Shown here: piece after piece, positions 1 to 41,538 of the stretch
Numbering within the stretch: the first letter of the stretch is position 1
How the letters are laid out: the number at the start of each line of letters is the position of its first letter
Assembly (NCBI GenBank): GCA_937910235.1
Contig: CALENB010000012.1
Coordinates: 1 to 41,538 of the forward strand
Source of the DNA: an uncultured Myxococcales bacterium
GTDB taxonomy: Bacteria > Myxococcota_A > UBA9042
DNA length: 41,538 nt
Direction: 5' to 3'
The notes under the pieces: model-generated
What the model was told of the DNA's origin: nothing
What the model saw: the letters and a program-made list of their open reading frames with translations, nothing else
Databases searched by the model: none
Program-made: the position numbers and the translations under genes

Positions 1-903
1 CGCACGCCTGCCGCGCTGCCGCCGCGCGCGCTGCAGCGCGTCCACGCTCAGTCGCTGCTGACGCTCTATCAAACCGCCACGCTGCTGCCGCCGGGAGAGA
101 CCTTCTACCCGACGGTCTTCCCCAAAGAGAGCCAGGGGAGCGGTGACCCGACGCGACTGAGCCACGCCGGCCACTGGTGCTTCGACGCCGGCACGCCGCT
201 GACCCACGAGACGCTGCCAGCGGCCACGTGGAGCGCGGCCTGCGCCTTGGAGGCCGCCCGAGCGCTTGGGCGCGACGGGGTCACCCTGAGCTACGCGCTG
301 TCGCGGCCTCCCGGCCACCACGCCACCCGCGGTTTCTTCGGTGGCTACTGCTACCTCAACAACGCCGCTATCGCTGCGCGGTACCTGCGCCGCAAACGGC
401 AGCGGGTCGCCATCCTCGACATCGACTATCACCACGGCAACGGCACGCAAAGCCTATTTTACCGGGACCCGAATGTGCTCTTCGTCAGCCTGCACGCCGA
501 CCCGACGGGCGCCTTCCCCTACTTCGCCGGCTTTCCGGAGGAGAGCGGCGCGGGTCCTGGGCAGGGCTACAACATGAACCTCGTCTTGCCGCGCGGTACG
601 GACGGCGCCCGCTACCTTCAGGCGCTCGACGACCATGTCCTGCCAGCGCTGCGCGCCTACGCTCCCGACGCGCTGGTGCTGTCCGCCGGGCTAGACACGT
701 ATCACCTCGACCCCGTGGGTGACTTCAAGCTCACCACCGACGACCTCCATCAGGTCGGCCATCGACTTGGCCAGCTGGGGCTGCCAACCGCCGCGATTCA
801 GGAAGGCGGTTATTACACGCCAGATCTCGGAATCAACGCGACCGCCCTGCTGCGCGGTCTGGTTGCGGGTCAACGCAGCGGCGGACACGCCACGTGCCCG
901 TGA
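1..903 (+). CDS. Acetylpolyamine amidohydrolase / histone deacetylase family protein (5' partial)
   Basis: The frame is open from the first base, so the N-terminus lies outside the window; about 300 codons remain of a family usually near 340. This is an arginase-fold, zinc-dependent deacetylase. Visible motifs are the FDAGTP segment near the start, the active-site His pair in PPGHHA (316-321), the zinc ligands Asp and His in DIDYHHGNG (Asp 424-426, His 430-432), the third ligand Asp in SAGLDTY (694-696), and the catalytic Tyr in QEGGYY (811-813). The FDAGTP element and the SLHADPTGAFPYF stretch fit acetylpolyamine amidohydrolases better than classical histone deacetylases. The likely reaction is hydrolysis of N-acetyl groups from acetylated polyamines or similar small amines in the cytoplasm. 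The family call is firm; the substrate is inferred. It converges on the minus-strand pair at 1063-3637. Confidence 0.9.
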   Translation, partial: RTPAALPPRALQRVHAQSLLTLYQTATLLPPGETFYPTVFPKESQGSGDPTRLSHAGHWCFDAGTPLTHETLPAATWSAACALEAARALGRDGVTLSYALSRPPGHHATRGFFGGYCYLNNAAIAARYLRRKRQRVAILDIDYHHGNGTQSLFYRDPNVLFVSLHADPTGAFPYFAGFPEESGAGPGQGYNMNLVLPRGTDGARYLQALDDHVLPALRAYAPDALVLSAGLDTYHLDPVGDFKLTTDDLHQVGHRLGQLGLPTAAIQEGGYYTPDLGINATALLRGLVAGQRSGGHATCP

Positions 904-1047
904 AGCAGCTACGAAGATCGCGCCCTTCAGGATGACGGCGACACGTGGCCGGCAACGTGATGGCGCGGGATTGCGTGTTCGGGTTGGGGGAAGATCGCTC
1001 GGTAGCCTCCGTGATTGGCTACACGCGCGCCCATCGCAGCGCCACAT

Positions 1048-1071
1048 CTAGCGAACGAGCGCTCACGCTAG
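1048..1071 (-). other. Inverted repeat at the 3' end of the DUF4345 gene
   Basis: CTAGCG (1048-1053) is mirrored by CGCTAG (1066-1071), and the 12-base interior contains the palindrome GAGCGCTC (1057-1064). The structure straddles the stop codon of the minus-strand gene ending at 1063 and sits between two convergent genes. There is no T-run on either strand, so it is at best a weak transcript-end structure. The rest of the 904-1062 gap shows no gene. Confidence 0.3.
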
Positions 1072-1482
1072 CGCGCCGTCTTGGGCCGAACCTGCGCCGC
1101 CCTGCGCCGCGATTCGCGCGAGTCGGGCCTGCCAAATGACCACGATGAGCGGAATGAGGATCTCGACAGCAACGTCGATCTGGAACAGCAGCCGTGGCGT
1201 GCCGACCTGAACCATGCTCATGATCCGACCCACCGCGCCGAGCACGACGCCGAACGCCAGGATGCGGATCAGCGTGGTTTTGGACTCCAAATCGCGCGCC
1301 GCCCACACAAAGAGCACACCCATCGTGAAGTACAGACCCGACAAGAAGCGGTACACATTGTCGGCGTCGATCGCGGGGTCTGGCACCAGTCGCACGAGGC
1401 CAAACAAGATGCCCAGCGCGCCGAAAATGAGGGGGATCAGCGCGACGACGATGATGAGTGTCTGAAGGGCGCGACGTTCCAT
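1063..1482 (-). CDS. DUF4345 family integral membrane protein
   Basis: The 139-residue product has about four hydrophobic segments (roughly residues 7-30, 45-62, 72-92 and 101-121). The central YRFLSGLYFTMG, WAARDLE and SMVQVGTP stretches are what I know as the DUF4345 pattern; the family has no assigned biochemical function. The ATG start is well supported by GGAGG about 9 bases upstream on the minus strand. It lies 13 bases downstream of the stop of the large membrane protein gene at 1496-3637, so the two are probably co-transcribed. The C-terminal tail (last ~15 residues) is Ala/Gly-rich and hydrophilic. I am fairly sure of the family and cannot assign a role. Confidence 0.8.
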   Translation of the reverse strand: MERRALQTLIIVVALIPLIFGALGILFGLVRLVPDPAIDADNVYRFLSGLYFTMGVLFVWAARDLESKTTLIRILAFGVVLGAVGRIMSMVQVGTPRLLFQIDVAVEILIPLIVVIWQARLARIAAQGGAGSAQDGALA

Positions 1483-1495
1483 AAAGAGCCTCCGA

Positions 1496-3637
1496 TTAGG
1501 GTGAAACAGGACCTGTCTGACACCGATAAAACCCCATCTCGCGGAGCCCGGCGAGGGGCGCGTCAGGCGTTGAAAACACCGGGTGACACGGACGCAACAG
1601 CTCGGCTTTGCAGCGCTGCGTCTCGACGGCGGTCGGCACGCCGCTGTGCACGACGTAATACGGCCGCCCTGTTGGCGGAAGGGTCACCTCGCAGCCCGGT
1701 TTTTCGGGGTACCAGCGGTAGATGTCCGGGCGAAGTCGGTCGAAGTTGCGGTGCAGGTCAACCTCCGCACGCGGCGCGAACCGACCGGCCCGCATCTCTT
1801 CGTACGTGAGCCAGAACTCCAAGGACTCGACGCCGCTCAGGATCGGCAGCGGCTCGGCTAGCCAGGTTTGGCCGAAGCGACTCCAGCGATCCTCACCCCA
1901 GCCACGCGGCGAGCCGACCAACGGCGCGGTGAGCTCGACGGCCAGGGCCATCATCATCATCAACAGCAGGCTCGCGGCGATGCCCTCACCGGCTTGATGC
2001 CACCAGCGCTCACCCACGTCCGCGACAGCGACCGCGGCGGCCTCCAGCAAGAGCGGCGTCGCTAACGTGACATAGAACGGCGCGATCGAGATCAGCGGTC
2101 GCGTCACCACCAACGCCATCACGATCCCGGCCGTCGTCAGCAACACAAACTGGCTGCTCGGTCGGCGCCATTGCCGCAGCAGCTGACCCACGCCAAGCGC
2201 CAGCGGTCCACACATCCACGCGCTCTGCCCCATCGGCAGGGCCTGCCAGATGCCCGCCAGCAGGGCCGCCGTGGACGAAGGCGCCTGATGCCCCTCCGTC
2301 AGCCGAATGCGAAACACGACGACGACCATCGCGACGCCGCCGAGCACCACCAGCCCAATCGCGGCCAGCGCCAGCGAACTTGGCCGGCGTGACGTCGAGC
2401 CGTCAGGCGACGAATCCGGCCAAATCGCGGATTTTGCGAGCAGCGCAAGCAGCACGAGGGCGGGCAAGATCATGAGGTAGGACGACAGCAGGCCCCACAC
2501 CAGCAACAGCCCCAGGGTCAACCACTGACGCCCTGTCGTGCGCTCCGACACGGCTTGCCGCGAATGCCAGCCTCGCAACCACAGCAGCCAGCACAGCAGC
2601 GCGGCGGCGGCGAGGTTCCAGTCGCTCAGATCGCTGAATCCCGGGCGATGCCACACCGCGCTCGCCGCCCAGGTGCCGGCGAGCAGCGCCGCGATGGCGC
2701 CGCCACGTCGACCCGCCGCGAGCATCAAGATCGCCGCCTCCAACCCGACAAACACGAAGCTTGCCGTGCGCAGCGCGGCGGGTTCCAAGGAGCCAAACGC
2801 CAGCACGCGGGTCAGCCAGAGCGGGAGGAATGGATGACCGTAGTCGGCGAAGGGGTCAACGAGCGCGAGCAGCACGCGGATCGTGTCGGAGTCCGTCTCA
2901 AATGGCAGCCGCGCCGCGGGCCACGCCGCGAGGCCGACGAGCCCACCGGCAGCGGCCAGCGCAGCCGCCAAGCTGGTCTCGCGGCTCACCCGACGCGAGA
3001 GGGCGACCAGCGCGGCGATGCCGACGACCGCCGCGCTGAGAAAGGGCCGTGGCAGGCGATCGGCGGGCGTCAGCGTCTCCGACAGGCGCAGCCAGCCCCA
3101 CGCGACGGCGACCAGGATGGCGACGAGCGCGGCGAGCGGCGCTGTCCACGTGCGGCGGCGCGGCTGTGCGCCGAGCAGCAGGGCGGCGCTCATCGCCAGC
3201 AGCAACAGGAAGGGACTCCACGGCCGATCTTCCGCGCGTTTTGGCTTGGTCGTGGCCGCGCCCGTGCGCCGCAGCGGCAGGTCGCGCGCGAGCTCGGCCA
3301 GCCCACCAGCGTGGGTCGCTGAGGCAGACGCTCCGGTGAGCGCCGCGGTCGGTGGGCGCGCGCAATCGTCAGCGAGGGTGAGCGTCAACGTCGCGGGTGC
3401 ACCGGCGGCCGCATGCAGCGTGAAACGAGCCACTTTCGGACCGATGCTGGCGTCCCAGCGGATGAGCTTGGGCGCGGTCCACCAGGCGCGCAGCGCGCGG
3501 TCGACGGCGGCTTCATCGACCTGACCGGCAAAAATGCAGCCCACCTCGGGCGGTGGCGTCGCGGCGGCGACGCCGGTCGTGAGCAGCGCCAGCGCCATCA
3601 CCAGCGTCGGTCCGAGCGAACGTGCGTTGAGCTGCAT
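1496..3637 (-). CDS. Multi-pass membrane protein, possible GT-C (ArnT/PMT-like) glycosyltransferase
   Basis: The 713-residue product has an N-terminal signal peptide (about residues 1-25, ending near VAAATPP), a short extracytoplasmic segment of about 110 residues with two Cys, then roughly ten or more hydrophobic helices up to about residue 575, and a soluble C-terminal domain of ~140 residues with several Cys. After the first helices the stretch DPFADYGHPFLPLWLTR resembles the first periplasmic loop of GT-39/PMT-type transferases, where an acidic residue and a HP(F/P)L motif lie close to the membrane. That resemblance is suggestive only. The start is supported by a GAGAG element 4-8 bases upstream on the minus strand. 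It is divergent from the lipoprotein gene at 3861 and precedes the DUF4345 gene by 13 bases. It could equally be an uncharacterised polytopic protein. Confidence 0.6.
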   Translation of the reverse strand: MQLNARSLGPTLVMALALLTTGVAAATPPPEVGCIFAGQVDEAAVDRALRAWWTAPKLIRWDASIGPKVARFTLHAAAGAPATLTLTLADDCARPPTAALTGASASATHAGGLAELARDLPLRRTGAATTKPKRAEDRPWSPFLLLLAMSAALLLGAQPRRRTWTAPLAALVAILVAVAWGWLRLSETLTPADRLPRPFLSAAVVGIAALVALSRRVSRETSLAAALAAAGGLVGLAAWPAARLPFETDSDTIRVLLALVDPFADYGHPFLPLWLTRVLAFGSLEPAALRTASFVFVGLEAAILMLAAGRRGGAIAALLAGTWAASAVWHRPGFSDLSDWNLAAAALLCWLLWLRGWHSRQAVSERTTGRQWLTLGLLLVWGLLSSYLMILPALVLLALLAKSAIWPDSSPDGSTSRRPSSLALAAIGLVVLGGVAMVVVVFRIRLTEGHQAPSSTAALLAGIWQALPMGQSAWMCGPLALGVGQLLRQWRRPSSQFVLLTTAGIVMALVVTRPLISIAPFYVTLATPLLLEAAAVAVADVGERWWHQAGEGIAASLLLMMMMALAVELTAPLVGSPRGWGEDRWSRFGQTWLAEPLPILSGVESLEFWLTYEEMRAGRFAPRAEVDLHRNFDRLRPDIYRWYPEKPGCEVTLPPTGRPYYVVHSGVPTAVETQRCKAELLRPCHPVFSTPDAPLAGLREMGFYRCQTGPVSP

Positions 3638-3769
3638 GGTCTCTCAGGTGAAGGACGGGGCACGGCGGCGGGAGGAGCGTGTGACCATGGTGCGGCGCAT
3701 GGCCGAAATCAAGCGCGCCGCTGGTACGCTGATTTTCGTGTCTGCTGGCGGAGTGTGGCACTGTTCCTG

Positions 3770-3799
3770 GCCGAGACGTTCCGGGCCGAGACGTTCCGG
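3770..3799. repeat. Two-copy 15-base tandem repeat in a divergent intergenic region
   Basis: The unit GCCGAGACGTTCCGG occurs with one mismatch-free 14-base core at 3771-3784 and again at 3786-3799; a partial third GTTCC lies 15 bases earlier at 3763. It sits in the 223-base region between the divergent genes starting at 3637 (minus) and 3861 (plus). It could be a pair of binding sites on one face of the helix offset by 1.5 turns, or simple slippage. No clear promoter was identified in the gap. Confidence 0.6.
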
Positions 3800-3860
3800 C
3801 TGGCACCTCCGTCCGCAGCCGCCCCCAGCCCGAGGCACCCGCGCCCACAGGAGCTCGTTC

Positions 3861-6008
3861 ATGTCGCCCTTCCCTCTTCGCACAGACACGCGCTCAGCCC
3901 GTCTCAGTCGGCTGTGGGTGGCGCTGCTCGTCGTCTCGTCGGGCTGCGGCACCGAGGACTCGAAGCCCGCCACGACGGACACGGCAGGCGGCCTGGACGC
4001 CTTCATCTTCACGCCGCAAGACACCAGCGGTGGCGGCGCCACGGACACGCTCGCCGGGACGGCCGCCGCGGGTCACGATGCCGCGGGCGCCGCGGACACG
4101 ACGACGGACGGCGGCGCGGCCGACAGCCTCGGGCAGACGGGGCAACTGGTCGGTGTCGAAGTGGCGGTCGGCAAGACCGACCTGCTCCTGGCCGAGCGCA
4201 CCACGCTCGTGGTCACCGCGGTCCGCTCCAACGGCAGCAAAGGCCCGCCGACCAAGGACGAGGCGGTCTCGGTGCAGGTCGATGGCCTCACCCAAGCCGG
4301 CGCCGGTGTCGCGGCGGGTGGCGTCGCGCAGCCGGCGGTGGCGGCCTGGAGCTTCGGCGGCAAGCTGCAGCTGGTTGGCGTCCGCCCTGGCAGCGCCAAG
4401 GTGATCGTGACGATCGGCGGTCAATCGGCGGCCGCTGTCACCCTCAACGTCGCGTGGCCCACGACGCCAGGGGTCTGGGCCGCGGTCGCCGACGCGAGCG
4501 GCACGACTATGGCCGAGCGTCAGGCGGACCTACCCGACACGGTGCAGCTGCAGGGCAAAACAGCCGGAGCGGACGGGCTCACCGCCACGATTCGATTTCC
4601 GTTGAGCGCGAAGGCTGGCGACCGCCTCGACCTGACGAAGCCCCCCGCGAAGGGCAGCCTGTCGCTCACCCTCGCCTTCGCCGACCTCGGTGGAGCCAGC
4701 GCCAAGCCAGCGGAGGGCGCGCTGTGGATCGATCAGACAGACAAAGGGCTCTTCCGCGGCACGTTTCTCGGTCGCACCACGCAACTCAAGCCAGCGGTCG
4801 GCGTCTTCATCGTCGAACGACAGGGGATGTTTGGCATCGATCTGCTCGACGAGCCGACCGAGCTCGTGACCAGCGACAACCTGCTGCCGACCACGGGCGA
4901 GCACTACAGCCGCGTCTCGCTCGCTGCGGTTGGGGACGGCAACGCGGTGCTCTACGCACGCCGCATCACCGACGGCCTCAAGGCGAATCTGGAGCGGTGG
5001 CAGATCTCGGGCAAGACCGGAAAGATCACGGCGCTGCCGCCGCTGGTCGCCAACGCCAACGCCTATGTCGACACACCCGCCACGAAGGCGCCAGCGTTCG
5101 GACACGTGGTGCGGGCGAGCCATCCGACGGTCACCGCGGAGCTCTGGGAAGGTCGGGACGGCAAGGGCGCCACGAAACCGCATCGCCTCTATGTGCACCT
5201 GCTCGACGCCAAGGGCGTGGAGATCGCCAAGCCGGTGATGGTCAGCGACGACGTGTGTGATGGCGCCTGCCGTCCAGTCGTGGCCGTGCTGCCCTCGACG
5301 CGGTTCATCGTGATGTGGAGCGCGCCTGGCGGCGGCGTTAAGGTCCGTCGAATCAAAGGCCAGCCGGCCGCCGGAGAGGTTGATTTTGCGGCCGCGCAGC
5401 CGCTCGTGCTCGCGCCACAGGGCACGGGTGGCACGCTGGCCGTGCACGAGAGCAACGTGCTGACAGGCTGGTTCGATCCGGACCAAGGCCACGTGTGGCG
5501 GCAGTATACGGACAAGTCGACGGGCAACCTCTCGGCGCTCGCGCCGGCGCAGGCAGTCGGCGTCGCCTCGACCAAGGCGCCGCCACAGAGTCTGCTGGCG
5601 GTCCAGACGCCCGCTGGCGCGCCGAACCTCCTCTTTGTCAGCGCCTGGGTGGACTACGCGCCGACCGGCAAGCTCGCGATGCGGCGGATCGGGCTCGACG
5701 GCACCGCGTTTGGGCTCCCGTCGCCGATCGCCGATGTCGACGCAGACGCGCTGTGGGGGCGTGTCGGCAAGGCGGGTCAGATCGCGCTTCTGCACCGCAG
5801 CAGCAACGGCGCGCTGGTGCTGCGCAAGCGCTTGTTTGGCAGCTTCAAGGACACAGGCGCGCCGCTGGGCGACGCGGTGACGATGCTGGCGAACGCGACG
5901 TATCCTGTGGCGCCCGCGTTGGTCTATCTCGCCGATGCCGACGTCTGGATCCTGGCCTGGAGCGGCGACGAGACCAGCCCTGGAGTGTATGTCCGCCGCT
6001 TTCGCTAG
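3861..6008 (+). CDS. Secreted lipoprotein with Ig-like (Big2-type) domain and possible propeller region
   Basis: I start the 715-residue protein at the ATG at 3861 because AGGAG lies ~9 bases upstream and it gives a proper lipoprotein signal (basic n-region, hydrophobic core, VVSSGC lipobox). The frame stays open to 3534 but that extension has no signal. After the Cys there is a ~65-residue Asp/Thr/Gly/Ala-rich tether. Residues ~80-180 look like a bacterial Ig-like domain: alternating beta strands with a GSAKVIVTIGG-type ending. The remainder is beta-rich with repeated short segments, possibly a propeller. No catalytic motif was found. It is anchored in an envelope membrane, probably the outer one. 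It ends 50 bases before the tandem radical SAM gene on the same strand, so co-transcription is likely. Function unknown. Confidence 0.8.
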   Translation: MSPFPLRTDTRSARLSRLWVALLVVSSGCGTEDSKPATTDTAGGLDAFIFTPQDTSGGGATDTLAGTAAAGHDAAGAADTTTDGGAADSLGQTGQLVGVEVAVGKTDLLLAERTTLVVTAVRSNGSKGPPTKDEAVSVQVDGLTQAGAGVAAGGVAQPAVAAWSFGGKLQLVGVRPGSAKVIVTIGGQSAAAVTLNVAWPTTPGVWAAVADASGTTMAERQADLPDTVQLQGKTAGADGLTATIRFPLSAKAGDRLDLTKPPAKGSLSLTLAFADLGGASAKPAEGALWIDQTDKGLFRGTFLGRTTQLKPAVGVFIVERQGMFGIDLLDEPTELVTSDNLLPTTGEHYSRVSLAAVGDGNAVLYARRITDGLKANLERWQISGKTGKITALPPLVANANAYVDTPATKAPAFGHVVRASHPTVTAELWEGRDGKGATKPHRLYVHLLDAKGVEIAKPVMVSDDVCDGACRPVVAVLPSTRFIVMWSAPGGGVKVRRIKGQPAAGEVDFAAAQPLVLAPQGTGGTLAVHESNVLTGWFDPDQGHVWRQYTDKSTGNLSALAPAQAVGVASTKAPPQSLLAVQTPAGAPNLLFVSAWVDYAPTGKLAMRRIGLDGTAFGLPSPIADVDADALWGRVGKAGQIALLHRSSNGALVLRKRLFGSFKDTGAPLGDAVTMLANATYPVAPALVYLADADVWILAWSGDETSPGVYVRRFR

Positions 6009-6058
6009 GTTGGACGAGCTCTCAACGCCTTCACGCTGACCAACGAGGACGCCGCCGC

Positions 6059-7915
6059 ATGAACACCGCCACGATACGGCTGCTGCTGCGGTGCAACCTG
6101 CGCTGCGGGTTCTGCAACGCACGCGCTGAGCACGACGATCCATCCCGGTTCTCAGCCGAGGCCGTCTCGACGCAGATCGACGCGGCGCTGGCGGCCGGCG
6201 CCCAAGAGCTGATCTTGACCGGGGGCGAGCCCACGCTACGACCGGATCTCACTGAGCTGGTCCGGCGGGCGAGCCAAACCGGCGCGCGGGTCGTGGTGGA
6301 GACCAACGCCATGGCGCTGAGCCTACCGGGGCGCGCGGCGCAGCTCGCAGCGGCGGGCGCGCCGGTTGTGCGGTGGGGGATCTCGGCGCTTGGCGCGCAG
6401 ATGGACAGCGTCGGTCAGCGTGCTGGCGCGTTCGAGCTCGGCCTCAAGGGGGTCCGCGAGGCCGTGACCGCAGGCCTGGAGGTAGAGGTCGCCTACGCCT
6501 TGAGTGGGCCTGGCCTCGACGACTTGGCGCGCGTCCCAGCCTGGCTGCGGGCGAATCTACCGGAGGCGCGCGGCTTGCTGGTGCGGGTCGTCAAAGAGGC
6601 GCCGGACGGCTTTGTCGTGCGACCACGGGACGCGGCGCAGGCCTTGCGGGCGCTGGCCGTCGCCTGCAGTGAGACCGACCTGGTGCTGCAGCTCGACCCA
6701 CGGTACGCCCTGCCCCTGTGCGCGTTGGCCGGGGCCAACCAGTTTCCGGCGTTGTTTCGGGTCGCTGGAGAAGCCGCCACCGGCAACCTCACCCGGATCG
6801 CTGCCTGCGAGACGTGCGCCATCGACGACATGTGCGCCGGCGTCGACCGCGCCTGGATCGCCCGCTTTGGCGACGCCGATTTCACCGCCGTGCACAGACG
6901 CCACCGACGCCGCGCCCGTGGCCTGCTCTCGGGGCGCTCAGCGCAGGACGCGCTGCGGGCGCCCGGCCAGGGGATGTGGAGCGAAACCGCCGGATCTGCG
7001 GTGTTGGAGCGCGTGATCCGCGTCAACTTCCACTGCAACCAAGACTGCGAGTTCTGCTTCGTCGACCGGGTGTTGCCGGCGCCGCCTGCGGCCAGCGTTC
7101 GGGCCCAGATCGACCGAGCTGCAGCGGACGGCGTAGCGCTGCTGTCCTTGAGCGGCGGAGAGCCGACGCTCGATCCCGACCTAGCCGACCACATCCGCTA
7201 CGCCACGGCCTTGGGTTTACGGGTCCAGATTCAAACCAACGCGACCCGAACCGCAGACCCAGCCTTGGTCCAGGCGCTCGCTGACGCCGGGCTCGCCGAG
7301 GCGTTCATCTCGCTGCACGGCGCGACCGCGGCCACCTCTGACGCCGTCACCCGCGCGCCCGGCACCTTCGCCAAGACGCTGCTCGGCATCGATCAGCTGC
7401 TCGCTCACGGCGTCCGCGTCAGCCTCAACTGCGTCATCACCGGCCCAAATCATCGCGATCTGGTCGCCTTGCCGGAGCTGATCGCGGCGCGCTGGGGCGG
7501 CGTCCCCACCCTCAACTTCTCCTGGGCCAACGCCAACAGCGCGCTGGTGCCGATCGACGAAGACGTCACCCCCAAGTTCTCCGCCGCCCGCCCCTATCTG
7601 AAGGCGGCACTCGACGCCTGCACAGCGCTGGGGCTCGATTGGCGCGGCCTGACCGGGGAGTGCGGCGTCCCGTTGTGTTTCCCAGACGCCGCGTGGCTCG
7701 ATCCAGCGCGTGTTCCGGACCTAGGCCACGAAGCCGCTGGCGCCGGGTTCATCAAGCCCGCTGAGTGCGACACCTGCGTCCTGTCGTCTCGCTGCGTGGG
7801 TGTGCGGCAGGGCTACGCGGATCTGCACGGCCTCGACGAGCTCCGCCCGGTCCACAGCCTCGCAGGTTGGCAGGCAGCGCGTGGGAATACCGAACCACCC
7901 TCTGGACATCCATAG
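6059..7915 (+). CDS. Tandem (internally duplicated) radical SAM protein with two auxiliary-cluster motifs
   Basis: The ATG at 6059 places the first cluster motif at residue 12, as usual for the family; the frame open upstream is shadow. The 618-residue protein holds two complete radical SAM modules. Module 1 has CNLRCGFC (Cys12, 16, 19) and LTGGEPTL (~54-61), then PLC (Cys221) and CETCAIDDMC (Cys250, 253, 259). Module 2 has CNQDCEFC (Cys326, 330, 333) and LSGGEPTL (~364-371), then PLC (Cys540, with Cys535 nearby) and CDTCVLSSRC (Cys570, 573, 579). The three-Cys motif binds the SAM-cleaving [4Fe-4S] cluster in this superfamily; the later cysteines resemble SPASM/twitch-type auxiliary cluster ligands. 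The near-identical spacing in both halves points to internal duplication. The substrate is unknown: peptide modification is one possibility, but no precursor peptide gene was recognised nearby. Neighbours are a lipoprotein upstream and moxR 118 bases downstream. Confidence 0.9.
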   Translation: MNTATIRLLLRCNLRCGFCNARAEHDDPSRFSAEAVSTQIDAALAAGAQELILTGGEPTLRPDLTELVRRASQTGARVVVETNAMALSLPGRAAQLAAAGAPVVRWGISALGAQMDSVGQRAGAFELGLKGVREAVTAGLEVEVAYALSGPGLDDLARVPAWLRANLPEARGLLVRVVKEAPDGFVVRPRDAAQALRALAVACSETDLVLQLDPRYALPLCALAGANQFPALFRVAGEAATGNLTRIAACETCAIDDMCAGVDRAWIARFGDADFTAVHRRHRRRARGLLSGRSAQDALRAPGQGMWSETAGSAVLERVIRVNFHCNQDCEFCFVDRVLPAPPAASVRAQIDRAAADGVALLSLSGGEPTLDPDLADHIRYATALGLRVQIQTNATRTADPALVQALADAGLAEAFISLHGATAATSDAVTRAPGTFAKTLLGIDQLLAHGVRVSLNCVITGPNHRDLVALPELIAARWGGVPTLNFSWANANSALVPIDEDVTPKFSAARPYLKAALDACTALGLDWRGLTGECGVPLCFPDAAWLDPARVPDLGHEAAGAGFIKPAECDTCVLSSRCVGVRQGYADLHGLDELRPVHSLAGWQAARGNTEPPSGHP

Positions 7916-7934
7916 GCGAGCGCACCATGTTGCG

Positions 7935-7970
7935 CCGCGGCGTGGCCGTCCTAGCCTGGACGTCCCGCGG
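7935..7970 (+). promoter_or_regulatory. Stem-loop between the radical SAM and moxR genes
   Basis: An inner stem CGTCC (7947-7951) / GGACG (7958-7962) with a 6-base loop is flanked by CCGCGG (7935-7940) and CCGCGG (7965-7970), which can pair as an outer stem with a 6/2-base internal loop. No T-run follows, so it does not look like a simple intrinsic terminator. It could be a leader structure of the moxR transcript or a 3' structure of the upstream gene. Regulatory role is inference. Confidence 0.45.
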
Positions 7971-7985
7971 GATGATCAGCCCAGT

Positions 7986-8013
7986 TATCCATCTATCCAT
8001 CCACCCATCGATC
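7986..8013. repeat. 4-base-period (NATC) tract upstream of moxR
   Basis: Seven consecutive tetramers read TATC, CATC, TATC, CATC, CACC, CATC, GATC. The tract ends just before the AGAGGGAG ribosome-binding region of moxR, about 20 bases from its ATG. Tetramer tracts can vary in length by slippage and would here alter the leader rather than the frame. Variation has not been shown. Confidence 0.5.
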
Positions 8014-8033
8014 GAAGAGGGAGCAGACAGCTC

Positions 8034-9020
<987 letters not shown>

Positions 9021-9083
9021 TTGCCGCGGCTGCGGCGGGTGGATTCGGTGGCTGACACGGCTTTTGTGAGGGGAGAGTAACGC

Positions 9084-9962
9084 ATGGCGGCGACGAGCGA
9101 GATCCTCAAGAAGGTCCGCGAAATCGAGCTGGTAACCCGGCGGCTGGTGACGACTGCCTTGGCGGGTCAGTACCACGCGGTGTTCAAGGGTCGGGGCATG
9201 AGCTTCGACTCTGTGCGGGAGTATCAACCCGGCGACGACGTGCGCATGATCGACTGGAACGTGACCGCGCGCACCGGCGAGCCGTTCATCAAGACCTTTG
9301 TCGAAGAGCGTGAGCTGACGGTGATCATCGCCGTCGACATGAGCGCCTCGGGAGAGCTGGGGACGGTGGATCAGAGCAAACGCGAGCTGGCTGCGGAGAT
9401 CGCGGCGGTGCTGGCGTTCTCCGCCATCAAGAACAACGACCGCGTCGGCTTGGTGATGTTCACGGATCGCATCGAGCGCTACATCCCGCCAAAGAAGGGC
9501 CGCAGCCACGTTCTACGGGTCATTTTGGAGCTGCTGGAGTTCGAGCCTGAGGGCCACGGCACCGACATCGAGGTCGCCTGCACCTACCTGACCAACATCC
9601 AGCGGCGGCGGTCGGTGGTGTTTCTGCTCTCGGACTTCATCGCTGACGACTACGAACGCGCGCTCGGCATCGCCGGCCGGCGCCACGACTTGGTGCCCAT
9701 GGTCATCGAGGATAAGTCGGAGCTGGCCCTGCCCGATCTCGGCCTCGTCGCGCTGGAAGACGCGGAGACGGGCGAGATCATGTGGCTCGACACCGGCTCG
9801 CGCAATGTGCGAAAGACCTACAAGAACACGGCCGAAGCGCAGATCGCAGCGCGTGACACGTCGTTTCGCAAGCTCGGCCTGGAGCCCATCTCAGCGACGG
9901 TGGGAGAGAGCTATCTCGCTGCGCTCACCGCCTACTTCCGGCGGCGGGCGGCGAGGCAGTAG
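9084..9962 (+). CDS. DUF58 domain protein (MoxR partner, VWA-like)
   Basis: The 292-residue protein carries the DUF58 signature around residues 36-80 (GRGMSFDSVREYQPGDD, then IDWNVTARTGEPFIK and EEREL), followed by a von Willebrand A-like fold with DMSAS at 85-89 in place of the MIDAS motif. There is no membrane segment, so it should be cytoplasmic or peripheral. The ATG at 9084 has a strong GAGGGGAGAG element about 9 bases upstream. DUF58 proteins are encoded next to MoxR and Bat genes in many genomes and are thought to be adaptors or substrates of the ATPase. It follows moxR by 63 bases and precedes the BatD-like/RDD fusion by 74. Confidence 0.93.
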   Translation: MAATSEILKKVREIELVTRRLVTTALAGQYHAVFKGRGMSFDSVREYQPGDDVRMIDWNVTARTGEPFIKTFVEERELTVIIAVDMSASGELGTVDQSKRELAAEIAAVLAFSAIKNNDRVGLVMFTDRIERYIPPKKGRSHVLRVILELLEFEPEGHGTDIEVACTYLTNIQRRRSVVFLLSDFIADDYERALGIAGRRHDLVPMVIEDKSELALPDLGLVALEDAETGEIMWLDTGSRNVRKTYKNTAEAQIAARDTSFRKLGLEPISATVGESYLAALTAYFRRRAARQ

Positions 9963-10036
9963 CCCGCGCTGACGCCCTCGCCAGCCCGCCACGACAAGCG
10001 CCGCCCCTTCAACCCCATCAGGAGCCCAGCCCGACG

Positions 10037-11722
10037 ATGTCTCGCCCGTTGACCCCCACCCTACCCCGCCTCTTGGTTGCGCTGCTGATCGCGCCGATCG
10101 TGGCGCTGCCAACGGCCGTCAGCGCCGCGGATCCCGTGCCGTCGGCCGCTGCGACGTCGCCGGCAGTCCCGCGTCCCCCTGCCGGTGGCGCTGTTGGTGC
10201 GCCGACCGCGACTGCAGACAAGCCCTCACCCGTCAAAGTGAGCGCCAGCCTCAGCAAGCCGAACCCAACCTTCGGCGACCGGCTGGAGGTCGTCGTCGAG
10301 CTGCGCTACCCGATCGACGTGCGCGCCTTTTTCCCCAGAAAACCAGACCTGAAGCCCCTGCTGACGCTCCCTGACGACCCTGGCACCGTGACGCAGCGCG
10401 AGGAGAACGGCGAGACGATCGAGGTGCTGCGCATCCCGGTGTTGGTCGTGAAATCGGGGTTGCTGCGCACGCCGAGCGTCGAGGTGCCGTGGCACCGGGT
10501 GACGGCGAGCGGCGGCGCGGGCGAGAGTGGGACGGCGACGCTGCCGGGGCTACGAATCGTGGTGAGCAGCCAATTCGCGGACGAGACCGACGTCAAACCC
10601 GCGGCGCTGCCCAAGCCGATGCCGCTCGTCGAAGAGAACGTACCGCTGGAGATCGGGCTGCTGGTGCTGATCATGATGGCGCTGGCCGGCGCCCTGACGG
10701 CCATTGGCCTGCGCATCTACCGCAACCGCGCGCTGCGGGCCGAGCCGGAGCCGGACATCCCGCCGCACATCGTCGCCTTTGGCCGCATCGCCGAGCTGCG
10801 TCAGTCCGAACGCCTCGAAGCGGATGAGCCGCGGCTCGTGCTCGGTGAGATCAGCACGATCCTGCGCGAGTACATCGGCCGGCGTTTTCGTGTGCCGGCG
10901 CTCGACATGACCTCCACCGAGCTGCTCGAAGCGCTGGAAGGCAAAGATCTGCGGGGCATCGGCCTCAACGAGTTCCAAGATTTCACGTCGGTCGGCGACC
11001 TGGTGAAGTTCGCGCGGCAGCCCGCGACGCCCGATTTTCTGGGCCAGCAGCTGGCGTGGATCGAGCGCGTGATCAACCGCACCATGCAGACGCCGGAGGA
11101 AGTCGAGCGCCTGCGACAGCAGCAGCTGGCGCGACTGGCGCGGCAGAAGCGACTGCGCATCCAGGTCATGGCGCCGGCGCCGCTGCGATTGTTGGCCTTT
11201 GGTCTCGATTTTTTCATCGGCGCGGGGCTGACGCTGCTCGCCGCTTGGCTGGCCATCGACACCGGTCAGCGTGGCCTCTTTGACGCGAGCTACGGTCTGT
11301 TCCTGGCCTGGTTGGTCATGCGTGACCTGCTGGGCGAGGCCTCGCCGGGCAAGGCCTTGGTCGGGCTGCGCATCGCGGAGTGGGACCCAGCGGCCGAGGT
11401 CGATCCAGACGCCGTGCTGCGCGAGGATGCCGCGGCCCAACGCTTCTCTCAGCAAGCGCCGGTGGCCAGCTTCGGCGCGCGGCTGCAGCGTAATCTGCTC
11501 ATGTTGCTGCCGGGCGCTGGGCTCGTCGCCGAGGCGCTGACGTGCTGGTACCTCCCTGAGATGCGGCGTCTGGGCGACCAATGGGCGGAGACGCGGGTCA
11601 TCGACGCCCGCTATGGACTGCGCACCGCGGTGACGGGCTGGGGCCCCGGCGCTGTGGCCTGTGTGGCCGCCGTGGTGCTGCTGCTGCTGCCCCTGTTGGT
11701 GCTGGGAGGGCGGCCGCTATGA
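10037..11722 (+). CDS. BatD-like periplasmic domain fused to DUF4381-like and RDD membrane domains
   Basis: The 561-residue protein has a signal peptide (residues 1-31, cleavage near SAADP), a beta-rich extracytoplasmic domain (~65-190) in the position and style of BatD N-terminal modules, and a TM helix (~201-222). A cytoplasmic helical domain (~235-370) follows with the ILREYIGRRFRVP...TSTELLEAL and DLVKFAR features seen in DUF4381-type proteins. The C-terminal region starts LLAFGLDFFIGAG (RDD family Arg/Asp pattern) with helices at ~390-430 and continues through GEASPGKALVGLRI to a final hydrophobic helix at ~538-557. Separate families are joined in one chain. The stop overlaps the batA start by four bases (ATGA, 11719-11722), implying translational coupling. 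The RDD part could bind a ligand or form an oligomeric channel; that is inference. Confidence 0.75.
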   Translation: MSRPLTPTLPRLLVALLIAPIVALPTAVSAADPVPSAAATSPAVPRPPAGGAVGAPTATADKPSPVKVSASLSKPNPTFGDRLEVVVELRYPIDVRAFFPRKPDLKPLLTLPDDPGTVTQREENGETIEVLRIPVLVVKSGLLRTPSVEVPWHRVTASGGAGESGTATLPGLRIVVSSQFADETDVKPAALPKPMPLVEENVPLEIGLLVLIMMALAGALTAIGLRIYRNRALRAEPEPDIPPHIVAFGRIAELRQSERLEADEPRLVLGEISTILREYIGRRFRVPALDMTSTELLEALEGKDLRGIGLNEFQDFTSVGDLVKFARQPATPDFLGQQLAWIERVINRTMQTPEEVERLRQQQLARLARQKRLRIQVMAPAPLRLLAFGLDFFIGAGLTLLAAWLAIDTGQRGLFDASYGLFLAWLVMRDLLGEASPGKALVGLRIAEWDPAAEVDPDAVLREDAAAQRFSQQAPVASFGARLQRNLLMLLPGAGLVAEALTCWYLPEMRRLGDQWAETRVIDARYGLRTAVTGWGPGAVACVAAVVLLLLPLLVLGGRPL

Positions 11723-12837
11723 CGAGTAGCTTCACGTTCGAACACCCGTGGTTCCTGCTGGCCCTTGTGCCCGTGCTAGCGCTGGCGTGGGTTCGCCTGC
11801 GCGCGCGTCCCGCCACGCTACGCTTCTCAAGCCTGCGGACAGCCCGGAAATCCGCCGTCGGCGCGCGTGCGCGGGTGTGGTGGCTGCCCGACGCCCTGCG
11901 CATCATCGCCGCCGGGTTGCTGGTGGTGGCCATGGCGCGACCGCAGCAGCTCGATCGCGAGCTGCTCAGCGGCGAGGGCATCGACATCATGATCGCCCTC
12001 GACATGAGCGGCTCCATGAACGCGATCGACGCCAGCGAGGAAGAGATCACGAAGATCCAGGCCAGCGGCAGCGAGCCGCTCAATCGGTTCGGCACCGCCC
12101 GCGAGATCCTTAAGCAGTTCATCCGCGAGCGAAAGAGCGACCGGGTCGGCCTCGTCATCTTCGGCGGCGAGGCCTTCCTGCGCTTCCCACCGACGCTGGA
12201 CTACGTGCGCCTGCTCAACTCGCTCGATGGCTTGGTGCTCGACAACGGCCGACGCCACGATCAGCACGAGACGAACTGCGCCAACGGCTGCACGATCTCA
12301 GGGTCGGGCACGGCGATCGGCGACGCGCTCAACCGCGCGTACATGCGACTGGAGAACAGCACGGCAAAATCGAAGATGATCATCCTGATCACCGACGGCA
12401 AGCAAGAGGGCGGCGCCATGACGGCGCTGACGGTGCCCAAATACATCGCGAGTCTGCCGAAGAGAGAGCAGGTCCGGATCTACACCTTCCAGGTTGGATC
12501 TGGGCGCGATTCGCGCGTGGCCGCGGTCGATCCGCTGCGTGGCACGCTGCTGCGCGACCGCTTCGGTCGGATTCAGTACCAACGCCCGCAGCGCCCGTTC
12601 CCGACCGACCCAGACCTGCTGCGCCAGGTCGCCGAGATCACCGGCGGCGCCTTCTACCAGAGCTACGATCCAGCCAAGTTCGCCAAGGACTTTCGCGATC
12701 TGGAGCGGACGACCTTCAAGGTCAAGGTGCACACGAACCGCAAGGAGATGTTCTTCCCGTGGCTGCTGTTGGGCCTGATCTTGCTGGGTTGTGAGCAGGT
12801 GCTGCGGCTGACCTGGCTGCGGACCTTCCCGACATGA
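11719..12837 (+). CDS. batA: BatA-type VWA membrane protein
   Basis: A 372-residue BatA homologue. N-terminal helices at ~10-25 and ~58-74 form the Bat N-terminal region, which begins FEHPWFLLAL and ends in AMARPQ. The VWA domain has a complete MIDAS: DMSGS (95-99), Thr198 in SGTAIG and Asp226 in ITDGK. A final TM helix lies at ~349-367. The MIDAS binds a divalent metal and typically a partner acidic residue. Odd: between the domain body and the MIDAS Thr is an extra loop (about 174-196) with His180, His183, Cys187 and Cys191, a plausible metal site. The ATG is fixed by the ATGA overlap with the preceding gene. An 88-base gap separates it from the BatB/C fusion. Confidence 0.92.
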   Translation: MTSSFTFEHPWFLLALVPVLALAWVRLRARPATLRFSSLRTARKSAVGARARVWWLPDALRIIAAGLLVVAMARPQQLDRELLSGEGIDIMIALDMSGSMNAIDASEEEITKIQASGSEPLNRFGTAREILKQFIRERKSDRVGLVIFGGEAFLRFPPTLDYVRLLNSLDGLVLDNGRRHDQHETNCANGCTISGSGTAIGDALNRAYMRLENSTAKSKMIILITDGKQEGGAMTALTVPKYIASLPKREQVRIYTFQVGSGRDSRVAAVDPLRGTLLRDRFGRIQYQRPQRPFPTDPDLLRQVAEITGGAFYQSYDPAKFAKDFRDLERTTFKVKVHTNRKEMFFPWLLLGLILLGCEQVLRLTWLRTFPT

Positions 12838-12925
12838 GCGCCGCGAGCCGCCGAGCCGACCGTGGCGAGAGGCCCGGAAAATCAACGTTTGAGACGCCCT
12901 GCCGAGGGCTGGAGCAAGACACGCG

Positions 12926-15900
12926 ATGGATGAGCTGACCTTTGCAAGCCCTGAGATGGCCTGGCTGGCCCTGCCCGCCCTGGTGCTAGCTGGGTGGGGC
13001 TTGGTGCAGCTCCGGCGTCTGGCAGACCGACTCAACCGGCTGGGCACGGGCCCCGTCATCGCGCGGGTGGTGGCGAGCTTCGCGCCGAAACGGGCGATGT
13101 GGCAGTGGGTCTGCGTTGGATTGGTCGGGTTGCTGCTCGCCGCCGCCGCGACGAGGCCCCGATACGGGCTGCGCGAGACGGAGGTGGCCAACGCCGGGAT
13201 TGACGTGGTGTTTGTGGTGGACGCCAGCAAATCGATGTTGGTGCGGGACGTGGTGCCCAATCGCCTGCAGGGCACGATGCTGGAGATCTCCGACCTGCTG
13301 TCGAAGCTCGCGGGCGGTCGGGTCGGGCTGGTGCCCTTCGCCGGGATCGCCTTTGTGCAATGCCCGCTGACGACGGACCAAGAGGTCATCCGCACCTACA
13401 TGCGCGAGCTGAGCCCGCGGGACATGCCGGTGGGCGGCACGAACATCGGCCGCGCGATCACGTTGGCGGTGGAGGTGCTGACCGGTGGCCAGCAGGCGGC
13501 GGAGGCGAAGCTGCGTGGCAACCTCATCCCGCAGTTCAAAGGCAGTAAACACAAGGCGATCGTGCTGTTCAGCGACGGTGAAGACCACGAAGGTGCGGCG
13601 CTGAAGGCCGCCAAGAAAGCTGCAGCGAAGGGCATCCGCATCTACACGGTCGGCGTCGGGTCCGGTTTTGGCGATCCGGTGCCGATCATCAGCAAGGACG
13701 GCACGGTGACGGGCACGCTGAAAGACGAGGCCGGCAACCCGATCTTCTCGAAGCTCAACGCCGCGCTGCTCACCGCGATCGCCAAAGAGACGGGGGGATC
13801 GTATCTGCACTACGCCAACAAAACCGTGGTTCCGCAGCTTTTTAGCGCGCTGGACGCGCTCGAGAAGGCCGAATATGCGGAGACGTTCAAGCTGCTGGGC
13901 GAAGATCGCTATCAGTACCTGCTCGGCCCAGCGCTGCTGCTGCTGTTGCTGAGTCTGCTGCTGACGCCGCGTCGCGCCGCTGGTGTGCGTAAGGCTGCCG
14001 CCGGCGTGGCCGTGATCCTCATGACGCTCATCGCGCCGCCCGTGGGGACGGCCCACGCGGTCGGTCCGGCCGCCAAACGCGCCCCGCCAGCGACCGCCCC
14101 GCCGACAGCAGGTGTCCCACCGACCGCCGCCGCGCCCAGCCCCGCCGCGTCGCCCGCAGCGGCCAAGAACCGCGGCGAACGCACGCAGGCCCAAGCCCGC
14201 AAAGACCGTTCGTGGCTGGAGCGCGAGAATCCGGACATCGCCGACGGACGTGACCTCGTCAACTCGGGCAAACCGGGCGAGGCCTTGGCTGCGTTTCGTG
14301 CGGCGAAGGAGAGCCGGCCGGAGCACGCGGTCATTTGGTACAACATCGGGTTGACCCAAGCGCTGCTCGGTCAGTTTGAGGAGGCCAACAAGGCCCTCGG
14401 TCGGGCGCTGTCCGCGTTGGCGGAGTCCGATCCGGAGCTGGAGGCCGACATTCACTACACCGTGGGCACCTCGGAGCTGCTGTGGGGCCAGAACGTGCTG
14501 GCGACGGCCGCGGCGGCGCGTCAGGCCAACGCTGGCGGGGGTCAGGCCAAGCCCGATCCAGCGCCAGGCGCCCAGATTCCCGGCGCGGCAGGCGCGCAAC
14601 CAACGCAACCCGGCGGCAAACCCGCGAGCCAGGAGACGGACGCCAAGAAGGTGCAGGAGCAGGCCGCGGACCACTTCCGCGCCGCGGTCGAGCGGCTGCA
14701 GAAGGCCCTGGTGGCCGCGCCGGCCCGCGTCGATATCCGCCGCAACCTTGAGCTGGCGCGCATGCTGGCCTACCCGCCCTGTAAACGTCGCGACAAGGCC
14801 ATGGAGCCTAACGACCAGATCGACCAGGCCAAGCCACTGCAGCTCGACGCGAAGAAGAAGGAGACCAGCTTTGCCTTGCTCAGCTGCCCGGTGGATCGCG
14901 ACCTGTTTCGCCTCGACCTCAAGACGGGGGATCGGCTGACCGTGAACCTTGAGGCGAAGGCGCCGGACGAGAAGATCGTCGATCCGCTCGACCGCGACGC
15001 GAATCGGCCGGTGGAGCTGGGCGTGCAGCTGCGCAGCCTCGATGGTCAGACCGTGATTCGGGGCGGCGAGAAGCCCACCACAACGGTGCAATGGAGCGAC
15101 ATCAGCCACGACGAGTCTGTGCTGCTCGACGTGCGCAACATCGCCGAGCAAGAGGCCAACTACGATCTGAAAGTGAAGATCTTGCCGGCCTGCCACCGCA
15201 CCGAAGATCAGCTGGAGCCCAACGACTCGCGAGCGCAGGCCCGTGAGGTGCCCGTCGGCCGACCGCTGCCGCTGCGCCTGTGCCCCCGCAATGAAGACTG
15301 GATGGCCGTGCAGCTGTCGCCCGGGCAAGGCCTGCTGGTCAAGGCCAAAGCGGAGTTCGACATCGGCGCGGAGACGCTGAACGTCGATGTGCTCTCCCCC
15401 GAAGGCGAAGTGTTGAGCCGTGGTGTGCAAGCCAAGGAGGGCTACCTCGCGCGGATGGCGTATGCACCCGTAGCCGGGCTCTACTATGTGCGGGTACGGG
15501 GTGCTATCGACACCGAAGCGAGCTACCAGTTGGTGCTGGAGCTGCTGCCGCCCTGCCAGCGCCGCGACGACCTGTACGAGCAGAACGACCAAGCGCTCGG
15601 CGCGAACCCGATGGCCAAGCGCCACCTCAGCGGTGCGCTGCCGCCGATGCAGCTCTGCCCGGGCGACGATGATTGGTATCAAGTCGAGCTTGGCGAGGGC
15701 GAGAGCCTGTTTGTCGACCTCATGGCGCAGGTGGCCGAGCTGCCTGACGTGGCGCCGCTCGCCGGTCAGCTGACGGTGACAATCTACGATGCGCAGGGGC
15801 GGATCTGGGGCGAGGCGAGAGGCGCACCCCTCAAAGCGGGGCAGGAGAGCCTGAGTCGCACGGCGGCCGTGCTGGCGCCGCCGGTCGGGAAATACTGGGT

Positions 15901-17029
15901 GAGGGTCACCGGCGGTGGTGTCGCGGCGCCCGTATTTCCGCTGCCAGAGTTGCCCGCTGACGCTCAGGTCATCGAGGTCGCGCCGCCGCCGCCCAAGCCG
16001 CAACAAGGTGGCGCGCCGGGGCAACCTGGCATGGGTGGTGGAGGCCAGCCGCCGGTGCGTCCCCCGGCGCCTGCGCAGCCGCGGACGCCGGGCATCCGCG
16101 CCATCCCCCACGGCGGCGTGCCCGCGCTGATCCCCGGCGCGGGCGGGCTCCCGCCACAGGGTCCAGGCGGCGGCGCTGGCGCCAAGTCGGCGCCCAAACC
16201 GCCGATGATCCCGAAGATTGTGTTGCCTGAAGGCTTCCCGCGACCAGCCGTCGACGCGCGCCGCGCGCGTCTCGACCTGCCCTATCAGCTGCGCCTGCGT
16301 ATTCTGCCGCCCTGCCCGGCCGGCAACGATGAGCGCGAGCCGAACGACAGCGCCGGAAAAGCAGCCCGCGTGAAGGTGAAGAGCGAGCAGCTGCTGCGCA
16401 TCTGTAAGGGCGACGTCGACTGGCTAGAGGTCGAGCAGAACACCGACCAGAACCTGCAGATCACGGCCCGCTACGATTTTGCCCACGGCGCGCTTGAGAT
16501 GGAGGCGTTCGATGAGCAGGGCGTAAAATCACTCGCCAAGGCTGGCACGGCGGCGCCGCGACTGCCCGGTAAGGCGCACTCGGCTAAGGACGACACCCCG
16601 CAAGCGCGGCGCGGACGCACGGCCACGACCGGCTTGGTGATCAAGGGCGAGAAAGACAAGCGCGTCGTGAAGATCAGGGTCAAAGCCAACCCCAACGTCG
16701 AGAACTTCTACATCCTGCGCGTGCAAGAGCCGCCGCCGCCGAGCGACAAGGGCAACAAGAAGCAGGATCAGAAAGACAACAAGGACGACAAGAAGAAGAA
16801 AGACGACAAGAAGAAGGACCCCAAGAAGCAGGACGACAAGAAGAAGGACCCCAAGAAGAAAGACGAGCAGAAGAAAGAAGAGAAGAAGAAGCAGAAGAAG
16901 GATGAGCGGCGGCAGAAGCAGCTCCGTGACCAGATGAAGCGTCACGACCGCAATCCAAAGAACTTGGAGGCCCAGGAGGCGCTGCGTAAGTCGCCGTTCC
17001 GCAACAGCCGGCCGACGAAGGATTGGTGA
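12926..17029 (+). CDS. batB: BatB-BatC fusion with four EPND/PPC-like repeats and a Lys-rich tail
   Basis: The 1367-residue chain is far longer than BatB (about 330). Residues 1-350 are BatB: two N-terminal helices, a VWA with DASKS (99-103), Thr172 in GGTNIG, Asp217 in FSDGED, and a TM helix at ~330-346. A second hydrophobic stretch (~357-383) ends in an A-H-A cleavage-like motif and resembles a signal peptide. A BatC-like TPR segment follows (~435-530), then four repeats that each open with Cys and a D...EPND or EQND motif and contain an LC..D.DW motif (starting near residues 619, 756, 877 and 1130). A Pro/Gly-rich linker (~1018-1097) splits the third from the fourth. Residues ~1272-1330 are almost all Lys/Asp/Glu/Gln. 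The ATG has GGAG 12 bases upstream. The next ATG follows the stop directly. Confidence 0.85.
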   Translation: MDELTFASPEMAWLALPALVLAGWGLVQLRRLADRLNRLGTGPVIARVVASFAPKRAMWQWVCVGLVGLLLAAAATRPRYGLRETEVANAGIDVVFVVDASKSMLVRDVVPNRLQGTMLEISDLLSKLAGGRVGLVPFAGIAFVQCPLTTDQEVIRTYMRELSPRDMPVGGTNIGRAITLAVEVLTGGQQAAEAKLRGNLIPQFKGSKHKAIVLFSDGEDHEGAALKAAKKAAAKGIRIYTVGVGSGFGDPVPIISKDGTVTGTLKDEAGNPIFSKLNAALLTAIAKETGGSYLHYANKTVVPQLFSALDALEKAEYAETFKLLGEDRYQYLLGPALLLLLLSLLLTPRRAAGVRKAAAGVAVILMTLIAPPVGTAHAVGPAAKRAPPATAPPTAGVPPTAAAPSPAASPAAAKNRGERTQAQARKDRSWLERENPDIADGRDLVNSGKPGEALAAFRAAKESRPEHAVIWYNIGLTQALLGQFEEANKALGRALSALAESDPELEADIHYTVGTSELLWGQNVLATAAAARQANAGGGQAKPDPAPGAQIPGAAGAQPTQPGGKPASQETDAKKVQEQAADHFRAAVERLQKALVAAPARVDIRRNLELARMLAYPPCKRRDKAMEPNDQIDQAKPLQLDAKKKETSFALLSCPVDRDLFRLDLKTGDRLTVNLEAKAPDEKIVDPLDRDANRPVELGVQLRSLDGQTVIRGGEKPTTTVQWSDISHDESVLLDVRNIAEQEANYDLKVKILPACHRTEDQLEPNDSRAQAREVPVGRPLPLRLCPRNEDWMAVQLSPGQGLLVKAKAEFDIGAETLNVDVLSPEGEVLSRGVQAKEGYLARMAYAPVAGLYYVRVRGAIDTEASYQLVLELLPPCQRRDDLYEQNDQALGANPMAKRHLSGALPPMQLCPGDDDWYQVELGEGESLFVDLMAQVAELPDVAPLAGQLTVTIYDAQGRIWGEARGAPLKAGQESLSRTAAVLAPPVGKYWVRVTGGGVAAPVFPLPELPADAQVIEVAPPPPKPQQGGAPGQPGMGGGGQPPVRPPAPAQPRTPGIRAIPHGGVPALIPGAGGLPPQGPGGGAGAKSAPKPPMIPKIVLPEGFPRPAVDARRARLDLPYQLRLRILPPCPAGNDEREPNDSAGKAARVKVKSEQLLRICKGDVDWLEVEQNTDQNLQITARYDFAHGALEMEAFDEQGVKSLAKAGTAAPRLPGKAHSAKDDTPQARRGRTATTGLVIKGEKDKRVVKIRVKANPNVENFYILRVQEPPPPSDKGNKKQDQKDNKDDKKKKDDKKKDPKKQDDKKKDPKKKDEQKKEEKKKQKKDERRQKQLRDQMKRHDRNPKNLEAQEALRKSPFRNSRPTKDW
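16802..16858 (+). repeat. 30-base repeat in the Lys-rich tail coding region
   Basis: A 27-base stretch (16802-16828) recurs exactly 30 bases later (16832-16858), encoding DDKKKDPKK twice. It lies within a purine-rich tract (~16741-16925) that stands out from the GC-rich surroundings because of its AAG/GAC codons. The tract encodes the charged C-terminal tail of the BatB-BatC fusion. Confidence 0.75.
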
Positions 17030-19900
17030 ATGACGCCGCCGCTGACCGGACAACTCAGGCCGTGCTCACCACGCAGCCCGCGCGCGCGCAGGAACGCGGG
17101 GGCTGCGGTGGTGATGCTCGTGGCGACGGCGCTCGTGGCGACGGTGCTCGTGGCGACGGTGCTGCTGCTGACGGCCGCTCCAGCGCTGGCCCAGGACGGC
17201 ACCTCGCTGAAGATGCAGGTCGAGTCGCGCCGTGTCGTGATGGGCAACCACCTCGTACTGCACCTCACCGCCCGTGGTGAGTTCGATGACCTTACCCCCC
17301 CGAGCTCCGAGGGCTTCGATTTTCAGCAGACCGGGCGCCGCTCGCAGATGAGCATCATCGGTGCCCGCGTCACCCGCAGCCTCGTGCTGACCTACGCCGG
17401 CACGCCGCGACGGCCCGGTAAGTGGCAGGTGCGCGGCGCGGTGTTGACGCAGCGTGGCAAGGCGGTCGCCCGCACGGGCAGCGTCACGATCGAGGTGCTG
17501 GATGGTCGCGCCGCGCTGGGCCCCGCCCTGCCCCCAGAGCAGGCGACGGACCTCAAACGCTACGCGCGGGAGCAGTTCTTCGTGCGACCGGTGCTGAGCA
17601 CAACGCAGCCTTATGTGGGCCAGCCCCTCGTCGTCAGCTACGAGCTCTACTGGGCGCGTGGCGGCTCGGTGCAAGGCATTCGAGAGATCTCAGAGCCGAC
17701 TTTTGCGGGGTTTGAGGCTGAAGACTTGCTTGGCGGGCAACCCCAACAGCAGGAACAAGTGCGGCTACAGGGGCGCATCTTCTTTCGGCAAGTGACGCGA
17801 AAGCTGCTGCTCATCGCGGCCGAGCCGGGCCAGTACGACATCTTTGGGCCACGCTACCAGGTTGATGTCGGGGACTTCTTCGACTCGCGCGCGCTCAAGA
17901 TCGGGCCGCCGCCGATCAAGGTGCAGGTCAACGCGGTGCCGGACGCGGGCCGCCCAAAGAGCTATCGGGAAGACGCGATTGGCCAGCTGACGCTGCAGGC
18001 GCACCTGTTGCACCGTGGTCGACCCACGACGCGCGTGAAGGTGAACACAGGCGAGCGCGCGGTGCTGAACTACGAGGTGTCAGGGAACGGGAACCTGTTG
18101 AGTCTACCGGAAATCAAGCCACCGGCTGTGCCGGGCATGACCATTACGCCGCTGCCGGGTCGCCCCGACCAGGGCGTCAAGCGCACGGCGAGCGGCATCG
18201 AAGGCAAGCGGGTTTGGCAGTATCTGCTCAGCTTTTCGGAGCCTGGGGTGAAGGTGCTCCCGGCGTTGGTGTGGAGTCATTTCGACCCTGCCCAGGCCCG
18301 GTTCGAGACGACGCGGGTCGACGGGTTGACCATCGAGGTGACGTCCAGCGTGGGCACGACGGGGGCGGTCGCTGGGGCGGATGCGGGCGGTGGCGCTGGT
18401 GGTCCTGGCGATCCGACGGCCAATCCTGGGCAAGTGGCGCCTGGGCAAGCTGGGGCGCCGAACCAGCCCGGGTCGCCGAACCAGACCGGGTCGCCGAACC
18501 AGACCGGGTCGCCAGCTGCGACCGGCGGGCCATCGACGTCGGGCATGCCGGGCGCACCGAGCGCCGACGCCGTGCCGACGCTACGAAACATCGCGCCGCG
18601 CGCCGGCCTCGCGCATACGACCCATCTGCACTTCACCGAAGCGGGCTGGTTCTGGCCAATGTCTGGCGCGCCGTGGGCGGCGGCCTTGCTCCTCGTCGGT
18701 CTGTGGCAGTGGCGACGCCGGCGCGCGATTGCGGCACCAGCGCGGGCCGCTCAGGGTGCGCTGGGAGACGCGGCGGACGCGATCGACACGGCGGCGGACC
18801 ACGCGGCCCTCCATGACGTGACCTCGACCTATCTGCTGAGCCGACTCGGCCTCAGGATCGCGGGGCTGACATCGGCCGCATTGCGGACCACGCTGCGCGA
18901 CCACGACGTCGACTCCGAGACGGCATCGCAGCTCATCGTCCAGCTGGAGCACTGTGATTACGCCAGATTTGCGCCTGGCGGGGGCGACGACGAGCTGCGC
19001 GCGACCGGTCGGCAGATCCTCGCCGCCCTCACCAAGATCGACGCCGCCATCGCTCAGGCCGCGGACGGCGGCGTACCCAGTTCGAAGCGGGCACGGCACG
19101 GAGCCGCGCGCGCGCTGGCCTGGTTCACCCTCGTGGCCTCGGCCTTGAGCCTCTCGCCGCATCCGGCGCACGCCGCAACGCTCGATCAGAGCTTTCAGGC
19201 CGCGAATGCGGCCTACGTCAGCGGCGATATGGCCGCCGCACAACGAGGCTACGAGGCGCTGTTGGCGCATGGTCTCCAGGCTGCGGCGGTGCACTACAAT
19301 CTCGGCAATGTCCTCACACGCCTCGACCGACTGGGGGAGGCGCTGAGCCACTACCGTCAGGCGCAGCGCCTCGACCCGGATGAACCGCTGCAGAGCGATA
19401 TCGCCCACAATCTCAAAAGCGTGCGGCGCATGTTGGGCGACAGGGCGCGACGCAATCACCGCGTGCTGCACGTTTTTGACGAGTCTCCGGAGCTGGATGT
19501 GGCGGTGGCCCGCGCTGCCCCGCGTACGGCCCTGGGCGTGCTCACGCTGGCCACCGGAGTCGCCGCGCTGCTGCTGATTGGCGTCGCGCTCTTTGCCAGC
19601 GCGGGCCTGCTGACGCGCGTCGTGACGGGTGTGCTGATCGTCGTACAACTCCTGGCCGCCGGGTGGCTCTGGCACGCGCAGCGTGCGGACCGCGAGGTTC
19701 ACCAAGCCGTTGTCGTCCTTGAGGACGCGTCGCTAAAGCCTTGCCTCGGCACCGGCGAGCGCCTCGATCTCCCGGAGGGTCTCGAGGTGCGGATCGTGCG
19801 ACAGCGGCCTGACGGCCGGGCCGAGGTGCGCCTGCCCAATGGCCGCACTGGCTGTGTGACCGGCGATGCGCTCGTCACGATCGCCCACGGCACCCGATGA
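17030..19900 (+). CDS. batD: BatD-BatE fusion (BatD domain, TPR, SH3-like C-terminus)
   Basis: The 956-residue product begins with an ATG touching the upstream stop. After a long basic n-region, the signal peptide core (~27-53) ends near APALAQ. Residues ~55-450 are the BatD periplasmic beta-rich part (GEFDDLTPP...GFDFQQTGRRS, then the REQFFVRP segment and a KVLPALVW-type ending). A Gly/Pro/Asn linker (~440-510) contains an 18-base repeat. A TM helix lies at ~548-562, then a cytoplasmic helical segment. Around residues 688-719 a second signal-peptide-like stretch ends PAHAAT. TPRs follow (~721-803), then a pair of TM helices (~834-884) and a ~65-residue SH3-like tail: the layout of BatE. The family role is envelope stress/aerotolerance with BatA/B and MoxR. 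The stop overlaps the next start (ATGA). Confidence 0.85.
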   Translation: MTPPLTGQLRPCSPRSPRARRNAGAAVVMLVATALVATVLVATVLLLTAAPALAQDGTSLKMQVESRRVVMGNHLVLHLTARGEFDDLTPPSSEGFDFQQTGRRSQMSIIGARVTRSLVLTYAGTPRRPGKWQVRGAVLTQRGKAVARTGSVTIEVLDGRAALGPALPPEQATDLKRYAREQFFVRPVLSTTQPYVGQPLVVSYELYWARGGSVQGIREISEPTFAGFEAEDLLGGQPQQQEQVRLQGRIFFRQVTRKLLLIAAEPGQYDIFGPRYQVDVGDFFDSRALKIGPPPIKVQVNAVPDAGRPKSYREDAIGQLTLQAHLLHRGRPTTRVKVNTGERAVLNYEVSGNGNLLSLPEIKPPAVPGMTITPLPGRPDQGVKRTASGIEGKRVWQYLLSFSEPGVKVLPALVWSHFDPAQARFETTRVDGLTIEVTSSVGTTGAVAGADAGGGAGGPGDPTANPGQVAPGQAGAPNQPGSPNQTGSPNQTGSPAATGGPSTSGMPGAPSADAVPTLRNIAPRAGLAHTTHLHFTEAGWFWPMSGAPWAAALLLVGLWQWRRRRAIAAPARAAQGALGDAADAIDTAADHAALHDVTSTYLLSRLGLRIAGLTSAALRTTLRDHDVDSETASQLIVQLEHCDYARFAPGGGDDELRATGRQILAALTKIDAAIAQAADGGVPSSKRARHGAARALAWFTLVASALSLSPHPAHAATLDQSFQAANAAYVSGDMAAAQRGYEALLAHGLQAAAVHYNLGNVLTRLDRLGEALSHYRQAQRLDPDEPLQSDIAHNLKSVRRMLGDRARRNHRVLHVFDESPELDVAVARAAPRTALGVLTLATGVAALLLIGVALFASAGLLTRVVTGVLIVVQLLAAGWLWHAQRADREVHQAVVVLEDASLKPCLGTGERLDLPEGLEVRIVRQRPDGRAEVRLPNGRTGCVTGDALVTIAHGTR
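17116..17160 (+). repeat. Three 15-base tandem repeats inside the BatD signal peptide
   Basis: GCTCGTGGCGACGGY is present three times in a row (17116-17130, 17131-17145, 17146-17160), in frame, encoding LVATA-LVATV-LVATV. Each unit adds five hydrophobic residues to the signal peptide core, making it unusually long. Confidence 0.9.
18457..18510 (+). repeat. Three 18-base tandem repeats in the BatD linker
   Basis: The unit GCCGAACCAGACCGGGTC occurs three times (18457-18474 with one mismatch, 18475-18492, 18493-18510) and encodes repeats of PNQTGS in the flexible linker before the BatD membrane helix. This is an in-frame length-variable linker type. Confidence 0.85.
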
Positions 19901-21951
19901 TCAGCGCTCGGACCCGACCGGACACCGCGCCGGACTCGACCAGGGGCATCGGGCGCGGCTACGCTGGGACGATGATGAGTCGTCCCGCGCTGCTGCTGAT
20001 TCTGCTTCCCCTGTGCCTGTGGGGATGTGGGCTGTGGGGATGTGGCCGCCACAAGTCCGCCCACCGGCCGGCGGCGACGCCAGAGGCCGCCGGTGTCGCC
20101 CAACCGTCGGGCACGCAGACCGGAGGCACCCAGACCGGAAGCGCCCGAACCACGGCCGCGGCGGCAGGGGCCGGGCTCGCCGTCGACCCAGCGCAGCCGC
20201 CCTCAGCAGACGCGGATCCCGAGACGCTGCGGTTGGCCGCGACTCGGGGCGCCGTCATGGGGCGACCGGGCGCGTTCGATGTCCTGGTCGCCGCAGCCGG
20301 CCCGATCGCCGACGCGACGCGCCTGGACGCCGCGATCGCGCCAATCATCGCAGCCCTGCGACGCCTGCCCGACGTGCAGCGTGTCTGGAGCCGAACCGAG
20401 GCCGGGATGGTGCGAGTCGTGGTGCGCTGCGGCGCCACCCGTACGGCGGCGCAGGCGGAGCGCTTGGTCCGGGCGACCTGGGCCGCCGCGTCGCTGACCG
20501 AGCTGACCGATCCAAGTGTCTACGCGATCGCTCCTGGCCAACGCGCCGTCGCCGCGTTCACCGTCATCGCGAACGCTGGGCCGCGGGAGGCGACCCGGCT
20601 CCTGGCCGAGAAAATCAACCCAGCCGCGCGGGCGTTGCCGGACGTGGCGCGCGTCTGGACGGCGGGCGCGGTGCACCCCTACCACGTCGTTCGCTGGATG
20701 CCTCCGTACCTCGCACGCCACAAGATCGGCATCGCAGAAGCGCAGCGCCGTCTGGAGCAGGCCCTCGTCACAGGCCGCGGGACGCTAGCGAAGCGACTTG
20801 ACGCCGCGCCGCTACCGGTCGCGCCGGGCCGTCCGTCCGCCGACAAGAAGGTGACGTTGGCGGACCTTGTCGTCTCGACCACCGGCCTCGGCGAGCCGAC
20901 GACGCGGGCCTACACCGGCAATCGGGTGATTGTGTCAACCGTCGTGGAGGCCGGCAGCCAGACCCCAGGCAACAGGCTCAGCGGCCAATTGGCCACCGAG
21001 ATCGCACACAAACGACTCCGGCAGCTACCCAAAACAGTCGAGCATTTCCATCACGCGCTCACCGCCATGGAGCGCTACCGCCTGATTCAAAAGCAGCCCG
21101 CCGCGCCAGACGCCGACCGCGCCTTCCGTGGCCAGCTCGCGTCGCTCGGTAAGGCGCGCATGTTCCACGACATCTTCGTCCTCGGCGGCGAAGACGGCGT
21201 GCCGGCGCACATGCAAGACCACGCCACGGACGGACAGGTCTGGACCATGTGGCTAGCGGTCGGGGCTGGCGTCCGCCAGGAAGAGGTCTATCAAACGTTG
21301 GCTGAGCGCTTGCCAGACTGGCGTGTCGTGCCGATCGCCGACGAGCACGACACCGCGCTGAATTGGCTCGCGCGCCCAGGCACGACCGCCAGCGTGGTCT
21401 TCGCGTCGAACGACGCCGTGCTGCTCACGCGCGCCACCACCGCGCTCACGCGGGAGCTGGCCGCCGAGCGTCGCATTGGCTTGCGCCGCAGCGGCCCGCA
21501 TCGGTCACGAACAGGCGCCCCGTTCGGCATGACACGGCGGGATGTCGCGCGAGCGCGGGGTGTCGCCGCGGCCGACCTCGCGTTGGCGACGCAGCTGAAC
21601 GTTGGGCTGCGATACGCCGGGAACGTCGACGGCGTGGCGGTCTGGACAGGCCTGCCGACGGGCGTCATGTCGACACGGCAGGGCGAGCTACCGCTGGCTG
21701 CCGGCACATCGCTCATCGCGTGGCAGGAGGTGCTGCAGCTCCGAGATGACAGCCAGGACACACCGCGACTGCGCATCGATGGCCTACCAGCGCTATGGTA
21801 CGGCGCCGACCCGCGCGAGGACGCGGCAGGGGAGTTCGCGCGTGCGTTCTGGATGGCTGTCGAGCAGCGAATTGAGCCGTCGCGCCGCCTTGACGTGCGC
21901 TCACTCATCACCGGCCAACGTCCGTTGAGCCAGGCGCTCCGTGCACCTTAG
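19897..21951 (+). CDS. Lipoprotein resembling the periplasmic porter domains of an RND pump, without membrane helices
   Basis: 684 residues from the ATG at 19897, which overlaps the batD/E stop (ATGA). An internal ATG at 19972 (residue 26) gives a neater lipoprotein signal. The lipobox region is duplicated (Cys44 and Cys49). Residues ~125-200 (LDAAIAPIIAALRRLPDVQRVWS...GMVRVVVRCGA) match the PN1 style of RND pumps. Residues ~215-290 match PN2, with ALPDVARVWTAGA and a VVRWMPPYLARHKIGIAEAQ segment. Residues ~318-375 (KVTLADLVV...GNRVIVSTVVEAG) match the segment that follows PN2. A second set occurs at ~447-655, with LPLAAGTSLIAW and LRIDGLPALWYGA. The twelve helices that normally separate and flank these are absent. 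The comparison is by eye. It may be an envelope-anchored adaptor or lipid-binding protein rather than a pump. The next gene overlaps its end by 11 bases. Confidence 0.65.
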   Translation: MISARTRPDTAPDSTRGIGRGYAGTMMSRPALLLILLPLCLWGCGLWGCGRHKSAHRPAATPEAAGVAQPSGTQTGGTQTGSARTTAAAAGAGLAVDPAQPPSADADPETLRLAATRGAVMGRPGAFDVLVAAAGPIADATRLDAAIAPIIAALRRLPDVQRVWSRTEAGMVRVVVRCGATRTAAQAERLVRATWAAASLTELTDPSVYAIAPGQRAVAAFTVIANAGPREATRLLAEKINPAARALPDVARVWTAGAVHPYHVVRWMPPYLARHKIGIAEAQRRLEQALVTGRGTLAKRLDAAPLPVAPGRPSADKKVTLADLVVSTTGLGEPTTRAYTGNRVIVSTVVEAGSQTPGNRLSGQLATEIAHKRLRQLPKTVEHFHHALTAMERYRLIQKQPAAPDADRAFRGQLASLGKARMFHDIFVLGGEDGVPAHMQDHATDGQVWTMWLAVGAGVRQEEVYQTLAERLPDWRVVPIADEHDTALNWLARPGTTASVVFASNDAVLLTRATTALTRELAAERRIGLRRSGPHRSRTGAPFGMTRRDVARARGVAAADLALATQLNVGLRYAGNVDGVAVWTGLPTGVMSTRQGELPLAAGTSLIAWQEVLQLRDDSQDTPRLRIDGLPALWYGADPREDAAGEFARAFWMAVEQRIEPSRRLDVRSLITGQRPLSQALRAP
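20017..20045 (+). repeat. 15-base tandem duplication of the lipobox
   Basis: CTGTGGGGATGTGG occurs at 20017-20030 and again at 20032-20045, a 15-base period, encoding LWGCG-LWGCG. The result is two consecutive candidate lipidation cysteines in the RND-porter-like lipoprotein. Confidence 0.9.
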
Positions 21952-23053
21952 CTGGCCCAGAATCGGGTCGGTGGGTGGCCTGCTGATCGCCTGCCTGCTG
22001 GCCGCGTGCGGCGCGTGGGAGGTTGAGGCGCCCGTCTCGTGGCAGCCAAAGCCCTGTCCCACGCTCGCAGCTCAGCTCGCCGGGCTGAGCGACCACGTCG
22101 CGGCCGGCGGGCTGACGGCGACACACGCGCTGCTCTCTCAGCCAGCGGTTGGCGCGGATCTGCGGGTCTTTTTGCGGTTCGCGCAGGAGACCGCCGCGAC
22201 ACCAGCAGGTCCGGCGTCGGATGCGACGTCCGACGCGACGGAAGATGCGGCGCCGAAGGTTGGCGCCATCGACCCTGCGACGGTGACGGCGTGGCTGGAG
22301 GTCCTCGTCGGCGAGCTGACGAAGCCACCACCCGGCCAAGCCACCGCAGCGCCGGCGCTCACGGCGATCGCGGCGATCGGTGCGTGCGGCACGCCCGACG
22401 CGTGGCAGCTGATCGGCGCCCTCCTGCGCGACAAGCGCGCCAGCGCGGGGTTGCACAGTCTCGCCCGCGCCAGCCTACGGTCCGCAGCCATCAAGAACGC
22501 CGAGCTCGCGGCGGTGGGGCTGGACGCGCCTGAGAACTTTCTGGTCTTGACCAACACCTTGCTGCGTTCCCTGGCTGATCCGACGTTCGATCCCACCACC
22601 CTGCTCGCGTTGCTCGGCGACCTAGCGGCGGCGCCAGACGGGTTACTGGCGGCCCTCGGCGGGGGCGTGGCGCTCCTGGTGACCGACGAAACGGGCGCAA
22701 TCGCGCCGCAACGGCGCGCCCAAACCGCGGCGCTGCTGACGTGCGCGCGCGCGCCAGACACGGTGGGCGCGCTGCCGTGGCTGCTTCACGGCCTGATGGT
22801 CCGCCAGCCCGGCCTCGATGCGCCGCTCCCGCCTGCGCAGGACTGGCGAGGCGCGCTCGACATCAGCGCGTCCACCGCCGACGCGCTCGCGCAGGCTGCG
22901 GTTGTCCGCGACGCGCTGGCGCGGTTGCTCGTCGGCGCGCTCACCACCCCCATCCTCGGCGAGCTCCGGACCCTGCTGCGCCCCCCACTCGCAGCCGAGC
23001 TGGGCGGCCTCGTCACCGGCATCGCTGAGGCCGCGACATGCACCCAGCGCTGA
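21941..23053 (+). CDS. Lipoprotein of unknown function (operon with RND-like lipoprotein)
   Basis: The 370-residue protein starts at GTG 21941, inside the end of the preceding gene (11-base overlap). The start gives a clear lipoprotein signal with LLAACG as lipobox. The mature part is Ala/Leu-rich and mostly helical, with HEAT-like character in places (for example around AIAAIGACGTPDAWQLIGALLRD). There are about six further Cys. No catalytic motif was found and I do not recognise a family. Its stop overlaps the start of the FadL-like gene by 16 bases, so the three genes are probably translationally coupled and act in the same envelope process. Confidence 0.8.
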   Translation: MHLSWPRIGSVGGLLIACLLAACGAWEVEAPVSWQPKPCPTLAAQLAGLSDHVAAGGLTATHALLSQPAVGADLRVFLRFAQETAATPAGPASDATSDATEDAAPKVGAIDPATVTAWLEVLVGELTKPPPGQATAAPALTAIAAIGACGTPDAWQLIGALLRDKRASAGLHSLARASLRSAAIKNAELAAVGLDAPENFLVLTNTLLRSLADPTFDPTTLLALLGDLAAAPDGLLAALGGGVALLVTDETGAIAPQRRAQTAALLTCARAPDTVGALPWLLHGLMVRQPGLDAPLPPAQDWRGALDISASTADALAQAAVVRDALARLLVGALTTPILGELRTLLRPPLAAELGGLVTGIAEAATCTQR

Positions 23054-24366
23054 CGCATGCGATTTCTGTGCGGCTTGGTGGCCGTGTTGCTGCGCGCTGT
23101 GCTGCGCTGCACCCAGTCGTTGTGCATGCGGCCCTCTGGACGATGACGCTGCTGCCGGCCGCCGCGGGAGCTAGCGTCGGCGCGCTGTACGGCGTCAGCG
23201 CCGCGTCGATCGGTCGTGCCGGCCAGAGCGCTGCGACACCAGAAGGCGACGCCACCACGTTCCACAACGTCGCCGCGCTGGCGTCAACCGACGGCAGCGT
23301 CAGGCTTGGGTTCGTCACCGCGCTGCACGCCATCGCGCTCGACGCGCGCTGCAGTGGGCCGACGTGTATCGCGGCTCGGCGCCCGGCACCGACCCAGAGC
23401 CTCAGCGCTGGGTGGGCCGGCAAGGTGCACCGCCGCGTCGGACTCGGCGTCACGTTTTCGACCCCGGCGGGCGAGTTGGTCCGCATCAGCGCCCCGGATC
23501 CGCGCCGCCCGCATCTGCCGACTTTGGAGGGGCCCGCCGACCAGTTCGCCTTGTTTGCTGGGCTAGGAGCGCGCGTGCTGCCATGGCTGGAGTTGGGCGT
23601 CGGCGCTCAGGTGCGCGCCCGCATCGCCAGCGCCGTGCAGCTCGACCTCGACCCCATCAACCGAACCGTCGACCGCGCAGACGTCCAGATTCACCTCGGG
23701 CCGACCTTCAGCGCGGTCGCGGGGCTGCGCATCCACGGCCCGTCCGCGACGATGGTCGCGGTGTCGTGGCATCAGCGCGCGGGGGTACCCTACGACATCC
23801 CTGCACAGCTCGGCCTCGACGGTGTGGGCGCAGTGCACCTCCGACTCGCGCAGGTGGCCCATACGACGCCGCACACGCTCCAGTTCGCAGTGGCATGGCG
23901 CGGCCCGACGATCGAGCTGGAGGCGGGGCTGCGGTGGGCCTTGTGGGCGCGGGTGCAAGGACTCGGCCCCGATTTGAGCTCCGACGTCCGCGGCGGCCTC
24001 ATCGACGGCGTGGGCCTTGGCCGCGTCGCGGACATCGACGCGCCCGCGAGCGCCTGGGTGCCAACGTTGCGAGATACGGTCTCACCAGGGGTCTCCGTGC
24101 GCTGGACGGCGCGTCCCAGCCTGATTCTCCGGGGCGGCTGGCGGTTCCGGCCCTCGCCCTTTCCGCCCGCCACGGCGACCGCGGCGATGCTCGACAGCGA
24201 TGCACACGTGGTCGCTGGCGGCCTCAGTCTTCACATCGCGGCGTGGGAGCTGGGCGTAGGCGGACAGGTGTGGCTGTGGCGGCGGCGTGCGACCCGCAGC
24301 GGCCCGATCGCAGAACACGGCGGCACCACAGTGGTGGGAAGCGCTGATCTTTCGCGGCACTTCTGA
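23038..24366 (+). CDS. FadL/OmpP1-like outer membrane beta-barrel protein
   Basis: The 442-residue length fits the FadL/TodX family. After a signal peptide (hydrophobic core near residues 32-44), the mature N-terminus reads YGVSAASIGRAGQSAAT...DATTFHNVAAL, the typical FadL start (small residues, a GRAG element, then an N-x-A motif). The rest is rich in alternating beta strands with aromatic girdles and ends in ADLSRHF, a terminal Phe as in outer membrane barrels. FadL proteins move hydrophobic compounds across the outer membrane. It is the last of three overlapping genes downstream of the Bat fusion genes. The family call is moderately firm; the substrate is unknown. Confidence 0.75.
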   Translation: MHPALTHAISVRLGGRVAARCAALHPVVVHAALWTMTLLPAAAGASVGALYGVSAASIGRAGQSAATPEGDATTFHNVAALASTDGSVRLGFVTALHAIALDARCSGPTCIAARRPAPTQSLSAGWAGKVHRRVGLGVTFSTPAGELVRISAPDPRRPHLPTLEGPADQFALFAGLGARVLPWLELGVGAQVRARIASAVQLDLDPINRTVDRADVQIHLGPTFSAVAGLRIHGPSATMVAVSWHQRAGVPYDIPAQLGLDGVGAVHLRLAQVAHTTPHTLQFAVAWRGPTIELEAGLRWALWARVQGLGPDLSSDVRGGLIDGVGLGRVADIDAPASAWVPTLRDTVSPGVSVRWTARPSLILRGGWRFRPSPFPPATATAAMLDSDAHVVAGGLSLHIAAWELGVGGQVWLWRRRATRSGPIAEHGGTTVVGSADLSRHF

Positions 24367-24396
24367 TTCTTACGACCCCGCCTGTCGGTAGAATGT

Positions 24397-24424
24397 TTGA
24401 ATGCGTGTAGGCGCATGCTACAAA
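24397..24424 (+). promoter_or_regulatory. Possible promoter with a palindrome in its spacer, upstream of the Cys-rich lipoprotein
   Basis: TTGAAT (24397-24402) and TACAAA (24419-24424) lie 16 bases apart and match the -35 and -10 consensus at four of six positions each. The spacer holds ATGCG (24401-24405) / CGCAT (24412-24416), an inverted repeat with a 6-base loop that could be an operator or a weak hairpin. The predicted transcript would start about 40 bases before the ATG at 24472. Sigma factor preferences in this lineage are not known from the sequence. Confidence 0.35.
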
Positions 24425-24471
24425 TAGTCACGAGGCGCACGGCAGCGCGCCCTTCGCTTCGGAGCCTCACG

Positions 24472-25275
24472 ATGAACCTGTCGCCCTCGCATTCCGTCGC
24501 TCGCATTGGACTGACGCTTGCGTTGACACTCCACGTCAGCGCGCTCTCCGGCTGCGGCACCACGACGCCCGACCCCGCCGCCGACAGTGGCGGCAGCCAA
24601 GCAGACTCAAACATCGGCGACAGCGCAGGATCGGACGCCGCCGCAGATGGCGCCGCGACCGACGCTACTGGAACGGCCGACGCCGGAACAACGAAGGCGG
24701 ACACTGGGTCCAGCATCAAATGCCATCCAGTGAACAACACCGGGTGTCCGGCTGGGCAGCACTGCGTCTGGGAGGCCAACAGCATCGTCTGCACCGCCGA
24801 CGGGGAGCACGCCGCGGGCGCCGACTGCACCGATGGCAAAGGCTGTAAAATCGGGGTTTGCGTAGGCGTCCAGGGGTCCAGCAAGTCCGTCTGTTCGCCG
24901 CATTGCCTCGCCAACCTCGAGTGTGCGTCGAGCATCTGCAACAGCCTGCAAGACTCGAAAGGCAAGGTCTGCGACATGGGCGTGCAAGTCACGCAGTGCG
25001 ATCCGTTCGGTACCGGCTGTGAGGTCGGAAAAACCTGCTACGCCGGCGGCAACGGCTTTGTCTGCATGAGCGTCGGCGACGTCGAAGCTGGCAAGGTCTG
25101 CGCGGATGACAACAGCTGCGCCGCTGGGCTCGCTTGCGTTGGCAAGTCCGGATCTGGGGCTGGCGTGTGCCGCAAGATGTGCAAAATGGGCGGTGGAGCA
25201 CCCTCGTGTGACGACATCAGCGTCACGTGTGCGAGCCTATTGGGTAGCAGCACCGCCGGCTACTGCGGTGGCTAG
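24472..25275 (+). CDS. Cys-rich secreted lipoprotein
   Basis: The ATG at 24472 has GGAG about 7 bases upstream and gives a signal peptide ending in a lipobox (ALSGC), so I prefer it to the upstream in-frame TTG. The 267-residue product has a long Asp/Ala/Gly/Thr tether (about 60 residues) and then ~20 Cys in repeating C-x(4-8)-C modules such as CPAGQHCVW, CTDGKGCKIGVC and CDPFGTGCEVGKTC. Similar Cys-rich modules are common in myxobacterial surface lipoproteins and probably form disulfides. The function is unknown. It follows the FadL-like gene by 105 bases and may have its own promoter. Confidence 0.8.
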   Translation: MNLSPSHSVARIGLTLALTLHVSALSGCGTTTPDPAADSGGSQADSNIGDSAGSDAAADGAATDATGTADAGTTKADTGSSIKCHPVNNTGCPAGQHCVWEANSIVCTADGEHAAGADCTDGKGCKIGVCVGVQGSSKSVCSPHCLANLECASSICNSLQDSKGKVCDMGVQVTQCDPFGTGCEVGKTCYAGGNGFVCMSVGDVEAGKVCADDNSCAAGLACVGKSGSGAGVCRKMCKMGGGAPSCDDISVTCASLLGSSTAGYCGG

Positions 25276-25335
25276 GGTGAACCAGCCGCAGGACCCAGTG
25301 GAGCGTGACGGTCGGCAGTGGCCCCGGAGGCGAGG

Positions 25336-27168
25336 GTGAGTGTTCTAGATTCCATCGACACCACCGTCATCTTGGAATGGCCTGGGCGACGAACGATCGG
25401 CACGCTGGTTGAGATCGACGGGTACACCGCGGTGCTCACGGCCTTGAACGCGCCGACGGAAGGCGTGTCCATCACGGTGACGGTCGAGGGCGACACCGCG
25501 GACGAGGCGATCGCGATCGACGGCATCTGCCTGAATGTGACCGAGACAGCCTGGGGTGAGCAGCGCATCGAGATGGAGATGATGCGCGTGGGCACGACCT
25601 GCTCGGCGAGTCGGCTGCGCGATTTCGTCGAGGAATACGGCGTCGCGAGCGGCGGCTCGGTGCACATCGGTGCCAGCCGCGAGCAGCAGGGCCAGCGGCG
25701 TTTTGTGTACCACGTGCCCGAGCGCGTCGACCATGTCGACGCCTCGATGACGGCCTCAGGGCGGATCGCGGGCGCGCCACCCACGCCCGCGCCGCCTCCG
25801 CATCCGCAGTACCACGCCGTGGCGACCGGCACGCGGCCTGTTCCGGCGATGGAGATCAGCGAAGCGCTGAGCGAGCGGCGCCGATCCATCGTGCAGACAG
25901 CCCGCAATCTCGGCCGACCTGTCGCGCCAACGGCCAGTATGGGCGAGGCGCTGCCGGCGGACAGCGCCGCGTTCAAGACCGACGACTTCGACGGTTTTGG
26001 CGATCTTGGCAGCTTCGACGACGATGATGACGACGACGAGCGGCGTGCCCTCACGAGCGAAATCGACATTGGCGACGTGCCTGACAGGACGATCAACTCA
26101 GACTTGGCAGCGGGCGCCTTCATCACGGGCGGCAGCCTCGACGAGGCCTTTCGGGATGCGCTGCGGGCGGTAGACCGACCGAAGTTGCCTGAGCAGACGT
26201 CGACGTTCGGGCGCCGCGGAGCCGCGGTGCTGACATCCGGGTCGCACATCGCCATGGACGCCGTGCCGGTCGACAGCGAGTTGGGCCGCCCCGTGCTGCC
26301 CGAGGACGACCTCGAGCCGACTCGAATGCTCGATGCGATGCCCGACGAGGCGGAGTTTGAGCCGGACGAGCACAGTGTCGGCGATTTTACTGAGACGGAT
26401 TTGAGCCATGACGACGTCGCGCGTCTGAAGGTCGCGATCGACGACGCGATCGCCCACGAACGTGACGTCGCAGACAGCGAGTACCACGACCCAGACGAGC
26501 CCATCATCGTCAATACGGTGGGCCACACGGTGCCCTTCGCCGAGCCCGTGCAGCTTGGTAAGGACAACCGCGCACCGACGATGGCGCAGGTGGCGCCGGC
26601 CCGGAAACCTGTGGCCGTGCCCGAGCCCGATCCAACGATCGAGCCAGCGGCCAGCATTCTCACGAGCATGGCCACGTCGACGGCGCGGATCGAGCGTGTC
26701 GCGCCGAGCCTCGCTGGCGCGCTTATCGCGCCAAAAGCCCGCAAATCGACGTCGGTGCCGACACACAAGCCCTCGGGATCGCTGGAGCGGGTGCAGAATC
26801 TGTTCGCCGTCGACATGGCGATTCGGTGCGACCTCCCGGCCGTGTTTCAAGTCGGCAAGAAGAAGTTCAACGGCCAGCTCATTCGCTTGGCTGAGAGCCG
26901 ACTGCGCCTCCAATCCACAGAGAAACAACCCCACCTCTATCAGCGAATGAAGGTCATGCTCGACCCTGCTGACGGCGGCAAGACCAAGATCACGCTGAAT
27001 TGCGAGGTCACTCGCATCCGGGAGACGCAGCAGGAGGGCGGCGCCATCGCGTTCGACATGCGCTTGTCCGCCGGCACCAATCCACCCAAGGAGATGGAAG
27101 CCCTCCGGAGCCTGATGCAGAGTTTCGAGGCCCCATCGGCGCGCGCGTCGGCGGAGACGCCTGCGTGA
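25336..27168 (+). CDS. Protein with two PilZ-like domains joined by an acidic disordered linker
   Basis: I start at GTG 25336 because GGAGG lies at 25326-25330, five bases upstream; the frame stays open to GTG 25318. Of 610 residues, ~5-95 form a beta-rich PilZ-like domain (ILEWPGRRTIGTLVEIDG..., then MEMMRVG). A long acidic/Pro-rich linker includes a run of seven Asp. A second PilZ-like domain lies at about 485-600 (IRCDLPAVFQVGKKKFNGQLIRLAESRLRL...). PilZ domains usually bind cyclic di-GMP through RxxxR and (D/N)xSxxG. Here the second motif is replaced by AESRLR and a clear RxxxR is missing, so c-di-GMP binding is doubtful. Probably cytoplasmic. The next gene begins within about 60 bases. 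Confidence 0.65.
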   Translation: MSVLDSIDTTVILEWPGRRTIGTLVEIDGYTAVLTALNAPTEGVSITVTVEGDTADEAIAIDGICLNVTETAWGEQRIEMEMMRVGTTCSASRLRDFVEEYGVASGGSVHIGASREQQGQRRFVYHVPERVDHVDASMTASGRIAGAPPTPAPPPHPQYHAVATGTRPVPAMEISEALSERRRSIVQTARNLGRPVAPTASMGEALPADSAAFKTDDFDGFGDLGSFDDDDDDDERRALTSEIDIGDVPDRTINSDLAAGAFITGGSLDEAFRDALRAVDRPKLPEQTSTFGRRGAAVLTSGSHIAMDAVPVDSELGRPVLPEDDLEPTRMLDAMPDEAEFEPDEHSVGDFTETDLSHDDVARLKVAIDDAIAHERDVADSEYHDPDEPIIVNTVGHTVPFAEPVQLGKDNRAPTMAQVAPARKPVAVPEPDPTIEPAASILTSMATSTARIERVAPSLAGALIAPKARKSTSVPTHKPSGSLERVQNLFAVDMAIRCDLPAVFQVGKKKFNGQLIRLAESRLRLQSTEKQPHLYQRMKVMLDPADGGKTKITLNCEVTRIRETQQEGGAIAFDMRLSAGTNPPKEMEALRSLMQSFEAPSARASAETPA

Positions 27169-27230
27169 TCCCTACCCACCCAGGGGTTCCGAGCCTTCGC
27201 GCGATGATTTCGCAGCTGACGGACCGCCAC

Positions 27231-28178
27231 ATGACCGCCTCACGCACGCAGCGATGGGCGCGCGCGTGTCTGCTCGTGGTGACGCTCTGCGTGCACGGGC
27301 TTTGCGCTCCAGGGTTCGCTAAACCGCCGCCGACGGCGCCTGCGGGCACACGACAGCACCAGGTGCAGGTCCCACATCTAGGCCAACTGCGCTACCTCGT
27401 GCACTTGCCGCCTGGGGGCCTGCCGGCGCACACGAAAGTGCCGCTCGTGGTGTTGCTGCACGGCCTAGGGGGGCACCCGGAGAGCTGGTTGGTGGACGCC
27501 GAGATTGGCGCCCACCTCGACGCGGCGGTCGAAGCGAAGCGGCTGCCGCCATGCCTCGTCGTGCTGCCGCAAGGCGATTCTGGGTACTGGGCGGACTGGA
27601 TCGACGGGGAACATCCGTGGGCCAGTTGGTTGGCAGACGGGCTCCTTGCAGACGTTCGGGCGCGCTATCCGGTCCGCACTGACCCAGCCGGCGTCGCTAT
27701 CGTCGGCGCGTCGATGGGTGGATTTGGGGCCTTGAGCGCGGCCCTCCAGCATCCCGACCTGTTTGGATTTGCGGTCTCGCTGAGCGGCACAGACGTCGAG
27801 TTAGCCACGCAAGCGCAGCCGCACCGGCAGACGTACACAAGGGTCTGGGGCGACCCGATTCGGGGCGATCTGCTGCGGCGCGTCAACCCGAACCAGCTCG
27901 TCTGTGGGGGCGCGGGTCGGACCAGCCAACAGTTCTTGCTCGGCTGGGGGAGCCGGGAACCCGCCAAGTTCGCGAAAGGCGGCGCCCGCGTCGCCCGTGC
28001 GATGCGCGCGCGGCGTCTCGACGTGCATGTTCGCACCGTCCCTGGAAAAGGCCACGGGTGGCGGAGCGCCTGGGCCCCACTGCAGGGCTGGTGGATCGGA
28101 GCCCTGGGGCGCTGGCTACGGCAGCATCCCGCGCGCCACGCCGTCAAGCCGCCGGCTGGCCAACCGCGCGCGCCGTAG
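27231..28178 (+). CDS. Secreted serine esterase (alpha/beta hydrolase, esterase D/PHB depolymerase-like)
   Basis: An alpha/beta hydrolase of 315 residues from ATG 27231, with a signal peptide ending near APGFAKPP. Motifs are the oxyanion/core VPLVVLLHGLGG (~70-81), nucleophile Ser161 in GASMGG and His275 in GKGHGW; the catalytic Asp is probably near residue 209 or 265. The family hydrolyses carboxylic or thioester bonds; the natural substrate is unknown. Start choice is uncertain: ATG 27204 and GTG 27165 (overlapping the PilZ-like gene stop) are in frame but lengthen the n-region. It converges on the SGNH hydrolase gene 40 bases away; that gap holds no recognisable structure. Confidence 0.85.
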   Translation: MTASRTQRWARACLLVVTLCVHGLCAPGFAKPPPTAPAGTRQHQVQVPHLGQLRYLVHLPPGGLPAHTKVPLVVLLHGLGGHPESWLVDAEIGAHLDAAVEAKRLPPCLVVLPQGDSGYWADWIDGEHPWASWLADGLLADVRARYPVRTDPAGVAIVGASMGGFGALSAALQHPDLFGFAVSLSGTDVELATQAQPHRQTYTRVWGDPIRGDLLRRVNPNQLVCGGAGRTSQQFLLGWGSREPAKFAKGGARVARAMRARRLDVHVRTVPGKGHGWRSAWAPLQGWWIGALGRWLRQHPARHAVKPPAGQPRAP

Positions 28179-28218
28179 CCTGACGCGACACGCCAACGAA
28201 CTTCGCGACGGCGACGCG

Positions 28219-29268
28219 CTACGTTCCACCCGATGAATTCGGCTTTTTCGCGGGCGGCGTCGTCCGGACGTGGCGCTTGGCCTGGCGCAGCTTCATGCGA
28301 CGGGCGGCGGCACGACGTCGGACTTGGGCGCGATGCGACGCCCGCTGTCGCTTCAATCGGACACGGCGGGCGACGCGCTGGCTGGCGAGATGTTGGCGAC
28401 GCTCCGCCCGCTTGCGCAGGGTCACGCCCGTATCGGCGCGATGCAGCACCCGTCGCGACACCCGCTGCCACAGCCGCCTCGCACCTGCGTTGGTCATGTG
28501 CACGCCGTCGGGCTGACGGAGCCGCACGTGCGCCGTCCGTCGACGACGCGGCGTCCGCTTCTGCCGCGCGCGGCTGGCCACGATACGAGCTAGGTCACCG
28601 CGCGCAGCGACGGCCGTCGCACACCGCACCCGCGACGCACCGCGCACCTGGCCCCGCCGCACCTTGGCGAGGCGTCGCTGCAATCGGCGCTTGCCCACGT
28701 CAGCGGGCAGGATGAAGACGACCTGCCGAACACCGCGTTTGCACAACGCAGCTGCTAGCTCAACGGCGCGCTTGGCGTACAGCTTGGGCCAAGTCGCGCG
28801 CTCGAATCCGATCCAGGTGCGCCCCCAGCGCGATCGCTCTCGCGGTCGCACCCAGATGGCCTGCGCGTCGTTGCCACCGAGATACAAGACCGCCAAGACT
28901 GTGCGCTTGGAGACGGGCAGCATCGGCACGCGGCCGACCCAGTCGAAGTAGTCTGGCCGAGACAGGCCGCTGCTGCCGACACCGAGCTTGTAGACCGAGA
29001 ATCCGCGCTTGCGGAGACCGTGCGCGAGAACGCGTCCGACCCCGCCGAGGATCGACGACGAGCCAAGCACAAGCACTTCCCCGCGCGCGCGCCGACCCTG
29101 TGCGGCGAGCTGTTCCTCGACGGGTTTGGCTGACGCCGATGCGCGGACCGGCGCCAGCGCGATCACGACCAGGACGCCGACCACGACAACCAGACGCGCC
29201 GCGCGCGACGCAACCTTCGTCGAGCGGCGCAAGGAGGAGTTCGGCTGGCGAATGTTTGGTCTCAGCAT
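28219..29268 (-). CDS. SGNH/GDSL-type hydrolase with Arg-rich C-terminal tail
   Basis: 349 residues from ATG 29268 (an in-frame TTG lies at 29313 but would overlap the divergent gene). An N-terminal hydrophobic anchor or signal (about 25-45) precedes an SGNH core: block I LGSSSILGG (nucleophile Ser), block III YLGGNDA, and block V DGVHMTNAG (Asp and His). This pattern resembles DUF459-type SGNH hydrolases that act on cell-envelope polysaccharides or acyl groups. The last ~75 residues are very rich in Arg/Lys and Ala, predicted disordered, and end in TPPAKKPNSSGGT. The tail may bind polyanions such as nucleic acid or acidic polysaccharide (inference). Divergent from the secreted protein gene starting at 29305. 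Confidence 0.75.
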   Translation of the reverse strand: MLRPNIRQPNSSLRRSTKVASRAARLVVVVGVLVVIALAPVRASASAKPVEEQLAAQGRRARGEVLVLGSSSILGGVGRVLAHGLRKRGFSVYKLGVGSSGLSRPDYFDWVGRVPMLPVSKRTVLAVLYLGGNDAQAIWVRPRERSRWGRTWIGFERATWPKLYAKRAVELAAALCKRGVRQVVFILPADVGKRRLQRRLAKVRRGQVRGASRVRCATAVAARGDLARIVASRARQKRTPRRRRTAHVRLRQPDGVHMTNAGARRLWQRVSRRVLHRADTGVTLRKRAERRQHLASQRVARRVRLKRQRASHRAQVRRRAAARRMKLRQAKRHVRTTPPAKKPNSSGGT

Positions 29269-29304
29269 CGTCTCACTTACGCTTGGGTCTGGTAGCCTGC
29301 CGGC

Positions 29305-30144
29305 GTGCGCCAACTCCTACCGATCCACCTCGTCATCTTCGTCTGCGCTGCGCCCGCGTTCGCTGCACCACCAGCGGGTGCGACCAACGGCGGCGCCGCT
29401 GATGCCCCGCGCCGAGCCGCCATAAAGCCGCGCTCAGCGCCGGCGACAGGTGCGGTTGTAGGCGCGGCGGCAGGCGCGTCCAAGGGCGCCGGCGAACCCG
29501 CTGCGGCGTCGCCTAGCGCGCCCACGAACGGTCCGCGCGCTCAACCGGCGGCTGCGCCGCCGAAGCTACCCTACACCGCGCAGATCGTACCGGCGCAGGC
29601 CAAGCAACCGCCGGCGTGGCTGTACTGGCTGGGCTGGTCGGCAGACGGAACACGGTTCGCCGTTCGTCAGGGTCCATACCACACAGGCAATCAAAACGGC
29701 CAACCGCTGTGGATCGCGCGCGTGGATGAGCGGCGCCTCATCGTTGATCGCGCCTACAGAACGCGCGGCCTCAAACCGGCCCTACGCAGGCGGCGGATCG
29801 TGCGCCGGGGCTGGGTGTTTCGCGAACGTGTGACGGCGAACGACACCCTGCTGCGGACTCGCGGCGGGCAGCTGTTTGCGGTCGTGCTGCGGGGCGCGCC
29901 GCCGACGGTCTCGGTGCTGCGACGGGAGGCGGGCGACTACGTGCTGATCGCGACGGCGCCCGTGCGGAGTCCGGCGTTCAGCGTCGACGTGTCGGGATTC
30001 GAGCCGCCTGACCACCGCACGCTCGCGATCGTCACGGACACTGGCGTCAGCACCAGCAAGCAGGCGACGCTGTTTCTGGTGCCCGTCGCGCCTCCTGCGG
30101 CGGCGACGCCCGACAAGTCCGTGGGCTCGAGGCTGCGGCGTTGA
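29305..30144 (+). CDS. Secreted protein of unknown function
   Basis: 279 residues from GTG 29305, with a clean signal peptide (MRQLLPIHL...APAFA, about residues 1-20). An Ala/Pro-rich linker (~21-90) follows, then a beta-rich domain of about 180 residues. The segment WSADGTRFAVRQGPYHTGN vaguely resembles DUF2259 secreted proteins, but I would not name the family on that. No catalytic motif was found. Its start is 36 bases from the divergent SGNH hydrolase start, suggesting a shared regulatory region. Its stop codon lies inside the first copy of a 15-base tandem repeat. Confidence 0.7.
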   Translation: MRQLLPIHLVIFVCAAPAFAAPPAGATNGGAADAPRRAAIKPRSAPATGAVVGAAAGASKGAGEPAAASPSAPTNGPRAQPAAAPPKLPYTAQIVPAQAKQPPAWLYWLGWSADGTRFAVRQGPYHTGNQNGQPLWIARVDERRLIVDRAYRTRGLKPALRRRRIVRRGWVFRERVTANDTLLRTRGGQLFAVVLRGAPPTVSVLRREAGDYVLIATAPVRSPAFSVDVSGFEPPDHRTLAIVTDTGVSTSKQATLFLVPVAPPAAATPDKSVGSRLRR

Positions 30145-30185
30145 CCCGGCCAGTGTTGACCCGGCCAGTGTTGACCCGGCGCGTG
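30141..30185 (+). repeat. Three 15-base tandem repeats overlapping a stop codon
   Basis: TTGACCCGGCCAGTG occurs at 30141-30155 and 30156-30170, with a degenerate third copy at 30171-30185. The first copy contains the TGA (30142-30144) of the secreted protein gene. The rest of the 30145-30314 gap between convergent genes shows no gene or clear terminator. Confidence 0.9.
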
Positions 30186-30314
30186 CGCACCATTGGCTGA
30201 CCCCGCGCAGACGATGTCGGCGCAGTTCAGATCATCGTCAAAGGCTGGATTCTTAGGCTAGGAGGGCGACAGCCGCGACGGTGCGGGCGGGTCGAATGAC
30301 CGCGCCGCACGTCC

Positions 30315-30938
30315 TCACAGCAGCGTTGGGAAGCGCGCTTGCAAGTAGTCTTCGCCAACGCGGACGCCATTGATCATGGCGCCGATTGCGACGTCACGCG
30401 GATCGTACTTGCTGAGCAGATCGTCGAAGATCGGATCGGCCTGCTCGTCCGTGATGCGCTCGATGGCCTCCACGTCTTCATTGATCGCTTTGACGTGCTT
30501 TTGCAGGTCCCCGTAGAGCTTCCACTGGAACTCGTCCCAGTTGTAGATCACCAGCTGCGCGAGCAGGCCGTTGTTGTGCTCCAAGATCTCCTTGGTCAGC
30601 ACGTCCTGCAGCCGCTTGGCCGTGATCTTCACCGGGCGGTAACCCTTGAAGTACCGGAAGTAGACACCGCGGTCGATGCGGGCCAGCTCGGCGAGAAACG
30701 TACGCATCGGGATGCCGCGGCAGAGCCGGGCGAACAGGCGCGGCGATAGCTTCGCCAGCGCGTCGATCGCCTCTTTCTCTTCGTGTCCGCTCTCCGCGCT
30801 CTCTTCGGAGGCCTCGTCTGTCACGGCCGAGGCGGCGACGCTGGTGCCAGCCTCTACGGCGTCCGAAGAACCAACGGATTCGGGGGTCGTGACGACCTCG
30901 GTCGTGGTCTCGGTGTCGTTGTTCTTCTCGTCAGTCAT
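30315..30938 (-). CDS. Hypothetical cytoplasmic protein with acidic N-terminus
   Basis: I do not recognise this 207-residue protein. Residues 1-60 are Glu/Thr/Ser/Val-rich and likely disordered. Residues ~60-207 look like a compact, mostly helical domain with conserved-looking aromatic stretches such as GVYFRYFKGYRP and YNWDEFQWKLYGDLQK. There is no signal peptide or membrane segment. The ATG has GGGAG about 9 bases upstream on the minus strand, and a fair promoter lies in the gap to the kinase gene. Being downstream of a Ser/Thr kinase with a Ser/Thr-rich N-terminus, it could be a phosphorylation target (speculative). Confidence 0.75.
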   Translation of the reverse strand: MTDEKNNDTETTTEVVTTPESVGSSDAVEAGTSVAASAVTDEASEESAESGHEEKEAIDALAKLSPRLFARLCRGIPMRTFLAELARIDRGVYFRYFKGYRPVKITAKRLQDVLTKEILEHNNGLLAQLVIYNWDEFQWKLYGDLQKHVKAINEDVEAIERITDEQADPIFDDLLSKYDPRDVAIGAMINGVRVGEDYLQARFPTLL

Positions 30939-30974
30939 CGTGCACTCCCGCGGCCCTGGCCTTGCGAAGCGCGC

Positions 30975-31003
30975 ACTCTAGCGGGGAGCATGGGGCCTTA
31001 CAA
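30975..31003 (-). promoter_or_regulatory. Predicted promoter for the hypothetical gene 30315-30938
   Basis: On the minus strand TTGTAA (31003-30998) and TAGAGT (30980-30975) are separated by 17 bases, each matching four of six consensus positions. The transcript would start near 30968, about 30 bases before the ATG at 30938. This suggests the gene can be expressed apart from the kinase gene upstream. Confidence 0.4.
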
Positions 31004-31051
31004 GCGGCAGGCCAAACGAAGATGGGCTGGCGGCGCCGGGAATCGACGTCT

Positions 31052-32863
31052 TCACCGCTTGACGGCGCGTTCGTCCCGCCCGCGGGCCGGCGCTTTGTCG
31101 CCTCGCTTCTCACCAGCGCGCGGGCGGCGGGGGTGCGGGCGCTTCGCCGCCGGCTTGGGGTCCGCGGCGCCCTGCTGTGGCGCAGCGCTCGCGCGCTGGG
31201 ACTTGGGCTTGGCCGCTGCGCGCGGCAAGAAGCGGTCGTTGCGAATCTTGCGCGTCGCTCGCGGCTTGGGGGGTGGCGTCGCCGCCTCCTCGGCGCGCTC
31301 GGAGACCTCCTCGGCCTCGGTCGCCGACGCAGACGCGGACGCCGTCTCAGCGCTGGCTGTCGCCGTGAATGCGCTGGAGATGAGCGCGGTGAACGTCGTC
31401 TCGTCGACCCGCGGCAGACGCAGCCGCGCGTTCCACACCTCGAGGAGGGTGCCAAACAACAGCAACGCGACGCAGGACCAAGCCACTGTGGCCGCGACGG
31501 CGAGACCGCGTTGCTGCTGCACGAGCATCTTGCTGACGCGCTCATGAGCGTCACGACTCGGCCGGCGCGACGGTCCTGTGGCACGCGCAGCGTCAGCGTC
31601 GTGGGTTGGCTCAGGGTCGGCGCCGGCCGCCTGCAGCGCGATCGCCGCGCTGTGGCGCACGGCCGCCTCGGACGCGTCCTGATCCACGCGGGGCGTTCGC
31701 TGAGAGACCCGGGAACGACCGCTCGCCGACGAACGCCGCGGCGCCGCGGCCTGCATGCGCTCGGAGCGCGACATGCGACGCACCTGAGACACGGCCTCCG
31801 GTCCAACAAAAACCCCAGAAATCGGACGCTGAGGGGTCCGAATCACCATCGACGGCACATCCGCGCTGCTGCCGACACGGCGTGGCGACATCTCCGCATC
31901 GGACATCAACGACGGCTGCTCCGGCTCCTCGGGTGCGTCGACGACCTCAAGCAGACGCATGAGAATCCCGGGCTTAAAGCGCGACGAGCTCGCCCCCTTC
32001 ACGTTGCCCAACGCGGCCTGCATCGCCTCGGCGCTCTGCCAGCGCTCTTCCTTCGTGACCGCCAGGCTCTTGCGCAACCACGCCTGTAGATCGTCACCGA
32101 GCGCGTCGAAGTTCGGGCTCTGCAGGTCGAACTCACCGGACATCACGCGGGCCTGCAGCGCCTCTGTGCGGTCCGCCTGCAGCAGCGGCCGCTCGGTGAA
32201 CAGCTCCCACGCCACCGCCCCGAGCGCGTACAGGTCGGCGCGCGCGTCGACGCGCTTGCCGCGGGCCTGCTCGGGCGACATGTAGTGCAGTTTGCCCTTG
32301 ATCGTGCCGGTGCGTGTCTGGTCGGTGCGGTGGTTGCCTCGCGCGATGCCGAAGTCGGTCAGCCGCACCTTCTCGTCAACGGAGATCAGAATGTTGTGCG
32401 GGCTGATGTCGCGATGAACGATGCCCAACCGTCGCCCGCCATTGCCCTTGAAGCCGTGCACGTACACCAGGGCGCTCAGCATCTGGCGCAAGATCTCGAA
32501 CGCGGCCGCTTTAGGCACGCGTTTGCGGCGTTTCCTGAAGGCGAGCAGCACCTCGGCCAGGTTGTTGCCGAAGACACGGTCCATGACCATGTAGTGGTGG
32601 CCGCCGTCCTCACCCACCGCGTAGACCCGCACCACATTCGTGTGTTCGAACCGGGCGGCGATGCTGCCCTCATCGCGAAACATGCGGATGAAATCGGCGT
32701 TCTCGGCGAGGTGGTCGTGCAGCACCTTGACGGCGAGGGGGCGGCCGGCCAACGGGTCGTCGTCGCGCGTCGTCTCGCCGGCAAAAACGCACGCCATTCC
32801 CCCGGCGGCGATGCGGCCGCCCAGCTGAAATCGATCTGAGAGCACGGTGGGCGTCGTCGACAT
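31052..32863 (-). CDS. Transmembrane Ser/Thr protein kinase (Pkn/Hanks type)
   Basis: A 603-residue eukaryotic-like kinase. The catalytic domain spans ~10-285: Gly-rich loop GGRIAAGGMACVFAG, Lys46 in LAVKVL, catalytic HRDISPHN (His150-Asp152), DFG at 170-172 and the SPEQ of the activation segment (~196-199). A Ser/Arg-rich juxtamembrane region (~315-450) precedes one TM helix (~453-475). The extracytoplasmic tail is Ala/Ser/Thr-rich and then strongly basic with no recognised sensor domain. The ATG has GGAGAG upstream on the minus strand. All key residues are present, so it should be active. It lies 86 bases downstream of pepP and 113 upstream of the hypothetical gene, all on the minus strand. 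Confidence 0.95.
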   Translation of the reverse strand: MSTTPTVLSDRFQLGGRIAAGGMACVFAGETTRDDDPLAGRPLAVKVLHDHLAENADFIRMFRDEGSIAARFEHTNVVRVYAVGEDGGHHYMVMDRVFGNNLAEVLLAFRKRRKRVPKAAAFEILRQMLSALVYVHGFKGNGGRRLGIVHRDISPHNILISVDEKVRLTDFGIARGNHRTDQTRTGTIKGKLHYMSPEQARGKRVDARADLYALGAVAWELFTERPLLQADRTEALQARVMSGEFDLQSPNFDALGDDLQAWLRKSLAVTKEERWQSAEAMQAALGNVKGASSSRFKPGILMRLLEVVDAPEEPEQPSLMSDAEMSPRRVGSSADVPSMVIRTPQRPISGVFVGPEAVSQVRRMSRSERMQAAAPRRSSASGRSRVSQRTPRVDQDASEAAVRHSAAIALQAAGADPEPTHDADAARATGPSRRPSRDAHERVSKMLVQQQRGLAVAATVAWSCVALLLFGTLLEVWNARLRLPRVDETTFTALISSAFTATASAETASASASATEAEEVSERAEEAATPPPKPRATRKIRNDRFLPRAAAKPKSQRASAAPQQGAADPKPAAKRPHPRRPRAGEKRGDKAPARGRDERAVKR

Positions 32864-32949
32864 GGGGCCAGCTCTCCGCAGCGGTGTGGGACAGCTTCAG
32901 CGTAGCGAGCGGCGTCGTTTCGTCCAGAAAATGGGACGGCTCAGTCGGC

Positions 32950-34335
32950 TCAGATCGTCACGCGGCGCACCCATCGCGGCGAGTCGCGGACCATCGCCTC
33001 CACGTCGTCGATCGCCTTGACGCAGTCGATAGAGAGGATCTCTGGGGTCGTGTCCGTCACCATGATGTCATCTTCAATCCGCACGCCGATGCCGCGAAAC
33101 GCCTCCGGCGCCTCTTCGTCGTCGACGCCGATGTAGATCCCGGGCTCGATCGTCGTGACCATGCCCGCCACAAGCGGCCGCGAGGCGCCCAGGTCGCTGT
33201 AGAGACCCACGTCATGCACGTCCATCCCGAGCCAGTGCCCCGTGCGGTGCATGTAGTAGCGCTTATAGCGCTCCTCGGTGATCAGCGTGTCCACGTCCCC
33301 GGTCAGCAGCCCGAGGTCGACCATGCCCTCGACCAAGACACGCACCGCGATGTTGTGAGTCTCTTCGTAGATCGTCCCCGGCACGCACGCCGCGATCGCG
33401 GCCTCTTCGGCGGCCAGAACCACCTCGTACACGGCGCGCTGTTCGGCCGAGAAATGACCGTTTGCGGGGAACGTCCGGGTCACATCCGCGGTCACGTAGT
33501 CCACCTCGGCGCCGGCATCAATCAGCACTAGGCCGTCCGACGGGAGCCGCATGCGGTTGGTGTTGTAGTGAAGAATCGTGGCGTTATCACCGCCTGCGAC
33601 GATGGAGCTGTAGCCGACGCGCGCCGCGCCTGCCGCTCGAAACGTGTACTCAAGCGCGGCCTGCAGCTCGTACTCCCACACCCCCGGCGCGGCGGAGCGC
33701 ATGGCTTCGTGATGCCCCTCCGCCGTGATTTTTCCGGCGCGGCGCAGCGCTCGCAGCTCGTCGGGCGACTTGATCAGGCGCATGTCGTGGGTGAACAGGC
33801 GCAGATCAACCAGGGTATCCGGGCCGCTGATCGTCAGCCTTGGCCGGTCGCGATGACGCTGCGCGGCGGACAGCACCGCGGCTTGCACGTCGGGATCTGC
33901 GCCGAGCGTGAAGGCCAACCGCTCGGCGCCGTCGATCAGCCGCGCGAGCTCCGTCGCCAGCTGATCGGCCGGAAATGCGGCGTCCATGCCGAAGTGCGCC
34001 ACCGCGCCAGCGACGCCTGCGCGGCGCCCAGTCCAGGTCTCGGCGGCCTTGTCGCGCGGCCGAACAAAGAGCGTGGCGGGAGCGTCGGCGTCTGAACGTA
34101 GCACCAGCACGCTGTCGGGCTCTTCAAACCCCGTCAGATAGAAGAACGTGCTGTCCTGCCGAAAATCGTGCTCCACGTCGCTGTTGCGAATCGTCATCCG
34201 CGCGCTCGGAATCACAGCCACCGTGCCGGCGCCAAGGCGCGCGAGCAGCGCGGCGCGACGGGCTGCGAACAGCGAACCGGAGCCGGTGAGACGCGACGAG
34301 CTGGGCGCGACGGTGCTTGGGGAAGGCTGGCTCAT
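32950..34335 (-). CDS. pepP: Xaa-Pro aminopeptidase (M24B)
   Basis: The 461-residue product from ATG 34335 (AGGAG ~10 bases upstream) has the usual PepP size and two-domain plan: an N-terminal AMP_N domain (FRQDSTFFYLTGFEEP near residues 60-75) and a C-terminal pita-bread domain. Metal ligands are visible: two Asp in LIDAGAEVDYVTADVTR, His in TGHWLGMDVHD, Glu in TIEPGIYI and Glu in GVRIEDD. It removes N-terminal residues preceding proline, in the cytoplasm, with two Mn ions in family members. It is divergent from the glutamine amidotransferase gene. The frame is open a further 23 codons upstream, but that extension lacks a ribosome site. Confidence 0.95.
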   Translation of the reverse strand: MSQPSPSTVAPSSSRLTGSGSLFAARRAALLARLGAGTVAVIPSARMTIRNSDVEHDFRQDSTFFYLTGFEEPDSVLVLRSDADAPATLFVRPRDKAAETWTGRRAGVAGAVAHFGMDAAFPADQLATELARLIDGAERLAFTLGADPDVQAAVLSAAQRHRDRPRLTISGPDTLVDLRLFTHDMRLIKSPDELRALRRAGKITAEGHHEAMRSAAPGVWEYELQAALEYTFRAAGAARVGYSSIVAGGDNATILHYNTNRMRLPSDGLVLIDAGAEVDYVTADVTRTFPANGHFSAEQRAVYEVVLAAEEAAIAACVPGTIYEETHNIAVRVLVEGMVDLGLLTGDVDTLITEERYKRYYMHRTGHWLGMDVHDVGLYSDLGASRPLVAGMVTTIEPGIYIGVDDEEAPEAFRGIGVRIEDDIMVTDTTPEILSIDCVKAIDDVEAMVRDSPRWVRRVTI

Positions 34336-34374
34336 GGGAGGACTCCTGACATCGCGAGCGAGGTGCGACGCGGC

Positions 34375-34404
34375 AGCATAAGCAGCCAACGCGAGATTCA
34401 GCAA
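34375..34404 (-). promoter_or_regulatory. Weak candidate promoter for pepP
   Basis: On the minus strand TTGCTG (34404-34399) and TATGCT (34380-34375) are 18 bases apart. The -10 matches four of six and the -35 three of six. It is the best pair in the 186-base divergent gap and is weak. A plus-strand TTGACG at 34405-34410 has no convincing -10 partner. Confidence 0.25.
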
Positions 34405-34521
34405 TTGACGGCGTGGACGGCGACGCGACGCTGCAACTTGCGGGCGGCGATGTTAGATCGTCTGTCGGGCCTGCGGTGGCCTGCGTTGCGGGCGTTGCCG
34501 TCCGCGCAACTTGGAGAGCCC

Positions 34522-35286
34522 ATGCCCCGCCCTCTCGTGACTGTGCTTCGGTGTGACGACGTACCTGAGCCCGATCTGTCCCGCCATGGCGACACCCATG
34601 AGCGTATGTTGGCGCATCTGCGTGCGGCCGCAGACCGCGCCGGCTTGGACCTTGCATTTCGGTGCGTCAACGCCCGTGGCGGAGAATTGCCAGCTGAAGA
34701 CGACCCGAGCGCGCTGTTCGTCACCACAGGAAGCGCGACCGACCCGGACTGCGCTGAGCCCTGGGTCGTCGCCCTGACGAGCTGGCTCAGCAGCGCGATC
34801 GCGCAAGGGAAGCCTGTGTATGGGATCTGTTTCGGCCACCAGCTGCTCGCCCGTGCGTTCGGCGGCGCCACAGGTCGCCACCCCGGCGGGTGGGAGGTTG
34901 GCGTGGTGCCCGTTCATCGCGCTTTCCACTTGCCATCCGGCGGCGCGCGCCGTGGTGAGCCGCTGTCACCCCCTGACGCCGCGGCGCCACCGCTCGACGA
35001 CGTGCGGCTGATCATGAGCCACCAGGATGCGGTCCTGCGTCGGCCAGCCCAAGCGATCCCGTGGATGGTTGGCGACTTCTGCGCCGAGCAGGGCTACGTC
35101 CTTCCGGGTGTCGCGGTGACGCTCCAGGGCCACCCCGAGTTCGAGGCCGCGCAGGCATCGGACCTCTACCGCCGCCGGCGTGCGAGCCTCGGAGACGAAA
35201 TGACAGACGCCGCGGTGGCCAGCACACGGACGCGCAACGATGGGGTCGACGTCACCGCCGAGGTGCTCCGGTACTTCCTCGCCTGA
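34522..35286 (+). CDS. Class I glutamine amidotransferase domain protein
   Basis: A stand-alone class I (triad) glutamine amidotransferase of 254 residues. Nucleophile Cys103 is in GICFGHQ, and the His204/Glu206 pair is in GHPEFE. The ATG at 34522 is chosen for GGAGAG just upstream; the open frame before it is not coding in character. This fold hydrolyses glutamine and delivers ammonia, or in stand-alone members such as gamma-glutamyl hydrolases and GMP-synthase-like proteins cleaves gamma-glutamyl bonds. There is no ATP pyrophosphatase domain, so it is not GuaA. The acceptor is unknown. It is divergent from pepP. Confidence 0.9.
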   Translation: MPRPLVTVLRCDDVPEPDLSRHGDTHERMLAHLRAAADRAGLDLAFRCVNARGGELPAEDDPSALFVTTGSATDPDCAEPWVVALTSWLSSAIAQGKPVYGICFGHQLLARAFGGATGRHPGGWEVGVVPVHRAFHLPSGGARRGEPLSPPDAAAPPLDDVRLIMSHQDAVLRRPAQAIPWMVGDFCAEQGYVLPGVAVTLQGHPEFEAAQASDLYRRRRASLGDEMTDAAVASTRTRNDGVDVTAEVLRYFLA

Positions 35287-35398
35287 CGGCGCGCGCGCCC
35301 CGCCAGATCGCTTCGCGAGCGGCCGGCATTTTCGCCCGTGCGACCGCGCAGTTGACAGCACCGGGCGAGGCCAGACAGACTCCCGCGCCTTTGCGGCC

Positions 35399-35416
35399 AA
35401 GAAACGCCTGTTTCTT
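35399..35416. other. Perfect 7-base inverted repeat upstream of the lipoprotein gene 35480
   Basis: AAGAAAC (35399-35405) and GTTTCTT (35410-35416) are perfect complements around a 4-base loop. The stem is AT-rich and not followed by a T-run, so it looks more like an operator than a terminator, 64 bases before the next ATG. A consensus -35 hexamer TTGACA lies at 35352-35357, but no good -10 was found. A 12-base palindrome GGCGCGCGCGCC at 35288-35299 follows the preceding gene. Confidence 0.45.
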
Positions 35417-35479
35417 CGCGTCCTCATGACCTGAGGGCCAGCCAGCAAGCGGCAGCCAACGATCCCTTCGGAGCAGCCC

Positions 35480-36724
35480 ATGAGCCTCGGTTTTCAGATC
35501 AGTTCAGCCCTTTCCCAGCCGCGTCGACCGTCTGCCTCGCTTGTGCGCCCCGCCGTAGCGATGCTGCTGTGCGGCCTACTGGTGGCCTGCAGCGGTGTAC
35601 AATTCGAGCGAGCTGCCGGCGTGAAAGTCTTCCGCACCTTGCCGATGGGCAGCACGGTGACTGCGCAGGAGACCGTCGATGGCCTGCAAACACCCGTGAT
35701 CGTCGTCGGCGTGTTGAAGGTCGACACCAAGACCAAAACCGAAGCGCCAGACGCGGCTGAAGGTGTCCGCCTGCTGAAGAAACACGCTGCCCGATTTGGC
35801 TGTGACGCGGTCGTGGGCGCGGCGGCCAAGAGCACGGCGAAGGTGTTCAAGTCCAAGACCAAGAGCCTCGGCGCGGACGGTCGACCGGTCTACACGGTCG
35901 TCGCTACGACGTCGTGGACCCATCACTGGAGCGCCCAGTGTATTCGGACCGCGAGCGCGCCCACGGAAGCGGTGGTGATGCGGGACAAGTACGGGCGTGT
36001 GCGCCCCGCGACGACGACGGCGAGCGCTGGACAGGCGACATCGGGCAGCAGCGCGTCGAGCGCAGGCGGCGACAACGGCAAGGCCACTGGCAAGGGCGAC
36101 GAGACCCAAACGAAGCCGGCCGCGAAGCCCGCCGGAACCAGAGCGACGACCACAGCCGTAGCTGAGCCCAAAACCACCGCCCCTGCGCCGCTACCGCCGC
36201 TGGACGCGGGCGATCCCAAGCTTGCGAGCGAGGTCGCGCGCGCATTCCTCAGCTTTTCGCGCTACGCGGCGACCGCCAACGCACCGATGCTGTGCAAGTT
36301 GCTCGATTCAGAGCGCGTCTATTTCGACATTCGGACGAAGGAGCCGGCGCACGTGTTCAAGCAAGACATGACCCCCGCGAAGGCCTGCGAGTCGCTCAAG
36401 AGCGGCAAACTGGCGGAATATCTACGTGACTTTGGACCGGCTGAAGTGCACACCGAGATCCCGACGCTGATCCCGTCGCTGTTCCGCGTGCATGGCGGCG
36501 CCTTCCTCAAGCTCGACGAGGCGCGCAATCAGCTCTATCGCACCAAGCTCACGGCCAGTCGCAAAGGCAAGACGCCGCTGCAGTGCGAGATGTACAGCGT
36601 GCTGCCAGCGGGCAACCTCTTCAAGGTGATGCTCGACTGCCGCGGCGTGCGCTCGTACCGCCTGCTGCTGCGCCGTGACGGTCCGAATGACTTCAAGTTG
36701 ATGGCGCTGACTCACCTGCGCTAG
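35480..36724 (+). CDS. Lipoprotein of unknown function
   Basis: The 414-residue product has GGAG before the ATG and a lipoprotein signal with LLVACS as lipobox (Cys near residue 37). Residues ~45-160 form a small domain with GCDAVVG, a motif reminiscent of RcsF/DUF4156-type envelope lipoproteins. A Ser/Thr/Ala/Lys-rich disordered segment (~170-245) follows, then a C-terminal domain of ~165 residues with several Cys that I do not recognise. It acts in the envelope. It is followed after 54 bases by the SppA-like gene, so the two may be an operon. Confidence 0.8.
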   Translation: MSLGFQISSALSQPRRPSASLVRPAVAMLLCGLLVACSGVQFERAAGVKVFRTLPMGSTVTAQETVDGLQTPVIVVGVLKVDTKTKTEAPDAAEGVRLLKKHAARFGCDAVVGAAAKSTAKVFKSKTKSLGADGRPVYTVVATTSWTHHWSAQCIRTASAPTEAVVMRDKYGRVRPATTTASAGQATSGSSASSAGGDNGKATGKGDETQTKPAAKPAGTRATTTAVAEPKTTAPAPLPPLDAGDPKLASEVARAFLSFSRYAATANAPMLCKLLDSERVYFDIRTKEPAHVFKQDMTPAKACESLKSGKLAEYLRDFGPAEVHTEIPTLIPSLFRVHGGAFLKLDEARNQLYRTKLTASRKGKTPLQCEMYSVLPAGNLFKVMLDCRGVRSYRLLLRRDGPNDFKLMALTHLR

Positions 36725-36778
36725 CGACATTCGCGCGGCCTGGCTACCGCCTACGCCGAACGCCATCGGGGAGAGATC

Positions 36779-39409
36779 ATGCAACGGCCAACCGCCGCCC
36801 CATGGCGTCGCGCCAATCGAACGGCGCTGCCGCACGGATCGGTCATCAGCCTGATGCTCGGCCTCGTCGCAGGTCTCTGGGCGACGCCGTCCAGCGCGCA
36901 CGGTGAGATCCAGCGCCGAGCCGACGCCGGGGTGCATTTCGCGGGCAACGCGATCGCGGCGCCACGTGGTGCGCTGTCGCTCAGCACCAACCCGGCCGGA
37001 CTGGCTGAGCTGCGTGACTTCGAAGCGCGTCTGCAGCTCAGCGGCGGCGGGGGCTGGGTCGCTGGCACGCGGGGTGCTGGCTGGGGTGGGTTCTTAGCGG
37101 CCCCGCTCGGAGGCTTGCAGCTTGGATTTGGCGTGGAGCGCGTCGCTGATCTGCCGGACGGCGAGACCGGCGAACCCCGCGGGCCGCTCTCGTTGACTCG
37201 GCTGAGTCTGGCCGCGGCGACGAGCTTCGGGGACCGCCTGTTCGTCGGTTTCGCGGCGCGCGCCCACACCGGAGTCTCAGGTAGCCCGACGTCTTGGGAC
37301 GCAGGCCTGCTGTACCGGCCGTGGTCCTGGATCTCGCTGGCGTGGCGCGTCACCGGCATGACGAGCGCGCCCAACCCTGTCGCCGGCAGCGGCCTGCCGA
37401 CGTTCACGACGCGCTGGTCCTGGGGCTTCGCCCTGCGCCCGTTCAAGGGCAGCGACCGCTTCATGTTCGCCTGGGACGTCACCTGGCCGGCTGGCGACCA
37501 TCGCGGCAGCATCACGGGCCAGATCCGTGCGCGGGTCATCGACGGTCTCGCCGTGGTGGGCGAGTTTCAGCACTACCGTCATAACGCCACGACCGATCAG
37601 ACGCTTGGCGAAGACACTCGGGCGTCGCTGCTGCTCGATTTTGGCTTCGGCAAGTGGGGCGTTGATCTTGGCGCTCGCACCGGCAAGAACGCAGAATCCG
37701 GCGAACGCGGTGGCTTGCAGCTCGGCGTGCGCCTCTCCGGAGACGCGCCAGCCAGCTTGCTCGACGTCGGCGATTCAGCGGTGGTCGTGCCCTTGCGCGG
37801 CAAGATGTCTGAGGAGCCTGGCGCCGACAATCACTTTGGTCTGCTGCTGCTCCGCCTCGATCGCATGGCCGACGATCCGCAGCTGCGGCTCGTCGTGTTT
37901 CGCTCGGATGGCGTGACCTTGACGTGGTCCCAAGTCGAAGAGCTCCGCGCTGCGATCGCGCGATTGCGGGCCCGTGGCAAGCGCACGGCGTGGTACGGCG
38001 CTGGCCTCGGCACCCGCGGCTACATGGTCGCGAGCGCGTGTGAACGCATTGGCCTCTCCGAGACGGGGACCCTCGGCGCACGTGGCTTTGGCGCGGATTT
38101 TGTGGGCCTCTCGCAGGCGCTCACCCGGGTCGGCGTGACGGTGCAGGCCCTGCGCTACGGCGAGTACAAAAGCGGACCGGAGATGTTCACCCGCAAGCAC
38201 ATCTCCAAGCAGCTCGCAGCCACGTACGGTCGCATCATCCGACGACGATGGCGCGACTTCGTCACCGCCGTCGCGACTGGCCGGAGCCTGTCGCCCACGC
38301 AGGTGGAAGCCGCGCTGGCGCGAGGGGTGGCCTTCCCGCAGGACGCGCAACGGGCCCTGCTCATCGACATCGTCGCCGAGCCCAAAGCGTTCGAGCGGCA
38401 ACTGCGCACCTGGGGGCTGCTGGACGCCGATGCGCCGCTGCGCAAGTTCCACGAGGTGCCGCGCCGACGGGTGCGCTGGGGCAGGCGCGACAAGATCGCG
38501 GTGTTGGCGATTCGCGGCAACATCGTCGATGGCAAAAACGGCTCAGGTTTGATGGGCAATCAGGTTGGTGGCGCCGAGATGGCCCGCACGATCGGTGGCC
38601 TCAGGCGCGATGACTCGGTGCGGGCCCTGGTCGCGCGGATCGACTCTGGCGGTGGCGCGGTCTGGGGCAGCGACGCGATGTATCACGCGCTGGTTCGCTT
38701 CTCGAAGAAGAAGCCATCGGTCGCCTCGATGGCCGCGACCGCGGCCAGCGGCGGCTATTGGACGGCGCTCGGCGCGGACCACATCATCGCCAACCGCGCC
38801 ACGATCACGGGCTCCATCGGCATCTGGGTGATCAAGCCAGACATCAGCGGGCTGCTCGGTCGACTCGGGATCGGGGTCAGCCACGTCGGCGCCGGGCCGC
38901 ACGAGGGCGTCACCTCACTCCAGCGGCCCTGGACGACTGCGGAGCAGGCGCTACTTCGGCGCGTGCTCGGACGCTACTACGACGTGTTTTTGCAGCGCGT
39001 CAGCCTGCGCCGCAAGATCGCGCGGCCCAAGCTGCTCACGTTGGCCGAGGGGCGGTTGTGGATGGGCGACGAGGCGGCGGCGAACGGGCTGATCGACGCC
39101 ACCGGTGGGCTGCTCGCAAGCATCGCCGAAGCGCGGGGCCGCGCTGACATCGCTGACGATGACGACGTCGCAGTCGTGTTTCTGCCGAAACCCACGTTTG
39201 CTTCCCGCCTGCGTGCGCGTCTCGGCGTCAGCGTAGGCGCGGTGCTCGGCGCAGAGACGGGCGCCGCCGACGCAGGCCAAGCGGCTGTCATGCGAGCCCT
39301 CCAGAGCGCTGCGGGACCGTGGTTGGGACGCGCGATGCTGTTGGCCAACCTGCCGCGCGGCACGCCGCTTGTGCTCGCGCCTATACTGCCTGACGCCGGC
39401 GGGCGCTGA
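36779..39409 (+). CDS. sppA: S49 signal peptide peptidase (SppA, 67K-type) fused to an N-terminal barrel-like domain
   Basis: The ATG at 36779 has GGGGAGAG upstream. The 876-residue chain starts with a signal peptide (to about residue 41, PSSAHG). Residues ~42-325 read like an outer membrane barrel: an N-terminal ALSLSTNPAGLAELRDF element resembling the FadL/PorV NPAGLA start, then alternating aromatic strands. The S49 tandem follows. The N-terminal protease repeat carries the general-base Lys464 in YGEYKSGPEMFTR, and the C-terminal repeat carries nucleophile Ser657 in AATAASGGYW. Both catalytic residues of the Lys/Ser dyad are present. SppA normally degrades cleaved signal peptides at the inner membrane. 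The extra domain and signal peptide suggest a different location, perhaps periplasmic or outer membrane. Confidence 0.85.
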   Translation: MQRPTAAPWRRANRTALPHGSVISLMLGLVAGLWATPSSAHGEIQRRADAGVHFAGNAIAAPRGALSLSTNPAGLAELRDFEARLQLSGGGGWVAGTRGAGWGGFLAAPLGGLQLGFGVERVADLPDGETGEPRGPLSLTRLSLAAATSFGDRLFVGFAARAHTGVSGSPTSWDAGLLYRPWSWISLAWRVTGMTSAPNPVAGSGLPTFTTRWSWGFALRPFKGSDRFMFAWDVTWPAGDHRGSITGQIRARVIDGLAVVGEFQHYRHNATTDQTLGEDTRASLLLDFGFGKWGVDLGARTGKNAESGERGGLQLGVRLSGDAPASLLDVGDSAVVVPLRGKMSEEPGADNHFGLLLLRLDRMADDPQLRLVVFRSDGVTLTWSQVEELRAAIARLRARGKRTAWYGAGLGTRGYMVASACERIGLSETGTLGARGFGADFVGLSQALTRVGVTVQALRYGEYKSGPEMFTRKHISKQLAATYGRIIRRRWRDFVTAVATGRSLSPTQVEAALARGVAFPQDAQRALLIDIVAEPKAFERQLRTWGLLDADAPLRKFHEVPRRRVRWGRRDKIAVLAIRGNIVDGKNGSGLMGNQVGGAEMARTIGGLRRDDSVRALVARIDSGGGAVWGSDAMYHALVRFSKKKPSVASMAATAASGGYWTALGADHIIANRATITGSIGIWVIKPDISGLLGRLGIGVSHVGAGPHEGVTSLQRPWTTAEQALLRRVLGRYYDVFLQRVSLRRKIARPKLLTLAEGRLWMGDEAAANGLIDATGGLLASIAEARGRADIADDDDVAVVFLPKPTFASRLRARLGVSVGAVLGAETGAADAGQAAVMRALQSAAGPWLGRAMLLANLPRGTPLVLAPILPDAGGR

Positions 39410-39420
39410 GGGCCGACCGA

Positions 39421-39444
39421 CCTCTGCGACTGTGATCGCAGGGG
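39421..39444 (+). terminator. Stem-loop downstream of sppA
   Basis: CCTCTGCGA (39421-39429) pairs with TCGCAGGGG (39436-39444) in a 9-base stem with one T-G wobble and a 6-base loop, starting 12 bases after the sppA stop. No long T-run follows. It is the best terminator-like structure in the window and separates sppA from the next lipoprotein gene. A weaker GCTGGC/GCCAGC pair lies at 39467-39494. Confidence 0.5.
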
Positions 39445-39554
39445 AATCGTCGATTGCGTTTGAGGTGCTGGCCGTAAGGCCGTAGCATGCCAGCGGGAGT
39501 TGGGGCGAGCCACGAGCGGCGGGCGCACACAGCGAGCGCTGCGAGCTTGTGGCG

Positions 39555-41538
39555 ATGAAGGCGGCGATGAAGCGACGTAACCCAACACTGCAGGCCAGTC
39601 CACCAGCCAGACGATCGCCTACGAGCCTGAAAATCCGGCATTTTTTGAGCATTTTATTGGGGACGGCCCTGCTGTGCGCGGGTCCCTTGGCCTGCTCGCC
39701 GGACGCCAGATCGGACGGCCCTGACGCAGGCAGCAACGGTGGCGACGCGCCGTCAAATCTCGACACCGGCAGTCACATCGGACCCGGCGGCCTCTTGATC
39801 TTGAGCGTGAGCCCGAATCGCGGGCCGCTGGCTGAAGGCGACGAAGTGGACATCGCAGGCGCCGGCTTCTTCGAAGATGCGCGGGTCTACTTCGACGCGG
39901 TCGAGGTCGAGGTCACGTTTCGCGGCGGCAGCGCGCACCTGTTCGTCAAACCGCCGCCGCGCGACGTGCCAGGCCGCGTCGACGTCCGGGTCGAAAATCC
40001 GGGCATCGGCAGCGCCGTCGTCAAGCGGGGCTACACGTACCTGGGCACCGTCACCGTCGACAGCGTGCAGCCAGACCGGGGCACCAGCGCCGGCGGCACG
40101 CTCATCACCGTCAAGGGATCGGGGTTTGTGCCCGGTGATCGCATCCTCATTGGCGACCGCGCCGCGTTCCAGAGCGAAGTCATCGACGAACACACGGTCG
40201 TGGCGCTCACACCAGCGCTCACCCTGCCGCAGGGCCAGAGCCGCTCGAAGGTCACCGTCAGCGTGCGACATGCCAGCGGCGTCGCGCTGGCGCCGGGTTC
40301 GTTCACCTATGGCAACCCGCCTCGCGTGACCTCGGTCGAAGCCTCCCTGGTGCCAATGGCGGGCGGATCCGTCGTCTTGCGCGGCGACGCGCTCGACAAC
40401 GCCGAGACGCTGTACATCGACGGTAACAAGGCGGTGCTCGCGGCGGGCGACGCCTCCTCCAGCCGCGGCGCGACGGTGCCGCCGGCGACAGCGGGCGCGA
40501 GCCCGGGCGCCGTGGATCTGCTGATCACCGGCCCTTTCGGCCACACCGTGCTGAGCCCTGCCCTAGCCTACATCGGTGGCGCCAAGCCAGCGCTCTTCGG
40601 GGTCTCACCGGCGAGCGGCGACGTCGCAGGCGGCGAGACGGTGCACGTTCTGGCTGATTTGGCGGGCTCAAAGGCGACTCAGCTGCGTTTTGGCGACACC
40701 GCGACCTCGGTCCAGACCAAGGATGGCAGCCTAGTCGCGGTGGTGCCCGCCCACGTCGCAGGGCTCGTCGACCTCACGCTGGTGACCGACAAAGGCGAGC
40801 TCTCCGTCGCGCAGGGCTTCCGGTACTGGCAGGCGCCGAAGCTCACCAAAGTGAGCCCAGCGACGGGACCGTTGGCGGGCGGCCAGACGGTCGTGCTGTC
40901 TGGCAAGGGCCTCGTCAAAGGCTGCGTAGTCCGTATCGGCAGCTGGTTCGCCAAGATCCTCGACGCCGACGCGGTGGGCGACACCCTGCAAATTCAGACG
41001 CCGCCCGGCGCCGCGGGGCCTGCGGATGTCGAGGTCAGCTGCGGCACCCAGACCGCGCTCCTGCTCGCCGGCTATGCCTACGACAATGGCGGTGTGCAGC
41101 TCGACACCCTGCTGCCAGCCATGGGCGCCTCAGGCGGTGGGACGTGGGTCACGCTGCACGGCGCGGGCTTCGACAAGGCGACCCAGGTCTACTTCGACGG
41201 CAAGATCGCCAACTCGCTCACAGTCGAGGATCCCGGCACGATCACGCTCAAAACCCCGCCACATGACCCTGGCGCGGTCGCGGTCGATGTGATCCGCGGC
41301 GAGCACAGCGACAGCTTGATCGACGGCTTCACCTACTTCAGCCCCACCAACCCGCAAGGCGGCACGTACGGCAGTCCGCTGCAGGGCACGCTCAACGTGA
41401 CGGTGCTCAACATCTACACGCTCAAGCCTGTTGCGCAGGCGTTTGTGCAGGTCGGCCAGCCAGGTCAGCTGGGTTTTCCAAAGTACAGCGGCTACACGGA
41501 CGACGGCGGCCAGATCGTGTTCTCCGGCAACGACGTGC
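39555..41538 (+). CDS. TIG (IPT) repeat lipoprotein (3' partial)
   Basis: The frame is open from ATG 39555 to the end of the window (661 codons) without a stop. ATG 39567 is an alternative, preceded by GAAGG at five bases. The signal has a long basic n-region, the core FLSILLGTALL and lipobox GPLAC, then a Gly/Asp-rich tether. Six successive IPT/TIG domains follow, each opening with a V-x-P-x-x-G-x-x-x-G-G pattern: starts near SVSPNRGPLAEGD, SVQPDRGTSAGG, SVEASLVPMAGG, GVSPASGDVAGG, KVSPATGPLAGG and TLLPAMGASGGG. The last visible residues (TLNVTVLNIYTLKPVAQAFV) look like a carboxypeptidase-regulatory-like beta domain. This is a surface protein, probably adhesive or structural. The GC content drops locally over the signal peptide codons (~39620-39665). 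Confidence 0.88.
   Translation, partial: MKAAMKRRNPTLQASPPARRSPTSLKIRHFLSILLGTALLCAGPLACSPDARSDGPDAGSNGGDAPSNLDTGSHIGPGGLLILSVSPNRGPLAEGDEVDIAGAGFFEDARVYFDAVEVEVTFRGGSAHLFVKPPPRDVPGRVDVRVENPGIGSAVVKRGYTYLGTVTVDSVQPDRGTSAGGTLITVKGSGFVPGDRILIGDRAAFQSEVIDEHTVVALTPALTLPQGQSRSKVTVSVRHASGVALAPGSFTYGNPPRVTSVEASLVPMAGGSVVLRGDALDNAETLYIDGNKAVLAAGDASSSRGATVPPATAGASPGAVDLLITGPFGHTVLSPALAYIGGAKPALFGVSPASGDVAGGETVHVLADLAGSKATQLRFGDTATSVQTKDGSLVAVVPAHVAGLVDLTLVTDKGELSVAQGFRYWQAPKLTKVSPATGPLAGGQTVVLSGKGLVKGCVVRIGSWFAKILDADAVGDTLQIQTPPGAAGPADVEVSCGTQTALLLAGYAYDNGGVQLDTLLPAMGASGGGTWVTLHGAGFDKATQVYFDGKIANSLTVEDPGTITLKTPPHDPGAVAVDVIRGEHSDSLIDGFTYFSPTNPQGGTYGSPLQGTLNVTVLNIYTLKPVAQAFVQVGQPGQLGFPKYSGYTDDGGQIVFSGNDV

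Follow-up and report, generated by a model that had tools for sequence, protein, structure and literature searches.

A tandem radical SAM protein family of Myxococcota with ligands for two iron-sulfur clusters per module and a possible role in His-Xaa-Ser peptide maturation

The window, a 41,538-nucleotide stretch of DNA from an uncultured Myxococcales bacterium, carries a gene for a protein composed of two radical SAM modules of about 290 residues each, separated by a linker of about 29 residues (Table 1). Each module has a GGEP motif, at residues 55 and 366 respectively, and a late cysteine group with the pattern C-x28/29-C-x2-C-x5-C. An earlier note on this DNA had described CxxxCxxC, GGEP and a late C..CxxCx5C group in both halves, and the 618-residue translation confirmed this, with spacings exactly as described (209 residues from C12 to C221 and 214 from C326 to C540; 29 from C221 to C250 and 30 from C540 to C570). 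The module boundaries were set by a module profile built from homologues. We rejected a GTG-started extension of the gene to position 5495, which would overlap the upstream gene and gains no support from the homologue in the same genus. Directly downstream on the same strand lies a run of genes (8034-17029) that, read by eye, encode a MoxR ATPase and DUF58-like and von Willebrand/Bat-like proteins.

Table 1. Features of the tandem radical SAM gene and its upstream neighbour (positions in the window)
Feature	Position	Strand	Basis or remark
Predicted lipoprotein, 715 aa, no Pfam match	3861..6008	+	Upstream, co-directional; 50 bp gap to radical SAM gene
Two-module radical SAM protein, 618 aa	6059..7915	+	ATG start at 6059
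N-terminal radical SAM module, residues 2-287	6062..6919	+	Module HMM, Pfam PF04055, six barrel strands in AF2 model
N-module SAM-cluster motif CNLRCGFC, residues 12-19	6092..6115	+	C12, C16 and C19 invariant
N-module auxiliary-cluster ligands C221, C250, C253, C259	6719..6835	+	Invariant, including relatives without the SAM motif
Linker, residues 288-316	6920..7006	+	Module profile; low pLDDT at 292-296
C-terminal radical SAM module, residues 317-605	7007..7873	+	Pfam, module HMM, AF2 model
C-module SAM-cluster motif CNQDCEFC, residues 326-333	7034..7057	+	Sequence, invariance in homologues
C-module auxiliary-cluster ligands C540, C570, C573, C579	7676..7795	+	Invariant in homologues

The Pfam Radical_SAM model (PF04055) matches each half separately, with E-values of 1.1e-17 for the N-half and 2.1e-18 for the C-half, and both scores (65.1 and 67.5 bits) pass the gathering score of 29.5. 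Aligning the two halves with each other, as the earlier note had advised, gave 30% identity over 289 residues (E 5e-25), and the alignment extends through the auxiliary-cysteine region. AlphaFold models of the window protein reached a mean pLDDT of 85 and a pTM of 0.64 with 17 homologues, and 89 and 0.73 with 43 homologues. A half lacking either a barrel or a SAM site would have counted against a protein of two full modules; both halves carry a SAM motif, and in both a six-stranded barrel is predicted with high confidence (strands in barrel order, N-half: 3-9, 50-55, 77-82, 103-108, 141-148 and 172-177; C-half: 314-323, 361-366, 388-393, 412-418, 453-460 and 484-489).

Fourteen cysteines (C12, C16, C19, C221, C250, C253, C259, C326, C330, C333, C540, C570, C573 and C579) were invariant in 17 tandem homologues and then in 43 strict tandems with 27-61% identity to the window protein. 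Because these 43 had been picked for CxxxCxxC and CxxCx5C in both modules, twelve of the fourteen owe their invariance in part to that selection. C221 and C540 played no part in the choice of sequences, yet they are invariant in both the 17 and the 43 homologues, and the conservation of all fourteen rules out chance or a frame artefact as the origin of the tandem. C535 was nearly invariant in the first alignment, and the linker is 24-32 residues long in most tandems. From the conserved ligands and the predicted fold, each module is expected to hold two [4Fe-4S] clusters, one that cleaves SAM and an auxiliary one with four cysteine ligands. Because ligands for two clusters are conserved in each module, the suggestion that one chain could hold up to four [4Fe-4S] clusters appears fair.

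The two halves had also been proposed to derive from a duplicated ancestral enzyme. They are indeed homologous and complete, but they are not each other's closest relatives: among the 194 possible neighbours in a tree of 195 modules, the partner half comes 79th for one and 116th for the other, and several single-module proteins lie closer to the C-module than the N-module does. The N-modules form one clade (support 98) and the C-modules are compatible with one clade (p-AU 0.48), while a single clade of all tandem modules was neither favoured nor rejected by the AU test (p-AU 0.27). A recent duplication of the window gene is ruled out by these ranks and by a split between N- and C-modules that is common to 44 proteins. 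Distances among N-modules correlate with those among C-modules (r 0.92; none of 2000 permutations was as high), suggesting that the modules co-evolve and that the tandem is an old unit inherited together. We therefore describe the N- and C-modules as ancient paralogues, which may have come together either by duplication in place or by fusion of paralogues.

A whole-genome profile search found the family to be frequent among 53 close relatives and in 379 genomes of the phylum; a pattern scan of genome contigs with the window protein had brought up a single relative. Tandem chains with both auxiliary sites intact had been thought rare, a view that finds no support within Myxococcota, where dozens of tandems occur in about 14 taxonomic families; the only relative that carries a name, at 61% identity, is a Myxococcales MAG. 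The literature that we searched, which included few subscription papers, yielded no description of such a two- or three-module family; FbiC was the only chain with two radical SAM domains to come up. The fetched loci contained 44 two-module proteins with all motifs, two triples and 12 proteins initially flagged as having an incomplete N-module. One triple is a 979-residue chain (L110:6427-9366, G374:C203) whose three radical SAM modules are all complete and all contain CxxCx5C; its CxxxCxxC motifs lie at 29, 349 and 677, its GGEP motifs at 77, 390 and 717, and its auxiliary groups at 291, 597 and 931. The other (L048, G010) is a 940-residue chain whose third module lacks GGEP. At a further locus (L049:8629-10467, G013:C141) the tandem gene is apparently broken into two ORFs, the modules being separated by a stop or a frameshift.

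On re-reading, seven of the 12 flagged N-modules proved to be truly incomplete. In two cases (L126|5 and L131|3) the motif came to light on reading further upstream or in a shifted window, L108 has all three cysteines, and in L046 and L053 the motif lies in earlier gene calls, so that these two were start-site artefacts. The seven degenerate tandems (L114, L126|6, L127, L128, L130, L131|11 and L136) lack the N-module CxxxCxxC and keep all four N-module auxiliary cysteines. Two catalytic sites are therefore not universal in the family, and this pattern of loss and retention suggests that the auxiliary site of the first module has a role that seems independent of adjacent SAM cleavage.

The gene surroundings of the tandem vary. 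The order of lipoprotein, tandem and MoxR run is preserved in the sister genome of the same genus, and the neighbours differ in other tandem loci. In one subclade, an oxidoreductase of the Gfo/Idh/MocA type forms the C-terminal domain of the tandem (L052, L056, L057 and L066) or is the next gene after it (L051, L054 and L061), an assignment for which Pfam was run on three of the subclade's loci. In two genomes, a carbamoyltransferase gene adjoins the tandem-Gfo/Idh/MocA fusion (L056:11156-14779 and L057:5191-8811). In several larger genomes, the tandem is part of an island comprising five to seven radical SAM genes (loci L110, L111, L112, L114, L125 and L131). Two of these islands, from two genomes, hold a small His/Cys-rich protein of 92-96 residues between radical SAM genes (L111:2964-3242 and L112:15819-16109), possibly a precursor or metal-binding partner.

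Some of the island loci also hold genes of the His-Xaa-Ser (Hxs) peptide system, for HxsA4, HxsB, HxsD and an HxsD-like protein, and a gene for an HExxH-type peptide hydroxylase. HxsD was present in 67 of 70 genomes with a strong family match and in 61 of the remaining 309 (Fisher p 2e-34, confounded by phylogeny), and two of the three HxsD-negative family genomes are only 58% and 67% complete. When matches had to span both modules, HxsD was found in 46 of 48 genomes, one of the 48 (G330) being a case of neighbouring single genes. HxsD is found in every one of the 14 taxonomic families that have matches of this kind. As a control, the radical SAM family PqqE was present in 65 genomes, five of which have HxsD. 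In 61 genomes HxsD is present although the tandem family is absent. The tandem and HxsD are about 50 kb apart or less in seven of 46 genomes (G120, G196, G296, G344, G356, G363 and G365), against a chance expectation of about 0.65; two of the seven belong to one genus, and the linked tandems of G120 and G344 have a degenerate N-module. A single contig of G365 carries the tandem (133 kb), HxsA (146 kb) and HxsD (149 kb). An apparent linkage in G330 was dropped because the match consists of neighbouring single genes. At another locus (L144:121-10386, G204:C38), genes for HxsA4, HxsB, HxsD and an aKG-HExxH-type peptide beta-hydroxylase accompany single-module radical SAM relatives.

The window's own genome encodes HxsB (506 bits, cut-off 370) and HxsD_rel (64.9 bits, cut-off 41), both over the cut-off, together with an HxsD slightly under it (46.2 bits, cut-off 50) and an HxsC-like gene. 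Its Hxs locus (L151:10731-17488, corresponding to G000:C305:16731-23488) contains genes for a degenerate radical SAM protein, a 679-residue radical SAM protein, HxsC-like, HxsD, HxsD-like and HxsB proteins. An HxsA-type peptide of the HCS(HGS)n form (HCSHGSHGSH...) is encoded by an ORF that ends at a contig end; the pieces lie at the end of one contig (L189:8237-8458, G000:C163) and the start of another (L190:1-75, G000:C523), and the assembly probably broke within the repeat, dividing the gene. A full tandem beside Hxs genes was not found in the window's genome or its taxonomic family: here the tandem is on contig C12, HxsB and HxsD on C305 and HxsA on C163/C523, and linkage was seen only in other taxonomic families. 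HxsB and HxsC are mentioned solely as putative maturases (PMC9062424), and no functional study of HxsC was found in the literature searched, with few subscription papers included.

Because the modules are related to HxsC-type maturases, co-occur with HxsD and are in part linked to HxsA, HxsB and HxsD, we tentatively propose, with slightly less than even confidence, that the tandem serves the myxobacterial His-Xaa-Ser system as an accessory peptide maturase with two sites; both the peptide substrate and catalysis at the two sites are inferred. Such an enzyme would form 5'-deoxyadenosyl radicals at two sites in a single chain and take hydrogens from a peptide that one module hands to the other, in an order of events that we infer, while the auxiliary clusters would take up an electron or bind substrate. 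The earlier note had suggested that the protein might modify one substrate twice in succession, a possibility to be set beside the seven relatives that lack the N-module SAM motif. Several observations speak against the peptide reading: the tandem lies apart from the Hxs genes in the window's genome, HxsD occurs in genomes that lack the family, and the scores against HxsC and HxsC4 are well under the curated cut-offs. In a bolder and unlikely extension, chains with two or three complete modules would hand a single His-Xaa-Ser repeat peptide on between sites, with several radical reactions per binding event, in a multi-enzyme Myxococcota network. Catalysis might instead be confined to the C-module, with the N-module an ex-enzyme kept for substrate binding or for electron relay around its auxiliary cluster. 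This would fit the better conservation of C-modules (70% identity within the genus versus 54% for N-modules; GGEP in 44 of 44 C-modules versus 37 of 44 N-modules in two-module proteins) and, as the main evidence, the seven degenerate relatives described above. However, the SAM-cluster cysteines of the N-module are all kept in the window protein and in 43 other two-module proteins, and most of these N-modules also retain GGEP, features that one would not expect to persist in a domain without catalysis. The set was selected for the motif, so that an intact N-module is a common type and not a universal one. Catalysis by the C-module alone strikes us as rather doubtful.

The Gfo/Idh/MocA fusions and neighbours point to a small-molecule substrate, which also speaks against the peptide reading. 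The tandem would then be an enzyme for a sugar, cyclitol or nucleoside working with a Gfo/Idh/MocA dehydrogenase, with chemistry like that of BlsE and other twitch-type sugar radical enzymes; BlsE, a cytosylglucuronate decarboxylase, is the best PDB match by sequence and fold, and the carbamoyltransferase genes in two genomes would be in keeping with this. The likeness to BlsE is, however, restricted to the barrel (219 aligned columns, 28% identity), no gene of the Gfo/Idh/MocA type turned up next to the window gene or within its close subclade, and the association with HxsD would be left unexplained. We hold a small-molecule enzyme to be unlikely. It is more improbable still that the tandem modifies the lipoprotein encoded immediately upstream. 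The two genes are on the same strand, and an orthologue with 58% identity occupies the same place in the sister genome, with a gap of 12 bp; but the pairing is confined to the genus, and the following MoxR gene is equally syntenic.

The family supplies the uncharacterised His-Xaa-Ser peptide system with new enzyme candidates, in a group that makes many natural products. A conserved family with two, and sometimes three, fully liganded modules lends itself to the question of whether radical chemistry can run processively in one polypeptide; the triple chain of L110 has ligands for six [4Fe-4S] clusters. Tandems with a degenerate N-module allow one to ask what auxiliary clusters do once the adjacent SAM site is gone.

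Among known profiles, considering the best 25 of the 76 families that match, HxsC (TIGR03977) aligns over almost its whole length, with residues 6-262 of the N-half on model positions 29-288 of 292, auxiliary region included. The scores of 50.9 bits for the N-half, 56.3 for the C-half and 102.4 for the whole chain do not reach its cut-off of 267.9, and those for HxsC4 (NF038332; 46.1, 74.2 and 114.8 bits) do not reach 500. The window protein differs from both in having two modules per chain, and its halves (46-74 bits) score far below the cut-offs. BlsE (PDB 7vob/7voc), the closest solved structure, shares the same kind of barrel but is a single module acting on a sugar-nucleoside substrate, and its model (TIGR04466, cut-off 400) scores each half at 60-72 bits. 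SPASM/twitch maturases (AnSME, SkfB, SuiB and PqqE) likewise have a barrel followed by a CX2CX5C auxiliary site. Unlike them, the window protein lacks the seven-cysteine SPASM pattern with CX2CX5CX3C, there being no cysteine four residues past C259 or C579, and it has only a single four-cysteine auxiliary site in each of its two modules.

Most radical SAM enzymes have one SAM site per chain, FbiC being the well-known exception. The FO synthase proteins CofG and CofH are not known to carry a SPASM-type auxiliary cysteine group, and their substrate differs. No FO synthase model was among the best 25 of 76 families matching the window protein. A chain with two radical SAM domains is already known in FbiC, a fused two-domain FO synthase (PMC11917521), which resembles the window protein in holding two radical SAM domains in one chain and makes two separate deoxyadenosyl radicals.
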